NCBI RefSeq assembly: GCF_001581925.1 | Contig: NZ_LQZA01000001.1 | Coordinates: 744,001-808,000 of the forward strand | DNA: 64,000 nucleotides | Direction of reading: 5' to 3' | Source of the DNA: Ferrovum sp. PN-J185 | GTDB taxonomy: Bacteria > Pseudomonadota > Gammaproteobacteria > Burkholderiales > Ferrovaceae | The notes under the pieces: model-generated | Seen by the model: the letters and a program-made list of their open reading frames with translations, nothing else | The model's database searches: none | What the model was told of the DNA's origin: nothing | Shown: in pieces, positions 1-64,000 of the stretch | How positions within the stretch are numbered: position 1 is the stretch's first letter | Layout: each line of letters opens with the position of its first letter | Program-made: the position numbers and the translations under genes

Positions 1-136
1 CATACAATTGAGCAATAAATTGACATAATCTATTAGTTTAACTCAATGTATGATGGAAAATAAGTATAAAAAAGAATAAATAAATAATTATAAGGTATTA
101 AAAACACAGACTATTTTTTACCACAAGGAGGAAAGC
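1..136. other. Left-edge intergenic region
   Basis: AT-rich leader with no ORF I can support. It ends in a strong Shine-Dalgarno AAGGAGG at 125-131, five bases before the aldehyde dehydrogenase ATG. A TTGACA at 20-25 and a TATGAT at 49-54 are visible, but they are 23 bases apart, too far for a standard sigma-70 promoter, so no promoter is called. Confidence 0.5.
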
Positions 137-1657
137 ATGTCTCAAATAACAATAAACGGCATCACAGTTGATAATCCCTTTAAAGCTCGTTACGAAAACT
201 TTATTGGTGGCCAATGGGTTTCACCTGTAGATGGTCAATATTTTTCAAATATTACTCCCATTACTAACCAGCATTTATGTGATATCCCTCGATCTAATAG
301 TAAAGATATTGAGCTGGCTTTGGATGCAGCACATAAGGCAAAAGATGCTTGGGGTAAGACATCGACCACTGATCGAGCAAATATATTATTAAAAATTGCT
401 GATCGAATTGAGCAAAATCTAAAAACAATAGCCACTGCGGAAACTTTGGATAACGGTAAGCCGATACGTGAGACTATGGCAGCAGATATCCCTCTTACTA
501 TTGACCACTTTCGCTATTTTGCGAGTTGTGTAAGAAGTGAAGAAGGTGGGATTTCTGAAATAGATCACGAGACATACGCCTATCACTTTAAAGAGCCATT
601 AGGTGTTGTTGGCCAAATCATCCCATGGAACTTCCCAATTCTTATGGCTGCTTGGAAGTTAGCACCGGCACTGGCAGCTGGGAATTGCGTGGTCATTAAA
701 CCTGCAGAGCAAACTCCTGCATCAATACTAGTAGTAATGGAATTAATCGCTGATTTATTACCACCAGGTGTACTCAATATTGTAAATGGATATGGTTTAG
801 AGGCAGGAAAACCTTTGGCCTCTAACCCACGTATTGCAAAAATCGCCTTCACTGGTGAAACCACTACGGGTCGACTCATTATGCAATATGCATCACAAAA
901 TCTTATTCCTGTTACTTTAGAGTTAGGAGGCAAAAGCCCTAATGTGTTTTTTGCCGATATTATGGACAAAGACGATGCCTTTTTTGATAAATGCTTAGAA
1001 GGTTTCGCCATGTTCGCTTTAAATCAAGGCGAAGTCTGTACATGCCCTTCTCGTGCTTTAATACAGGAATCTATTTATGATAAATTTATTGAGCGCACTG
1101 TAAAACGTGTGGCTGCTATCAAAATGGGTAATCCATTAGACCCCTCTACAATGATCGGTGCACAAGCATCCAGTGAACAGCTTGAGAAAATCTTATCCTA
1201 CATTTCATTAGGAAAAACGGAAGGCGCTCAATGTCTAATCGGTGGTGAACAACAACACCATGAGGGAGATTTATCATCGGGTTTTTATGTGAAGCCCACT
1301 GTCTTTAAGGGACATAATAAAATGCGTCTATTCCAGGAAGAAATCTTTGGTCCTGTTTTGTCTGTGACTACATTTAAAGATGAAGCTGAGGCATTGCAGA
1401 TTGCGAATGACACATTATACGGCTTAGGGGCTGGTGTATGGAGTCGTGATGGTAATACCGCCTTTAGAATGGGTCGTGCAATCAAGGCTGGTCGAGTATG
1501 GACTAATTGTTATCATTTATACCCAGCACATGCCGCTTTTGGTGGTTATAAGCAGTCTGGAATTGGCCGAGAAAACCATAAAATGATGTTGGATCATTAC
1601 CAACAAACCAAAAACCTCTTGGTTTCCTATTCACCAAATGCGTTAGGCTTTTTCTAA
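137..1657 (+). CDS. exaC: NAD-dependent aldehyde dehydrogenase, ExaC/AcoD type
   Basis: Oxidises acetaldehyde or related short aldehydes to the acid with NAD in the cytoplasm. The 506-residue length matches the ExaC/AcoD group. The PWNFP segment of the NAD site is present, the general-base Glu262 lies in an ELGGKSPN motif and the nucleophile Cys301 in a GEVCTCPSR context. The ATG at 137 has a perfect SD. A hairpin terminator follows at 1671-1697, before the DUF779 gene that usually accompanies this type of dehydrogenase. The family is certain; substrate preference is inferred from family and neighbour. Confidence 0.93.
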
Positions 1658-1670
1658 TTTAATCCTTAAA

Positions 1671-1697
1671 AAGGAGCGTTCTCTTACGCTCCTTTCT
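1671..1697 (+). terminator. Hairpin after aldehyde dehydrogenase gene
   Basis: Nine-base arms AAGGAGCGT (1671-1679) and ACGCTCCTT (1686-1694) with a 6-base loop, followed by a short T-rich tail. It lies 14 bases after the stop. Because DUF779 starts at 1723, it may act as an attenuator within a two-gene unit rather than a full stop. Confidence 0.7.
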
Positions 1698-1722
1698 TAT
1701 TCCTTTAGAGAAAGGTGTAAAG

Positions 1723-2094
1723 ATGAGTGATGTATCAAGAGTATCTGCTACTGAGGCAGCTTTATCTGTGATTGAAGAGTTGAAAAAAGTACACGGTAAT
1801 GAATTGCTATTTCATCAATCTGGTGGATGTTGTGATGGTAGTGCTCCTATGATTTTTCCACAAAGTGAATTTTTAGTGGGTGACTCAGATATAAAATTAG
1901 GTGAAATTGGTGGTATTCCTTTTTACATGCATCGAAGTCAATTTGAATATTGGCAACATACTCACTTAATTATTGATGCAATTAAGGGTAATGGTGGTAT
2001 GTTTTCCCTAGAAAGACCAACTGGTATGAGGTTTATTACTCGTTCTCGATTGTATAGTGATGCTGAACTTGAAGCGTTATCAACGCTTTCCTAA
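1723..2094 (+). CDS. DUF779 family protein
   Basis: A 123-residue cytoplasmic protein of the DUF779 family, which has no established biochemical role and is typically encoded beside ExaC/AcoD-type aldehyde dehydrogenases, as here. A conserved-looking HQSGGCCDGSAPM segment near residues 32-44 carries a CC pair that could bind metal or be redox active. An SD AGAAAGG-like stretch precedes the ATG. It ends just before a bidirectional terminator shared with the convergent flavoprotein gene. Family assignment is confident; function is unknown. Confidence 0.85.
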   Translation: MSDVSRVSATEAALSVIEELKKVHGNELLFHQSGGCCDGSAPMIFPQSEFLVGDSDIKLGEIGGIPFYMHRSQFEYWQHTHLIIDAIKGNGGMFSLERPTGMRFITRSRLYSDAELEALSTLS

Positions 2095-2096
2095 CC

Positions 2097-2132
2097 CCTC
2101 CTCTTGAAACTCACCACAAGAGGAGGATTATT
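2097..2132. terminator. Bidirectional terminator between convergent genes
   Basis: Perfect 10-base arms CCTCCTCTTG (2097-2106) and CAAGAGGAGG (2117-2126), with a 10-base loop and a T-rich flank. It sits between the DUF779 stop and the flavoprotein stop, so it probably serves both strands. Confidence 0.8.
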
Positions 2133-2136
2133 AAAG

Positions 2137-3555
2137 TTAAGCTGCAATTTGCGAATGTGATAGGGTATTAATTTTCTCTTGGGCGTCACGTAATGCAGTG
2201 CGTAAACCTTCCTCAATGACTGGATGATAAAAAGGTAAAGCCAATATTTCATTAACACTCAAATTCAATTGATGTACCCAGGATAAGAGGTGAGCTAAGT
2301 GCTCAGCATCAGGTCCAATCATTTCAGCACCCAATAATCTACCAGTTAACTTATCGGCATACACGCGCAAAATTCCTTTGTTTTTTAGCATTACCCTACT
2401 GCGACCCTGATTGCCAAAATTAACTTCACCAATAACTATCTGGTCCCTTTTGATATCAGCGAAGCGTTGTCCAATTATTGCAATTTGTGGATCTGAAAAT
2501 ACCACACCAATTGCGCTACGACGCAATTTTTTTTCAATATTGGGATACGATATAGCATTCTCTCCAGCAATTTTTCCTTCATCAGCAGCTTCATGCAAAA
2601 GTGGAACGTTATGATTAGCATCCCCTGCAATAAAAATATGACTATTACCGCATTGCATGGTGTGACGGTCAAAAAGAGGTACTCCTCGTTGATCAAGTTC
2701 TATATTAAGTGCTGGTAAATTAAGTTGACTGACATTAGGTGTTCTACCTGTGGCGGCAACCACATAATCAACTGTAATTATTTTTTGTTGAGTATTGTCT
2801 GATGTAGTGAAATAAATGTGTACTTTATCAGCATGTCGTACAACCTTTATATCTTGTGCATCTGGTATATAGTTCATTTCGTCTTTAAAAATAGTAAGCG
2901 CTTCATTTTTAACGACTGGATCACTAATCGGTCCAATATGATTGTCGCGTCCAAAAAGAGAGACATTTACATTTAAACGGTGTAAAGCCTGACCTAATTC
3001 CAAACCGATAACACCAGGACCAAACACAGCCACTGACCGGGGTAAATCTTGCCATGAAAAAATATCATCATTAACAATGACGCGCTCACCCAGTTCTTGT
3101 AAAAAAGGTGGAATTACAGGTGACGAACCCGTTGCAATAATTGCTTTGTTAAACGTAATCTCTGTGTGATCGTCAACCATTAATTGATGAGGATGGATAA
3201 AGCGAGCGTAACCTACAATTTTATCTTCCTTCGGGATTGCGTCGACTCCTTCTAATACAAACCCTACAAATCGATCACGTTCAGTTGTTACCCTTGCCAT
3301 CACTTTTTTCCCATTTACAGTGGTAGGTACGTTGATTTCGATACCAAATTGAGAAAAACGACTCTGTGTATGATGCGCTTCAGCTGCGGCGATTAACAGC
3401 TTGCTTGGCATACACCCTACTCTCGCGCAGGTAGTACCATATGACCCGCCTTCAATCAATATGGCCTCTTGGTTTGCTGATTTAATAGCACGATAGGCAG
3501 CAAGACCTGCCGTTCCTGCACCAATAATAACGTTATCAGTAGTGATTTTTCTCAT
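2137..3555 (-). CDS. Pyridine nucleotide-disulfide oxidoreductase (dihydrolipoyl dehydrogenase-like)
   Basis: FAD-dependent class I disulfide reductase of 472 residues. Visible features are the N-terminal FAD motif GAGTAG (12-17), a redox disulfide C43/C48 in TTCARVGCMPSK, a central NAD(P) domain and a C-terminal YHPVIEEG carrying the active-site His-Glu. No E1/E2 dehydrogenase genes are nearby. Instead it lies 22 bases downstream of the peroxiredoxin-glutaredoxin hybrid in the same orientation, under a divergent OxyR promoter. It may therefore regenerate glutathione or another disulfide for that peroxidase, resembling the prx-gor pair of the Neisseria OxyR regulon as I recall it. It could instead be a true lipoamide dehydrogenase. 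Confidence 0.85.
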   Translation of the reverse strand: MRKITTDNVIIGAGTAGLAAYRAIKSANQEAILIEGGSYGTTCARVGCMPSKLLIAAAEAHHTQSRFSQFGIEINVPTTVNGKKVMARVTTERDRFVGFVLEGVDAIPKEDKIVGYARFIHPHQLMVDDHTEITFNKAIIATGSSPVIPPFLQELGERVIVNDDIFSWQDLPRSVAVFGPGVIGLELGQALHRLNVNVSLFGRDNHIGPISDPVVKNEALTIFKDEMNYIPDAQDIKVVRHADKVHIYFTTSDNTQQKIITVDYVVAATGRTPNVSQLNLPALNIELDQRGVPLFDRHTMQCGNSHIFIAGDANHNVPLLHEAADEGKIAGENAISYPNIEKKLRRSAIGVVFSDPQIAIIGQRFADIKRDQIVIGEVNFGNQGRSRVMLKNKGILRVYADKLTGRLLGAEMIGPDAEHLAHLLSWVHQLNLSVNEILALPFYHPVIEEGLRTALRDAQEKINTLSHSQIAA

Positions 3556-3577
3556 GATTTACTCCAGTAGTATTAAC

Positions 3578-4327
3578 TTATTGAGCGTGACTAGGATTTG
3601 ATTTAACCCAATTTTCTAATTCATCCGCACCGCCAATATGTAACCCATTTATAAATACTTGAGGGACTGTACCTCGCTGAGTAATAGCACCGATGGTTTT
3701 TGATCGTATTGCAACTGGTAACACTATTTCCGCGTAGTTATATCCTTGTTCTTTTAAGATCGCCTTTGCTTTAATGCAATGTGGACACCCTTCACGAGTT
3801 AATATAGCGACTTGATCAGGTTTTTTAGCTTGTGGATTTATGTAGTTCAACATGGTATCAGCATCTGACACTTCAAAAGGATCCCCTTCTTTATCGGGTT
3901 CTATAAATTGTTTTACCACCACACCGTTTTTTACTAACATCGAGTAACGCCATGATCGCATTCCAAATCCAATGGTACTTTTATCTACTAACATATTCAT
4001 TGCAGACGTGAATGTCCCATTTCCGTCAGGAATCATAGTAATATGTTCTGCTTCTTGATCTTTTGCCCACTCATTCATAACAAAAGTGTCATTAACAGAA
4101 ATACAGACAATTTCATCTACCCCTTCCTTAAAAAATGCGCTAGCCAATTCGTTATAACGAGGTAAATGGGTGGAAGAGCAAGTAGGGGTAAAGGCGCCTG
4201 GTAAAGAAAATACAACCACTGTGCGATGGTTAAAAATTTCATCTGATTGAATTTGTTTCCACTCATTGCCAACACGTATTGGAAAGGTGACTGAGGGTAC
4301 TTTTTTTCCTTCATGGGATACAAACAT
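3578..4327 (-). CDS. Peroxiredoxin-5/glutaredoxin hybrid peroxidase
   Basis: Fusion of an atypical 2-Cys/1-Cys PrxV domain (residues 1 to about 165) and a C-terminal glutaredoxin (about 172-249), the PGdx architecture that reduces H2O2 and alkyl hydroperoxides with glutathione. The peroxidatic C50 sits in PGAFTPTC, and the glutaredoxin CPHC motif is C181/C184. Length of 249 residues fits the family (about 240-250). It is transcribed divergently from oxyR and followed by the flavoprotein gene, a coherent peroxide-defence unit. An OxyR box lies 77-113 bases upstream of its start. Confidence 0.95.
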   Translation of the reverse strand: MFVSHEGKKVPSVTFPIRVGNEWKQIQSDEIFNHRTVVVFSLPGAFTPTCSSTHLPRYNELASAFFKEGVDEIVCISVNDTFVMNEWAKDQEAEHITMIPDGNGTFTSAMNMLVDKSTIGFGMRSWRYSMLVKNGVVVKQFIEPDKEGDPFEVSDADTMLNYINPQAKKPDQVAILTREGCPHCIKAKAILKEQGYNYAEIVLPVAIRSKTIGAITQRGTVPQVFINGLHIGGADELENWVKSNPSHAQ

Positions 4328-4403
4328 AATAATCTCCTAGTTAGTTAACAAGTTATTCAGTAGGTGTTGTGTTTACTTTACTCATGGATGTAAAATAAAT
4401 CTA

Positions 4404-4440
4404 ATTGATTGTTCCTATTTTTCTGATAGTTAAAATTTAT
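4404..4440. promoter_or_regulatory. Predicted OxyR-binding site
   Basis: In the oxyR/prx divergent spacer, four tetrads with exact 7-base spacing read ATTG-N7-CTAT-N7-ATAG-N7-TTAT. The OxyR consensus is ATAG-N7-CTAT-N7-ATAG-N7-CTAT, so 14 of 16 defined positions match. It lies 27 bases before the oxyR ATG, as expected for autoregulation plus activation of the peroxidase operon. Confidence 0.75.
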
Positions 4441-4466
4441 CAGCCATAAATTCAGGTTTAAAACTA

Positions 4467-5372
4467 ATGAATATCAATGAGTTACGATTTTCTGTGGCAG
4501 TTGCTCAAGAAAGAAACTTTAGAAAAGCAGCAGAAAAATGTTTTGTCAGTCAACCTGCCCTGTCCACTGCCATTCAGAAATTAGAAGAAGAGTTGGGAGT
4601 AAAGCTATTTGAAAGAAGTAAAAGTCAGGTCACGTTAACAGCGATTGGGATAACGATTATTGCCCAAGCAGTAACAATACTTGAGGAAATTGATAAATTA
4701 AAGCTATTATCTAAACAATCCCAAGACCCTTTAGTTGGTCAGGTAAAACTTGGCGTTATATATACAATTGGTCCTTATCTAATACCTGATTTAATTAGTC
4801 CCTTACATCAGTTAGCTCCTCTAATGCCAATTAGTGTTGAGGAAAACACTACAGACAAAATGGCCGATTGGTTAAAGCAAGGCAGTATTGATGTTGCCAT
4901 TGTTGCTCTGCCCTTTGATATGCCAGGAATTGACACAATCCCTTTATATCAAGAAACATTTGATGTAATTGTGCCTAAAAACCATCCATGGGCACAACGT
5001 ACTCATATTGATCCTGTAGAACTAGCGCAAGAAAAAGTACTTTTATTATCCTCAATACACTGCTTTAGCGCTAAAATCCTCAAATTATGTCCAGATTTAA
5101 CTGGCCATGGTGCGCATATCCAGCAAGGTAACAGTCTTGAAACCATCAGAAATATGGTTGCCTCAGGATTAGGAATTAGTGTTTTACCAAGCTCAGCAAA
5201 TCGTGAACTCTATCAGACTGACTTAATACGAATTGTACAATTTAATGCTCCCGTACCGAATCGTGAGGTAGGTTTGGCTTTTAGAAAGGGTTATCCAAGA
5301 GAGGCCGTGTTGGAAGTGATAAAACAAGCTGTTAAACAATTAACACTACCTGGAATTAGTTTTACTTCTTAG
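4467..5372 (+). CDS. oxyR: LysR-family hydrogen peroxide sensor OxyR
   Basis: 301-residue LysR regulator with an N-terminal winged HTH (about 1-60, with AEKCFVSQPALSTAIQKLE) and a substrate-binding-like C-terminal domain. Both redox cysteines fall at C199 and C208 in IHCFSAKILKLC, the same numbers as in E. coli OxyR, so the disulfide switch appears intact. It is divergent from the peroxiredoxin hybrid operon, with a matching OxyR box between. Its 3' end overlaps the convergent emrB stop by 11 bases. Confidence 0.95.
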   Translation: MNINELRFSVAVAQERNFRKAAEKCFVSQPALSTAIQKLEEELGVKLFERSKSQVTLTAIGITIIAQAVTILEEIDKLKLLSKQSQDPLVGQVKLGVIYTIGPYLIPDLISPLHQLAPLMPISVEENTTDKMADWLKQGSIDVAIVALPFDMPGIDTIPLYQETFDVIVPKNHPWAQRTHIDPVELAQEKVLLLSSIHCFSAKILKLCPDLTGHGAHIQQGNSLETIRNMVASGLGISVLPSSANRELYQTDLIRIVQFNAPVPNREVGLAFRKGYPREAVLEVIKQAVKQLTLPGISFTS

Positions 5373-6942
5373 AGTGGTCTCTTTTTCTTAATAAAAAAAC
5401 CGCAGGTATCATTAACATAAACAGTATTGCCAAGCGTTTAAAGTTATCTAAAAAAGCCAATAACTGCGCTTGTTGGTAGGCTAAATTAAATACAATCGCA
5501 TTTGCAGTTTGGTTTAAATTAAAAGACATTAACCCATATTGTTGAATGAGTGATTGTAAATGAGTAACTTGTGATTCATACAAATGATGATAAGGATCAA
5601 GGTGCCCTACGAGATAATTTAAATGTACTTGACTGCCTTCAGTCAGCCAAGTTTGAACTAAGGCTATCCCAAAACTTCCTCCCAGATTTCTTGATAAATT
5701 AATCATAGCTGAAGCACTACTGCTCTTAACAAGAGGGATTTCTGCAAATGCGGCGGTGTTTATTGGTACAAATAAAAAACCCAAGCCAATTCCCTGAACG
5801 ATTCTCAGCAGAGCCATGGTAGCGTAATCTGTTTGCATATCTAAGCGAGAAAACATGACTAATGAAAATATATTTAATACCAAACCAATTAAAATGAGTT
5901 TTCTAACATCAGTTTTGTTTATCAAATAGCCAATAAGTGGCATGAATAATAATACGGCAAAACCACCTGGCGACAATAACATCCCCGCATCAGTGGCTGA
6001 ATAGCCCATTAATATTTGCACAAAAAGAGGTAGCAATAATGTACTGGAAAACAATACAAATCCCAGCATAAAAATCAAAATATTACTGATTAAAAAGTTT
6101 CTTTCCATAAGTAACGTAAAATCCATCATTGGATTTTTTTGGCGTAATTCCCAAAAGGGCAAAATGAGCAAGGTTACAACTGAAATTGACGTTAATAAAA
6201 TAATGAAGTTTGATCCGAACCAATCATCTTGCTCACCTTTATCTAAGACAATTTGAAGACAACCAAAACCAAGCGCCATTAAAACAAAGCCAATTGAATC
6301 AATCTTAAATGTACTTGCTAATAATGCTTTTCGTCTTTCATTAAAATGTGGCGGATCGTGAACCCATAGTTGAGTAAGATAAAAGGAAATAATGCCAATG
6401 GGTACATTAATTAAAAAGATCCAACGCCATGTAAAGGTGTCGGTAATCCAACCTCCCACCGTGGGTCCTATAGCAGGAGCCATAACTGTTGTGATCCCGT
6501 AAACTGCAAAAGCCATTCCACGTTGATGAGGTGGGAAAGTATCAGATAAGATGGCCTGTGATGAAGGCTGTAGTCCACCGCCACCAATACCTTGTAGAGT
6601 TCTAAAAAATATGAGTGCAAATAAGTTTGGCGCAATTCCACATAACAGTGAACTGACGGTAAATAAAGCAACACAAATTAAATAAAATCGTCTTCTACCC
6701 ATTAGATTAGATAACCAACCACTCATAGGAAGAATAATGGCATTTGATACAAGATAAGAAGTTAGGATCCAGGTAGATTCATCCTGTCCTGCTGCAAGAT
6801 CTCCAGCAATATGTCTTAACGACACATTAGCAATAGAAATATCAAGTACCTCCATGAATGTAGTGAGAGCAACTGTTACTGCCACTAACCAGGGATTAAT
6901 GGTATTGGATTGGTTGCTATCTTTAGAGACGAGTGTTGTCAT
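5362..6942 (-). CDS. emrB: EmrB-type MFS drug efflux transporter (DHA2, 14 TM)
   Basis: 526-residue inner-membrane proton antiporter of the DHA2 family. It has the DxxxxNVxLxxI-type first helix (EVLDISIANVSLRHI), the LSNLMGRRRFY motif A loop near residues 78-88, and long alternating hydrophobic helices. Its start overlaps the emrA 3' end by 20 bases, and emrA overlaps the TolC-like gene, so all three parts of a tripartite pump are translationally coupled. It is the last gene of an eight-gene operon. Substrates are not predictable. Confidence 0.93.
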   Translation of the reverse strand: MTTLVSKDSNQSNTINPWLVAVTVALTTFMEVLDISIANVSLRHIAGDLAAGQDESTWILTSYLVSNAIILPMSGWLSNLMGRRRFYLICVALFTVSSLLCGIAPNLFALIFFRTLQGIGGGGLQPSSQAILSDTFPPHQRGMAFAVYGITTVMAPAIGPTVGGWITDTFTWRWIFLINVPIGIISFYLTQLWVHDPPHFNERRKALLASTFKIDSIGFVLMALGFGCLQIVLDKGEQDDWFGSNFIILLTSISVVTLLILPFWELRQKNPMMDFTLLMERNFLISNILIFMLGFVLFSSTLLLPLFVQILMGYSATDAGMLLSPGGFAVLLFMPLIGYLINKTDVRKLILIGLVLNIFSLVMFSRLDMQTDYATMALLRIVQGIGLGFLFVPINTAAFAEIPLVKSSSASAMINLSRNLGGSFGIALVQTWLTEGSQVHLNYLVGHLDPYHHLYESQVTHLQSLIQQYGLMSFNLNQTANAIVFNLAYQQAQLLAFLDNFKRLAILFMLMIPAVFLLRKRDHSKK

Positions 6943-8104
6943 CGAGATATACGGTAGGCGTCACAGACATACCAGGAGCGAGATGACTCAAGGAATTAAT
7001 AGGCTCGTCGAAAACAATTTTTACTGGTACACGTTGTACTATTTTGACGTAGTTTCCAGTGGCATTCTCTGGTGGTAAAAGACTAAATCGTGATCCAGTA
7101 CCATTTTGAATACTATCAATATGACCATGAAATTCATGAGATGGAAAGGCATCAACTTTAATGAGTACTTTCTCACCTGGATGCATTTTGGTCAGTTGTG
7201 TTTCTTTGAAATTAGCGATTACCCACGGTGCATCATACACAATTCCCAGTAAGGCGGTGCCTGGTGCAACCAATTGGCCAATCGATAAATTTTTCCTGAC
7301 AATATGCCCAGAAACTGGAGCAATTAACTTGGTATAAGATAGATTAAGCTCTGCTGCTTTTAAATTAGCTTGCGCCTCTTCAACAGTCGCCTGCCCTCCT
7401 TTAGCCTGATCTTTCTTGACTGCCACTTGTTTTGGTGCAGTTTGAGCTTCGTTTAATTTAGCCAAAGCCACTTCAACAGCGGCTTTAGCTGATAGATAAG
7501 CTCTTTTTTGCGCCTCAAGATTCGCAGAAGCGGCAATTTTATTTGCGGTTACTTGATCTAGACGTTGTCGTGAAATCTCATCTTTATCAAAAAGTGCTTG
7601 ATAACGGATTAAATCAGCCGCAGCCAGTTTTGACTGAGCTTCAGCAGCAGTAACAAGAGATTGAGCCTGTTGTGCAAGGGCTTTTGCCGAGAGATAGTTA
7701 TTTTTTGCTTGGCTAATAATAGCTGCAGTTGTCTCTTCAGTTAGTGTTACATCATGAACTGATGCACCGTGGCGAGCGATAGCGGCATCCAAATTTGCTT
7801 TGGCTTGATCAACTTGTACTTGAAAGTCTCGGGGATCAATTTCTGCTAACAGATCACCTTGTTTTACCCATTGATTATCATTTACTTTGACTTGTAAAAC
7901 ATAACCGTTAATATGGGGTGAGATCTGTACAACATTAGCTTCAATAAAGGCATCATCAGTAGATTCACGATTGTGGTTATATATCCAAGCGATAAACAAA
8001 ATAATAAAAATAGACAACGATAGTATTAGAACAAGCCGTTTAAATTGTGCTTGTTTAAATAAAGGAATGGCAGTTGTCTTATCACTATTAGTTGAATCAC
8101 TCAT
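6923..8104 (-). CDS. emrA: EmrA-type membrane fusion protein (HlyD family)
   Basis: Periplasmic adaptor linking EmrB to an outer-membrane channel. One N-terminal TM (about residues 24-43) is followed by biotinyl-lipoyl halves around a long alpha-helical hairpin rich in Ala, Gln and Lys (about 75-210) and a beta-barrel domain. I chose the ATG at 8104 (393 aa) because AAAGGA lies nine bases upstream and it overlaps the upstream stop by 8 bases. A longer in-frame start at 8161 would lie inside the TolC gene and add an atypical N-terminus. Confidence 0.92.
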   Translation of the reverse strand: MSDSTNSDKTTAIPLFKQAQFKRLVLILSLSIFIILFIAWIYNHNRESTDDAFIEANVVQISPHINGYVLQVKVNDNQWVKQGDLLAEIDPRDFQVQVDQAKANLDAAIARHGASVHDVTLTEETTAAIISQAKNNYLSAKALAQQAQSLVTAAEAQSKLAAADLIRYQALFDKDEISRQRLDQVTANKIAASANLEAQKRAYLSAKAAVEVALAKLNEAQTAPKQVAVKKDQAKGGQATVEEAQANLKAAELNLSYTKLIAPVSGHIVRKNLSIGQLVAPGTALLGIVYDAPWVIANFKETQLTKMHPGEKVLIKVDAFPSHEFHGHIDSIQNGTGSRFSLLPPENATGNYVKIVQRVPVKIVFDEPINSLSHLAPGMSVTPTVYLDDNTRL

Positions 8105-9431
8105 GTTTGATGATTCCTTTATTATTATCCGAATATTTAATTTTACCGCGCGCGAGATCAAAATTTATCCAGGCAATATGTTGACTGGCTATAGCGTTAT
8201 TAAACTGCGTTCTAGCTTGAGCTAGGGTGGTTTGAGCATCGACTACTTCTAAATTATCTGCTACCCCATTTTTATATCGATCACTGGCTTGATTCATTAG
8301 TGTTGTCGCTAACTCAAGATTTTTTTGGGCATGGTGTACCTCGTCAATAGTGGTTTGTAATGCGTTGAAAGACACTCTGACATCCTCATCAACTTGTGCT
8401 TTGGTATCAACCAATTGTAATTTCGCTTGATGTAGTTGACTAAAAGCGATGTTTTCTTCAGCTTGGGTTGCGCCACCATTCCATAAGGGCATTGATAAAT
8501 AAACGCCAATACTATAAACATGGTAATCATTAATGACAGGCGTTACCCCCGAAGGTCCAATCGCACCTTGAACGCCAATAGAGGGAAGATAGGCATCTTT
8601 TCTTGCCTGTAATGAACTAGCACGGGCGCTTATTAATGCCTCATTAGCTAATATTTCTGGTCTTGATACCTCAGCATCGTTAATAGCACGCTCAAGGCCA
8701 GGGATAGGAATAGTCGTAACTGATAAGGTATCAGTTAAGTTTAAGTTAGTCTCTAATGCAATTCCCAAAGCTCGTTTAAGTTTAGTTTGGCTGTCATCGA
8801 CGAGGGATTGTGACGCTCTTAAATTATATTGATATTGTGTGGTCTGTGTTTGAGCACGTACTACATCAACACCTGTACTAATACCTTGTCTTTTCTGATC
8901 GCGTGTTAACTGTTCTAATTCTTGAGCTAAATGTAAATTGGCTTGGGCTGTTTTTAATTCTTCTTTAGCTCTTAATAAATTAATGTATGCAAAGGCCGCA
9001 TTTGCCGCTATCTGTTGAAAGGTAGCTTCAGCTTTAAGTTCTGTTTGTTTGGTAAACCATTGAGACGCCTTAAGATCATTCCACAATGATAAATCAAATA
9101 TTTTTTGTGATAACTCCACACTACTTGCAAAACTATTAAAAGGGCCAATTAACACTGGAAAGCCTGGTAGGCTAAATCCTTGGGCTCTTAAGTTAACATT
9201 TTGTCTTAGTTGATATGCTGACAAAGACAAATTAGGCAATAGACTAGAACGTTGTAATTGTTGATTGGCGAGTGATTCATCAATCATGGCCTGTGCAATC
9301 TGACTTTGTGAATGATTTTCTACAGCCATTTGCATTGCTTGTGACAAATTGATATTCAGAATTTCGTTAGCTGAAACTGTATGGTTCCATAATAAAAGAG
9401 CCATAAATATGAGAATAAAGCGATTAGGCAT
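8097..9431 (-). CDS. TolC-family outer-membrane efflux channel
   Basis: 444-residue outer-membrane factor with a signal peptide (about 1-21, ending VSA/NE) and two homologous OEP repeats, each with long coiled helices and periodic Ala/Gln. Motifs resembling TolC are visible near GVDVVRAQTQ and GVADNLEVVDAQTTLAQA. It is encoded 1 base after panB and overlaps emrA by 8 bases. It is the only outer-membrane factor in the window, so it could also serve the separate RND pump at 25.6 kb (inference). Confidence 0.9.
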   Translation of the reverse strand: MPNRFILIFMALLLWNHTVSANEILNINLSQAMQMAVENHSQSQIAQAMIDESLANQQLQRSSLLPNLSLSAYQLRQNVNLRAQGFSLPGFPVLIGPFNSFASSVELSQKIFDLSLWNDLKASQWFTKQTELKAEATFQQIAANAAFAYINLLRAKEELKTAQANLHLAQELEQLTRDQKRQGISTGVDVVRAQTQTTQYQYNLRASQSLVDDSQTKLKRALGIALETNLNLTDTLSVTTIPIPGLERAINDAEVSRPEILANEALISARASSLQARKDAYLPSIGVQGAIGPSGVTPVINDYHVYSIGVYLSMPLWNGGATQAEENIAFSQLHQAKLQLVDTKAQVDEDVRVSFNALQTTIDEVHHAQKNLELATTLMNQASDRYKNGVADNLEVVDAQTTLAQARTQFNNAIASQHIAWINFDLARGKIKYSDNNKGIIKHE

Positions 9432-9432
9432 A

Positions 9433-10227
9433 TTAGTTATAACAATGCTCGAGAGCAGGAAATTGGGAAGATTTTACTTCATTAACATATAGTTTTACCG
9501 CCTCTTCAATCGAGCCTGTTTCTTTGATGAAGGCTTTTACAAAACGTGGTGGAATATAAGCACCAAGCCCCAGCATGTCATAAATAACTAAAACCTGTCC
9601 ACTACATTGTGGACTTGCGCCAATACCAATCGTGGGAATTGACACGTGTTCACATAATTGATTGGCTAAAGAGTATGGAACAGCTTCAATAAGTAAAAGT
9701 GACGCCCCCGCTTCTTCTAGTAACTTTGCAGAGTGAAGGATATATTGAGCTTCTTTCTCGGCGCGGCCTTGAACTTTAAAGCCACCAACTTGGTTTACAG
9801 ATTGTGGCGTGAGGCCAATATGGGCGCAAACAGGAATACCACGTTTTACTAAAAATTGAACGGTATCACACATTTCCATACCGCCTTCAATTTTTACCAT
9901 TTGTGCGCCTGCTTGTATCAATTTTACTGCATTTTTAAATGTCTCTTGTGGAGAAACTTGCGAGCTCCCAAATGGCATATCAGACAAAATAAAGGCATTT
10001 TTTGAGCCACGACAGACACATTGAGTATGATAAACAATATCATCAAGTGTAACAGGCACGGGTGAGTCGTGTCCTTGTACAACCATACCTAAGGAATCAC
10101 CAATTAAAATAGCATCTATACCTTGCTGTTCTAGGACTCGTGCAAAACTTGAATCATAGCAAGTTAACATGGCAATTTTTTCGCCTTTACTGGCCATGGA
10201 ATATAAATCAAGTATGGTCTTTCTCAT
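9433..10227 (-). CDS. panB: 3-methyl-2-oxobutanoate hydroxymethyltransferase (ketopantoate synthesis)
   Basis: Transfers a hydroxymethyl group from methylene-THF to 2-oxoisovalerate in the first step of pantothenate synthesis. The 264 residues show the family MLTCYDSSFA start, the GDSLGMVVQGHDSPVPVT segment, KIEGG and the GIGASPQCSGQVLV block. Usually panB sits with panC; here it lies between an exported molybdoenzyme subunit and the TolC-like gene, 8 bases and 1 base from them. No panC or panE is in the window. Confidence 0.95.
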   Translation of the reverse strand: MRKTILDLYSMASKGEKIAMLTCYDSSFARVLEQQGIDAILIGDSLGMVVQGHDSPVPVTLDDIVYHTQCVCRGSKNAFILSDMPFGSSQVSPQETFKNAVKLIQAGAQMVKIEGGMEMCDTVQFLVKRGIPVCAHIGLTPQSVNQVGGFKVQGRAEKEAQYILHSAKLLEEAGASLLLIEAVPYSLANQLCEHVSIPTIGIGASPQCSGQVLVIYDMLGLGAYIPPRFVKAFIKETGSIEEAVKLYVNEVKSSQFPALEHCYN

Positions 10228-10235
10228 GGGCTATA

Positions 10236-12362
10236 TCAGACCTTGATTACAGGAAGTTGATAAATACGTTGTTTTGTAAGCACATACAGAGCATTGCACA
10301 AGGCAGGAGCAATCGGTGGGGTACCAGGTTCACCTACTCCACCTGGATTATCTTGGGTGTCAATTAAAAATACCTCAACAGGTGGCACTTCATCCATTCT
10401 TGCAACTGGATAGTTATTGAAATTGATGACTTGAGGATGACCGTTTTGGAAAGTTACCTCACCATACAATGCTGCAGAAAGTCCAAAAATCATTGCCCCT
10501 TCAAGTTGTGCTTTAACATTGTCTGGATTTACAACAGTACCCACATCTGCAGCAATAACAACTTTATGTAATTTGGGTTTGTTGTCAACAAGCGATAATT
10601 CGACCATTTGTGCTACCACACTACCAAAAGACTCGACAATTGCAACGCCACGAGCATGACCTGTAGCAAGAGTGCTGCTCCAGTTTGATTTATCTTGTAA
10701 TAGCTTTAGTACAGCGTAATGTTTGGGAGTATGTTTTAAATGTTTAAGACGAAATTCAAGTGGGTCAGTTTTTGCTTGATAGGCAAGTTCATCTATAAAA
10801 CATTCACTGAAAAATGAATTTTGTGAATGACCTACCGAGCGCCAAAACCAGGTTCTGACACCTGAATGCAAATCTGCCCACTTTACATTGAAATTAGGAA
10901 TGAGGTATGGAATATCATGCAAGCCTTCAACAGAGGTTTGATCAACTCCCTCTTTAATTAATGCTTTTTCAAAGCCAGTTCCCTCGGCAATAGAATCGGT
11001 TGCAGTGATTGCTTTTATTTCTGAAATCATGCCATTGTTATCAATACTTCCTTGCAGCTGACATAAGGCTGTAGGACGATAATAGTATTGAGTTAAATCA
11101 TCAGTTCGATCATAGACCACTTTAACAGGGGTTAAAATTTGTTTTGAAAGCTGTACCGCTTCCATTACAAAATCAGGAGCAAAGCGTCGTCCAAATCCAC
11201 CACCTAAATATTGTGTATAGATATTTACTTTTTTAGTTGGTATACCAGTTAATTCACTAATCATTTGTTGATTAGGTCCCTGTGCTTGCGTCCCAACCCA
11301 TACTTCAACCTGATCATGCTGTACCCAGGCAGTGCAATTAAGTGGTTCCATTGGAGCATGGGCTAGAAAGGGAGCAAAATAGGTGGATTGAATAGTACTT
11401 GCATGAGTGGTGGCGGAAGCGCTGGACTTATTAACTGCTGTTTTGGCTAAAGCAGGTGTGGCTATCAGATGTTTCATTTTATCCAATAGATCGGCCGAAT
11501 TAAGTGCTGTATCAACAGGATTATCCCACTCAACTTCAACGCTCTTACGTGCTTGCATTGCAATCCACGTATTATCAGCAAGAACCGCAACACCCTCACA
11601 AGTTGGGGAGTTAACTTTTAGAACATAGTGTACGCCATTAATTTTTTTTGCTTTTTCAGCGTTAAAAGTCTTAACTTTGGCACCAGGATGAGGGCCTCTA
11701 ATGATGGCTGCTACTAACATACCCGGCAGTTGAATATCCATACCAAAGCGCGCTCTACCAGTAGACTTAGCTAAATTATCTACCCGTGGAATGGATTGGC
11801 CTATTAATTTAAATTGCTCTGGTTTTTTTAATATGACTTTGGTTGGCGCTGGTAAAAGACTGGCCTCATGAGCTAGACCACCAAAATTGGTACGATGTAA
11901 TCCTGAATGGACAATACCATTACTGATATGTACAGAATCAATAGACACTTTCCATTTGTTCGCTGCGGCTTGACGTAACATTTCACGTGCTGCAGCACCG
12001 GCTTGACGCAACGGCATCCACATCGCCCTAACCGATGTGGATCCTCCAGTAGCTTGTGTGTGAAACCATGGATGTGCATAAATCGGATCAGCGGGTGCAA
12101 ATTCGACTCTAATATTTGTCCAATCAGCATCCATTTCTTCTGCTAACAGCATAGGTAAAGACGTGTTAACCCCTTGCCCCATTTCGGACTTATCAATCAA
12201 AATCGTAACCAGTCCATTAGGCTCGATTTTTACCCAAGGATTAGGTGTGAAAATATCGGTTTTAGTATCTGCAAAAGTGCTACGGTTTAAACCAACTGCA
12301 AACCCACCGGTTGCTAGAGCGATGACTTTAAAAAAATCTCGTCGTGTAATAGAGACCGTCAT
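10236..12362 (-). CDS. Tat-exported xanthine dehydrogenase-family molybdopterin subunit (IorB-like)
   Basis: 708-residue large subunit related to isoquinoline 1-oxidoreductase beta and aldehyde dehydrogenases of the xanthine oxidase family. The N-terminus has a Tat signal, TRRDFFKV then a hydrophobic stretch, so it should fold with Mo cofactor and act in the periplasm. Molybdopterin-binding segments GQGVNTSLPMLLAEEMDADW, GTQAQGPNQQM and LGGGFGRRF are visible, and the GVGEPGTPP near the C-terminus should carry the catalytic Glu. Its usual small [2Fe-2S] partner is not encoded nearby. Downstream of cytochrome b561 and YceI, so it may pass electrons to a membrane haem (inference). Substrate unknown. 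Confidence 0.88.
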   Translation of the reverse strand: MTVSITRRDFFKVIALATGGFAVGLNRSTFADTKTDIFTPNPWVKIEPNGLVTILIDKSEMGQGVNTSLPMLLAEEMDADWTNIRVEFAPADPIYAHPWFHTQATGGSTSVRAMWMPLRQAGAAAREMLRQAAANKWKVSIDSVHISNGIVHSGLHRTNFGGLAHEASLLPAPTKVILKKPEQFKLIGQSIPRVDNLAKSTGRARFGMDIQLPGMLVAAIIRGPHPGAKVKTFNAEKAKKINGVHYVLKVNSPTCEGVAVLADNTWIAMQARKSVEVEWDNPVDTALNSADLLDKMKHLIATPALAKTAVNKSSASATTHASTIQSTYFAPFLAHAPMEPLNCTAWVQHDQVEVWVGTQAQGPNQQMISELTGIPTKKVNIYTQYLGGGFGRRFAPDFVMEAVQLSKQILTPVKVVYDRTDDLTQYYYRPTALCQLQGSIDNNGMISEIKAITATDSIAEGTGFEKALIKEGVDQTSVEGLHDIPYLIPNFNVKWADLHSGVRTWFWRSVGHSQNSFFSECFIDELAYQAKTDPLEFRLKHLKHTPKHYAVLKLLQDKSNWSSTLATGHARGVAIVESFGSVVAQMVELSLVDNKPKLHKVVIAADVGTVVNPDNVKAQLEGAMIFGLSAALYGEVTFQNGHPQVINFNNYPVARMDEVPPVEVFLIDTQDNPGGVGEPGTPPIAPALCNALYVLTKQRIYQLPVIKV

Positions 12363-12383
12363 AATTTCACACCTTAATAATTG

Positions 12384-13259
12384 TTATTTGTTAGCTGATA
12401 AACGTTTAATTAAACTGGATGTGTCCCATCTTCCACCACCTAATTGTTGCACATCAGCGTAAAACTGGTCTATCAATGCAGTTAGAGGCAGTGTTGCACC
12501 ATTTTTTCGAGCTTCGTCTAAAACCAAGTTTAAGTCTTTACGCATCCAATCAACCGCAAAACCAAAATCAAATTTATCTTGCAACATGGTTTTACCACGG
12601 TTTTCCATTTGCCAAGATTGCGCTGCACCTTTAGAAATAACATCAAGAACTAAGTTACCATCAAGTCCTGCTTGTTGAGAAAAATGTAATGCTTCAGATA
12701 ATCCCTGAACAATACCGGCGATACAAATTTGGTTAACCATTTTGGTTAATTGTCCCATCCCGTTTGTTCCCATCAAGGTGACTGCTTTAGCAAAGCATTG
12801 CATTACTGGTTGAGCTCTATTAAATTCAGCTTGCTCACCACCACACATTACTGTGAGCTGGCCTTTTTCTGCACCAACTTGTCCACCTGATACAGGCGCA
12901 TCAATAAAGGCAGACTGTTGCTTTTTGCATACTATACTAATTTCACGAGCGATTTCCGCCGAAGCTGTTGTATGGTCAATTAAAACTGATCCTGGCTGGA
13001 GCCCAGCAAGAATGCCCTCTTCCCCATAAACAACGCTTCTAATATCCTGATCGTTACCAACACACATCATGACAAATTCTGACTGACGTGCAGCGTCTTT
13101 AGGGGTATGTGCAATTTTTCCTTGAGGATATTGTGTAAGCCAGTTTTCTGCACGTTTAGCGGAGCGGTTGTATACAGTTACTTCATGACCCTGCTGTAAT
13201 AAATGGCCAGCCATGGGATAACCCATCACACCGAGTCCAATAAATGAAACCTTACTCAT
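12384..13259 (-). CDS. NAD(P)-dependent beta-hydroxyacid dehydrogenase (3-hydroxyisobutyrate/tartronate semialdehyde reductase family)
   Basis: 291-residue cytoplasmic enzyme. Rossmann motif GLGVMG at residues 7-12, the family signature FIDAPVSGGQVGAEKG near 113-128, and the catalytic Lys in GQLTKMVNQ near 170. The C-terminal helical domain looks most like the GarR/GlxR branch, but the substrate cannot be fixed. In a tight operon between YceI and the molybdopterin subunit. Because panB follows, reduction of a 2- or 3-oxo acid such as ketopantoate is an open possibility, not a prediction. Confidence 0.88.
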   Translation of the reverse strand: MSKVSFIGLGVMGYPMAGHLLQQGHEVTVYNRSAKRAENWLTQYPQGKIAHTPKDAARQSEFVMMCVGNDQDIRSVVYGEEGILAGLQPGSVLIDHTTASAEIAREISIVCKKQQSAFIDAPVSGGQVGAEKGQLTVMCGGEQAEFNRAQPVMQCFAKAVTLMGTNGMGQLTKMVNQICIAGIVQGLSEALHFSQQAGLDGNLVLDVISKGAAQSWQMENRGKTMLQDKFDFGFAVDWMRKDLNLVLDEARKNGATLPLTALIDQFYADVQQLGGGRWDTSSLIKRLSANK

Positions 13260-13275
13260 AACAATAATTACCTTA

Positions 13276-13830
13276 TTAGTTAGTAAAAACCATGTGAAAC
13301 TGAACGGTTACTGCATCTGCCACAGTATCGGGATCAGCCCATACTCCTTGTCCAATTTGAAATAGACCACGTGATAAAACAAATTGTCCTTCTGCAACAT
13401 ACTGTGCTCCCTGACGGGTTAACACAAGTGGTATTTTAATGGTTTTTTTAATGTTTTTGATAGATAAAACACCTTCTACTTGATAATGTTGCTGGTCAAT
13501 TTTAACAATATTAGAAGAAGTGAATTCCGCATTAGGGAATGCTGCTACATTAAACCAATTTTTCCCCTTTGCTTCATCTTCAGTTTCTTCTGAAGCAAAA
13601 TCTACACTAGCTAAGGCGACAACAAGACGAGCGTGACTTAATTTGGGATTACTATCATCGAAATGAATATCACCGTTAAATGATTTGAATTCTCCCTGAA
13701 CAGGTGCTCCTTCCTCTTTAACTGTAAATTGTAATTTACTTTGTTTGGGGATAATTCCTGCAAAGGAATAAGTTGAATAAACACTTAAGATTGTACCAAT
13801 AATAACTAAATATAGTCTGTATTTTTTCAT
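13276..13830 (-). CDS. yceI: YceI-family periplasmic lipid-binding protein
   Basis: 184-residue lipocalin-like beta-barrel protein with a cleavable signal peptide (about 1-24, ending SFA/GI). YceI proteins bind polyisoprenoid or other amphiphilic lipids. Typical features are the KLQFTVKEEG beginning, a GDIHFDD strand and the FTSSNIVK segment. It follows cytochrome b561 by 14 bases, a recurrent pairing that suggests a lipid-quinone or redox link across the inner membrane. Confidence 0.92.
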   Translation of the reverse strand: MKKYRLYLVIIGTILSVYSTYSFAGIIPKQSKLQFTVKEEGAPVQGEFKSFNGDIHFDDSNPKLSHARLVVALASVDFASEETEDEAKGKNWFNVAAFPNAEFTSSNIVKIDQQHYQVEGVLSIKNIKKTIKIPLVLTRQGAQYVAEGQFVLSRGLFQIGQGVWADPDTVADAVTVQFHMVFTN

Positions 13831-13844
13831 GATTCTGTTTATCC

Positions 13845-14369
13845 TTAAAATTTCATTCTAGATAAAATATTCACGCGATCTTGTATTTGATGTTTGAGCG
13901 CACCTAAGACGTGTAAAGCCACTAAAGATACTAATATCCAATTAAGGGTTTCATGAAGTTCCTTAAGTATGTTTGATAGTTCTTTATTTTTTGTTACTAA
14001 ATCTGGTAAGTGAATAAGATTCAAATACACTACAGACACACCTGCTGCTGAGCTGTGTAACCATCCTGTTAAAGGAATCAATAGAAGTAATAGATAAATA
14101 AGTCCATGTACGATATGTGACAACTTTTTTTCCCAAGCTTTAAATTGATTAGGTAATTCTGGTGGTTGGTGAGTAACACGCCAAATTAATCGAATAATAA
14201 ATAACCCTAGCACACTTATACCAATCCATTTATGGTAAGCGTAGAGTTTAAGTTTTAATGGTGACAATTCTAGGTCTGACATATAAAGACCAAGTGGAAA
14301 GGCACATAATATCAAGAGTGCAATAAGCCAATGTAAGCTGATGGCTGTTTTGGTATATTTTTGGATCAT
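13845..14369 (-). CDS. Cytochrome b561 (prokaryotic, di-haem)
   Basis: 174-residue integral membrane protein with four helices (about 10-30, 48-67, 88-106, 140-160) and histidines at the expected helix positions (H13 in SLHW, H46 in YHKW, later H in ALHVLGALKH) for two b haems. It probably moves electrons between ubiquinol and a periplasmic partner. First gene of the eight-gene operon; ATAAGGA serves as SD, and a palindromic operator lies 22 bases upstream of the ATG. Confidence 0.93.
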   Translation of the reverse strand: MIQKYTKTAISLHWLIALLILCAFPLGLYMSDLELSPLKLKLYAYHKWIGISVLGLFIIRLIWRVTHQPPELPNQFKAWEKKLSHIVHGLIYLLLLLIPLTGWLHSSAAGVSVVYLNLIHLPDLVTKNKELSNILKELHETLNWILVSLVALHVLGALKHQIQDRVNILSRMKF

Positions 14370-14390
14370 AGTAAATCCTTATGTTGGTTA

Positions 14391-14410
14391 TTAGTACGTG
14401 TACGAACTAA
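14391..14410. promoter_or_regulatory. Palindromic operator overlapping a promoter
   Basis: Twenty-base dyad TTAGT-n-CGT-nn-ACG-n-ACTAA, 16 of 20 positions symmetric. On the minus strand a plausible promoter, TTGGTA (-35), 18 bases, TACTAA (-10), overlaps it, placing transcription just ahead of cytochrome b561. Size and symmetry suit a dimeric TetR- or MarR-type repressor. No such regulator gene is in the window. Confidence 0.6.
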
Positions 14411-14420
14411 ATTGTACCAA

Positions 14421-15185
14421 TTATCCTAATTTAAATAAAGTCCGGAAGTTTGTGGATGTTTGATGGGCTACTTCTTCTGTACTTATACCCTTTAATAAGG
14501 CAATTTCTTCGGCAACTTTAACAACATAAGCGGGTTGATTGGTTTGCCCACGATAGGGAGTGGGTGCTAAATAAGGTGAGTCCGTTTCAATCAGTAAACG
14601 ATCAAGAGGAAGAGCTTTTACTGTCTCTTTAAGTTCTTTTGCGTTTTTAAATGTCACTATTCCAGAAATGGATATATAAAAGTTTTCATCAATGGCAGCA
14701 TGAGCCACATCTAGTGATTCAGTAAAACAATGCATAACACCGCCAACATCGCGCGCTTTTTCTTCCTTCATTATCCTTAGGGTGTCAGATGCAGCTTGTC
14801 TTGTGTGGATGATTAACGGTTTATTGGATTGGCGTGCAGCATTGATATGAACTCTAAAGCGGTCACGTTGCCACTCTAAATCTCCTTGAAGACGAAAATA
14901 ATCAAGGCCTGTTTCACCCATACCAATCACTTTGGGATGTTTGGCAAGCTCGGTAAGACGTTCCACAGTAGGTTCTTCTATATCCTCGTAATCCGGATGA
15001 ACGCCAACTGTGGCATACCAATTATCATTTAACTCAGCCACCGCTAATACATCGTTTACAGTTTCTAAATTAACAGAAATACATAAAGCACAATTAACTT
15101 GCGCCGCTAACATAGCTGACTGTATTTGATGAATATTGTTATACAGCTCCGAAAAGTTTAAATGACAATGTGAGTCAATATACAT
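14421..15185 (-). CDS. tatD: TatD-family metal-dependent hydrolase (YcfH-like DNase)
   Basis: TIM-barrel metallohydrolase with the amino-terminal DSHCHLNF metal motif, GMGETGLDYF, a LIIHTR segment, GVMHCFTE and LIETDSPYLAP, all signatures of TatD/YcfH nucleases that trim DNA ends. I prefer the ATG at 15185 (254 aa) over the in-frame TTG at 15194, since family members start close to the DSHCH motif. Last gene of the fab-tmk-holB group, 17 bases after holB. Confidence 0.93.
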   Translation of the reverse strand: MYIDSHCHLNFSELYNNIHQIQSAMLAAQVNCALCISVNLETVNDVLAVAELNDNWYATVGVHPDYEDIEEPTVERLTELAKHPKVIGMGETGLDYFRLQGDLEWQRDRFRVHINAARQSNKPLIIHTRQAASDTLRIMKEEKARDVGGVMHCFTESLDVAHAAIDENFYISISGIVTFKNAKELKETVKALPLDRLLIETDSPYLAPTPYRGQTNQPAYVVKVAEEIALLKGISTEEVAHQTSTNFRTLFKLG

Positions 15186-15202
15186 AGTTAACAATAAAAG
15201 AA

Positions 15203-16201
15203 TTAATAAAGATAACGATTAATCGGTAACCAAGGTATCAGTAGATCCTCAATAAACAACTTAGCTACCAAGGGATGGAACTGATATTTTTTAGCGTTTT
15301 TTAATTGATGTTCCCAATGTAACAAATCAAATAAAATTAAATTATCTAAGGGTTTACTTTTAAACTCTGCATCCTTATGAAACCATTTTTTTTGCGTAAA
15401 ATGCTGTGCTAGTAAATCAATACACCACTTATGAGTCCAATCGAGCCAATACTCAATAGGGATTTTTTGAGCAAGTTCAGATAATTCTAGTAATTCTACC
15501 TGCGTTTTATTTAATAAAGTTAGATACGGTTTTCGTAATTCCTCTGTACCCTGATCAATAGCCCTTGTTAATGATAAAGGTGTGCCATATACAGACAAAA
15601 GATAATCTGCTTCATGTTGTGGAATATGTAAGTAATCATATGCATCTTGAGCATTTGGCTGATTTAATTGCAGCTTTTGACAACGACTTAAAATGGTTGG
15701 AAGAATTTTTTTTATATCATTGGCCACTAATATAAATAACATATTGTTTGGAGGCTCTTCTAAGGCTTTTAAGAGTGCATTAGCAGCGTTAATATTTAAA
15801 GCGTCCGCTTGTTCAATAAATATGATTTTATAACCTTGGCGTTGCGCTCCTATAGTTAAAAAAGAACTCAGTTCTCGGACTGCATCAATAGTAATGTAAT
15901 GAGTTTTTTTTTCTTTATTTTTTTCTTCGAGTGTTTTTTCTTCACTTTCTTCAGTACTGCTTTTATCTACGCTCAGTGTGATTAAGTCAGGATGCTGTTT
16001 TTGAGCCAACCAATGACATGATTGGCAAGAACCGCAAGGTAGATTATCTGATAGCGGTGCGTCACATAAAAGTAATTGAATAAGCGTATGAGCAAAATTA
16101 ACCTTACCAATACCTTGAGGACCATAAATGAGTAAAGATTGGGGGAAATTATCTTTTTTACTCATTAACTGGGTAAAGTGATGGCTATGCCATGGTAGCA
16201 T
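15203..16201 (-). CDS. holB: DNA polymerase III subunit delta'
   Basis: Clamp-loader subunit of the replicase, 332 residues. AAA+ fold with a P-loop-like GPQGIGKV (27-34), a zinc module with C46, C56, C59 and C62, and the family NALLKALEEPP and ILSRCQKL segments (sensor 1/SRC). An acidic-lysine insert (TEESEEKTLEEKNKEKK) near residues 82-98 is unusual, low in complexity and probably a surface loop. Its ATG shares one base with the tmk stop. A pilZ gene often found between holB and tatD is absent. Confidence 0.95.
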   Translation of the reverse strand: MLPWHSHHFTQLMSKKDNFPQSLLIYGPQGIGKVNFAHTLIQLLLCDAPLSDNLPCGSCQSCHWLAQKQHPDLITLSVDKSSTEESEEKTLEEKNKEKKTHYITIDAVRELSSFLTIGAQRQGYKIIFIEQADALNINAANALLKALEEPPNNMLFILVANDIKKILPTILSRCQKLQLNQPNAQDAYDYLHIPQHEADYLLSVYGTPLSLTRAIDQGTEELRKPYLTLLNKTQVELLELSELAQKIPIEYWLDWTHKWCIDLLAQHFTQKKWFHKDAEFKSKPLDNLILFDLLHWEHQLKNAKKYQFHPLVAKLFIEDLLIPWLPINRYLY

Positions 16202-16818
16202 TATACTAGTCGCTCATTGAGTATATTGATAACAGTTGATTTTAAATCGCTTAAATTTGCAGCAGAATCAATTATTACAATTCTATCTGGATTTTGTTGT
16301 GCTCTTTCTAAGTAAGCGTCTCGTACGCGGTCAAAAAAAAGCCGTTGTTCCTGTTCAAATCTATCTGGTTGGGGCGTTGACTGAGCCACTCGTTGTTGCG
16401 CTAAGGCAGGATCAATATCAAATAATAAGGTTAAATCAGGTGATCTTACTTCAACCCAAGCGGCTAATGTTCTAAGTGTTTCCCTCGCGACCCCTCTTCC
16501 GCCACCTTGATAAGCAAAACTAGCGTCAGTAAAGCGATCACTTAGTACCCATTTACCTTGATTTAAAGCGGGTTCAATGACAGTTTTAATGTGCTCATTA
16601 CGTGCTGCAAACATGAGTAACGTTTCACTCATGATATCCATTTTTTCATGCAGTACCATCTCTCTGAGTTTTTCTCCAAAAGGTGTTCCTCCTGGCTCAC
16701 GTGTACAGACTACTTCTATGCCTTGATTTGTGATCCATTGAGAAATCTCTTTGATATGTGTACTTTTGCCAGCACCATCAATCCCTTCGAGAGTAATAAA
16801 ACGTGATTTTTTTCTCAT
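16201..16818 (-). CDS. tmk: Thymidylate kinase
   Basis: Phosphorylates dTMP to dTDP. The 205-residue protein has the P-loop GIDGAGKST (12-20), the CTREPGGTPFGE motif with the DR pair further on in LSDRFTDASFAYQGGGRG, and a LID region with Arg residues. It overlaps holB by one base and follows mltG by 9 bases, the usual order in proteobacteria. Confidence 0.97.
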   Translation of the reverse strand: MRKKSRFITLEGIDGAGKSTHIKEISQWITNQGIEVVCTREPGGTPFGEKLREMVLHEKMDIMSETLLMFAARNEHIKTVIEPALNQGKWVLSDRFTDASFAYQGGGRGVARETLRTLAAWVEVRSPDLTLLFDIDPALAQQRVAQSTPQPDRFEQEQRLFFDRVRDAYLERAQQNPDRIVIIDSAANLSDLKSTVINILNERLV

Positions 16819-16827
16819 ATTAACTAA

Positions 16828-17817
16828 TTAGTGAGATTTATGAATTTGATACTGTATGACGGCTTGATTATGTTCTGCAAGAGTTTTAGAAAAATAATGC
16901 GTGCCATCACCTTTGCTGACAAAATATAGATCTGTATTACTTTCTGGATGTAATACTGCATTTATCGCAGTTAGACTAGGATAAGCGATAGGAGTGGGTG
17001 GTAAGCCATTACGTGTATACGTATTATAAGGATTATCAACCGTCAGATCATGATGATGTAGTCTACCTGAATAATGGCTTCCTAAACCAAAAATTACCGT
17101 TGGGTCGGTCTGTAATCTCATGCCAATTTTTAATCTATTTAGGAATACGGCAGCAATTTTAGGCTGTTCTGCTATACTTGCCGTCTCCTTTTCCACAAGA
17201 GAGGCTAGTATAAGAGCTTGATAAGGAGAAGTAAGGGCTGTATTTGTGGATCTTGTTAACCATAACTTATTAAGATGAGCGTCCATATTATTTTTTGCTC
17301 GTTTGAGTATTTTTAAATCGCTATCTCCTCGATTAAAAAAGTATGTGTCAGGATAAAACACCCCCTCTAGCGAGTTCTCCTCTAGATTCAACTGTTTTTT
17401 TATTTCAGGTAGCGTTAGATGATCTAGTTGATGAGACAAATTCGGATTATGATCTAGTTCTAAGTTTAATTGATTGAAATTCATTCCATCAATAATCTTA
17501 ACCTCATAATCAATTGCATCTCCACGTGAAATTTTAGTCAGTAATTGAAATGCAGAAATTCCTTCTTTAAACTCATAGCTTCCAGCTTTTATACGCGTTT
17601 GAAATCCGAGTAATTTACCTATAAAAACAAAAGTATAGGGTTCCCAAATGATTTTTTTCTTGGTTAAGTCTTTAGCTATCCCTTTTAAACTCTGGCCAGA
17701 TTTGAGTTCATAGATTGCATTATCAGAAGAAATAGACAGTGGAAATTGATAGAAGAGACCAAGCCAAATAAATAAAGGAAGAGTCAATAAAACGATCAAA
17801 CGTAGTAGTCTAGTCAT
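16828..17817 (-). CDS. mltG: Endolytic murein transglycosylase MltG (YceG)
   Basis: Membrane-anchored enzyme that cleaves nascent glycan strands and helps set their length. A single N-terminal TM (about 4-24) precedes a LysM-like region and the YceG catalytic domain, with the catalytic Glu in LVEKETAS and the conserved VFLNRLKIGMRLQTDPT block. 329 residues is normal. The start codon lies within a perfect 14-base inverted repeat (17785-17830), and no clear SD is seen, so expression may depend on RNA structure or on fabF translation. Confidence 0.96.
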   Translation of the reverse strand: MTRLLRLIVLLTLPLFIWLGLFYQFPLSISSDNAIYELKSGQSLKGIAKDLTKKKIIWEPYTFVFIGKLLGFQTRIKAGSYEFKEGISAFQLLTKISRGDAIDYEVKIIDGMNFNQLNLELDHNPNLSHQLDHLTLPEIKKQLNLEENSLEGVFYPDTYFFNRGDSDLKILKRAKNNMDAHLNKLWLTRSTNTALTSPYQALILASLVEKETASIAEQPKIAAVFLNRLKIGMRLQTDPTVIFGLGSHYSGRLHHHDLTVDNPYNTYTRNGLPPTPIAYPSLTAINAVLHPESNTDLYFVSKGDGTHYFSKTLAEHNQAVIQYQIHKSH

Positions 17818-17830
17818 GATCGTTTTATTG
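17785..17830 (-). other. Perfect 14-bp inverted repeat across the mltG start
   Basis: Arms CAATAAAACGATCA (17785-17798) and TGATCGTTTTATTG (17817-17830), with an 18-base loop. On the transcript, the 5' arm covers the position where the mltG SD should be and touches the ATG; the 3' arm is inside codons 7-12. Predicted to be a translation-limiting hairpin or weak intra-operon attenuator between fabF and mltG. Confidence 0.65.
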
Positions 17831-17834
17831 TAAA

Positions 17835-19076
17835 TTATTTAAATCGTTGAAATATTAGTGTACCGTTTGTGCCACCAAAACCAAAGGAATTAGATAAAAC
17901 AGTATTAACTGTCATTTCTCTTGCAGTATGAGGAACATAGTCTAGATCACACTCAGGACTTGGATTATCTAAATTAATGGTAGGAGGAACAACATTGTGA
18001 TGAATTGCCAATACTGAGAACACTGCCTCGATACCACCTGCAGCACCTAATAAGTGCCCCGTCATACTTTTGGTTGAACTAATTGCTACTTTGTTAGCAT
18101 GTTCACCAAAGGCACGTTTAACGGCAGTGGTTTCACCTAAATCGCCTAACGGAGTAGATGTCCCATGGGCATTGATATAATCCACTTGGTCAGGATTGAT
18201 CTTTGCATTTTTCATGGCATTGATCATACTACGTCTGGCACCATCTCCATCTTCAGGTGGTGCAGTAATGTGATGGGCATCTGCGCTCATGCCATAACCC
18301 GTTAACTCACAATATATTTTTGCACCACGTGCTTTGGCATGTTCTAATTCCTCTAAAACGAGAACACCAGCCCCCTCACCCATAATAAAACCATCACGGT
18401 CCTTATCCCATGGGCGACTTGCTTTTGTGGGCTCATCATTTCGAGTACTGAGCGCTCTTGCTGCGCAAAAACCACCGATTCCTAAATCATTAATTGCAGA
18501 TTCAGCACCGCCAGCAATCATCACATCGGCGTCACCATACTCAATGATACGTGCAGCATCACCAATACTATGGTTACCTGTCGTACATGCTGTGACTAAT
18601 GATAAGTTAGGTCCCTTCAATCCATACATAATAGAAAGGTTACCTGAAATCATATTTATAATGCTGCCGGGAATAAAGAATGGAGAAATTTTTCTTACTC
18701 CACCATCTAAGTAGGCGTTATGCGTCTCAGTAATCATGGGTAAACCGCCAATCCCTGAACCAATACATACACCTTGCCTTTCTGCATCGTCTGGATGTTC
18801 TGATAAACCCGCATCTTGAATGGCTTGAATAGCAGCGATTAAACCAAAGTGAATAAACGTATCCATACGTCTCACTTCTTTGGGATTAAGATACTGGTTA
18901 ACGTCTAAATTATGCACCTCTCCAGCAATTTGACATGGCATTTGAGATGCATCAAATTTACTGATAGTTCTAATACCAGAGCGACCTGCAGTTAAATTAC
19001 TCCAAGCCTCACTAACTGTGTTACCAACTGGGGAGACGATTCCAAGACCGGTTACAACGACTCGACGACGCGTCAT
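17835..19076 (-). CDS. fabF: 3-oxoacyl-ACP synthase II (FabF)
   Basis: Condensing enzyme elongating fatty acids on ACP. 413 residues with the catalytic Cys in [10 protein letters not shown] (about 165) and two histidines in [11 protein letters not shown] (about 303) and [13 protein letters not shown] (about 340), plus the C-terminal [12 protein letters not shown] glycine loop. It follows acpP after a 70-base gap containing a hairpin, so acpP may be expressed above fabF. Confidence 0.98.
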
Positions 19077-19099
19077 ATTAGGTTATTCCTCAATACAAA

Positions 19100-19123
19100 C
19101 GGGCAGAACGAATGCTCTGCCCG
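19100..19123 (-). terminator. Hairpin in the acpP-fabF spacer (possible attenuator)
   Basis: Arms CGGGCAGA (19100-19107) and TCTGCCCG (19116-19123), 8-base loop. In the direction of the fab operon only a short T run (GTTTG) follows, so it is more likely a partial terminator or an RNA-stabilising 3' stem for acpP mRNA than a full stop. Confidence 0.55.
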
Positions 19124-19146
19124 AATTATAAATATCAACTACTTTA

Positions 19147-19386
19147 TTACGCCTTTAAATGGCTATTAACATAATCAATAGCCTGCTGTACAGTAGTGAT
19201 TTTTTCTGCTTCTTCGTCAGGAATTTCACATTCAAATTCCTCTTCTAAAGCCATAACGAGTTCAACGGTATCAAGCGAGTCAGCACCTAAATCATCTACA
19301 AAAGAAGAACTATTTTGGATGTCTTCCTCCTTGACGCCCAATTGTTCGGAAACGATTTTTTTGACTCGCTGTTCAATATTTGACAT
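19147..19386 (-). CDS. acpP: Acyl carrier protein
   Basis: 79-residue acidic carrier protein; the 4'-phosphopantetheine site is the Ser of [14 protein letters not shown] (about Ser37). The holo-ACP synthase gene acpS is also in this window (56263-56643). It lies between fabG and fabF in the standard order. Confidence 0.98.
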
Positions 19387-19465
19387 GGGTTCTATCCTTT
19401 TTTTCTAGGGTGTAACAAAAAACAACATTATTTTATCAGAACATATTCAATCTAGCACAGCCAAT

Positions 19466-20209
19466 TTAATCCATGGCCATTCCACCATTTACGTGGATTG
19501 TTGCGCCGGTTATGTAATCTGCTTGATGAGAAGCTAAAAAAGCCACTGTATAGGCGATATCTTCAGGTTTACCAAGCCGTCCGAGGGGAATAGCAGATAA
19601 CAGGGCCTTTTGTTGTGTTTCATCTAATACTTTGGTCATGTCAGTATCAATAAATCCAGGTGCAACACAATTGACCGTAATGCCTCTGCTTCCCAACTCT
19701 CTCGCAAGTGATTTAGTCATACCAATTAAACCCGCCTTTGCAGCAGCATAATTAGCTTGTCCTGGATTACCAGTGGTTCCAACAACAGAGCCAATGTTAA
19801 TAATCCTACCAAAGCGAGCTTTCATCATGTCACGCATAACCGCTCTGGATAGCTTGAAGGTGGCAGTTAAATTGGTATCAATCACATCTTGCCAATCCTC
19901 ATCACGCATACGCATAGATAACATATCTTTGGTTATACCTGCGTTGTTAACAAGAATCGTTATTGGACCGAAACGTTCTTTTATTTGTTCTACTATATTC
20001 AGAATCGCTTGATCATCTCTAACATCAAGCACCATTCCACATCCTTGTAATGCATTATCATTCAGTAGTTGGGTGATTTGTTCTGCACCAGTTTCACGTG
20101 TGGCTGTTCCAATTACGCTAACCCCTTGTTTGGCTAACGCCAGCATAATTGCTTGACCTATACCTCTACTAGCACCAGTAATTAAGGCAATGTGTTGTGT
20201 TTGGGTCAT
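19466..20209 (-). CDS. fabG: 3-oxoacyl-ACP reductase (FabG)
   Basis: NADPH-dependent short-chain dehydrogenase of the fatty-acid elongation cycle. 247 residues, with TGASRGIG cofactor loop (13-20), NNAG, the catalytic Ser in INIGSVVG and YxxxK in NYAAAKAGL. Its start directly abuts the fabD stop. Confidence 0.98.
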   Translation of the reverse strand: MTQTQHIALITGASRGIGQAIMLALAKQGVSVIGTATRETGAEQITQLLNDNALQGCGMVLDVRDDQAILNIVEQIKERFGPITILVNNAGITKDMLSMRMRDEDWQDVIDTNLTATFKLSRAVMRDMMKARFGRIINIGSVVGTTGNPGQANYAAAKAGLIGMTKSLARELGSRGITVNCVAPGFIDTDMTKVLDETQQKALLSAIPLGRLGKPEDIAYTVAFLASHQADYITGATIHVNGGMAMD

Positions 20210-21139
20210 TTATTCTACTCCATCTAGAGTTTGTTTCATCGCAGCGTAGTCATTAAAGGCTATTCCAGTTAAGTTAGCGTCTATGCGTTTCACAAGAGGG
20301 GCTAACACTTTACCGGGGCCACATTCGTAAACGGTTGAAATACCGTAAGGAATAAATGATTTTATACAATCAACCCAGCGTACGGGAGAATACATCTGTG
20401 TTTTAAGTGCATACTTGATTTCATCGATACTGTTACTTGGTTTTGCATTGACATTGTGTATTAATGGAATAATAGGGACAGAAAGGCTAATTGCATCTAA
20501 TGCTTCAGCCAGTTTATCAGCTGCATCTTTGAGCAAAGAACAATGTGAAGGAACGCTCATTGGAAGAATAACAGCCCTTTTCGCTCCTTTTTCTTTGGCA
20601 ATAACAACCGCACGTTCTATGGCACTTTTGTGTCCAGCAATAACTACTTGTCCCGGTGAGTTAAAGTTAGCGGGTTCTAATACCTCTTCTTCTTTGGCTA
20701 AAAGGCAAATTTCATGGATAACTGCATCGTCCACACCTAAGATGGCGGCCATACCACCTACACCCGCTGGTACAGCATCCTGCATTGCTTCTGCCCTTAC
20801 TTGTGTTACTGTCAAAGCATCTTTAAAACTGATGGCCTCACCGACTACTAAAGCTGTAAATTCGCCAAGGCTATGTCCAGCAATTACCTTGGGTTTCGTC
20901 CCGCCTAAAGCCAGCCATGTACGATAGGCTGCGACCCCTGCGGTAAGCATTAAAGGTTGTGTATTAACTGTTTGTGCTAGTAATTCATCTGGACCATTAG
21001 TGACTAAATTCCATAAATCTTTTTTTAGTATATCGCTGGCTTCGTCAAAGGTATCTTTAGCAACAGTTAGGTCACTGTAACCATTCATCATTCCAATAGA
21101 TTGTGAACCTTGACCGGGAAATACAAACGCAAAACTCAT
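20210..21139 (-). CDS. fabD: Malonyl-CoA:ACP transacylase
   Basis: Loads malonyl groups on ACP. 309 residues: FPGQGSQ at the N-terminus (8-14), nucleophile Ser in GHSLGEF (about 92), the conserved Arg in QVRAEAM and the His in MSVPSHCSLL (about 201). Contiguous with fabG and 13 bases downstream of fabH. Confidence 0.97.
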   Translation of the reverse strand: MSFAFVFPGQGSQSIGMMNGYSDLTVAKDTFDEASDILKKDLWNLVTNGPDELLAQTVNTQPLMLTAGVAAYRTWLALGGTKPKVIAGHSLGEFTALVVGEAISFKDALTVTQVRAEAMQDAVPAGVGGMAAILGVDDAVIHEICLLAKEEEVLEPANFNSPGQVVIAGHKSAIERAVVIAKEKGAKRAVILPMSVPSHCSLLKDAADKLAEALDAISLSVPIIPLIHNVNAKPSNSIDEIKYALKTQMYSPVRWVDCIKSFIPYGISTVYECGPGKVLAPLVKRIDANLTGIAFNDYAAMKQTLDGVE

Positions 21140-21152
21140 AATTTTGATACTC

Positions 21153-22115
21153 CTATAAGCGTATTAGCGCAGATCCCCAGGTGAACCCTCCACCCACGCC
21201 AACTAATAAACATGTTTGTCCCTTTTGAACTTTTCCAGTACGAATACCTTCGTCCAAAGCTAGAGGAATTGATGCTGCTGAAGTATTACCATGCTGAGGA
21301 ACAGTAACAATCACTTTTGACATGGGTAATTTCAATTTTTCAGCTGTTGCCTCAATAATTCTTATATTGGCTTGATGAGGTATTAGCCAGTCAATCTGGT
21401 CTATAGTCATGTTATTGGCGAGTAATGCTTCTTGAGAAACTTGAGCCAAAACTTTTACAGCAAATTTAAAAACAGCACCACCATCCATTATTACGGTTGG
21501 ATTGCCAATGGCAGTCCCATTCATCACTTGTCCTGGTACGCATAACATAGACGCATATTTACCATCAGAATGAAGATGAGTTGAGTAGATACCTGGTTCT
21601 GCGCTGCCAGATAATACGACTGCTCCAGCACCATCACCAAATAAAACACAGGTATTTCTATCTTGCCAATTGAGTAAATTAGTAAACGTTTCAGCGCCAA
21701 CAACTAATGCATTTTTTGCTTGTCCGTTTTTAATAAATTGATCTGCAATTGATATGGCATAAACAAAACCAGTACATACTGCTTGAATATCAAATGCAGC
21801 ACCTTGGGTTACGCCAAGTTTGTGTTGTAGCAAACAGGCAGTACTTGGAAAAACCATATCTGGTGTTGTGGTTGCAACAATGATCAGATCAATGTCATTA
21901 GCTGATATCTCAGCATGTTGCAGAGCTTTTTTTGCAGCATGAAATGCCAAATCACTGGTGGTTTCATGAGAGCCGTGAATATGTCTACTTTGAATTCCCG
22001 TGCGGGTTCTGATCCATTCATCGCTAGTATCCACTCTTTTTTCTAGATCTGAATTGGATAGTATGGTTTCAGGAAGGTAACTACCTACCCCAATAATTTT
22101 AGAATATTTATTCAT
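21153..22115 (-). CDS. fabH: 3-oxoacyl-ACP synthase III (FabH)
   Basis: Starts fatty-acid synthesis by condensing acetyl-CoA with malonyl-ACP. 320 residues with the Cys-His-Asn triad visible: [18 protein letters not shown] and HGNTSAAS. Downstream of plsX by 5 bases. Confidence 0.97.
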
Positions 22116-22120
22116 TGAAC

Positions 22121-23134
22121 TTATTCAGTGATATTAATTTTTGCTATTGTTGATTCTATACGACTAACCACATTATTTCTGTATTCAGATATGGCATATT
22201 GTATAGCATGTCTAAAGGCATACGAGTCAGCACCACCATGGCTTTTGATTACAAGACCTTTGAGACCCAATAAACTGGCACCGTTATATTGTCTATGATC
22301 CACTTTTTTTCTGAAACTTTTTAATACAGGCATAGCAACCAATGCAGCTATTTTTGTAAATAGATTTTTTTTGAATTCATTTTTAATCATCTGGCTTAGC
22401 ATCCAAGCTAAACCTTCTGAAGTTTTTAAAACAATGTTACCGACAAACCCATCACATACAACTACGTTTACTGTACCTCGGTAGATATCGTCACCTTCAA
22501 CATTGCCATAAAAATTAATAGGTGAAGAGGCCAACAGTTGTGAAGCTTGTTTGATTACTTCACCACCTTTTATTGCTTCATGCCCAATATTTAACAAACC
22601 AACTGTTGGCTTGTCTATACCATCTATTGCTGCACAAAGGGTCGATCCCATAATACCAAATTGCTGTAAATGTTCGGCACCACAATCCACGTTAGCGCCT
22701 AGGTCTAATACGTATACATGGCCATTTATTGCAGGCATTTTAGTAGCAATAGCAGGACGTTCAATACCTGGCATCATCTTTAAAACAAAGCGAGCGGTTG
22801 CCATAAGGGCACCAGTATTTCCGGCACTAACACAGGCATGCGCAACCCCATCTTTGACAAGATTAATAGCAACACGCATAGAAGAGTCTTTTTTCTTTTT
22901 TAAAGCTAATGCCGGAGGCTCATCCATGCTTACAACCTCTGAAGCATGCTGAACAGTTAAGCGGGGACTTGAATGAAAGCGTAATTGCTTAAGTTTGTTA
23001 AGAATAACATCCCGATCTCCAACCAAAATTAGATTAACATCAGGATCAATATCCAAAAGCTCCAATGCAGCAGGGACGGTAACTTCAACACCAACGTCCC
23101 CACCCATTGCATCAACTGCAACCGTAACGGTCAT
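22121..23134 (-). CDS. plsX: Phosphate acyltransferase PlsX
   Basis: Converts acyl-ACP to acyl-phosphate for phospholipid synthesis. The 337-residue protein starts with [11 protein letters not shown] and carries [12 protein letters not shown] and [16 protein letters not shown], hallmark PlsX segments. It is 25 bases downstream of rpmF, the usual linkage. Confidence 0.97.
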
Positions 23135-23159
23135 AAATCAATCAATTAGGACTGATAAA

Positions 23160-23339
23160 TTATTGATTTTTAGTTTTAACAACTTTTTTACCGCGATAAA
23201 ACCCATTAGGGCTGATATGGTGACGCAAATGAACCTCACCAGTTGTAGGCTCAGTAGCAAGTGATGGACTGGTTAAAAAATCATGAGCACGGTGCATACC
23301 ACGCTTTGATGGTGATTTTTTATTCTGTTGAACGGCCAT
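23160..23339 (-). CDS. rpmF: 50S ribosomal protein L32
   Basis: 59 residues read directly from the minus strand, starting [20 protein letters not shown] and ending KKVVKTKNQ. The conserved S-x-x-x-R-x-x-R-R-A-H pattern and [15 protein letters not shown] tail match L32. It lacks the four zinc cysteines of the C+ form, as usual in proteobacteria. It lies between the DUF177 gene (23 bases) and plsX (20 bases). Confidence 0.96.
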
Positions 23340-23362
23340 AATTAAAACTCCTAAAAAATAAA

Positions 23363-23857
23363 CTAACTTTTCAAGTTTTTTAAAACCTGAAAAGGACTAG
23401 CTTTGTTAGCACTATCTAAATTTAAATCAGAACGATGACACTGTTCCGAATCATGTACAGATGTTATTGGCAAAGCCAGCAACACCTCTTCTTCAACCAA
23501 ATGTATTAAAGACATTGATTGTGGAGTAACAATTACATCCTCACCCTCAATCTCGTCTTCCACTTCCGGAAGATTACTTTCATCTTTAACTAATATTAAC
23601 CTTGTTTTAGAAGAAACATTTGATTGCAAACCGCCCAAGCATCGCTGACAAACCAAATCCAATTGGGCATTAACAGCAACCTCTATTACAGGCATATTGT
23701 TTTCGTTAACAAAACCTTTTACCGTATAATCTACAACACCACTGTTGCTGTAGAGATACTCTGCGAGACCAAGCAAATCTTCAGGCAAGCAACTACCTCT
23801 ATGCTCTTGTTTAAGCGAGGTAAAACGTAAAGGATCAAAAGTTAAATCAACAAACAT
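23363..23857 (-). CDS. yceD: DUF177 family protein (YceD-like, 23S rRNA accumulation protein)
   Basis: 164-residue protein upstream of rpmF, the standard position of YceD/DUF177, a family required for normal 23S rRNA levels. It shows the characteristic VCQRCLGGL segment near residue 70 and an acidic stretch ([11 protein letters not shown]) near 98-108. First gene of the long fab operon; divergent from maf over a 78-base promoter region. Confidence 0.93.
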
Positions 23858-23935
23858 AAGCCCTCCATTTTAGCCAAAGAATCCCATATTGTCAAAGGCT
23901 TAGGTAACTATTTTAGAGATATTTAAAGGTAAATT

Positions 23936-24511
23936 ATGAACGTAATTCTTGCATCCTCTTCGCAGTATCGACGTCAACTATTAGAGCGGTTGCAAATATC
24001 GTTTACCACGCTTTCTCCTGAAATTGATGAAACACCCAGAAAAAATGAATCACCACAAATGATTGCTCAACGTCTTTCGATAGAAAAAGCATTAAGTATT
24101 GCTAAGTTGAATCCATCTGCAATTGTTATTGGATCGGATCAATGTGCTGATCTAAACGGACATATTGTTAACAAACCCCTAACCTATGATAAGGCTATGG
24201 AACAATTAAGAAACGCGAGTAATCATGAAATGATTTTTTATACAGGCTTGTCAGTTGTCCACATTGACAATAATCGACAATATAATTGTGTTGTTGAAAC
24301 GCGCGTGAAATATAAAAAACTTACTGAACAAATAATTAGTAGTTATTTAAATAAGGATAAGCCATTTGACTGTGCCGGGAGTGGAAAAATTGAGTCACTT
24401 GGTATCGCACTAGTTGAATGGGTTAAAAGTGATGATCCAAGCGCTCTTATTGGCTTACCATTAATTAAAACCGCGGAATACTTGCAGTTATGTGGTTATC
24501 CTCTGTTTTAA
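23936..24511 (+). CDS. Maf-family nucleotide pyrophosphatase
   Basis: 191-residue nucleoside triphosphate pyrophosphatase. It starts with the Maf motif LASSSQYRRQLLERL (5-19) and has the conserved SIEKA and VIGSDQ (about 64-69) and DCAGSGKIE segments. The YceF branch, hydrolysing m7GTP-like or UTP/dTTP-like nucleotides, is likely given the rpmF-yceD linkage. Its stop abuts the stop of the convergent miniprotein gene. Confidence 0.93.
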   Translation: MNVILASSSQYRRQLLERLQISFTTLSPEIDETPRKNESPQMIAQRLSIEKALSIAKLNPSAIVIGSDQCADLNGHIVNKPLTYDKAMEQLRNASNHEMIFYTGLSVVHIDNNRQYNCVVETRVKYKKLTEQIISSYLNKDKPFDCAGSGKIESLGIALVEWVKSDDPSALIGLPLIKTAEYLQLCGYPLF

Positions 24512-24637
24512 TTATTTTTTCACTTCTGTGGTTGTTGTGCTAGTTTGATCAGAATCATCCTCATCACTACGTTTACCTGTCATTGCGACAAAAATGATTG
24601 CACTGATAAAAACAATTGCTGTAAGAGTTTCTAACAT
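24512..24637 (-). CDS. Small single-pass membrane protein (41 aa), unknown
   Basis: Reads MLETLTAIVFISAIIFVAMT then a hydrophilic Asp/Ser/Thr-rich tail ending EVKK. Residues 5-20 form one membrane helix followed by a basic KR, so the tail is probably cytoplasmic. The start is well supported: AGGAGG at 24645-24650, seven bases from the ATG, is among the best ribosome sites in the window. It does not resemble a family I know. Its stop directly abuts maf, so it is convergent and has its own promoter in the 24638-24838 spacer. Confidence 0.65.
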   Translation of the reverse strand: MLETLTAIVFISAIIFVAMTGKRSDEDDSDQTSTTTTEVKK

Positions 24638-24838
24638 ATTGGTACCTCCTCCAAGTTGACGAATGTTTTTATTATTGTTTTTTGATTGTTACATAAATGG
24701 TTAGAAAAAATAAGTAAAAAACTTATATTTATTACAAGTTTTTCTTATGATTTGTAGTTGAGTTAAAGGGAAAAAATTGGTGCGGCGCAATACAGCTTTA
24801 TTGATTTAAATTAATTAATAGATATCTATCTGAATAAA

Positions 24839-25555
24839 ATGGAAAAAAAAGCTCAACTATACTTAATACCCGTACCCATTACTGAAGAAGAAATGATATG
24901 TACGCATACAATAACCACACTAAGTAAACTTAACCATATTAATTTTTTTGTTGTAGAAAACGCTAAAGTTGCAAGAAAGCATCTCAAACACTTTGCAATT
25001 GAAAGACCTCTTTCTACTCTAGTAATCAATGAAATTAACGCTGAAACTGAAAACCGTGTGCTAGAAGAGTTGTTAAAACCCATTGAAAAGGATAACCAAT
25101 CAATTGCGCTGATGTCTGATGCAGGCTGCCCTGCTATTGCTGACCCTGGTGCTAAATTAGTAGCCATAGCACATAAAAAAGGAATCGAGGTAGTACCCCT
25201 AATCGGTCCTTCTTCTATACTTTTAGCATTGATGGCAAGCGGGTTAAATGGTCAACGTTTTTCCTTCAATGGATACTTAGCTATTAAGGAAATTGAACGT
25301 ATTCAGCAGATTAAAAGCCTAGAAAAACGATCGAAACAAAATAATGAAACTCAAATTTGTATTGAAACACCCTACCGCAACCAGCAATTATTTGTAGCAT
25401 TAATTAATCATCTACAACAGGATACGTTACTTACAGTAGCATTAGATTTAACAGCTGAAAATCAATTCATAAAAACCAAAACGGTAAGGGAATGGCGTCA
25501 AGATGAGAAAGTTCTTGAAAAAAAACCAGCTATTTATCTATTTCTATCTCAATGA
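24839..25555 (+). CDS. SAM-dependent methyltransferase, tetrapyrrole methylase/RsmI family
   Basis: 238-residue protein with the TP-methylase fold. It has the SDAGCPAIADPG (about 88-99) and GPSSILLALMASG (about 122-134) motifs shared with RsmI, plus ETPYRNQQL. It is shorter than RsmI and its N-terminus lacks the typical GNLGD start, so it belongs to the RsmI-related group found beside maf in betaproteobacteria. rRNA methylation is possible but not shown. No clear SD precedes the ATG. Confidence 0.85.
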   Translation: MEKKAQLYLIPVPITEEEMICTHTITTLSKLNHINFFVVENAKVARKHLKHFAIERPLSTLVINEINAETENRVLEELLKPIEKDNQSIALMSDAGCPAIADPGAKLVAIAHKKGIEVVPLIGPSSILLALMASGLNGQRFSFNGYLAIKEIERIQQIKSLEKRSKQNNETQICIETPYRNQQLFVALINHLQQDTLLTVALDLTAENQFIKTKTVREWRQDEKVLEKKPAIYLFLSQ

Positions 25556-25588
25556 TAAGATAGTAAGGTTTCTAATTAGATGTGAATT

Positions 25589-28500
25589 ATGTGGATAGTT
25601 AGACTTGCGTTAAGACGCCCCTACACGTTTATTGTACTTGCAATCCTAATTGTATTTTTAGGTACAACGTCAATAAAAAACACTCCAACAGATATCTTTC
25701 CCAATATAGATATACCTGTGGTCAGTGTGATATGGACATACAGCGGCTTGCCTCCTAAGCAAATGGAGAAATACATCACTACTTTTAGTGAGTATTCTCT
25801 TTCAGCCGGTGTCAATGACGTCCGCGCGATAGAGTCGCAAACATTAAATGGTGTCAACTCAATAAAGATCTTTTTTCAACCGAATGTCAAAATTGCAGAA
25901 GCAGTTGCACAGGTTGTTTCTATTTCACAAACTATTATTAGACGAATGCCTCAAGGAACTGTTCCGCCACTTATCTTAAGATATGAAGCGTCCAGTGTTC
26001 CTGTTTTACAACTTGCTTTATCAAGTAGTAAATTAAATGAATCACAACTGTATGACTTTGGTATTTATCGAGTTCGTACAGCAATTGCTCCTGTAAAAGG
26101 AACTCGTCTACCCCTACCCTATGGTGGTAAGCCCAGACAAATCCAAGTCGATTTAGACCCAGCAGCCATGATGGCAAAAGGGATTACTGCCAACGACATA
26201 AATAATACATTTACAAATCAAAACCTTAGTCTCCCTACTGGTGACGCTAAGATTGGTTCAACGGACTATGTGGTGGCGATGAACATGAACCCCAATAACA
26301 TAGATTCCATGAATAATTTACCCATTAAAAAGGTTAACGGTAATTGGGTTTATGTAAGAGATGTAGCTCATGTTAGAGATGGTTTCGGGGTACAGACTAA
26401 TATTGTTAGAACAAATGGGGAGCGAGGCGCACTTCTTACCATTTTAAAAACGGGTCAAGCTTCTACATTAGATGTAGTCAATGGTATTAAAGAGCTCATT
26501 CCTGGTTTAAAAAAACAATATCCCGATATTCATATAGAAGAGCTATTTGATCAATCCATTTTTGTAAAAGCAGCTATAAAAGGCGTATTGGTTGAAGGGT
26601 TGACTGCTGCATTATTAACAGCTGGGATGATTTTATTATTTTTAGGTAGTCTTCGCAGTACATTTATTGTAGTTATATCAATACCCTTATCAATTTTATC
26701 CTCATTGATTATCTTGTATCTTACCGGAGAAACGCTGAATATTATGACGCTTGGCGGCTTGGCGCTTGCGGTAGGAATATTAGTTGATGATGCAACAGTA
26801 GAAATTGAAAATATTCACCGTAACGCACAATTAGGGTTACCTATTGAAGAAACAATATTACTAGGTGCCTCTCAAATTTTTGTTCCTACTTTTGTTTCTA
26901 CTCTGTCAATTTGCGTTGTATTTGTATCCGTGGTTTTCTTAAATGGCCCACCAAGATACCTATTTACTCCGTTAGCTCTAGCAGTGGTTTACGCTATGAT
27001 GGCCTCATGGGTACTATCAAGAACGCTAGTTCCTGTTATGGTTAAGTATTTATTGCCAAACGAACTGCACGGACCGCATGGTTCAACCATCCATCAAATT
27101 TTTGAAAAAAACTTTGAGGCGTTTAGACAAAAATATATAGGAGTTCTTGAGTTATGTTTAAATCACAAGAAAAATGTTTTGGTAACAAGTGCTTTTATTG
27201 TTACTTGTACAGTTATTCTACTGCCCTTTATTGGTAGAGATTTTTTTCCAGTTGTTGATGCTGGACAAATTCGTATGCATGTCAATGCACCAGCAGGATT
27301 GAGGCTTGAAGAGACAGAGCAGGTCTATGCTAATGTTGAGAGAAAAATTAAAGAAATAATTTCTCCTCATGATTTGAATTTAATTTTAGATAATATTGGT
27401 ATCCCACAATCAGTCAATTTAGCGTTTACGGATACCCCTACTATCAGTTCTAATGATGGAGAGATCTTAATCTCTCTCAAATCGGACCATAAGACAGCTA
27501 CTCCAGATTATGTGAGGACATTAAGACAAGAGCTACCTAGACTTTTTCCTGGTATTACTTTCTTTTTTCAGCCAGCAGACATTGTCAGTCAAATTTTAAA
27601 CTTTGGTATACCCGCCCCAATAGATGTTCAAATTGCAGGGTTTAATCCAAAGATTCCAGCAATTGCTGATGATTTACAACGACAGATTGCTTTAATACCT
27701 GGAGCTGTAGACGTACATCGTTTCCAAGTTAGTAACGCTCCACAGATTAACTTAGATGTTGATCGAAATCGTGCGGCTGATTTAGGGATGACGGAACACG
27801 ATGTGGCTAACAATGTATTAATTGGGCTTAGTTCAAGTTCCACTATAAGTTACAATCTGTGGCCTGATCCTCGTTCTGGTGTTGGTTATCCTATAGCCAT
27901 TCAAACGCCTCAAGCTAAAATTTCAACATTGAATCAGTTAATGGCTATTAATTTGCCTGGTAAAGGTAACGCGCAATATGAACCCTTGGCAAACGTAGCA
28001 ACATTTAAACGTTCCCAATCTCCTTTAGTTGTAAGTCATTATGATATTCAACCTGTATTTGATATTTACGCTAATGTGGAGGATCAAGATTTAGGTAGTG
28101 TATCAAGTAAAATTTCAACAATTATTCAACAAATTTCTCCAACATTGCCACCAGGGACTCGTTTGGTTATGCGTGGTCAGGTGGAGAGTATGAGTCAATC
28201 CTATGTTCGACTAGGCATAGGTATTATTGTTGCTGCACTGGTTGTCTATTTTCTAATGGTGGTTAATTTTCAGTCATGGACTGACCCTTTTATTATTATT
28301 ACAGCACTACCTGGCGCAATTTGCGGTGTTATTTGGATTTTGTATACCACGAATACCCCATTTAGTGTTCCAGCTTTAATGGGGGCAATTATGAGTCTTG
28401 GTGTGGCTACTGCAAATAGTATTCTTGTTGTGACATTTGCTAACGACCGATTACGCACTGGAATTACTCCATTCCAGGCTGCATTAGAGGCAGGATTTAC

Positions 28501-28744
28501 TCGATTAAGACCGGTGGTTATGACAGCATCAGCTATGCTAATTGGTATGATTCCAATGGCTTTGGGACTAGGTGAAGGAGGTGAACAAAACGCACCTTTA
28601 GGACGTGCTGTGATAGGTGGTTTAATACTAGCTACTATTTCTACTCTAATTTTTGTACCTGTTGTATTTGCTTGGTTGAAATCACTAATGATCAAGCGTG
28701 GTTATCAGTTTAATGATGCAACTATGCATCATGAGGCAATTTAA
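25589..28744 (+). CDS. RND-family efflux permease (AcrB/HAE1-like)
   Basis: 1051-residue inner-membrane proton-driven pump with the 12-TM, two-repeat architecture and two large periplasmic loops. TM4 keeps the proton-relay pair D400/D401 (GILVDDATVEIEN). In TM10 the segment GVATANSILVVTFAN has Ala where AcrB has the relay Lys940, so it belongs to a different subgroup. The GFTRLRPVVMTA segment keeps the conserved Arg. The adaptor gene follows, with SD at the stop codon; no TolC-type gene is beside it. Confidence 0.93.
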   Translation: MWIVRLALRRPYTFIVLAILIVFLGTTSIKNTPTDIFPNIDIPVVSVIWTYSGLPPKQMEKYITTFSEYSLSAGVNDVRAIESQTLNGVNSIKIFFQPNVKIAEAVAQVVSISQTIIRRMPQGTVPPLILRYEASSVPVLQLALSSSKLNESQLYDFGIYRVRTAIAPVKGTRLPLPYGGKPRQIQVDLDPAAMMAKGITANDINNTFTNQNLSLPTGDAKIGSTDYVVAMNMNPNNIDSMNNLPIKKVNGNWVYVRDVAHVRDGFGVQTNIVRTNGERGALLTILKTGQASTLDVVNGIKELIPGLKKQYPDIHIEELFDQSIFVKAAIKGVLVEGLTAALLTAGMILLFLGSLRSTFIVVISIPLSILSSLIILYLTGETLNIMTLGGLALAVGILVDDATVEIENIHRNAQLGLPIEETILLGASQIFVPTFVSTLSICVVFVSVVFLNGPPRYLFTPLALAVVYAMMASWVLSRTLVPVMVKYLLPNELHGPHGSTIHQIFEKNFEAFRQKYIGVLELCLNHKKNVLVTSAFIVTCTVILLPFIGRDFFPVVDAGQIRMHVNAPAGLRLEETEQVYANVERKIKEIISPHDLNLILDNIGIPQSVNLAFTDTPTISSNDGEILISLKSDHKTATPDYVRTLRQELPRLFPGITFFFQPADIVSQILNFGIPAPIDVQIAGFNPKIPAIADDLQRQIALIPGAVDVHRFQVSNAPQINLDVDRNRAADLGMTEHDVANNVLIGLSSSSTISYNLWPDPRSGVGYPIAIQTPQAKISTLNQLMAINLPGKGNAQYEPLANVATFKRSQSPLVVSHYDIQPVFDIYANVEDQDLGSVSSKISTIIQQISPTLPPGTRLVMRGQVESMSQSYVRLGIGIIVAALVVYFLMVVNFQSWTDPFIIITALPGAICGVIWILYTTNTPFSVPALMGAIMSLGVATANSILVVTFANDRLRTGITPFQAALEAGFTRLRPVVMTASAMLIGMIPMALGLGEGGEQNAPLGRAVIGGLILATISTLIFVPVVFAWLKSLMIKRGYQFNDATMHHEAI

Positions 28745-28754
28745 GGACTATTTT

Positions 28755-29921
28755 ATGGTTAATCATTTCTTAATTCGTTTATTTAATCGTCTTTTTAAAG
28801 CCAGTAAACCGATTTTAATAATTGCTAGTATTTTTCTAGTATTGATTGTTGTTGGTTTAGTCAATCGATTTGGTTTGTTGCATGCCGCCCCAAGACCTAA
28901 AGTGGCTCCTTCCCCCTCTGTGCTTGTGGCTGCTGCTAAGGAAGAAAATCCTCAGCAAGAAATGGTGTTACCAGGTACGCTGCAACCCTTAAGAGAAACA
29001 ACAATTTATTCACAATCAACAGGTTATGTGACTAATTGGTTGGTAGATATTGGTGCTAAGGTAAAAGAAGGAGATTTGTTAGCCATCGTCGATAGTCCAG
29101 ATGTTGATCAACAATTAGCCCATGCTAAAGCCACATTAGCCGCAGCCAAAGCCAACTTACAAATTGCTACAACTACATATAATCGTTACTTTCAACTGCT
29201 GGATAAGCAATATGTATCAAAACAACTGGTTGACGAACAACTTGCTACAAAATTAGCCAGGGAGGCGGAGGTTAGTGCTGATCTAGCTGATGTCAAACGT
29301 TTGGAAGAGTTACAAGCATTTGAAAGAGTGCGTGCGCCATTTTCTGGAATAATTACATTCAGAAATGTGGAAAAAGGACAGCTGGTTTCTCCGGTGACTT
29401 CAAATAGTAATGGCTGGCTGTTTAAACTATCGGCTACTGATCCTTTAAGGCTTTTTATAACCGTACCGCAAAACCAAGCATCATTTATCCACGATGGTGC
29501 TGATGTCAAAATTAGCTTGCCTGAGCAACCTAATAAGAGTTTTATAGGAAAAATTGTACGCAATGCTGGCGCTCTTGATGAAGCATCCAAAACCTTGCTT
29601 ACAGAAATTCAAGTACCTAACGCAAATCATGAGTTACCTACAGGAGGATATGTTGAAGCGCATATCGAGGTACATATAGATCATCCTGCCCTGTTAGTGA
29701 GTTCCAGTGCTTTAATAGTTAACGCTAAAGGTCAACAGTTGGCAGTTGTAGATAAGTCTCAACATATTCATTTGATACCAGTTAAAGTGGGGAATGACTT
29801 TGGCACCCAACTTGAAATCGTATCTGGCATACATCAGGGAGACTTAGTAGTACAAAATCCATCGGATTCAGTTTTTGATGGTGCGAGTGTCATACCCGTA
29901 ATGGCTAATAATAGTCATTAA
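28755..29921 (+). CDS. RND periplasmic adaptor (membrane fusion protein)
   Basis: 388-residue partner of the preceding permease. N-terminal TM (about 15-37), lipoyl-like region LPGTLQPLRETTIYSQSTGYV, a short helical hairpin rich in Ala and Lys, then a beta-barrel and membrane-proximal domain. I chose the ATG at 28755 because AAGGA at 28743-28747 lies just upstream; the longer frame from 28698 overlaps the permease. Order permease-then-adaptor is reversed from the common one. Its end overlaps the convergent phosphatase by 17 bases. Confidence 0.92.
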   Translation: MVNHFLIRLFNRLFKASKPILIIASIFLVLIVVGLVNRFGLLHAAPRPKVAPSPSVLVAAAKEENPQQEMVLPGTLQPLRETTIYSQSTGYVTNWLVDIGAKVKEGDLLAIVDSPDVDQQLAHAKATLAAAKANLQIATTTYNRYFQLLDKQYVSKQLVDEQLATKLAREAEVSADLADVKRLEELQAFERVRAPFSGIITFRNVEKGQLVSPVTSNSNGWLFKLSATDPLRLFITVPQNQASFIHDGADVKISLPEQPNKSFIGKIVRNAGALDEASKTLLTEIQVPNANHELPTGGYVEAHIEVHIDHPALLVSSSALIVNAKGQQLAVVDKSQHIHLIPVKVGNDFGTQLEIVSGIHQGDLVVQNPSDSVFDGASVIPVMANNSH

Positions 29922-30558
29922 ACCAAAGGGATAAGTCTTTTATGGATTTTGCCATAAAAAGATGAGGTTCTGTGTTAAGCAGTAGCTCTGAGTGAGCACC
30001 ATAGGACACGGCTACAGCATGGGTTTTTGCATGGCGAGCCATTGCTAAATCATGGGTAGTGTCACCAATCATGAGTGTTTCATGGGGATAAACCCCCACT
30101 CTATCCATGAGATACTCAAGCATTTCTGGATGAGGTTTGGCACGAGACTCATCGGCGCATCTGGAGATAGCAAACACTCCTTCAAGTTGGTTGTGTTTTA
30201 TTGACCTATCTAAACCTTGCCTTGGTTTACCCGTGGCTACTGCAAGAATTTTATTATTTAGATTGAGTTGATCTAATAACTCCCTAACACCTGAAAACAA
30301 GGTTAGTTTGGATTCGTTTGGTAGATAATGAGAGCGGAAAATCTCTATAAAGTTAGGTAATTGATGCTTACTAAGATCAGGGACGATATGATTAATCGAC
30401 TCCATTAATCCCATACCTATAACAAATTTAGCCTGCTCGTCAGTTGGTATAGGTAATGATAGATCCTTACAAGTTTGTTGTATGCTTGAGGCAATTAAAT
30501 ACGTTGAATCCAATAGGGTTCCATCCCAATCGAAAACTATAAGTTTAATATTCTTCAT
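29905..30558 (-). CDS. gph: HAD hydrolase, phosphoglycolate phosphatase-like
   Basis: 217-residue HAD-IA phosphatase: nucleophile motif DWDGTLLDS (9-17), motif II Thr/Ser in AVATGKPRQGL, and motif III MIGDTTHD. Adjacent to rluC with 1-base contact, a conserved pairing in betaproteobacteria. Phosphoglycolate is the usual annotated substrate; pyrophosphate or other phosphomonoesters are possible. Confidence 0.88.
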   Translation of the reverse strand: MKNIKLIVFDWDGTLLDSTYLIASSIQQTCKDLSLPIPTDEQAKFVIGMGLMESINHIVPDLSKHQLPNFIEIFRSHYLPNESKLTLFSGVRELLDQLNLNNKILAVATGKPRQGLDRSIKHNQLEGVFAISRCADESRAKPHPEMLEYLMDRVGVYPHETLMIGDTTHDLAMARHAKTHAVAVSYGAHSELLLNTEPHLFMAKSIKDLSLWFNDYY

Positions 30559-31508
30559 TAAGATAATACGGTAAGTTGCTGTAAAAATTGAGTTAATTCT
30601 TTTGGCAGTGGTGCATCAAGTGTTACTTTTTCATTGGTAATAGGGTGAATAAACTCCAGTAAAGCCGCATGAAGAAATAAACGTTTTAAAGAAAAACGTT
30701 GATGCATTTCTCTATTCCATGAGAAATCACCATATTTATCATCCCCTGCTAACGGATGGCCAATGTGAGATAAGTGAACACGTATTTGGTGAGTTCTACC
30801 GGTTATAAGATTAACTTTTAATAAACTACCCTCATTATAATGCGAAATAGTTTCAATCTTAGTAATAGCTTGCTGCCCATCTTTGTTAACCTTAACTTGT
30901 CGCTCGCCATGGCTATTTTCAGTTTTAAGAAGTGCTAACTTTATAGTTTGTTGGTTTTTTGTGAAGCCTTTTACAAAAGTTATATACTTTTTTGTTATTT
31001 TTCCTGCGCGAATAATCTCATGCATCTTTGTTAAAAAAGATCGTTTTTTAGCTATTATTAATAAACCTGAGGTATCTCTATCTAGGCGGTGCACTAACTC
31101 TAAGAATTTATAGTCAGGTTTATCTATACGTAATGACTCTATTAATCCCATACTAATACCACTACCACCATGTACGGCAAGACCTGAGGGCTTATCCACA
31201 ACTAAAGTAAATTCGTCCTCATATACTATTGATATTTTAGATGAGATATTAGTTTTAATATTATGTTTATTAACTGTTTTTTCTTTTGATGATATAGGTG
31301 GAATACGAACTTGATCATTCAATTCAAGACGATAAGTTTGGTTAACTCTTTTTGAGTTTACGCGTACCTCACCGCTTCTAATAATTCTGTAGATATGACT
31401 TTTGGGAACGCCTTTTAGATAATTTAACAAAAAATTATCTACCCTCTGACCCTCTACTGACTCGTCAGCTATTTTGATTTCTACCGATTTTTTGCTTAAG
31501 GCGTGCAT
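30558..31508 (-). CDS. rluC: 23S rRNA pseudouridine synthase RluC
   Basis: Pseudouridylates 23S rRNA positions 955/2504/2580 in E. coli numbering. 316 residues with an N-terminal S4 RNA-binding domain (about 16-80) and the RluA-type catalytic domain holding the active Asp in HRLDRDTSGLLIIAKK (about 143). Divergent from rne, the classic arrangement (rne/rluC), with the long rne leader between. Confidence 0.96.
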   Translation of the reverse strand: MHALSKKSVEIKIADESVEGQRVDNFLLNYLKGVPKSHIYRIIRSGEVRVNSKRVNQTYRLELNDQVRIPPISSKEKTVNKHNIKTNISSKISIVYEDEFTLVVDKPSGLAVHGGSGISMGLIESLRIDKPDYKFLELVHRLDRDTSGLLIIAKKRSFLTKMHEIIRAGKITKKYITFVKGFTKNQQTIKLALLKTENSHGERQVKVNKDGQQAITKIETISHYNEGSLLKVNLITGRTHQIRVHLSHIGHPLAGDDKYGDFSWNREMHQRFSLKRLFLHAALLEFIHPITNEKVTLDAPLPKELTQFLQQLTVLS

Positions 31509-31719
31509 TTAACTTATAATACAACTTATTGTTATCAAACAGTCTTATGAAGATAGTTTGATTACTAAATAATTGGATGATTTCTAAAATAAAAAAAATG
31601 ATAAGAACGTCATTATCATTGGTAAATCATTTGAATACAAATAAATTATTAAGGTTAATCTCACTCACCCATAAGTAGTGATTGGATTTAAAAGCGTGCA
31701 AGCAAAATTGAGAATTTAG

Positions 31720-31739
31720 TCCCTCGGTTGTTCGGGGGA
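31720..31739 (+). other. Leader stem-loop 1 of rne
   Basis: Seven-base stem TCCCTCG with CGGGGGA (one G-U pair) and a six-base loop, followed by the A-rich single strand TAAAAAATAAAG, a plausible RNase E landing site. Confidence 0.5.
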
Positions 31740-31843
31740 TAAAAAATAAAGACAATAATTCATGACATCATTTAATTTACTCACTTTACAGGGATACACA
31801 AGCTAACCAATAGAGTGGCTTGAGAGATTGTTTGGATATTGTC

Positions 31844-31867
31844 CTCCCCTTGCCTTGCGCGCGGGAG
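31844..31867 (+). promoter_or_regulatory. SD-sequestering hairpin of rne
   Basis: CTCCC at 31844-31848 is complementary to GGGAG at 31863-31867, the SD of the rne ATG at 31873. The short GC-rich stem could hide the ribosome site and give translational control. Confidence 0.45.
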
Positions 31868-31872
31868 TTGAT

Positions 31873-34455
31873 ATGAAAAGAATGTTATTTAACGCTACCC
31901 ATTCGGAAGAATTGAGGGTAGCAATTGTTGATGGTCAAAAACTGATCGATTTAGATATCGAACATGCTGGAAGAGAACAGCGCAAAAGTAATATCTATAA
32001 AGCAGTTATCACACGAATCGAGCCTTCCTTAGAAGCTGTATTTGTTGACTATGGTGCGGAACGCCATGGTTTTTTACCTTTCAAAGAAATTGCTCGTAGC
32101 TACTTACAAAATGAAGACGGTGATTTTTCAAGAAGTAAAATTGCTTCTTCACTTAAAGAAGGTCAAGAGTTAATAGTTCAAGTTGATAAAGATGAGCGTG
32201 GTAATAAAGGAGCTGCGCTAACATCTTATATTAGTCTTGCCGGACGTTACCTTGTATTAATGCCTAATAATCCCAAAGGTGGTGGGGTTTCAAGACGCGT
32301 TGAAGGTGATGAAAGAGCCGAGTTGAAGGATGTATTAAATCAATTAGACATCCCAGCGGGTATGTCATTAATTGCAAGAACTGCGGGTATTGGTAGATCT
32401 GTTGAAGAATTACAATGGGATTTGAACTACTTACTCCATTTATGGACTGCAATTGAGTCTGCTTCTAATTCGCAAAAGGGTGCTTTTTTGATTTATCAAG
32501 AGGGCAGTCTTGTAATCAGAGCCATAAGAGATCTTTTCCAGCCGGATATTGGCGAAATTTTGATAGATACTGAAAGTATTTATGAACAGGCTAAGCAGTT
32601 TATGGGGCATGTCATGCCCTCCAACGTAAATAAGGTCAAACTCTACAAAGATGATGTCCCTTTATTTTCAAGATTTCAAATAGAACATCAAATTGAAACT
32701 GCATATCGACGTGATGTAAATCTTCCTTCTGGAGGTGCTATTGTCATTGATCACACTGAAGCATTAGTTTCGATTGATGTTAACTCTGCCCGTTCAACTC
32801 GAGGTGGAGATATAGAGACCACTGCTTTTAATACAAATTTAGAAGCAGCTGATGAAATTGCAAGGCAGTTAAGATTACGAGATTTGGGCGGCTTAATTGT
32901 TATTGACTTCATTGATATGGAGAATACCCGTAATCAACGAGAAGTTGAAAACCGCCTCAGAGAAGCATTACGTTATGATCGTGCAAGAGTACAAACAGGT
33001 AAAATTTCACGTTTCGGGCTGTTGGAACTGTCAAGACAAAGGCTGCAACCGTCACTGGGTGAAAGTAGTCACACAACGTGTCCAAGATGTCATGGTACTG
33101 GCTTCATAAGAGATACGGAATCTTCTGCCTTGCACATTCTCCGTATCCTTCAAGAAGAAGCGATGAAGGATAATACTGCTATTATTCGCGCTCAAGTTCC
33201 AGTTGATGTTGCAACCTTTCTTTTAAATGAGAAACGTGCGGACGTGTACTCCATTGAATCCAGATTAAAAGTACATGTTGTTTTAATTCCAAATACACAT
33301 TTAGAAACACCAAATTACAATGTGGTTAGAATTAGGCATGATGAAGCAAATCAAATGGATTTATCGGAACCAAGCTATCAGTTGGCAGAGGCTCCAGAGC
33401 CAGAACAAGATTCAAAACTAAACACACAAGCTAGTAACAAGGGTATTAGAACTGAGGCTGCTGTAAAAGGTGTGACACCAACACAACCTGCTCCCGCAGA
33501 AACAAAAGTGGAACCTAAAAATAACGAGGAGAAGAAAAGTTCATTCTTTGCAACAATCATTAGTTGGTTCAAAAAAGATAAAATTGAAGAACCTACCGAG
33601 CCAGTTAGAAAATTTTCAAAAGATAGACAGGGTGAATACCGTCAGAATGATCGACGTAGAAGAAATAATCGTAATAAATCAAATTATGATCGTAATGCTG
33701 TTAAAGAAGACGGAGAGATAAAAGACAATACAAACAAACCTCGTCGACCTACTCAGCAAGCAGAAAATGCGCCCGCTTTAAATAAACATCAACCCAACAG
33801 TAGAAGACGTCCAACACAAGTTGAGGATGAAGTGATTAGTTCAGTTGTGGAAATAAAACAAACTGAGGTTGAGAACAATACAACAGATGTAAAAGAAAAT
33901 ACAACTGCTAAACCAAGAAGAAATAGAAGAGGAAATAGAAGAGATAGACAGGGTAATAACAGGCGTTTTAATGGCGCGATTGCCCCTATGTTTGACCGTG
34001 GCGAAGAACAGGAGGCTATATCATTAGATGCTCAAAATGAGATTAGTCACGTAAATGAGTCGATATTGGTTAATGAAATAGAACAGCTCCCAAACGATTC
34101 TTTAGTTTCAGCAGTTAATACACCTACTATTTCTTCTGAAAAGTTAGATGTTGATTCTAAAGAGAAAGTAAATAGTGATATTAATAATGGTCAACTGAAT
34201 GAACCTGTAATTAAAGAAACGCATATTATAGAATCTATTGATAAAAACAATTTAGATTTAAATGTGGGGACTAGGTCTTTTTCTATTAGTCCAGAATCAG
34301 GGCTTATATTAGTTGAGACCAAACCCAATACAGCAATAGATGTAACAACTATATCAACAACTGAAATACGTCGACCAATTAGGAAACCTAAACCAATAAA
34401 TAATGATTCAATGGATAAAAACATCACTTTAATCCAAGTTGAAACAATAAAATAA
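31873..34455 (+). CDS. rne: Ribonuclease E
   Basis: Essential endoribonuclease for mRNA decay and rRNA/tRNA processing, 860 residues. I chose the ATG at 31873, giving MKRMLFNATHSEELRVAIVDGQ, as in E. coli. Domains: S1 (about 38-120), RNase H-like and DNase I-like catalytic core with the Asp-containing VSIDVNSARSTRG and LIVIDFIDM, Zn-link CPRC (C403/C406), then a low-complexity scaffold after about 500. A hydrophobic amphipathic SSFFATIISWFKKDK (about 555-569) matches the position of the E. coli membrane-targeting helix; two Arg-rich RNA-binding patches follow. A strong terminator lies at 34471-34503. Confidence 0.97.
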   Translation: MKRMLFNATHSEELRVAIVDGQKLIDLDIEHAGREQRKSNIYKAVITRIEPSLEAVFVDYGAERHGFLPFKEIARSYLQNEDGDFSRSKIASSLKEGQELIVQVDKDERGNKGAALTSYISLAGRYLVLMPNNPKGGGVSRRVEGDERAELKDVLNQLDIPAGMSLIARTAGIGRSVEELQWDLNYLLHLWTAIESASNSQKGAFLIYQEGSLVIRAIRDLFQPDIGEILIDTESIYEQAKQFMGHVMPSNVNKVKLYKDDVPLFSRFQIEHQIETAYRRDVNLPSGGAIVIDHTEALVSIDVNSARSTRGGDIETTAFNTNLEAADEIARQLRLRDLGGLIVIDFIDMENTRNQREVENRLREALRYDRARVQTGKISRFGLLELSRQRLQPSLGESSHTTCPRCHGTGFIRDTESSALHILRILQEEAMKDNTAIIRAQVPVDVATFLLNEKRADVYSIESRLKVHVVLIPNTHLETPNYNVVRIRHDEANQMDLSEPSYQLAEAPEPEQDSKLNTQASNKGIRTEAAVKGVTPTQPAPAETKVEPKNNEEKKSSFFATIISWFKKDKIEEPTEPVRKFSKDRQGEYRQNDRRRRNNRNKSNYDRNAVKEDGEIKDNTNKPRRPTQQAENAPALNKHQPNSRRRPTQVEDEVISSVVEIKQTEVENNTTDVKENTTAKPRRNRRGNRRDRQGNNRRFNGAIAPMFDRGEEQEAISLDAQNEISHVNESILVNEIEQLPNDSLVSAVNTPTISSEKLDVDSKEKVNSDINNGQLNEPVIKETHIIESIDKNNLDLNVGTRSFSISPESGLILVETKPNTAIDVTTISTTEIRRPIRKPKPINNDSMDKNITLIQVETIK

Positions 34456-34470
34456 GTGTTTACCAAACAA

Positions 34471-34503
34471 AAAAGCCCTCAATGATTAACAATGAGGGCT
34501 TTT
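34471..34503. terminator. Bidirectional terminator of rne and the sulA-like gene
   Basis: Eleven-base perfect arms AAAAGCCCTCA (34471-34481) and TGAGGGCTTTT (34493-34503), with A and T runs on both sides so it works on both strands between convergent units. Confidence 0.92.
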
Positions 34504-34525
34504 CAGAATTAAAAAGTTAAATAAA

Positions 34526-35020
34526 TTAAGCAGCTTTCATAAAACAATTATCTTGATTATCAACTGTATGATCATCTAATACAAATAATGGTTTGTTGTA
34601 TGATGACGCAGTTTCTGTATAGAAGTAGTTATCATACTTTTTATCAAAAACCACAACTGCAATACAATTATTACTTTGAAGTGCTTGTTGTATAGCCCAT
34701 TTTTTCGCCTCGTTGGATTTAATAGTAACCACTAAATGTTTGGTTAACTTAAATTGTTTGAGAAAATCATTTACTTTATTTTGTTGATTTTCTTTAACTA
34801 CAAGAATCACCCAGTTTTTCTTGAGATTATTTTCAATACAAAGGTCTTGGAGAGCCATTTTTACTTGTAAATCACTTATTGAACCCGTTATTAATGGGGT
34901 TGTATGAGTTGAGTTTTTGTTGTCTAAAAAACAATCATCTATGTTTGGATTAAATAGAATATTAAATAATTTACTCAATATGTTTACTAAGGTATATGAC
35001 ATTGTAGTTATTGTGTACAT
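34526..35020 (-). CDS. SulA-like cell division inhibitor candidate
   Basis: 164-residue protein 11 bases downstream of lexA, with AAGGA before its ATG. The central part, PLITGSISDLQVKMALQDLC through NWVILVV, KQFKLTKHLVVTIKS and ALQSNNCIAVVVF, follows the order of hydrophobic strands and helices of the SulA/ImuA family (the leucine-rich start, W-x-L strand, LTK region and ALRTGNYSVVI-like helix-strand). Similarity is by eye and remote. lexA-sulA operons are known in pseudomonads. Under a LexA box, so SOS-induced; a role in blocking FtsZ is inferred. N-terminus (1-40) is unlike known SulA. Confidence 0.55.
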   Translation of the reverse strand: MYTITTMSYTLVNILSKLFNILFNPNIDDCFLDNKNSTHTTPLITGSISDLQVKMALQDLCIENNLKKNWVILVVKENQQNKVNDFLKQFKLTKHLVVTIKSNEAKKWAIQQALQSNNCIAVVVFDKKYDNYFYTETASSYNKPLFVLDDHTVDNQDNCFMKAA

Positions 35021-35031
35021 GCTTGTTCCTT

Positions 35032-35637
35032 TTAAAATTGACCTTGTCTAATAATTCCTACAGCCAATCCTTCAATACTTAATGGCTGTTTTTTTAAATC
35101 TACTTGAATAATCTTAAAATCCTCATTTTCAGGAATCAGTTCAACAATATTATTATTTTGTTTAAAGCGTTTTACTGTAACTTCATCATCTAAACGAGCA
35201 ACTACAATATCTCCATTTTTAACATTAGTCGTTTGTTTAACTGCTAATAGATCTTGATCTAAAATACCAATGTTCTTCATACTCATTCCACTAACTCTAA
35301 GCAAATAGTCAGCTTTTGGGGTAAACATGGAGGGATCTATTCGGTAATGATGCTCAATATTTTCTACTGCAAGTATGGGGTAACCAGCTGCCACTCTACC
35401 TACAAGAGGAATTCCTAAATTAATCTCTTTTATACGTATTCCTCTAGAAGAACCTGGAATAAGCTCTATGACCCCTTTTCTCGATAAAGCTTTAAGGTGA
35501 TCTTCAGCTGCGTTGGGTGATTTAAAACCCATAGCATGAGATAATTCAGCACGTGTCGGAGGAACACCTGAGTTTTCAAGATATTGATATATCCAATCAT
35601 ATATTTGTTTTTGACGAACAGTAAGTTGCTTATTCAT
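35032..35637 (-). CDS. lexA: SOS repressor LexA
   Basis: 201-residue repressor with an N-terminal winged HTH (about 1-68) and S24 autoprotease domain. The cleavage site A84-G85 lies in GRVAAGYP, and the catalytic Ser119 (GMSM) and Lys156 (VTVKRF) match E. coli numbering exactly, so self-cleavage should be intact. SD AAAGGAGGG precedes the ATG. The LexA box lies just upstream for autoregulation. Confidence 0.97.
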
Positions 35638-35650
35638 AGCGCCCTCCTTT

Positions 35651-35670
35651 TACTGTTATTTTATACAGTA
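35651..35670. promoter_or_regulatory. LexA box (SOS operator)
   Basis: TACTGT-N8-ACAGTA, a perfect match to the conserved arms of the E. coli LexA consensus, centred 24 bases upstream of the lexA start codon. A weaker overlapping half, CAGTACTGTA, follows. It is also 42 bases before the divergent dioxygenase start, so it may affect that promoter too. Confidence 0.92.
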
Positions 35671-35711
35671 CTGTAAAAAAATCAAGTACTTTTGTTTGTT
35701 GGAGTTATAAA

Positions 35712-36488
35712 TTGAAAAATAATGTGTATTTTTTTGGTCATGGAAATCCCATTTTTGCACTTCAACCAAATAGGTATACTCAATCATGGCAAAAGGCTGT
35801 CTCTGATAACCCTAGACCTGATTCAATTGTATGTATTTCTGCCCATTGGATGACACCCCATCTGTCTGTTACTTCCATGGAAAACCCAAAAACTATTCAT
35901 GATTTTTCTGGATTCCCTAAAGAATTGTATGAAATTAATTATCCTGTAAAAGGAAACCCACTATTAGCGCAACAAATTGTAGATATTTTAAAGCAAGACC
36001 ATTGTGTAAAAGACTATGATTGGGGTATCGATCATGGAAGTTGGTCAGTTTTAAAATATATTTATCCAGACGCGTCAATTCCTACGATTCAAATTTCATT
36101 GAATAGAGGTCAAGGCTTACTATTTCATTATGAATTAGGTAAAAAACTGTCTGTATTAAGAGATCAGAATATATTAATAGTTGCTAGTGGGAATACTGTA
36201 CATAACCTTTATGAGGCAAATTGGCGTGACAATACCAATCCTGATCCACGTGCTTTAGAATTTGATAAATTATTAAAAGAGAAACTATTTAATCGAGATA
36301 AAAATAGTTTTGTGAATCTATTAGCTGATTACCCTAATCTTAGTAAATGGGCTCATCCTTCTATAGAACATCTTCTTCCATTATGCGTTGCTTTTGGCGC
36401 TAGTGATGAAAAGGATAAGCTATCGATAGTCTGTGAAGGTATAGACATGTCAAGTATAAGTATGACTAGCTTAGCTTGGAAAGTTTAG
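35712..36488 (+). CDS. ygiD: 4,5-DOPA dioxygenase extradiol-like protein (LigB superfamily, YgiD)
   Basis: 258-residue single-domain class III extradiol dioxygenase. Visible metal-ligand motifs are FGHGNP (about 9-14), the SAHW segment with the second His (about 44-47), and the later H in SWSVLKYIYPDASI and GNTVHN regions. The start is a TTG with SD GGAG eight bases upstream; a GTG four codons later is the alternative. E. coli YgiD opens DOPA; the native substrate is uncertain. Overlaps the DUF1178 stop by 4 bases. Confidence 0.85.
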   Translation: MKNNVYFFGHGNPIFALQPNRYTQSWQKAVSDNPRPDSIVCISAHWMTPHLSVTSMENPKTIHDFSGFPKELYEINYPVKGNPLLAQQIVDILKQDHCVKDYDWGIDHGSWSVLKYIYPDASIPTIQISLNRGQGLLFHYELGKKLSVLRDQNILIVASGNTVHNLYEANWRDNTNPDPRALEFDKLLKEKLFNRDKNSFVNLLADYPNLSKWAHPSIEHLLPLCVAFGASDEKDKLSIVCEGIDMSSISMTSLAWKV

Positions 36489-36955
36489 TGTTGAATTTCA
36501 GAAGAATCTGTATTGCCTATGATTAATATTTCTATTCCTTCTTCTTGTAATTCTTGAAGCTCATCTACTGTAGCAATCCCTCTAATATTTTTTTCTGGGA
36601 TTTCTTGGTAATGTATTTTTTTCGCAGTTTCAGCAAAAAGAGACCCAACATCCTCAGTGTTTGTATTAATTAACTGAACTATTTGTTGTCTCAATATTTC
36701 CATGAAATCTCCCTTGGCAGCGATATTATTTAAAGTATGTTGGGAGGATTCTGATAATGAGCTAGAAGAAGTGGATGTAACTTTACTGGGTGAGGTTGAA
36801 ATAAACGGTGCCGATGGCAATCTCTTAATTTCTTTTGAGTGACATATTGGACACTCAATTAAGCCCTGCTCTTTGAGTTTTTCAAATGTTTCAGAAGACT
36901 CATACCATCCTTCAAAATGATGGGTAAAAGGACAACTTAAGTCATAAACAATCAT
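36485..36955 (-). CDS. DUF1178 family protein
   Basis: 156-residue protein starting MIVYDLSCPFTHHFEGWYES, the DUF1178 signature, with a C-P-I-C pair near residues 36-39 suggesting zinc binding. The middle has a Ser/Thr-rich linker (about 55-75). No known function. Expressed with the downstream esterase region likely separate; convergent with ygiD. Confidence 0.9.
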   Translation of the reverse strand: MIVYDLSCPFTHHFEGWYESSETFEKLKEQGLIECPICHSKEIKRLPSAPFISTSPSKVTSTSSSSLSESSQHTLNNIAAKGDFMEILRQQIVQLINTNTEDVGSLFAETAKKIHYQEIPEKNIRGIATVDELQELQEEGIEILIIGNTDSSEIQH

Positions 36956-36997
36956 TATAAGCTCCTTTTACCCACTATATTGATATAACCGCAAAAG

Positions 36998-37699
36998 CTA
37001 TTTATTTAAATAAATAGATAAAAACTCTAATGTTCTACCACGAGCCAAAGAGGCTGCTTGCTGGTTATACATACCTCTAGCCCAGCAATTAAATCCGTGA
37101 TCTACATTAGGATAAGTTAAAACCCAAGCATCAGCTTTTGTCGAAAAAGCTTTGCTTACAGTTTTAACTGCATTTTCATCAATATAATGATCTTTTTCGG
37201 CGAAATGTATAAATAGAGGGATTTTAACTTTATCCGCCAAATCCATTTTCTGATCGATACCGCCTGGATAGTAACAAACAGAAGCATCAACTGCGTGTTC
37301 ACAACCTACTAAAAAGGACAGCAACCCACCCATACAATAACCTACAGATGCAATTTTGGCAGTAACCTCTGGACGTTTACGAAGTACTTCAGCGGCTTTA
37401 ACTAAATCCATTTTTGCTAGATCCATATCGCAGTTGCCCAACAGTTCTAGACCTTTTTTGAAACCAACCTCATCGTAGCCTAATTGGATTTTTTCTTCTT
37501 GGCGCCAAAATACATCTGGCGCAAAGACCACATACCCATCCATAGCATATTGGTCAGCTACTTGCTGTATATGTTCATTAACTCCAAAAATTTCCTGTAT
37601 AAGAAGAATTCCAGGCCCTTTACCAGTTGGAGGTAAACTTAAATAACCTGTGAATTTTGATTGACCATCTTGAGAAATATCAAGCCATTGCCCTTTCAT
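36998..37699 (-). CDS. Dienelactone hydrolase family protein
   Basis: 233-residue alpha/beta hydrolase. Nucleophile Cys in SVGYCMGG (about 122), acid Asp in FAEKDHYI, and catalytic His in NVDHGFNCW. These match DLH (carboxymethylenebutenolidase) enzymes, many of which serve other ester or lactone substrates. Possibly linked with the neighbouring dioxygenase in ring-cleavage chemistry, but that is inference from proximity. Its stop lies in an AT-only 20-base palindrome (36998-37017). Confidence 0.9.
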   Translation of the reverse strand: MKGQWLDISQDGQSKFTGYLSLPPTGKGPGILLIQEIFGVNEHIQQVADQYAMDGYVVFAPDVFWRQEEKIQLGYDEVGFKKGLELLGNCDMDLAKMDLVKAAEVLRKRPEVTAKIASVGYCMGGLLSFLVGCEHAVDASVCYYPGGIDQKMDLADKVKIPLFIHFAEKDHYIDENAVKTVSKAFSTKADAWVLTYPNVDHGFNCWARGMYNQQAASLARGRTLEFLSIYLNK

Positions 37700-37851
37700 A
37701 ATTTACCCCGTTTATAAGAACATATATTAATTAATTTTCTATTATAAAATAATTTAGAAATGATTTAATAAATTAAAAGTACAATTTTATATAAAATTTT
37801 ACAGACAAATTACTTTTAAAATAAGTTAAAAAATAGTAATATAGTCAATTC

Positions 37852-37940
37852 GCCCGGGTGGTGAAATTGGTAGACACAAGGGACTTAAAATCCCTCGGCT
37901 TGAAAAGGCTGTGCCGGTTCGATTCCGGCCCCGGGCACCA
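37852..37940 (+). tRNA. tRNA-Leu (anticodon UAA)
   Basis: 89 bases including encoded CCA. Acceptor arms GCCCGGG and CCCGGGC pair fully; anticodon loop CTTAAAA gives UAA; a long variable arm (class II) and the GTTCGATTC T-arm are present. Confidence 0.98.
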
Positions 37941-37967
37941 CAAAACAAGTGATTGGAGCATTGCTGA

Positions 37968-39236
37968 ATGCTTGATTTGTTTTTTAGTCAAATTACTAAT
38001 CAACTGTGGTTCAAGTTTGTTTTTACACTTTTCTTTGCTTTTCTAGTAGGCCTAGAAACCAGAGGGTTCTGGTTAAATAAATCTAGTCATATTAAGATGG
38101 GTTCAACGAGAACCTATACCCTTCTCTCTTCCCTAGGTTTTATTCTTTATTCGTTAGATCATAGTTATAAGCTTTTTATACTAGGAATGATTTTTATAAA
38201 TTCTGTTGTGTTTTTGTTTTATAAACAAAAATTAGAGTTTCATCAGTTTGGCATACTGCAACTAATTATCCCTATGCTAGTTTATACTTTTGGGCCTTTA
38301 AGCATTAATACTCCTCTGTGGTTTTTTATTTTAGTCTTCGTAACAATAATATTTACCATTGGTGCCAAACCAGTTTCAATACAAATATTAAAAAAGATGG
38401 ATCAAGATGAATTGATTCTATTTTCTAAATTTCTATTACTCTCTGCAGTAATACTGCCTCTATTACCAAAAAACACCATCAGTACCTATCTACCTTCATC
38501 CCCCTTTCATATATGGATGGCTGTCGTTGTTATTTCATCAATATCATATTTAGGATACTTATTAAGACGTTATTTTTTATTAGGTAGTGGTACATTTATT
38601 ACTGGGTTACTTGGTGGAGTATATTCAAGTACGGCCGCTACAGTAGTCTTAGCTCGACAATCTAAACAGTTTTCTTCTAGTAATTCTGCGATACAAGCAG
38701 CGATTGTGGCAGCCACATCAATGATGTATTTAAGATTAATGGTTTTAGTAGGTATATTAAGTGCCAATTTACTTAAGATATTAGCGATTCCGTTGATTGT
38801 TTTTTTTATTGTCACACTTTTGATTGCCTTTTTTTTGAATAAAAATAATGAGCCTTCTGTTAATAGTGAAAACGAAAAAGATAAAAATCCACTAGAGTTT
38901 GCTACTGCTATTGTTTTTGCTGGTTTGTTTATCCTCATGTTATTTTTGACTGAGGTTATTACAGAGAAATTTGGAGCACTTGGTCTAAAAATCCTTGCAT
39001 TTGCAACCGGATTTACAGATATTGATCCTTTTATATTATCTTTACTCAATGGTGCATATCCCAATTTATCTGAACATCTAATTTCAGGAGCATTTTTAAT
39101 TGCAGCTGGAAGTAATGGTTTGTTGAAAGCGATTTATGCTGGAATTATAGGTGATTGGAAAAAAAACAGAGTTTCAATTGCGGTTTTGTTAATTAGTGGT
39201 CTACTAAGTATAATTTGGGGAGCAATTTTAGAATAG
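37968..39236 (+). CDS. MgtC/DUF4010-family membrane protein
   Basis: 422-residue polytopic inner-membrane protein with about 12 helices. An N-terminal MgtC-like part (FAFLVGLETRGFW, about 23-36) is joined to a DUF4010 domain with GGVYSSTAATVVLARQSK (about 213-230) and a C-terminal TDIDPFILSLLNG segment. Function unknown; MgtC links to Mg2+ or phosphate stress but this group is uncharacterised. It starts 27 bases after tRNA-Leu, with SD GGAG, so it may be co-transcribed with the tRNA. Confidence 0.88.
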   Translation: MLDLFFSQITNQLWFKFVFTLFFAFLVGLETRGFWLNKSSHIKMGSTRTYTLLSSLGFILYSLDHSYKLFILGMIFINSVVFLFYKQKLEFHQFGILQLIIPMLVYTFGPLSINTPLWFFILVFVTIIFTIGAKPVSIQILKKMDQDELILFSKFLLLSAVILPLLPKNTISTYLPSSPFHIWMAVVVISSISYLGYLLRRYFLLGSGTFITGLLGGVYSSTAATVVLARQSKQFSSSNSAIQAAIVAATSMMYLRLMVLVGILSANLLKILAIPLIVFFIVTLLIAFFLNKNNEPSVNSENEKDKNPLEFATAIVFAGLFILMLFLTEVITEKFGALGLKILAFATGFTDIDPFILSLLNGAYPNLSEHLISGAFLIAAGSNGLLKAIYAGIIGDWKKNRVSIAVLLISGLLSIIWGAILE

Positions 39237-39242
39237 CTCCCC
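39217..39242. terminator. Weak hairpin between DUF4010 gene and parC
   Basis: GGGGAGC (39217-39223) and GCTCCCC (39236-39242) form a 7-base stem across the end of the DUF4010 gene; no clear U tract, so termination is tentative. Confidence 0.4.
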
Positions 39243-39257
39243 GTTAAATGGATAAGC

Positions 39258-41597
39258 TTAACTGAAACTGGTCACTTTCATTTTATAATCAATTTGACTT
39301 CCTTTACGAGCTCGACCATGAATATATGATTTAACCTCAGAGCTATTCATCACTGCTTGCACTTCATTACCTGCTCTATTGGTTCCCAAAATAGTTAAAC
39401 TGGTTAAATCTGTTGTAATACATGACACTAATTTTTCATTATGATCTAACCCCATTAAGATTATTCCTTTTCCTTTAGGCATTTCTTTTAATTCAGTTAT
39501 TGGGAATACTAACAGGCGTCCTTTTTCAGATAATGTAGCCACGTGGGAATCATTGTTGTTAATGAGTCTTGGTGTTAAAGGTATATCATTATCATCAATA
39601 GACATGAAGGCTTTACCAGCTTTTACTCGAGAAATTAAATCTAATGGATTTACAATGAATCCAGTACCTGACGAGCTAGCAACCAAGTATTTTTGATTTG
39701 GAAGTGCACTCATTATACCCACAACGCGTGCACCGTTTTGTAAATCAATTAGAGTGGTTACAGGGACACCATCACCCCTACCGCTTGGTATATCTGAGAC
39801 TTTAATTGTATAAGCACGTCCCTTAGAGTCGAGTAATATTAATGAATGAATCGTTCTGGATTCAATAATATTATGCGCACTATCTCCCGACTTATAGGAG
39901 AATTGTGATGAGTCTAGGCCGTGACCTTGACGGGACTTAATCCAACCATTTTTTGATAACGTCACTGTTACTGGTTCATCAAGTACAGTTGGTGCAATCA
40001 ACTCCTCTTCAACAAATTCAATTAAAGTTCTTCTCTTGTCACCATATTGTTCTGCATCATTGGTAATTTCAGTCACTAATAATTCACGTCTTGCATCTTC
40101 ATGATTTAATAAATGACTTAATTCTTTCTGTTCTAGCCTTAACTCTTTCAACTCTTTTTCAATTTTTATATATTCGAGCTTAGCAAGTTGTCTTAGGCGA
40201 ATTTCAAGTATGTCTTCTGCTTGAATTTCAGTTAATGAAAAATGATTAATTAACTCTTGTTTGGGTTCCTCTGACTCACGAATTATTTTAATAACTTCGT
40301 CAATATGAAGGAGTATTAGCTCTCTTCCTTCAAGGATATGAATTCGGCGATTAACTTCATCAAGTCTAAACTGGGTTCGTCTTACAATCGTATTTAATCT
40401 AAATGTAATCCACTCAGTTAAAATATCTTTTATATTTTTTTGCTTAGGTTTATTGTCTAAACCAAGCATAACCATATTGATTGGTAGCGATGATTCAAGT
40501 CTGGTATTTACCAATAGAAAATTCATTAACTCCGCAGGGTTTTGTTTGCTTGATTTGGGTTCAATGACAATTCTTACAGGAGAGTTTTTATCAGATTCAT
40601 CACGAACCAAATCAAGTGCACCTAATATTAAGGCTTTAAGATTTGCTTGATCTGGCGTAAGCGTCTTTTTCCCCTCTTTAATTTTTGGGTTAGAGATTTT
40701 TTCAATATCCTCAAGGATGTCTTTAGTAGAAACCCCATGAGGTAATTCATTAACTACGATTCTCCATTGACCTCGCGCCAAATCCTCTATTACCCAACGT
40801 GCCCTAACTTTAAGAGATCCTTTGCCTGTTTCATAGGCACTCATTATGTCAGTTTGCGGCGAAATTATTTGGCCACCACCAGGTAAATCAGGACCTTTAA
40901 TTATTCTGACTAATTGAGAGATTGAGGTGTCTGGTTTTTGAATAAGTGATACAACCGCTTTTGCCACTTCACGCATATTATGTGATGGTATTTCTGTGGC
41001 CATGCCCACCCCAATACCTGATGAACCATTAAGTAAAAGAAACGGTAAACGTGAGGGTAATAATTTTGGTTCTTTAAATGAACCATCATAATTTGGAGTG
41101 AAATCAACTGTGTTTTTATCAATTTCAGAGAGCAACAATTCAGCAATAGGCGTTAATCGACATTCCGTGTAACGCATTGCAGCTGCTCCGTCACCATCAC
41201 GACTGCCAAAGTTACCTTGACCATCAATTAATGGATAACGAAGAGTAAAATCCTGTGCTTGTCTAACTAATGCGTCATATGCTGCCATATCACCATGTGG
41301 ATGGTATTTACCAATTACATCACCCACTACACGTGCTGATTTAACATGTCGATTGGGACGATACAGACCTAATTCGTGCATAGCAAAAAGAATACGTCGT
41401 TGAACGGGTTTTTGGCCATCACTCACATCAGGAATGGCTCTACCCATTACTACGCTCATAGCGTATTCAAGATAGCTACGTTCAATAAAATGAGAGAGTT
41501 CTAATTGTTCTGCTACCTCAGTTTTTGTTTCAGTTTGGGGGCTGTTTGAGAATAGATCTCCGCTATTATCACCCTTATTATCTGTTTTTTTTGTCAT
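39258..41597 (-). CDS. parC: DNA topoisomerase IV subunit A
   Basis: 779-residue DNA-breaking subunit that decatenates chromosomes. Active-site Tyr in AMRYTECRL, the [19 protein letters not shown] (about 97-111), and a C-terminal beta-pinwheel region. At the position equal to E. coli Ser80 it has Met104, and Asp instead of Glu84. These are natural changes at quinolone-contact sites. Its ATG overlaps the parE stop by one base. Confidence 0.95.
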
Positions 41598-43570
41598 TAA
41601 ATATCTACCTCTACGCTACTACCATTTTCTTCCATCCACTCACGTCTAGCGCTGGCCTCACCTTTACCCATTAGTTTTGAAAAGGTTGCGTGCGTTGCTT
41701 GATGGTCAAAATCTATAAGTAAAACAGGAAGAACACGTCTGGTATCTGGATTCATCGTGGTTTCCCATAATTGTTCAGGATTCATTTCACCCAGTCCCTT
41801 AAAACGACCTACACTCCAATGAGTAGGCTTTAACCCTTCTTTTATCAATCTATCTTCAATAGACAATAGTTCATTTTCATCTAATGCATAGAGTTTTCTT
41901 GCTGGCCTTTTTCCTGAAGCGTTCACATCTACTCTAAATAGAGGAGGACTAGCAACATATATATGCCCCTGCTCAACTAACTTAGGAAAGTGAATATAAA
42001 AAAGTGTAAGTAATAATACTTTAATGTGGCTACCATCTACATCTGCATCAGACATGATAATAATCCTGTTGTAGCGCAGTCCTGTTAGGTCTGGTTCATC
42101 ATTAACACCATGAGGATCAACGCCAATTGCTACTGAAATATCATGTATTTCATTATTTGCAAACAATCTATCTCGATCAACTTCAAAAGTGTTTAGAACC
42201 TTTCCTCTTAAGGGAAGAATAGCTTGTGTATTTTTATTTCTTGCAAGTTTAGCCGATCCGCCTGCAGAATCTCCCTCTACAAGAAAAATTTCTCTTTCAT
42301 GTATATCGTCTGATTCGCAATCAGTGAGTTTTCCAGGTAAAACAGCCACCCCACTCCCTTTCTTTTTTTCAATCTTTTGGCTAGATTTCATGCGATTCAT
42401 TGCTTGCTTAATGACTAACTCTGCAATCTTTTTCGCGTAATCTAAATGATTGTTTAGCCATACATCTAGTGGTTGTTTGATCATCGTCGCTACCAATTTG
42501 AGCGCATCTCTACTGGTTAGCTTTTCTTTTGTTTGCCCTTGAAATTGAGGATCAAGAATACGGGTGGATAATACAAAATGGAGTTTACTTGCGGCATCTT
42601 CCATTTGAAGTCTGACGCCTCGTGGGAGTAACCCGTGTAATTCTATGAAGTTTTTAATCGAATCGAATACCCCGGTTCTAAGCCCAGCTTCATGAGTTCC
42701 CCCCGCAGCCGTTGGTATAAGATTTACATAAGATTCATTGGCACCAGAGGAATTTTCATACCAAGCAAGTGCCCACGAAGCGCCTTCGCCTGGAGCAAAA
42801 GAGTCATTATCTGTGGTATGGTCAATAAAGTTTTCAAGAGCAAAAATTGGAACCAAAGGCTCTTGATAGTCAGAAATTTCGTCAAGATATCCTTTCAAAC
42901 CTTCAGGATATTTCCACGATTTAATGTTTTCTGGATCTTTTTCGAATTGAAGGGTAACTTCAACACCAGGTAACAATACCGCTTTTGAACGCAAAACTCG
43001 CTCAAGTTCATTAAGCGATATATTTGGTTGATCAAAATATTTCGGATCAGGTGTGATGGTGACTTGTGTACCCGTATCAGATTTGTCGCAATTACCAATT
43101 ACTTTCAAAGGAACAATAACATTTCCATCTGAGAAAGATATCTGATGGATTTTCCCGTCTCTTTTAACAATTACATCAAGTTGTTTAGATAACGCATTGG
43201 TAACCGATACACCAACTCCGTGCAATCCTCCTGAAAAAGCATAGGCACCTTGACCTGATTTCTTATCAAATTTACCACCTGCATGTAATCGTGTGAATAC
43301 CAACTGAACAGTAGGTTCCTTTTCCTCAGGATGTAATCCAACGGGGATACCCCTACCATTATCTATAACTGTAATTGAACCATTTAGATGGATTACAACA
43401 TATATTTTAGATGCATATCCAGCCAAGGCCTCATCTGCTGCATTATCAATAACTTCTTGAATAATATGGGTTGGATCCTGAGTTCTGGTATACATACCAG
43501 GCCTCTCTTTAACAGGTTCCAACCCTTTGAGTACTCGTATACTGGATTCGTTATATTTTGATGAAGCCAC
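41597..43570 (-). CDS. parE: DNA topoisomerase IV subunit B
   Basis: 657-residue ATPase subunit. GHKL motifs [10 protein letters not shown] and [12 protein letters not shown], the [17 protein letters not shown] segment, and Toprim [10 protein letters not shown] with [10 protein letters not shown]. Length and position directly before parC identify ParE rather than GyrB. Confidence 0.96.
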
Positions 43571-43655
43571 TTTTAAACCCTATATATTTAGTATGATATT
43601 TAAAATAGTTCGAATGATCGCATTATTTTAACCATTAAGCCAAGAAAAATATTTT

Positions 43656-45089
43656 ATGAATGATCACTTTAACGTAATTATAGTCGGTGCGGGTATATCC
43701 GGTATTTCAATGGCTTTGGAACTCAATGAGAAAAAAGTAGATAGGTGGATAATATTAGAAAAAGAAAGCGAAATGGGTGGTACATGGAGAGACAATATCT
43801 ATCCTGGAAGTGCTTGTGATGTACCTAGTATCTTGTATCAATTAAAAAAAGCCCCTTCTACTACTTGGTCAAAAAAATACGCTAACCAAAATGAAATATT
43901 AAGTTATATTAAAAACACAGCAAAACCTATTGAACACAATATTTACTTCAATGAAGCGGTTGAAAGGCTTGAATTTAATGAAAATAGCAACATGTGGTCC
44001 GTGTTCACCACAACCAAAAAATGGAGCGCAAAATATGTAGTTGTGAGTATGAGCCCCTTATCTAACCCTCATATACCCAACTTTAAAGGCGCGGATCTAT
44101 TTAAAGGTAATCAATTTCATACAGCTCAGTGGGATAAAAAGATTAATTTATCTAATCAGCGCGTTGCGGTTATCGGTTCTGGTGCCTCTGCTGTTCAATG
44201 CATTGAATCAATACAACCCATTGTTAAAGAGCTCCATCTAATTCAGAGAAATCCAAGCTGGGTAATGAGTAAAAATAACAAAGAGTATAATAAAACACAC
44301 TCTTTACCAAATCCTATAGCTTTTAAATACTTGTACTTATTGAACTATTTTCTTCATGAATTGAAAGTGATATTTTTTATCCATCCAATACTAATGAAAT
44401 TACTCGAATTTAATCTTAAACGAAATATTAAGAAAATAATTAAAAATCGTTCACTATTTAATAAATTAATACCCAATTATCCATTAGGTTGTAAACGCAT
44501 CGTATTGTCTGACAATTACTATCAGGCTGTATCTCAGCCCAATGTAAATTTATATAATACGGAAATAGAGTCAATATCGGCTGATTCGCTTACTTTTTCT
44601 AATGGCTCTTGTGTTGAAGTTGACACTATTATTTACGCCACCGGTTTTAATCATTCCCAATTTATTCCCATTAATATTATCTCTTCAGGGAAAAATAACT
44701 TAAAAAATGAATGGGAAAAACAAAGAAGTGCATACCTTGGCATTTTTGTTAATAAATTTCCCAATCTATTTTTATTAGTCGGCCCGAATACGGGTCTTGG
44801 TCATCAGTCGTTATTGTTCATGATTGAAAGACAGACAAGACTCCTTGCGAAATTAACAAAAATGCTTTTAAATCAACATGTTAAAACGATTGAAGTAAAA
44901 AAGGATATACAACATAATTATCAACAACAACTTGATAAGAGAAGTAATGGAACTGTATGGCAAGGGGGGTGTCGAAGTTGGTATCTTGATGAGCATGGAA
45001 GAAATGTAGCTCTTTGGCCATTTTCTTCTCTTTATTATTGGTGGATAACTAAAAAGTATAATAAAAATGATTTTGAAATCAAATACTAA
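43656..45089 (+). CDS. Flavin-containing monooxygenase (Baeyer-Villiger type)
   Basis: 477-residue class B flavoprotein. FAD motif GAGISG (11-16), the BVMO fingerprint FxGxxxHTxxW at 149-159 followed by Asp160, and a second Rossmann GSGASA (174-179) for NADPH. It would insert oxygen into a ketone or oxidise a heteroatom; the substrate is unknown. First gene of a seven-gene operon and overlaps msrP by 23 bases. Lys/Asn-rich composition matches its neighbours, so no sign of recent transfer. Confidence 0.9.
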   Translation: MNDHFNVIIVGAGISGISMALELNEKKVDRWIILEKESEMGGTWRDNIYPGSACDVPSILYQLKKAPSTTWSKKYANQNEILSYIKNTAKPIEHNIYFNEAVERLEFNENSNMWSVFTTTKKWSAKYVVVSMSPLSNPHIPNFKGADLFKGNQFHTAQWDKKINLSNQRVAVIGSGASAVQCIESIQPIVKELHLIQRNPSWVMSKNNKEYNKTHSLPNPIAFKYLYLLNYFLHELKVIFFIHPILMKLLEFNLKRNIKKIIKNRSLFNKLIPNYPLGCKRIVLSDNYYQAVSQPNVNLYNTEIESISADSLTFSNGSCVEVDTIIYATGFNHSQFIPINIISSGKNNLKNEWEKQRSAYLGIFVNKFPNLFLLVGPNTGLGHQSLLFMIERQTRLLAKLTKMLLNQHVKTIEVKKDIQHNYQQQLDKRSNGTVWQGGCRSWYLDEHGRNVALWPFSSLYYWWITKKYNKNDFEIKY

Positions 45090-46011
45090 CTCAATTACCC
45101 CATCTGAAATCACTTCTGAATCTATTTATTTTAAAAGAAGAGAAGTTCTTAAAGCATTAGGTATTGCCGTACCAGTAAGTTTAATGCCTCAAGCAGGTTT
45201 TGCTAATAACCAAAAACTAAAATACTCTCCTAGAGTTATTACTTGTCCTGATAAAGAAACCACGTATCAAGATATTACTCACTATAACAATTTTTATGAA
45301 TTTGGTACTGATAAATCTGATCCTGCAAAATATTCTGGTTCATTAAAAACAAATCCCTGGAACATTGATATTGAAGGAAATGTTAAAAAAACTAAATCTA
45401 TTGGTATAGAGGATTTAATTAGACAGTTTCCATTAGAAGAGAGAATATACCGCCATCGTTGTGTTGAAGCATGGAGTATGGTTGTACCATGGGTTGGTTT
45501 AAGTTTAAAGAAGTTTGTTGAATGGTGTGAACCTACTAATAACGCAAAATATATAGAGTTTGTCTCTTTAGCTGACCCCTCAATGATGCCAGGAATCTCC
45601 TCTCCTATTCTCAAATGGCCATATACAGAAGCTTTAAGGATTGATGAAGCAGTTCATCCTCTATCTATTTTAGCTGTGGGTCTCTATGGACAAGTATTAC
45701 CCAATCAAAACGGCGCCCCAATACGTCTTGTTGTTCCTTGGAAGTATGGATTCAAAGGTATTAAAAGTATTGTAAAAATTAGATTTGTTGAAAATCAACC
45801 TAACACAACTTGGAATCTAGCAAATCCAAATGAATATGGTTTTTATTCAAATGTTAACCCTGAGGTTGATCATCCTCGATGGAGTCAAGCTACGGAGAGA
45901 CGGATTGGTGACGGTTTATTTGCTGCACGAAGAAAAACATTGATGTTTAATGGTTACGCAGACCAAGTTGCGCACCTCTATAACGGAATGAATTTAAAAC
46001 AATATTTTTAA
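45067..46011 (+). CDS. msrP: Periplasmic methionine sulfoxide reductase, catalytic subunit MsrP
   Basis: Molybdopterin enzyme repairing oxidised Met in periplasmic proteins; 314 residues. Tat signal with RR at 24-25 (FKRREVLKA), Mo-ligand Cys132 in YRHRCVEAWSMVVPW, and very high visible identity to E. coli MsrP (YedY), including PVRLTVPWKYGFKGIKSI-like and NPEVDHPRWSQATER segments. It requires Tat export and MsrQ, encoded 2 bases downstream. Confidence 0.98.
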   Translation: MILKSNTNSITPSEITSESIYFKRREVLKALGIAVPVSLMPQAGFANNQKLKYSPRVITCPDKETTYQDITHYNNFYEFGTDKSDPAKYSGSLKTNPWNIDIEGNVKKTKSIGIEDLIRQFPLEERIYRHRCVEAWSMVVPWVGLSLKKFVEWCEPTNNAKYIEFVSLADPSMMPGISSPILKWPYTEALRIDEAVHPLSILAVGLYGQVLPNQNGAPIRLVVPWKYGFKGIKSIVKIRFVENQPNTTWNLANPNEYGFYSNVNPEVDHPRWSQATERRIGDGLFAARRKTLMFNGYADQVAHLYNGMNLKQYF

Positions 46012-46013
46012 AA

Positions 46014-46616
46014 ATGAAAAAAATAGTTTTTGCTTTATCTTCCCTTCCCTTAATTTATTTATCATATCAACTTGTCTTTAATTTATTAGGGCCAAATCCA
46101 GTATCAGAAGTTATACATTTTACTGGAGCTTGGTCGTTGAGATTTTTTTTAATAACGTTATGTATAACACCAATAAAAAACATTCTCAATTTAGCTCAGT
46201 TAGTTAAATATAGAAGAATGTTAGGTCTTTTTGCTTTTTTTTATTTAAGTCTACATTTTCTGTCTTATAGTGGTTTGGATTTACATTTTAGTTGGCAAGA
46301 TATTTCACATGATTTAATAAAGCATCCCTTTGTGTATGTTGGATTTATCGGGTTAGTATTAACGCTCCCTCTTGCTTTAACATCGAACCAATATGCACAA
46401 AAAAAACTAAAGAAAAACTGGAAAAAACTACATCAACTAGCTTATGTTATTCCTGTATTAGGTGTTGTACACTTTTGGTGGTTAGTAAAACGAGATCTAA
46501 CTGAACCTATCCTCTATGCTACAATATTGATGATTTTGTTGGGTTATAGATTAATTAAATACCTCTCTCTACAATTCGTAAAAAAGTCTCAATGGGAAAA
46601 ACTTCAAGAATCTTAA
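46014..46616 (+). CDS. msrQ: MsrQ haem b membrane electron donor to MsrP
   Basis: 200-residue ferric reductase-like membrane protein of about six helices. It passes electrons from the quinone pool or flavin reductase to MsrP. YedZ hallmarks visible: FTGAWSLRFFLITLCITP and LRRMLGL-like (KYRRMLGLFAFFYLSLHFLSY) and WKKLHQLAYVIPVLGVVHFWWLVK, with haem-ligand histidines. Translationally coupled with msrP and with the next gene (25-base overlap). Confidence 0.97.
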   Translation: MKKIVFALSSLPLIYLSYQLVFNLLGPNPVSEVIHFTGAWSLRFFLITLCITPIKNILNLAQLVKYRRMLGLFAFFYLSLHFLSYSGLDLHFSWQDISHDLIKHPFVYVGFIGLVLTLPLALTSNQYAQKKLKKNWKKLHQLAYVIPVLGVVHFWWLVKRDLTEPILYATILMILLGYRLIKYLSLQFVKKSQWEKLQES

Positions 46617-47695
46617 TCGGTTTGTTTTTTTGTTGCTGTACGTATTTTGTTTCAGCTAATCCAGTCCCAAATCCTAGTTTAAATAACATCCCTGACTCAT
46701 CAGACAAAATAAAAGAGTTTCATAATATATATCCTGATAAGTATCCTAGAGGAAGTTTTATTAAATGGCAGTTTGAAAGACTTTTTTATAGAAGTCACAA
46801 AGATTCCGACGATGTTGCCCCTAGTACTGGTCCTAATCTTGAATTAATACATCATCCAGGAAGAAATGTTATCGTTACTTGGATAGGACACTCCACCCTC
46901 ATTTACCAATGTGATGGCATTACCTTTTTAACAGATCCAATATTCTCAGATTATGCCAGTCCTTTGCCTCCCCTAGGACCTAAAAGACACGTACCACCAG
47001 GTGTATCTATTAAACAATTACCTCATATAGATGTAGTTCTTATATCTCATAACCATTATGATCATTTAGATTTACCTTCTGTTAGAGCATTAGCTAATCA
47101 AGCTGGTGGTCCTCCATTATTTCTTGTCCCTATGAATGTAAGAAAATGGTTTTTAAATAATATTGAAGTTATGAATACTCCAGACAATACTAAAAAAGTA
47201 ATAGAGTTTAATTGGAATAAAAGTATTTCTGTGCCTGGAAAAACCAATAATTTTGATATTACTTTTTTATCCGTACATCATTGGAGTGCAAGATCTTTAT
47301 GGGATAGAGATGAGACACTTTGGGGATCATGGGCCATAGTTCACCCAGAATTTAAGTTTTGGTTTTCAGGTGACTTAGGGTATTCAAAGGACTCCATTGA
47401 TATTGGTAATCGATTTCAAGGTTTTGATTTGGCAGCAATCGATATTGGTGCTTATAAGCCTAGATGGTTTATGGCTAATTACCATCTTAACCCTCAAGAA
47501 GCTGTGCAAGTAATGAAAGATGTGCGCGCAAAACAAGCCATTGGCATACATTGGGGAGTTTTTAAATTATCAGATGAGCCATTCTTACAACCGCCTGTGG
47601 ATTTAAAAAATGCATTGGATATTGAACATATAGATAACAATAAATTTATTGTATTAAAAATAGGCGAAAGTAAAGTTTATAAGGAAATAAATTAG
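46592..47695 (+). CDS. NAPE-PLD-like metallo-beta-lactamase-fold hydrolase
   Basis: 367-residue exported protein: signal peptide about 1-22, then an MBL fold with WIGHSTLIYQ (about 97-106), metal motif H153-N-H155-Y-D157-H158, and downstream FSGDLGYS and GIHWGVF ligands. It resembles N-acyl-phosphatidylethanolamine phospholipase D-like proteins and their bacterial relatives (UlaG-like superfamily). Substrate not established. A periplasmic lipid phosphodiesterase role is inferred. It overlaps msrQ by 25 bases and precedes the GMC oxidoreductase by 1 base. Confidence 0.88.
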   Translation: MGKTSRILIGLFFCCCTYFVSANPVPNPSLNNIPDSSDKIKEFHNIYPDKYPRGSFIKWQFERLFYRSHKDSDDVAPSTGPNLELIHHPGRNVIVTWIGHSTLIYQCDGITFLTDPIFSDYASPLPPLGPKRHVPPGVSIKQLPHIDVVLISHNHYDHLDLPSVRALANQAGGPPLFLVPMNVRKWFLNNIEVMNTPDNTKKVIEFNWNKSISVPGKTNNFDITFLSVHHWSARSLWDRDETLWGSWAIVHPEFKFWFSGDLGYSKDSIDIGNRFQGFDLAAIDIGAYKPRWFMANYHLNPQEAVQVMKDVRAKQAIGIHWGVFKLSDEPFLQPPVDLKNALDIEHIDNNKFIVLKIGESKVYKEIN

Positions 47696-47696
47696 C

Positions 47697-49322
47697 ATGC
47701 TAAATTATCCAACTCAATTCGATTTTATTGTAATTGGCTCTGGAAGTGCAGGATCTGTAATTGCAAATCGGTTATCAGAGGATGCTAGTTGTAGTGTATT
47801 ACTCATTGAGGCCGGTAAACATGATAATTATCCCTGGATACATATACCTGTAGGATATCTTTATTGTATAGGTAATCCAAGAACAGACTGGTGTTTTGAA
47901 ACAGAAAAAGAACAGGGTCTTAATGGTCGCTCAATTCGATATCCGAGAGGAAAAGGTATTGGTGGTAGTTCTCTTATCAATGGTATGATTTACATGAGAG
48001 GACAAGAAGCTGACTATGATAACTGGGCAAAGTTAACAGAGGATGATGGTTGGAGGTGGGATAATGTACTACCTTTATTTAAAAAAATTGAAAAATATCA
48101 CTCTGGTTCTAATCAGTACCATGGTAATAAAGGACCTTGGCGAGTATCTAAACAAAGATTATCTTGGAAAGTGTTGGAAGTGTTCAAAGATGCAGTCATT
48201 AATAATGGAATTCCATTTACCAATGACTTTAATACTGGTGATAATTTTGGAGTGGGTTATTTTGATGTCAATCAATTCAGAGGAATGAGATTAAATGCCG
48301 GTCAAGCATTTGTAAAGTCGGCAATGTACAGAACCAATCTCACCGTTTCCAGTGAAACTCATGTAAATAGGATTTTGTTTGATCAGAATAAAATTGCAAC
48401 AGGTATTGAAGTAATAAAAAATAACGAAAAAATCGCATTTACCGCTACGAAAGAAATTATTGTTTGTGCCGGTGCTATCGGCTCTGTCTCTCTTTTAGAA
48501 CGTTCGGGAATTGGTAAACCAGAAGTCTTAAGTGGATTTAATATACCAGTTATACAAGCACTACCAGAGTTAGGTGAAAATCTTCAAGATCATCTTCAGC
48601 TAAGACATGTTTATCGTGTTGAAGGCTTACCGACTTTAAATACAATGGCTAATAATTGGCTTGGTAAGATGCGTATAGGTCTCCAATATCTTTTAACCAG
48701 ACGCGGACCCATGTCAATGGCTCCCTCTCAATTAGGTGTATTCGCAAAAAGCTCTTCTGATCAACAAAGGGCAAACTTACAATATCATGTCCAACCCTTA
48801 TCACTAGAAAAGTTTGGTGAACCCCTACATCCCTTTAATGGTTTTACTGCTAGTGTATGTAATTTACAGCCTACCTCTAGAGGGTCAGTTCATATTAGCT
48901 CTCCAGATCCATTGGCAAAACCAATTATAAAACCTAATTATTTATCTACCAGTGAAGATCAAACAATTGCTATTCAGTCTGTGAAGTTAACGCGTCAAAT
49001 TATTCAATCAGATGTGTTTAAATCGTATCAACCCACAGAGATTCTTCCTGGGTCAGTAAATCAAACTGATGAACAAATATTAGAAGGAGCAAGAAATATA
49101 GGAACAACTATTTTTCATCCAACATCAACGTGCAGAATGGGTAATAAAAATGATTTAAAGCGATGTGTTGATAGTGAATTTAAATTAAATGGCATTAAAA
49201 ATGTACGTGTTGTAGATGGAAGTACTATGCCAGTTATTACCTCCGGAAACACCGCCGCACCAATCATGATGATGGCAGAACGTGCCTCATTACTCATTAA
49301 ACGTGACTATTCTTTAACTTAA
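47697..49322 (+). CDS. GMC-family FAD oxidoreductase (choline/alcohol dehydrogenase-like)
   Basis: 541-residue FAD enzyme oxidising an alcohol to aldehyde. FAD motif GSGSAG (14-19), the RYPRGKGIGGSSLINGMIYMRG GMC signature (about 81-103), and C-terminal FHPTSTCRMG with catalytic His and the Asn of SGNTAAPIM. It resembles AlkJ/BetA-type dehydrogenases that feed quinones. Substrate unknown; perhaps an alcohol released by the NAPE-PLD-like enzyme or supplied to the monooxygenase. One base before the hydratase gene. Confidence 0.93.
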   Translation: MLNYPTQFDFIVIGSGSAGSVIANRLSEDASCSVLLIEAGKHDNYPWIHIPVGYLYCIGNPRTDWCFETEKEQGLNGRSIRYPRGKGIGGSSLINGMIYMRGQEADYDNWAKLTEDDGWRWDNVLPLFKKIEKYHSGSNQYHGNKGPWRVSKQRLSWKVLEVFKDAVINNGIPFTNDFNTGDNFGVGYFDVNQFRGMRLNAGQAFVKSAMYRTNLTVSSETHVNRILFDQNKIATGIEVIKNNEKIAFTATKEIIVCAGAIGSVSLLERSGIGKPEVLSGFNIPVIQALPELGENLQDHLQLRHVYRVEGLPTLNTMANNWLGKMRIGLQYLLTRRGPMSMAPSQLGVFAKSSSDQQRANLQYHVQPLSLEKFGEPLHPFNGFTASVCNLQPTSRGSVHISSPDPLAKPIIKPNYLSTSEDQTIAIQSVKLTRQIIQSDVFKSYQPTEILPGSVNQTDEQILEGARNIGTTIFHPTSTCRMGNKNDLKRCVDSEFKLNGIKNVRVVDGSTMPVITSGNTAAPIMMMAERASLLIKRDYSLT

Positions 49323-50066
49323 ATGACACAACTTAGTAAATTAATTATTGATGCACATCATTCGGCTAAACTCATCTCTGCTCCAGAAGAATTAATCCCG
49401 ACTAGTCTTGAGTCAGCTTATCACACTCAAAATCAACTATTAGATTTGTTAGATGACCATATTGGTGGGTGGAAAGTAGGTACCGGTGATCAAGCCTATC
49501 CGGTATTTGCGTCCCTAATACCAAATAAATGGCTGTTCTCTGATGAAACTATAATCGCAAAAGAACTGTGTTCACTAATGGGAATAGAGCTTGAGTATGC
49601 ATTTAGACTTAAAAATATTGATCAAATAAGTATTAATATATCTCTTGAAGACTTAGAAAAACATATTTCTGATGTCGCTGCTGCCATAGAAATTGTCTCA
49701 ACGCGATTACAAGGTTGGCCTGATTTACCTACTTATTTAAAGGCTGCTGATTTACAGAGTAATGGTGCTTTAATAATAGGTCCAGCGCAACCATATAGAT
49801 CTAATTTATTTAACTTTAATGAACCTATTATTTCACTGACAGATAACTTAATTGAAAAATCAACACTTAGAGGGAAGAATCCAGCAGGTGATCCTAGACT
49901 ATTAATTCCTAAATTTATAGATCAACAAAGACAATTTGGAAGACACATTAATGATGATCATTGGATTACCACAGGTAGTTTGAGCGGAATCTTTTTTGTT
50001 GACTATAAAACTAACATTACAGGTACAATTAATGGATTACCTAGTGTTCATTTAAAAGTCGTGTAA
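49323..50066 (+). CDS. MhpD-like 2-keto-4-pentenoate hydratase family protein (FAH fold)
   Basis: 247-residue member of the MhpD/FAH superfamily, hydrating 2-oxo-pentenoates or decarboxylating 2-oxo-acids. Conserved segments seen are GGWKVGTGDQAYPVFASLIP, the metal-binding MGIELEYAF (ExE type), AAAIEIVSTRLQGWP and GKNPAGDPR. Starts immediately after the GMC stop. Meta-cleavage partners are absent from the operon, though a LigB-type dioxygenase is 13 kb upstream. Confidence 0.9.
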   Translation: MTQLSKLIIDAHHSAKLISAPEELIPTSLESAYHTQNQLLDLLDDHIGGWKVGTGDQAYPVFASLIPNKWLFSDETIIAKELCSLMGIELEYAFRLKNIDQISINISLEDLEKHISDVAAAIEIVSTRLQGWPDLPTYLKAADLQSNGALIIGPAQPYRSNLFNFNEPIISLTDNLIEKSTLRGKNPAGDPRLLIPKFIDQQRQFGRHINDDHWITTGSLSGIFFVDYKTNITGTINGLPSVHLKVV

Positions 50067-50072
50067 ATAATT

Positions 50073-51080
50073 ATGTTTTTTAGAATAGTTTTGTTTTTTT
50101 CTTACGCACTGTTATTGGTTTTGCTGAGCGCCTGCGCTCCTGTAGAAACTGTAAATACAGATCAACCTAATCAAATTATTGCTAAAAAAAATGAGTCGTT
50201 AACTAATAATATTCCTATATTAAAACCAAATAATGTACCTGATAACGCATATATTAAAGGTATTCCATACTATCCAGACACTCGAAACTTCTTTGCACCA
50301 TCAACATTAGCGTCAACATTAAATTATTATGGTGCAAATGCGCTTGTAAATAAGTTATTACCACGTACTTATATTCCCGCTCAAAAAGGAACGCTGGAAT
50401 TTGATACGATATTAAGCGCTAGAAAATCTGGTTTTATTGTCTATCCCTTAACAGAAGATATTCAAGATATCTTTTTAGAAATATCACAAAACCATCCTGT
50501 TGTAGTAACACTAAAAAACCCAGATAATCCAGATGATTGGTCATTTCACACTGTATACGGTTATGATTTTAGTGATAAAACAATAACATTAACAGATATC
50601 ACTCGAAACCAAAAAAAGCTATCCATGGATGAGTTTGACCGAGAATGGTCACAAGCACAACATTGGGCTGTAACTATAACTCCCCCAAATATCATTCCGG
50701 CTTCTGCTAGAGAAATTGGCTATTTAACAGCAATATCACGAATTGAACCTATTGCACCAACAGCTGCTAAGGACGCTTATCTAAAAACCTTGGAAAGATG
50801 GCCTAATAATATTGTTGCATTAATTGGTATTGGTGATATTGCTTATGTACATCGCGATTACAAAGAAGCATTAGTTTATTTTCAGAAAGCAGTTAAAGAA
50901 AACCCATCCTCTGGTGATGCTCTAAATAATTTAGCAGAAACTTATTTGGCTCTTCATCAACCCCAACTAGCCTTAGCAACAATACAAAAAGCTGTTAAAT
51001 TAAAAAGTCATCATCATCGTACTTATTTAATGACACAAAAAAGAGTTGAGAGTTATCTTAGAAAACACAATCAGAAGTGA
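50073..51080 (+). CDS. TPR lipoprotein with degenerate C39 peptidase-like domain (PA2778-like)
   Basis: 335 residues with a lipoprotein signal (LLSA-C21). Residues about 65-200 follow the PA2778-type C39 peptidase pattern: IPYYPDTRNFFAPSTLASTLNYYG, YIPAQKGTLEFDTILSARKSGF and WSFHTVYGYDFSD. Two or three TPRs follow (about 240-320). The catalytic residues look lost: the Gln-Cys-Gly-Pro of active members aligns with F73-F74-A75-P76, and the general-base His position is Ser157. So it probably binds rather than cuts a peptide or peptidoglycan ligand. Ends two bases before the convergent tRNA-Cys. Confidence 0.78.
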   Translation: MFFRIVLFFSYALLLVLLSACAPVETVNTDQPNQIIAKKNESLTNNIPILKPNNVPDNAYIKGIPYYPDTRNFFAPSTLASTLNYYGANALVNKLLPRTYIPAQKGTLEFDTILSARKSGFIVYPLTEDIQDIFLEISQNHPVVVTLKNPDNPDDWSFHTVYGYDFSDKTITLTDITRNQKKLSMDEFDREWSQAQHWAVTITPPNIIPASAREIGYLTAISRIEPIAPTAAKDAYLKTLERWPNNIVALIGIGDIAYVHRDYKEALVYFQKAVKENPSSGDALNNLAETYLALHQPQLALATIQKAVKLKSHHHRTYLMTQKRVESYLRKHNQK

Positions 51081-51081
51081 T

Positions 51082-51155
51082 TGGAGGCGGGGGTCGGAAT
51101 CGAACCGGCGTAGACGGCTTTGCAGGCCGCTGCATGACCACTCTGCCACCCCGCC
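51082..51155 (-). tRNA. tRNA-Cys (anticodon GCA)
   Basis: 74 bases with encoded CCA; acceptor GGCGGGG pairs with the 3' arm, anticodon loop CTGCAAA gives GCA. Downstream of tRNA-Gly on the same strand. Confidence 0.97.
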
Positions 51156-51182
51156 TATGAAGGAAATAATTGAGTAAATATT

Positions 51183-51258
51183 TGGAGCGGGAGACGAGTC
51201 TCGAACTCGCGACCTCAACCTTGGCAAGGTTGCGCTCTACCAACTGAGCTACTCCCGC
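51183..51258 (-). tRNA. tRNA-Gly (anticodon GCC)
   Basis: 76 bases with encoded CCA; acceptor GCGGGAG, anticodon GCC, standard D and T arms. Follows pgsA, as in many betaproteobacteria. Confidence 0.98.
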
Positions 51259-51342
51259 AATAAGACGTAAATGATAAACTGATAGTGTTAATACGTCAAT
51301 ATTTTTAGTAAAAAAACACACAATAAAAAACAAAAAAAACTT

Positions 51343-51906
51343 TTAAAAACCGACTTTTATCGCGACACGTAAATAATAAAACATCGAGATTAAAGTAAGG
51401 AATGCGGCAATTATTATGCATAAAGTACCGATTATATGGCAAGGAATAAAACCTAAGAAAGTTTGGTTATATAGTAAAAATGGTATAGCTAACATTTGGG
51501 CAATTGTTTTAACTTTACCTAATGTGGACACAGCAACGTTAGCACTCTTACCAATTTGTGCCATCCATTCTCTTAAAGCGGAAATGGTAATTTCTCTACC
51601 AATAATTATTAGTGCAATGATTGAAGAAATTCTTTGCAAATCCACTAAGACAATTAATGCAGCCATTACCATAAGTTTATCGGCAACGGGATCTAAGAAA
51701 GCACCGAAGGCAGTTGTCTGATTTAATTTTCTGGCTAAATAACCATCAAATGCATCAGTTATAGCCGCTATGATAAAAATAATAGCCGCTAGTAATCCAG
51801 AATGTTCTGAAGTCATCCATGGGTCTGGAAAGTAGACTACAGCAACAAACATGGGTATTAATAACACCCTGATAAAAGTAAGTATATTGGGAACTGTAAA
51901 TTTCAT
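51343..51906 (-). CDS. pgsA: CDP-diacylglycerol-glycerol-3-phosphate 3-phosphatidyltransferase
   Basis: Makes phosphatidylglycerophosphate for anionic phospholipids. 187 residues, several TMs, with the CDP-alcohol phosphotransferase signature DGYLARKLNQTTAFGAFLD then DKL (about 53-76). Ten bases downstream of uvrC, ahead of two tRNAs. Confidence 0.96.
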   Translation of the reverse strand: MKFTVPNILTFIRVLLIPMFVAVVYFPDPWMTSEHSGLLAAIIFIIAAITDAFDGYLARKLNQTTAFGAFLDPVADKLMVMAALIVLVDLQRISSIIALIIIGREITISALREWMAQIGKSANVAVSTLGKVKTIAQMLAIPFLLYNQTFLGFIPCHIIGTLCIIIAAFLTLISMFYYLRVAIKVGF

Positions 51907-51916
51907 AATAATTTTC

Positions 51917-53722
51917 TTAATGTAGATGATTATATATTTTTTTTGCTAGTTCTAGGCCAATTCCCGTAATAGCAGAGATATCATCCACACTGGCACTTTG
52001 CAATCCTTTTAATCCACCAAACTGTACCAATAGTTGCTTTCTTCTTTTAGGACCAATTCCTTCAATTTCGTCAAGCACCGAATGCTGTGTTGTTTTACTT
52101 CTTTTCATTCTGTGACCAGTAATAGCAAATCGATGGGCTTCATCACGTATTGCTTGTATCAAATGAAAGCCTGGTGATTCCTGTTTTAAGAATAACTCAG
52201 TATTGTCTATGGGGAGTATAATTTTCTCAAGTCCAGCCTTTCTTCCCTCCCCTTTGGCAACACCAATAACATAAAGATCAGTAAGATTAAGTGTTGCAAG
52301 AATCTCTTTTGCAATATTAAGCTGCCCCTTGCCGCCATCAATAATGAGCAAATCAGGAAGCTGTCCTTGTTCTTTAACGATTCTTGAATAACGTCGCTCT
52401 AAAGCTTGAGCCATAGCAGCGTAATCGTCTCCAGGGTTAATATCTTTGATATTAAATTTTCTATAATACTGTTTTGCAGGTGTACCATGATCAAATACAA
52501 CACATGATGCAACCGTATCCTGGCCTTGAGTATGACTGATATCAAAGCATTCAATACGAATAGGTGAAAAGTCTAAAGATAAGTCGTTTTGTAAACTTTG
52601 CAATCGATTTTCTGCAGAACTGATTTGATTTAGTCGATTATTAAGTGAGAATTCTGCATTTTTGAAGGCATTGTTCCACCAAGTTTTTTTCTCACCAATC
52701 GGATTATTAATAATTTTAACTTTATGTCCAGCAACTTCACTTAACCACACACTTAAATTATCAATATCTTGTAACTGATTAATGATTATTGTGTCTGGAA
52801 CTATGTTATTCACATAATGCTGCGTAATAAAGGCTTCATAGATATCATCAATAGAAACTTGATCTGTATTAGACGGATAAAATGTTTTATCGCCAATATG
52901 TTTTCCAGATCGAATCATCACCCAATTTACAGTATAGTAAAACTCGCTATGTGCGACTGCAATAATATCAATATCTTCTGTACTGTTTTTTGAGACAGAC
53001 TGTTTCAGTAATACTTGTTGCATTAAGGCAATTTGATCCCGAATTAATGCAGCCTTCTCAAATTCAAGATTATTCGAATATTCATTCATCTGAAGTCTTA
53101 GATCATCTAATACATGTTGTTCATTTCCTGATAAAAAACTTATTGCATTAATAATTTGTTTTTCATATTCCTTTTCAGAGATGTGATTAACACATGGAGC
53201 AGAACAACGTTTGATTTGATATAACAAACAAGGCCTAGATCTATGCGCATAAACACTATCATCACAAGTTCTTAACATGAATAGTTTTTGTAAATGTTGA
53301 ATAACCTCTCTTGCAGCCCATGAGTTTGGATAAGGACCAAAATAATTATTCTTATTATTTGCAGATCCCCGATAAAGTTTTATTTGTGGAAATGCATGAC
53401 TAGATATTTGAATATAAGGATATGATTTATCGTCTTTGAATAATACATTATATTTCGGTGTATATTGCTTGATAAGGTTTCCCTCAAGCAATAAGGCCTC
53501 AGCCTCAGAAGCAGTGATAGTAATCTCAATATGATGAATATGACTCACCATAGCTGCTGTTCTTATGGGTAACTGTGTTTTTTGAAAATATGAAGATACT
53601 CGTTTTTTTAGATTTTTAGCTTTTCCAACATAAATAACTTCATTGCTCTCATTACACATCCGATATACCCCAGGTAAATTTGGTAATGATCGAATGAAAT
53701 TATCTAAATCATTTGTACTCAT
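51917..53722 (-). CDS. uvrC: Excinuclease ABC subunit C
   Basis: 601-residue nuclease making the dual incision in nucleotide excision repair. N-terminal GIY-YIG domain (GVYRM to VIYVGKAKNLKKRV, about 19-42), UVR domain (about 200-235), an RNase H-like domain with FDISHTQGQDTVASCVVFDHG, and C-terminal HhH motifs. Overlaps the UDG gene by 14 bases. Confidence 0.97.
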   Translation of the reverse strand: MSTNDLDNFIRSLPNLPGVYRMCNESNEVIYVGKAKNLKKRVSSYFQKTQLPIRTAAMVSHIHHIEITITASEAEALLLEGNLIKQYTPKYNVLFKDDKSYPYIQISSHAFPQIKLYRGSANNKNNYFGPYPNSWAAREVIQHLQKLFMLRTCDDSVYAHRSRPCLLYQIKRCSAPCVNHISEKEYEKQIINAISFLSGNEQHVLDDLRLQMNEYSNNLEFEKAALIRDQIALMQQVLLKQSVSKNSTEDIDIIAVAHSEFYYTVNWVMIRSGKHIGDKTFYPSNTDQVSIDDIYEAFITQHYVNNIVPDTIIINQLQDIDNLSVWLSEVAGHKVKIINNPIGEKKTWWNNAFKNAEFSLNNRLNQISSAENRLQSLQNDLSLDFSPIRIECFDISHTQGQDTVASCVVFDHGTPAKQYYRKFNIKDINPGDDYAAMAQALERRYSRIVKEQGQLPDLLIIDGGKGQLNIAKEILATLNLTDLYVIGVAKGEGRKAGLEKIILPIDNTELFLKQESPGFHLIQAIRDEAHRFAITGHRMKRSKTTQHSVLDEIEGIGPKRRKQLLVQFGGLKGLQSASVDDISAITGIGLELAKKIYNHLH

Positions 53723-54353
53723 GGCGCCTATCTAACAATAAGTTAATTTCTTTAAATATAGAATAAAACATATCCTTGGTTAACCGATTGGTTTGCGTAT
53801 TGTAACGACTACAGTGATAACTACTAATAAGGGTATATTTTTCTTTTAATTGATATACACTGCCGTGTTTAAATGGATACACAGATTTTTTTTCATTAAA
53901 TACTGTTAATACCGCATCATGTGCAATCTTCCCTAACGCTAAAATTACTTTTAAGGAATGACTGTCTAAAATTTCATGTGCTAAGTATCTATTGCACTCT
54001 TTTATTTCTGTTGGCAAGGGCTTATTTTGTGGTGGTAGACACTTAACTGCATTAGTGATTTTTACATTTTGTAGCAACAAACCATCTTTTGTATTAATCG
54101 ATTCAGAATGATTACAAAATTTAAAGTCATGTAATGTTTGATAAAGTAAAATACCTGCATAATCACCCGTGAATGGCCTACCAGTTCGATTAGCACCATG
54201 CATTCCTGGTGCTAGACCTACAATGAGTAATTGAGCATTATCATCTCCAAATGGAGGGACAGGCTGACAAAAATAATCTGGATGGTGTTCTTTCGTTTCT
54301 AATAAAAAAGTAGTTAAGCGAGAGCAACGTGTACAGCTAAATACCATTTTCAC
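53709..54353 (-). CDS. Uracil-DNA glycosylase, family 4/5 (Fe-S type)
   Basis: 214-residue base excision enzyme. Motif GLAPGMHGANRTGRPFTGD (about 46-64) is the family 5 type. Cysteines near the N-terminus (FSCTRCSR) and two in NAVKCLPP and KECNRYL make a probable 4Fe-4S ligand set, and SYHCSRYN is motif 3, with Cys-Ser in place of the common Pro-Ser after His. Encoded between uvrC and a cation transporter with overlaps at both ends, so repair genes udg and uvrC are co-expressed. Confidence 0.88.
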   Translation of the reverse strand: MKMVFSCTRCSRLTTFLLETKEHHPDYFCQPVPPFGDDNAQLLIVGLAPGMHGANRTGRPFTGDYAGILLYQTLHDFKFCNHSESINTKDGLLLQNVKITNAVKCLPPQNKPLPTEIKECNRYLAHEILDSHSLKVILALGKIAHDAVLTVFNEKKSVYPFKHGSVYQLKEKYTLISSYHCSRYNTQTNRLTKDMFYSIFKEINLLLDRRHEYK

Positions 54354-55251
54354 TCACTTCTGGTTGTAAAGTAACATGAACAATTCCATGTTCACGTTCA
54401 AGCATTGCTAATGTACGAGATAAAATCTGTGGCCAATCTGTTAAAGATTTAATTTGAAGATGAGCAGATAATGCCACCATACCTGAAGTTAGCGTCCAAA
54501 TATGTAAATCATGTACAGAAATAACGCCATCTAAATGAGCAAGTTGATCGCCAACTTGTACGAGTGAAACCCCATCTGGTACCCCTTCCATGAGTACGTG
54601 TACAGACTCATTTAAAATTTTTAATGTTGAAAATAGCATAATACCTGCAACAACCAATGAGAGAATTGGGTCAATAGGCATCCAACCTGTCCACCAGATA
54701 ACAGCACCTGCTATTAATGCTGCAAGGGATCCAAAAAAGTCGCCAATCACATGGATCATTGCAGCACGCGAATTTAAGCCATGCTCCATTTTAGATAAAA
54801 ATAATGCATTTACAGTATTCATTATCATGCCGATAATAGACACGATTACTACAGTCATTGCATGTACCTGATGGGGTTGAGAGATTCTTAAAATAGCCTC
54901 TACAACAATACCTAAAATCACAACTAATAATAATATCCCATTAAATAATGCAGCAAGTACTTCTGCACGTTGTAATCCATAACTGTGTTTTTGGGAGGGG
55001 GGACGTTTACCCATCCATACTGCTAAAGAGCCTAAAGCTAAAGATAACGCATCAGAGACCATATGACCTGAATCAGATATCAATGCTAATGAATTAGAAA
55101 AATATCCAGCGACGAGTTCCAATACAGCAAAACCTACGGTAAAGATGAGTGCAGAGAGCATAGCCTGTGTGGTTTTAGGTTTATGCGCATGATGTTCATG
55201 ACCTGCTGGATCATGATGTACATGTGGCTCGTGTTTATGATGCACAATCAT
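54337..55251 (-). CDS. CDF-family divalent cation efflux transporter
   Basis: 304-residue inner-membrane exporter, six TMs, with an N-terminal His-rich tail (HHKHEPHVHHDPAGHEHHAHK region, about 4-24), metal-site SDSGHMVSDAL (HxxxD) in TM2 and the second HVIGDFFGSLAA site in TM5, plus a cytoplasmic ferredoxin-like domain. Zn2+ or Co2+ is likely. It overlaps udg by 17 bases and follows nagZ by 6 bases. Confidence 0.93.
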   Translation of the reverse strand: MIVHHKHEPHVHHDPAGHEHHAHKPKTTQAMLSALIFTVGFAVLELVAGYFSNSLALISDSGHMVSDALSLALGSLAVWMGKRPPSQKHSYGLQRAEVLAALFNGILLLVVILGIVVEAILRISQPHQVHAMTVVIVSIIGMIMNTVNALFLSKMEHGLNSRAAMIHVIGDFFGSLAALIAGAVIWWTGWMPIDPILSLVVAGIMLFSTLKILNESVHVLMEGVPDGVSLVQVGDQLAHLDGVISVHDLHIWTLTSGMVALSAHLQIKSLTDWPQILSRTLAMLEREHGIVHVTLQPEVSENGI

Positions 55252-55257
55252 TCTTTT

Positions 55258-56262
55258 TTATATCCATGTTTTAACAAAATCTAAACTATTATTATAATGT
55301 TCTTTTGAGACAGAAGATTGACTGCTAACAGCCATCATTTTTTCTAATCTGGTTAAACTTAAAGAATTGATTGATGTATTTTTAAGTCCATCTAGTAGAG
55401 CTTCTGTTTCACTTGGTTTATTGCATATCAATACCATATCACACCCAGCTTTAAACGCAGCTTGGGCGCGTTGTGCTGGAGTACCTGTGCTAACAGCACC
55501 TTCCATAGCCAGATCATCGCTAAAAATAACACCATCAAAATGAAGCTGATCACGGAGAATAGATTGTAGCCAATAAGAGGAAAAACCTGCAGATTGTTGG
55601 TCCACTTGAGAGTAAACAACATGAGCCGGCATTACCGCATCTAAGCCGCTATCAATTAATGCTTTATAAGGCAATACATCCTGATTTATGATTAAGTCAA
55701 ACTGCCTATCATCTACTGGAAGTGTTAAATGAGAGTCAGCATTAACATAACCATGACCAGGGAAATGTTTACCAACAGAAGGGAATCCACAAAAATGAAG
55801 ACCTTTAATAAAAAATTGATTTAATAGAGTGACAATCTCAGGCTTTCTATGAAAAGAGCGATTACCAATTACTTCACTATGCCCATAATGAAGATCTAAA
55901 ACTGGTGTAAACGACAAATTAACACCAATCATTTTTAATTCATACGCTAAAACAACTGCTAGGTGAAATGCTAAATCACATGCTATAGATGAAGATTTAT
56001 CAAAAAGATCGCCCAAAAAAGACATGGGTGGGAGTGCTGTAAATCCTGTTCTAAATCGCTGTACCCTACCACCCTCATGATCTATAGCAATGATTAAATC
56101 ATTTTTTACACTTTTACAGTCGTTAATAAGTGATTGGATTTGTTCAATATTTTCAAAGTTTCTTGTAAAGAGTATTATTCCACCTACTAGAGGATTTGCG
56201 ATCATCTGCTTTTCAGTCGCATCCAATTCAAACCCTTTAATATCAATCATTACCGGTCCCAT
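55258..56262 (-). CDS. nagZ: Beta-N-acetylhexosaminidase (muropeptide recycling)
   Basis: Cytoplasmic GH3 enzyme releasing GlcNAc from recycled anhydro-muropeptides. 334 residues: start MGPVMIDIKGFEL, KHFPGHG with Asp-His (GYVNADSHLTLP, about 163-180) and nucleophile Asp in IFSDDLAMEG (about 248). Abuts acpS. Confidence 0.96.
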   Translation of the reverse strand: MGPVMIDIKGFELDATEKQMIANPLVGGIILFTRNFENIEQIQSLINDCKSVKNDLIIAIDHEGGRVQRFRTGFTALPPMSFLGDLFDKSSSIACDLAFHLAVVLAYELKMIGVNLSFTPVLDLHYGHSEVIGNRSFHRKPEIVTLLNQFFIKGLHFCGFPSVGKHFPGHGYVNADSHLTLPVDDRQFDLIINQDVLPYKALIDSGLDAVMPAHVVYSQVDQQSAGFSSYWLQSILRDQLHFDGVIFSDDLAMEGAVSTGTPAQRAQAAFKAGCDMVLICNKPSETEALLDGLKNTSINSLSLTRLEKMMAVSSQSSVSKEHYNNSLDFVKTWI

Positions 56263-56643
56263 CTAATCCCTCTCTAAAATTACAAAAGCAATAGCCATAT
56301 TTTCTTCATCGGTAACTGTTAAATGAGTATGTGTAATTCCTCTACTTTTTACTAATTCTTGTAAAGTTAGTGAAAAATCTAATCGTGGTGCCCCACTTGG
56401 ATAATGTGTAGTACCTATATTTTTCCATGTTACAGGTGATCGAATACCCGTCCCCATTGCTTTAGAAAAAGCTTCTTTAACTGCAAATCGTTTTGCAAGA
56501 TATCGCGCTGGTTGTACATGTTTTTTAAAACGATCCATCTCATATTCAGTTAAAATTTTTTCAGCAAATCGATGGCCAAATCTAGTTAAAGCTTGATGTA
56601 TACGCGATATTTTTACGATATCTGTACCAATACCAATAATCAT
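56263..56643 (-). CDS. acpS: Holo-ACP synthase
   Basis: Adds 4'-phosphopantetheine to ACP. 126 residues, with [13 protein letters not shown] (2-14) and the metal-binding [15 protein letters not shown] motif (about 52-66). Overlaps pdxJ by 4 bases. The target gene acpP is at 19147-19386. Confidence 0.97.
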
Positions 56644-57371
56644 GATTTATAGGCTGTACTGGTGATAATTTGTTTCATTTCACGCACGGCATTTTCCCAA
56701 CCTACAAATAGTGCATGGGCAACAATTGCGTGACCAATGTTGAGTTCACTTATACCAGGAATTGAAGCCACAAAATGGGTGTTTTTATAATTTAGACCAT
56801 GTCCTGCGTTTACACGTAAACCTAGTTGATTACCAAAGGTGACGGCTTGTTTAATTTTTGATAACTCTATTTGTTGTTCTGACTCATGTTCCAGCTCAGC
56901 AAATTGCCCCGTATGCAACTCAATAACAGGAGCCCCTGCTTCCTTTGCGGCTTGTATTTGGTTTTTATCAGTATTGATAAATAAAGATACCCTAATACCT
57001 TGCTCCCTTAAAATAGCACAAGCTTGTTGTACTTTATCAAAGTGCTTAATCACATCTAAACCACCCTCAGTCGTGATTTCTTGTCTTCTTTCAGGAACGA
57101 GACAAACATCATGAGGTTTAGTTTTAACTGCAATATTTAACATCTCATCTGTAACTGCCATTTCAAGATTCATACGTGTAGTTAACACTTCTTTTAGAAT
57201 TTCTAAGTCACGATCTTGTATGTGTCGTCTGTCTTCTCTTAGATGTAAGGTAATTGCATCAGCTCCTGCGTATTCAGCAAGCAAAGCAGCTTGAACTGGG
57301 CTGGGATATTTAGTTCCTCGCGCCTGTCTGATGGTAGCAATATGATCTATATTCACGCCAAGTTGTATCAC
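56640..57371 (-). CDS. pdxJ: Pyridoxine 5'-phosphate synthase
   Basis: Final ring-closing step of vitamin B6 synthesis. 243 residues with [16 protein letters not shown] (3-18), [11 protein letters not shown], and the VNAGHGLN near the C-terminus. Overlaps recO and acpS by 4 bases each. Confidence 0.97.
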
Positions 57372-58099
57372 AATAAAGGTAACTCCTGTAAAACACGTCT
57401 TGATTGAAGGTCTTTATCACCTAAGCATTGATTTAACAGAATTCTCATTAACAATTTACTTTCAGTTAATGTTGTCGTGTCTGTAAAATCATTATTACTT
57501 AAATCCAATAAAGTTTTCCCAAAAAATTGTACTCGATTTTCACTCCCTGAACGACATTCAATTAATCCCTTTTCAAGATCAAAAATGTATTTCTTGTTTG
57601 GCATAATAGGAGTATCAGATTCTCCATCATGGGTTAATAGTGGTGAATACCCTAACTCTTTTAATAGGGTTAATTCGAGTGATCTTAATAATGGTTCAAT
57701 TTTATCTTTATATGACAAAGATTGAATTGTCCTATAATACTTTTCAAAGAGTAATTGATGCGGGTCATCTCTTGGTAATAGTCTCATTAATAATTCATTA
57801 AGATAAAAACCACAATAAATGTATGCTCCAGAAAGCTGCGGAATTCCACCGATCCACTCTGCATTTCTCAATGTTCGTAATTCGTTATTACCAGACCAAG
57901 AAATACGCAGTGGTTGAAAAGGCTGTAACAAACCTCTCATTGGCGAGCGTGGTCGTTTTGAACCTTTGGCTATTAACGGAATCTTGCCATAGTTTGTAGT
58001 GAAGACTTCAATAATTTGACTTGTCTCACGCCACGGGATGGAATGGAGAACAAAAGCTACTTGGTCATCAATCTTTAAAATACTAGACTTCATATCCAA
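57368..58099 (-). CDS. recO: DNA repair protein RecO
   Basis: Loads RecA on SSB-coated DNA. 243 residues with an N-terminal OB fold ([18 protein letters not shown], about 16-33) and [16 protein letters not shown] (about 46-60). Overlaps era by 17 bases. Confidence 0.93.
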
Positions 58100-59000
58100 G
58101 CTGTTTCAAGGATGTTTCATTATCAGCCCAACCGGATTTTACTTTTACCCATAATTCAAGATATACCTTTGTGCTTATGAGTTTCTCAATATTAAGACGA
58201 GCATGCATACCAATTTCTTTTAATTTATCTCCTTTGTTACCAATAACAATAGCTTTTTGATTTGCATTATTAACCAAAATCGTTGCATATATTCTGGTAA
58301 GATTAGGAGTCTCTTCAAATTTATCAATTACCACTGTTGTTGCATAAGGTAATTCATCACCCAAGAATCTAAATAGTTGTTCTCTAATAAACTCTGCAGT
58401 TAAAAACTTAATTTGTGCATCCGTTATATCATCCTCAGGGAAAAAGGGAGGTGAATACGGTAATTGATATTTTATTTCATTTAATAAAGAGGCAAATGCT
58501 TTATCTTTTTGTGCACTAAGAGGCACTATAGAACTAAATAAATTTAAACTGGTTATTTTTTCTATGAAAGGTAAAAGTAAATGTTTGTCCTTCAATAGAT
58601 CAATTTTATTAATAATTAAGATAGGTTTTTTGTCTTTTACTTTAGATAAAATTATTTCATCTTCATAAGTCCAATCTAACTTATCAATTACAATAAGAAT
58701 AACATCAGCATCTATCAACGTATTAGTAACTGATCGGTTCATTGAACGATTTAGAATATTCGTATATTTATTTTGATAACCAGGTGTATCAATAAAAATA
58801 TATTGACAGTCTTCAGTGGTTAAAAAACCTCTTAAACGATGTCTTGTTGTTTGGGCTTTTCTAGATGTAATACTGATTTTCTGACCGATAAGATGATTAA
58901 GTAGCGTTGATTTACCAACATTTGGTCTACCTACAATAGCAATCGAACCACAGCGGTATTGGTCTATATTCGTCATATCATTATTCATTTGTTTTTCCAA
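58083..59000 (-). CDS. era: GTPase Era
   Basis: Ribosome-assembly GTPase, 305 residues: P-loop GRPNVGKST (about 24-32), DTPGY, NKID, and a C-terminal KH domain. Overlaps rnc by 20 bases. The start at 59000 is the longest; internal ATGs at residues 5 and 9 are alternatives. Confidence 0.97.
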   Translation of the reverse strand: MEKQMNNDMTNIDQYRCGSIAIVGRPNVGKSTLLNHLIGQKISITSRKAQTTRHRLRGFLTTEDCQYIFIDTPGYQNKYTNILNRSMNRSVTNTLIDADVILIVIDKLDWTYEDEIILSKVKDKKPILIINKIDLLKDKHLLLPFIEKITSLNLFSSIVPLSAQKDKAFASLLNEIKYQLPYSPPFFPEDDITDAQIKFLTAEFIREQLFRFLGDELPYATTVVIDKFEETPNLTRIYATILVNNANQKAIVIGNKGDKLKEIGMHARLNIEKLISTKVYLELWVKVKSGWADNETSLKQLGYEV

Positions 59001-59673
59001 TTTTTTGTAAGGCTAAATTAGCAGCGTTTTGTTCTGCAATGCGGCGACTTTTCCCAATACCAATAGTGGATATATGTAACTCTTTAATTTGACATTCAAT
59101 CTTGAACGATTGATCGTGAGCCATACCTGATGTTTCGATCAAAACATATACGGGTAAATGGTAACGCTTTGACTGTAAATATTCTTGTAAAGTTGTTTTA
59201 GGGTCTTTTGTTGATGAGTATTTAATTTCAGAAACAATATATTGTTCTAACAAACTGATAACAATGCGGCGGGTATTTTCATAACTTGAATCAAGATAAA
59301 TTGCCGCAATAACCGCTTCTACGGCATCAGATAAAATGGAGGGACGATTCTGCCCTCCTCCCATTTTTTCTCCAACACCTAATTGAATATAATCTTTAAT
59401 TCTTAGTGAATCAGCAATTTTAAATAATGAATCTTTATTAACACATTGCGATCTAAGTCGACTTAATTCTCCTTCAGGTAAGTCTGAAAATTTTTGAAAG
59501 AGAAACTCTGCGGTAATTAAATTTAAAAGACTGTCACCAAGAAATTCAAGTCTCTCATTATTTTTATTTGAAGCGCTACGATGTGTGAGTGCTTGTACTA
59601 ATAAATATTTAGAGTTAAATTGGTACCCGAGTAAGTTACAAAAATGATTAAAGTTAGCTTTTAATTTAGCCAT
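58981..59673 (-). CDS. rnc: Ribonuclease III
   Basis: Double-strand RNA endonuclease, 230 residues: NERLEFLGDSLLNL catalytic motif (about 39-52) and C-terminal dsRBD with KTTLQEYLQSK. Followed by era with overlap and preceded by lepB at 6 bases. Confidence 0.97.
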   Translation of the reverse strand: MAKLKANFNHFCNLLGYQFNSKYLLVQALTHRSASNKNNERLEFLGDSLLNLITAEFLFQKFSDLPEGELSRLRSQCVNKDSLFKIADSLRIKDYIQLGVGEKMGGGQNRPSILSDAVEAVIAAIYLDSSYENTRRIVISLLEQYIVSEIKYSSTKDPKTTLQEYLQSKRYHLPVYVLIETSGMAHDQSFKIECQIKELHISTIGIGKSRRIAEQNAANLALQKIGKTNE

Positions 59674-59679
59674 TTTTCA

Positions 59680-60651
59680 TTATTGAATTTTCTTACCCAT
59701 ACGTCCAAAGTCACTAAAGTTCATCCAGATCAATACCGCTTTTCCAACTATATTATCTTCAGGTACAAATCCCCAGTAACGGCTGTCTGAGCTTCTATCA
59801 CGGTTGTCACCCATCATGAAATAGTGTCCTGCTGGCACTTTACATGTAAACCCATCTAAATTATAAGTACAGTTTTGTTTACCATCAAAATTTAACACTT
59901 GCGTATTAAATATGGCGGGTTGAGTTGGTACTGTAATAAATTCATGTATATGATTACCAATTTTTTCTCTAAATTGGTCAAACTGAACCATGGTAATATC
60001 CTCTTCCATAGAGTTATATACTCCGTCAGTTTTAGTGGGTATTGGTTCGCCATTAATTGTTAGACGTTTGTCCTGGTACGTTACAACATCACCTGGTTTT
60101 CCAATAACTCGTTTTATGTAATTTACAGAAGGATCTTCAGGATAATGAAATACCATTACATCACCTCTCTGAGGCTCTTGAATAGGAATAAAGGTGTGAT
60201 TAGTGAAAGGTAAGCGTAATCCGTAGATAAATTTATTAACGAGTATAAAATCACCAATATGTAACGTTGGAATCATCGATCCTGATGGAATTTTAAACGG
60301 TTCATAAAGATAAGATCTAACTACAAATACAGCAAGTATTACTGGAAAAAAGCTTCTGGAAATCTCTACTAATGGTGTTTCAACCTTTGCTTCAGCACTT
60401 CTATTTCTAGTTCTCAACCAATGCCATAGTAGTACTAACCCGGTCAAAAATGATGCGGCAAGAAGAATTTCTGAAAAGCCCGTTATTTTTAACAACAAAC
60501 CAAAACCAGAAACAAATAAAACTAGCCAGGCTGAATGAACAATAAAGTAGATAGGGTCTTCTTTTACTCTATTTCGTTTAGAGAACATATCCCAAATAAT
60601 TATTGGTATCGAAATAGCCAGACCTGCATACCCAATTTTTACTAAATCCAT
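59680..60651 (-). CDS. lepB: Signal peptidase I
   Basis: Membrane Ser/Lys protease removing Sec and Tat signal peptides. 323 residues; N-terminal TMs, nucleophile Ser in IPSGSMIPTLHIGDFILVNKF (about 120-140), the Lys in NYIKRVIG, and MGDNRDRSSDSR box E. Immediately follows lepA. Confidence 0.97.
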   Translation of the reverse strand: MDLVKIGYAGLAISIPIIIWDMFSKRNRVKEDPIYFIVHSAWLVLFVSGFGLLLKITGFSEILLAASFLTGLVLLWHWLRTRNRSAEAKVETPLVEISRSFFPVILAVFVVRSYLYEPFKIPSGSMIPTLHIGDFILVNKFIYGLRLPFTNHTFIPIQEPQRGDVMVFHYPEDPSVNYIKRVIGKPGDVVTYQDKRLTINGEPIPTKTDGVYNSMEEDITMVQFDQFREKIGNHIHEFITVPTQPAIFNTQVLNFDGKQNCTYNLDGFTCKVPAGHYFMMGDNRDRSSDSRYWGFVPEDNIVGKAVLIWMNFSDFGRMGKKIQ

Positions 60652-62445
60652 TTATTTATTCTCCACTTGTAGGATAGCTAAAAATGCTTCTTGAGGAATC
60701 TCAACGCTTCCTACTTGCTTCATTCTCTTTTTACCTGCTTTTTGTTTTTCTAACAATTTTCTCTTACGTGTAATATCGCCACCATAGCATTTGGCTAATA
60801 CATTTTTTCGTAAAGCTTTAATAGTTTCACGTGCAATGATGTGTGAGCCAATGGCAGCTTGAACTGCCACATCAAACATTTGGCGAGGTATTAACTCTCT
60901 CATCTTTGCAGCCAGTTCACGTCCTCTATATTGGCTGCTAGAACGGTGTACCACCAGAGAAAGTGCATCAACTTTTTCACTATTTATTAAAATATCGAGT
61001 TTTACTAAGTCTGAAGCTCTAAATTCTTTAAATTCGTAGTCTAAGGATGCATAGCCTCTACTAACAGACTTTAGACGATCAAAGAAGTCCATAACGACTT
61101 CATTAAGCGGTAATTCATAAGTTAAAATAACCTGTCTGCCGGAGTACTGCATATCAACTTGTACACCTCTTTTTTGATTGCACAATGTGATTACCGGACC
61201 CACATAATCCTGGGGTAGTAGAATTGTCGCTGTAATAATGGGTTCGTGAATTTCTCTTACTTTAGAGGGTTCAGGTAATTTTGAGGGGTTCTCAATCTCT
61301 TGAACTGTACCATCATTCATTACCACTTGATAAACCACAGTAGGTGCTGTGGTTATTAAGTCCATATTATATTCGCGTTCTAGTCTTTCTTGGACAATAT
61401 CCATGTGCAATAGACCAAGAAAACCACATCTAAAACCAAATCCTAGTGCTTGAGAGGTTTCAGGTTCATATTGTAATGATGAATCATTTAATCTTAGCTT
61501 CTCAAGCGCATCCCTAAGTGCATCATATTGATTGGATTCAACAGGGTATAAACCCGCAAAAACCTGAGGTTTAATCTCTTTAAAACCAGGTAATGGATCT
61601 TTCGCAGGGTTTTGAAGCAATGTAATTGTGTCACCTACCTTTGCAGAATCAAGCTCTCTGATGCCTGCAATAATATAACCTACTTGCCCTGCTGAAAGCT
61701 GTGACTTAACTTGTGATTTAGGAGTAAAAATACCAACCTGTTCACATAAGTAACTAGCCTGCGTCGACATTAACAGAATTTTATCTTTAGGTTTAAGAAT
61801 CCCATCAACCAATTTTACTAACATAACCACACCAACATAATTATCAAACCATGAGTCGATAATTAATGCTTTTAATGGAGCATCTGGATTACCTGTTGGT
61901 GGAGGGAATCGGTGGATGATTTCTTCTAATACATCAGTAATACCTAGGCCAGTTTTTGCACTTACTTTTACTGCTTCATGTGCATCAATGCCAATAATAT
62001 CTTCAATTTCACCAATAACCCTTTCAGGTTCTGCAGAAGGTAAATCAATTTTATTCAGTACGGGGAATACTTCAACACCCTGCTCTATTGCGGTATAACA
62101 ATTTGCTACAGTTTGCGCTTCAACGCCTTGTGAAGCATCAACAACTAAAATTGCTCCCTCACACGCAGCTAATGACCGAGATACTTCATAAGAAAAATCT
62201 ACATGTCCGGGCGTATCGATTAAGTTTAACTGATAAACTTGTCCATCTTGTGCCTTATATTGAAGTGAGGCGGTTTGAGCTTTAATAGTAATGCCACGTT
62301 CTCTTTCTAGATCCATGCTATCAAGAACCTGTGCTTCCATTTCTCTATCTGAAAGGCCACCACAGGTTTGTATAAATCTGTCTGCTAGAGTAGATTTACC
62401 ATGATCAATATGTGCAATTATTGAAAAATTTCGGATTAAATTCAT
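60652..62445 (-). CDS. lepA: Elongation factor 4 (LepA)
   Basis: Translational GTPase, 597 residues. G1 [13 protein letters not shown] (about 11-23), DTPGH, NKID, EF-G-like domains and the family C-terminal region [20 protein letters not shown]. Its stop abuts the lepB start. Confidence 0.98.
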
Positions 62446-62525
62446 ATGTGCAATTGAGAAGGGACACTAAACTGTGTGTCCATATACCGTTCTAGTAGCT
62501 TATAAACCATTGTATTTTATATTAA

Positions 62526-62543
62526 AGTGCGAGTATCTGCACT
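62526..62543 (-). other. Short hairpin between the glutaredoxin-like gene and lepA
   Basis: AGTGC (62526-62530) and GCACT (62539-62543); on the minus strand a T/A-rich tail follows. Weak terminator or leader structure ahead of lepA. A second small repeat, GGACAC/GTGTCC at 62462-62481, lies closer to lepA. Confidence 0.35.
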
Positions 62544-62567
62544 ACTTAAAAGCTGTAGCAAACATTA

Positions 62568-62804
62568 TTAGTAAGTTAGAGACTCTTCAAAGCGGTGACT
62601 ATCAAAGAAACTTTCACAAATGATTTTTTCGTTTAGTAATAAGACAGGGATTTTATCAAAGAAAAGTTGGTGATAATAATTGTTGTTATCGATATCAACT
62701 AACTCAATAGAGAATTGATTTGATGACAAATAAACAGAAAGGGCTGCCTTCATTTCATCACAAAGATGGCAACCCTGTCTGATCACTAGTTTATAGTTAA
62801 TCAC
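62568..62804 (-). CDS. Glutaredoxin-like thioredoxin-fold protein
   Basis: 78 residues with a CHLC redox motif near residues 12-15 (RQGCHLCDEMKAAL), then a beta-alpha-beta pattern ending in the cis-Pro segment KIPVLLLNEK. It belongs to the small glutaredoxin-like group (DUF836 type) found between mucD and lepA in betaproteobacteria; its start overlaps the protease stop by 8 bases. Role unknown. Confidence 0.88.
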   Translation of the reverse strand: MINYKLVIRQGCHLCDEMKAALSVYLSSNQFSIELVDIDNNNYYHQLFFDKIPVLLLNEKIICESFFDSHRFEESLTY

Positions 62805-64000
62805 CTAATTTCAAGGTAACAAATTGAGATGTGTCACCACGTTTAATTAGCAAAGCAACAACCTTTTTATTACCTAGCTTAGACAAAATAGCATCAAATT
62901 CTTTTGTGCTTTTTATATTGACATTGTTTAAGGATAAAATGATGTCTCCTGGTTGCATACCTATATCTGCAGCGAGTCCAGTAACGTTGTTTACAATAAC
63001 GCCATGACTAACACCATACTGACTCTTTTGTTGTTGTGTTAAATTGGACAAAGATAAACCTAGCTTATTTACCGCTTGTGAAGGTTTAGAGTCCGTACCT
63101 TCATCCTTGCTACTTGCAACCGACGTGTCAGCAGGCATTTCCCCTAATTTAACTTGTAAATCAACCAGTTGTCCTTGCCTCCATACAGTAATATTTGCAG
63201 TTGATCCTGCCTTAGCCTCACTGACGGCACGGGGTAAGTCTGCATCTGTAATAATGGCTTTGCCATTGAATTTAAGAATAATATCGCTTACCTTAAGACC
63301 ACCTAATTGAGCGGGTGATCCCTTCTGAACGTTTGAAACTAAAGCACCCTTAGCATCTTTTAGACCAAATGAATCAGCAAGTTCTTTGGTCACCTCTTGA
63401 ATTACAACACCAAGCCAGCCTCGACTAACATGTCCTGTTGCTCGTAATTGTGTAGATACTTGCTGGGCAACATTTATAGGAATTGCAAAGGATAGCCCCA
63501 TGAAACCGCCTGTTTTACTATAAATCTGTGAATTAATACCTATCACTTCACCTTTCATATCTATGAGTGGCCCACCAGAGTTACCTGGATTGATTGGTAC
63601 ATCTGTTTGAAGAAAAGGAACTAAAGTTTCGTCTGGTAGTGAACGACCCTTTGCGCTAATAATCCCTTTTGTCACAGTACTTTCAAAGCCAAAGGGAGAT
63701 CCTATAGCAATCACCCATTCACCCACTTTCACATTGTCAGAATTACCTAACTTAACTGTTGGTAAATCCTTACCAGAAATCTTTAGTACAGCCACATCAG
63801 ATTTTGCATCTGTTCCAACCACTTTCGCTTTAAGCTCTCTTTTATCATTTAGAGTAACTAATACTTCGTCTGCGCCCTGCACAACGTGTGTATTTGTTAA
63901 AATATATCCATCTTGACTAATAATAAAGCCAGATCCCATCGAGTGTGATTCAGGGATTTCACCTTGTCCGGGTACCCCAGGCATTCCAGGCATCATTGGA
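62797..64000 (-). CDS. DegP/MucD-type periplasmic serine protease (N-terminus beyond window)
   Basis: Envelope protease-chaperone with a trypsin-like domain and two PDZ domains. The catalytic triad is visible: His in LTNTHVV, Asp in KSDVAVL and Ser in NPGNSGGPL; PDZ1 begins at RGWLGVVIQEV and PDZ2 at KLGLSLSNL. The reading frame stays open to the right edge, so the signal peptide and LA-loop start are missing here and the apparent Met at 63996 is internal. Position before the glutaredoxin-like gene and lepA marks it as MucD. Confidence 0.95.
   Translation of the reverse strand, partial: PMMPGMPGVPGQGEIPESHSMGSGFIISQDGYILTNTHVVQGADEVLVTLNDKRELKAKVVGTDAKSDVAVLKISGKDLPTVKLGNSDNVKVGEWVIAIGSPFGFESTVTKGIISAKGRSLPDETLVPFLQTDVPINPGNSGGPLIDMKGEVIGINSQIYSKTGGFMGLSFAIPINVAQQVSTQLRATGHVSRGWLGVVIQEVTKELADSFGLKDAKGALVSNVQKGSPAQLGGLKVSDIILKFNGKAIITDADLPRAVSEAKAGSTANITVWRQGQLVDLQVKLGEMPADTSVASSKDEGTDSKPSQAVNKLGLSLSNLTQQQKSQYGVSHGVIVNNVTGLAADIGMQPGDIILSLNNVNIKSTKEFDAILSKLGNKKVVALLIKRGDTSQFVTLKLGD

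Follow-up and report, generated by a model that had tools for sequence, protein, structure and literature searches.

A 41-residue open reading frame (ORF) of Ferrovum sp. PN-J185 is, as judged by the substitutions among its orthologues, a real gene under purifying selection, and its product founds an unnamed family within a kind already known, the small single-helix membrane proteins. In the family alignment the helix is the conserved part, and the tail appears dispensable, being missing from some relatives. The gene stands alone, in surroundings that change from genus to genus. We propose, at a probability of about one half, that the protein may be a helix-only accessory subunit or modulator whose helix would pack on a larger inner-membrane complex encoded elsewhere. 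A second form of 20–21 residues, which looks leaderless, is the more surprising part of the finding.

The family is new and without an entry in Pfam or NCBIfam; its proteins are very small, and its hosts are acid-water iron oxidisers that are hard to grow and that draw interest for their membranes and electron chains. Should the partner be a respiratory or transport complex, the family would name a missing part of that complex. Our searches of the open-access literature found no Ferrovum work on small membrane proteins, small proteins or leaderless genes, and nothing on leaderless small transmembrane proteins in betaproteobacteria.

The gene and its surroundings

The genome of PN-J185 (G000) has 1,889,241 bases in 6 contigs, and the window is the whole 64-kb stretch of it that was analysed. 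Together with G001, G002 and G003 it forms genus g1; f38 denotes another Burkholderiales family, with a single genus, and L numbers denote loci. The ORF lies on the minus strand at 24512–24637, with its stop codon at 24512–24514, and reads from its ATG as MLETLTAIVFISAIIFVAMTGKRSDEDDSDQTSTTTTEVKK. A Shine-Dalgarno sequence AGGAGG stands at 24645–24650 on the same strand, with 7 bases between motif and ATG, and GGAGG is found upstream of the start in all four g1 genomes. The maf gene (23936–24511, plus strand; Pfam Maf, 5.2e-46) converges on the ORF, such that the two stop codons occupy adjacent bases with zero gap. A preliminary description of this DNA had given the 41-residue frame, the perfect ribosome-binding site seven bases ahead of the start and the abutting, convergent maf, and all three are present exactly as it had them.

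On the other side, 201 bases away and divergent, lies a gene for a short RsmI-like TP_methylase (24839–25555, plus strand, from the ORF list, Pfam and NCBIfam), followed on the same strand by an RND permease (ACR_tran by Pfam, 25589–28744), considered below as a partner, and the membrane-fusion (HlyD-type) protein of the pump (Pfam, 28698–29921, start codon uncertain). A consensus scan of the minus strand of the 201-base gap found no sigma-70-like promoter, and promoter-like sites in the region are not in excess (8, against 7.4 ± 3.2 in shuffles). An Rfam search of the window returned three tRNAs and nothing else. The methylase has 238 aa, and its best NCBIfam match, RsmI TIGR00096, reaches 124 bits, below the cut-off of 167.9; it sits between the maf and RND genes in G001, G002 and G009, and adjoins the RND gene in G003.

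Evidence for coding

Three of the four genomes of the genus match the 41-aa protein, at E-values of about 9e-15 to 5e-21. The G003 copy, at the edge of contig C52, is cut short by the contig end after MLETLTAIVFIS, 12 identical residues; its methylase and RND neighbours are those of the rest of the genus, and maf is likewise broken by a contig end. The gene layout is identical in G001 and G002 (the fabG-fabD-fabH-plsX-rpmF region, a DUF177-type gene, maf convergent, methylase and RND genes divergent), the gene names there, rpmF included, being carried over from the gene order of the window.

Over the first 24 codons of the three complete genus copies pN/pS is 0.056. The 39 pairwise differences in this core fall 6, 0 and 33 at codon positions 1, 2 and 3; by pair they number 13, 16 and 10, with 12, 13 and 8 at third positions, and the three comparisons share branches and so are not independent. 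The pair G000–G001 taken alone has 12 of its 13 differences at position 3 (binomial p 1.7e-5). More widely, pN/pS is 0.069 for the long form of Ferrovum and 0.198, 0.252 and 0.194 for other groups, the last value being that of the short form. The ORF could instead be a chance frame in the gap between maf and the methylase gene, and 41 codons are unremarkable on their own, with many such ORFs in the window; the orthologues, however, keep the frame, the Shine-Dalgarno sequence and the third-position bias. Given codon-position bias and pN/pS together, we dropped this reading as barely credible. As one half of what would refute it, the preliminary description had named a frame not conserved in close relatives; this half was passed, since conservation extends through the genus and past it.

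Searches of known families

Pfam gives no match to the 41-aa protein at E-values up to 1. Pfam holds models for AcrZ, CydX and KdpF; across the 23 family members that were aligned, none of the 11 Pfam families listed was matched significantly, and these three are absent from the 11. One member matches FixQ/CcoQ (PF05545) at E 0.22, which is not significant, and the other 22 do not match it at E up to 1. NCBIfam gave matches below cut-off only, chiefly to the lipoprotein Lp6.6 (NF033515), to which 12 of the 23 members show weak similarity (best E 0.00091); this assignment was rejected at 17.7 bits against a cut-off of 35, the window protein being without a cysteine. A profile search of the PDB gave only two matches, both at E 0.7 and signal-peptide-like (lipoprotein signal region). 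Calling the protein unrecognised, as had been done from the sequence, is thus fair at family level, no Pfam or NCBIfam family scoring above its curated cut-off.

Helix and tail

The predicted transmembrane helix comprises residues 2–22 (24572–24634, minus strand) and is placed by AlphaFold2, hydropathy and invariant residues in the 23 aligned rows. The best 17-residue Kyte-Doolittle mean is 2.38. AlphaFold2, given 11 aligned family members, models a single helix over residues 2–22, with block pLDDT of 93 and 91 over the helix and 56, 51 and 44 in the tail; model and hydropathy thus support the single transmembrane helix previously proposed. At 41 aa with this one helix, the protein falls within small single-helix membrane proteins, taken as those with a single hydrophobic helix and a length of up to about 50 residues. 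The 23 members share five invariant residues (M1, E3, F10, F16 and V17), all of them within the first 17, and the family signature is M[LI]ET...F...FV. The helix has no conserved face beyond chance: a moment as large as that observed arises in 26% of 5,000 shuffles, and an argument from a contact face is therefore unsupported.

The tail, residues 23–41 (24515–24571, minus strand), is variable and charged by alignment and composition, and predicted to be disordered by AlphaFold2. Counted over 20 residues, it holds 6 D/E, 4 K/R and 8 S/T in PN-J185. Through tail variation the members computed range from 36 aa to 74 aa in total length, and their tails from -4 to +2 in net charge (0 in G001, +2 in one f38 member); the 20-aa form has no tail. 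Because of this variation, the earlier wording of an acidic, threonine-rich tail describes PN-J185 and is not a trait of the family. Many members carry KR or similar charges just after the helix.

Distribution

A profile of the 23 members was run on 32 Ferrovaceae genomes, of which 25 match at E up to 10. Three matches were rejected on reading: in G006 and G008 the opposite strand carries a longer reading frame, and the match of G020 (E 0.458) has no start. A family member is thus counted in 22 of 32 genomes, by genus 4/4 in g1, 1/1 in g3, 8/8 in g4, 1/1 in g5, 4/5 in g7, 4/5 in g8, 0/5 in g2 and 0/3 in g6. Ten genomes lack a match, and the gene is accordingly not essential family-wide; these ten are 57 to 99% complete. 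One genome, G026, carries a second, divergent copy (L050), whose frame of 59 residues opens with GTG and which lies close to a gene resembling those of c-type cytochromes.

Family f38 has a member in seven of its nine genomes; one of its copies (L100, in G282) has an apparent ATT start, or is misassembled there, the rest of the frame being intact. The order was sampled with 300 genomes, 27 of which match at E up to 0.1. The 12 strong matches (E < 1e-6) are all in Ferrovaceae or f38, as are two further ones in Ferrovaceae, from G015 (short form) and G003 (the cut copy). The remaining 13, weak and outside both families (E 0.003–0.094, starting at profile positions 3–16), were left out of the count as a group. 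A sample of 369 genomes from the class gave G000 and one weak match, in G480 (E 0.008), rejected on reading: it lies in a frame of 257 codons and resembles the N-terminus of a lipoprotein. We thus found no convincing member outside Ferrovaceae and f38 in the 300 order and 369 class genomes sampled. Plasmids, phages and viral contigs contain no relative at the limits used; in one search 37 stretches fitted the pattern, and none was confirmed.

Genomic neighbourhoods

The gene adjoins maf in g1 and g3, and the methylase, RND and fusion-protein genes diverge beside it in G000, G001, G002, G003 and G009. Elsewhere the neighbours differ. At three of four g7 loci 13 bases separate its start from a preceding MarR-type gene, and it faces an AhpC/TSA-type gene (Pfam for L034 only), the arrangement at L035 being different; the 13-base spacing at these three loci, L034 among them, suggests co-transcription with the MarR-type gene. 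In f38 it faces mltA at all six loci read, with -1 to 5 bases between stops (Pfam for L097). The long form of g4 has other surroundings, in some cases with a divergent cupredoxin gene (Pfam for L038). Across the loci read we found no conserved operon or partner gene.

Stop-to-stop gaps with the unrelated convergent gene are 0–1 in g1, 8 in g3, -1 to 5 in f38, 5 in g5 and 3–4 in g8, and at the eight g4 short-form loci they are 1, 2 or 7 in three and 48–65 in five. We take such near-touching stops as compact packing rather than function. The idea that conserved neighbours next to maf and rpmF might reveal the function of the gene fails beyond two genera; since neighbours differ between genera, the maf/rpmF location gives no functional clue. 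What the preliminary description observed thus stands, and its interpretation is borne out in part, in the conservation of the frame and not in the neighbours.

Proposed role

The protein begins with MLET and ends in a short, variable, hydrophilic tail, and it presumably inserts into the inner membrane, which it would cross as a helix of residues 2–22. By the positive-inside rule, the charges that follow the helix in many members make N-out, C-in the likelier topology, with the tail most likely cytoplasmic. It most likely acts by helix-helix contact with a larger complex, in the manner of AcrZ, CydX and CcoM. From lineage to lineage the gene is found in different places and the helix is kept, a combination to be expected of a stand-alone subunit and not of part of one operon. 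The earlier suggestion of a regulator of larger membrane complexes is consistent with this anatomy.

The main rival, possible if unlikely, gives the protein a role in stress through a direct effect on the lipid bilayer (on its fluidity, proton leak or membrane potential), with no protein partner; in acid waters it could limit the entry of protons. The precedent is YohP, a helix-only, stress-linked membrane protein of 27 aa in Escherichia coli that has been reported to act on the bilayer (PMC12719787). The existence of a helix-only paralogue and the want of a conserved operon partner agree with such a role, as do the Ferrovaceae hosts, described as largely from acid waters (PMC13390463). The invariant E3, F10, F16 and V17, conserved across families, nevertheless exceed what a purely bilayer effect needs and, unlike the case of YohP, point to a specific contact. 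Nor is the match to habitat clean. The gene is missing from g2, which has photosynthetic reaction-centre genes in 4/5 genomes and whose probable identity is the lake genus Ca. Solisferrum, but it is missing as well from g6, which has the flagellar gene FlhA in 2/3 genomes. The other lake genus is reportedly without flagella; g6 is unlike it in this respect, and g3, which has no FlhA, resembles it and yet has the gene. A correlation of presence with extreme acidity, which we considered, is therefore not established.

Two more specific partners can be weighed against the unnamed complex that we prefer. A small terminal-oxidase subunit, such as CcoQ or CcoM of cbb3 or CydX of the bd oxidase, would have the same size and anatomy: CcoM is given as 36 aa (PMC10433244), and CydX is described as one helix with conservation limited to a few positions (PMC4325964), so that one helix, tens of residues and few conserved positions are common to all. 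Oxidases are predicted in the hosts, cbb3 and bo3 in all four of the 'Ferrovum' strains sequenced and bd in those of group 2, PN-J185 included, as reported in PMC4886054, and one member has the weak FixQ match. Against this stand the 22 members that do not match FixQ, the 41-aa protein's want of any Pfam match, a PDB search that returned just the two signal-peptide-like matches, and the loci read, in none of which the gene adjoins an oxidase operon; we hold this role to be rather improbable. AcrZ crosses the inner membrane with one helix, and its gene lies away from those of its complex. Our protein, also a small single helix, lies near an RND pump in two genera, where methylase, RND and fusion genes flank it in five genomes. 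It might modulate the divergently encoded pump as AcrZ, described as a small helix bound to AcrB (PMC7267776), does in E. coli. It differs from AcrZ in having no match to that or any such family in Pfam, and the pump neighbourhood does not extend beyond g1 and g3, with the gene or its short form lying away from this pump in g7, g4, g8 and f38, which makes this an outside chance. Size and hydrophobicity, above all of the 20-aa form, would also suit the small hydrophobic toxin of a type I toxin-antitoxin pair. We think that reading very unlikely, as the genus has a strong Shine-Dalgarno sequence and the short form a predicted leaderless start, rather than a repressed leader; most genomes have one copy, purifying selection is strong across genera, and plasmids, phages and viruses hold no relative at the limits used.

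The short form

A helix-only frame of 20–21 residues occurs in 13 Ferrovaceae genomes (eight of g4, one of g5, four of g8; loci L042, L044–L049 and L051–L056). Its pattern, MLET[IL]...[LI][LV]FL[AG]A[VI]AFV[ML]FT, is that of the helix and nothing more. The frame is convergent with smpB, in 12 of 13 cases read directly and in the 13th, G018, from coordinates; 26 of 29 smpB loci were read, L137, L146 and L147 not being caught by the pattern. With pN/pS of 0.194 and pairwise differences of 265, 112 and 656 at codon positions 1, 2 and 3, the short form is, by its substitutions, under coding selection. It is near the lower size limit for a conserved protein.

At 11 of the 13 loci the best promoter-like match is TTGAC[AGT], 17 or 18 bases and a -10-like box that ends 6 or 7 bases ahead of the ATG, from which a transcript start at or next to the ATG is predicted; these 11 short forms thus look leaderless. 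In a shuffle test nine of the 11 promoters were reached by at most 1 of 200 shuffles, and the other two by 19 and 25. If the prediction is true, the short form offers a natural test of the minimal functional membrane protein and of how such genes escape annotation.

Both forms of the same helix are present in most genomes of Ferrovum proper, the long one with a tail of 30–50 residues and the other of 20 residues. More speculatively, and with a low chance of being right, the bare 20-residue helix may be a complete, selected protein made without a ribosome-binding site. The two forms might then be rivals for a single site on a membrane complex, with the short form serving as a tail-less switch or antagonist. 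In g4, six of eight genomes have both forms, and G013 (73% complete) and G015 (99%) the short form only. Two loci depart from the promoter pattern: L042 has a weaker version of it, and the best match at L044 lies elsewhere.
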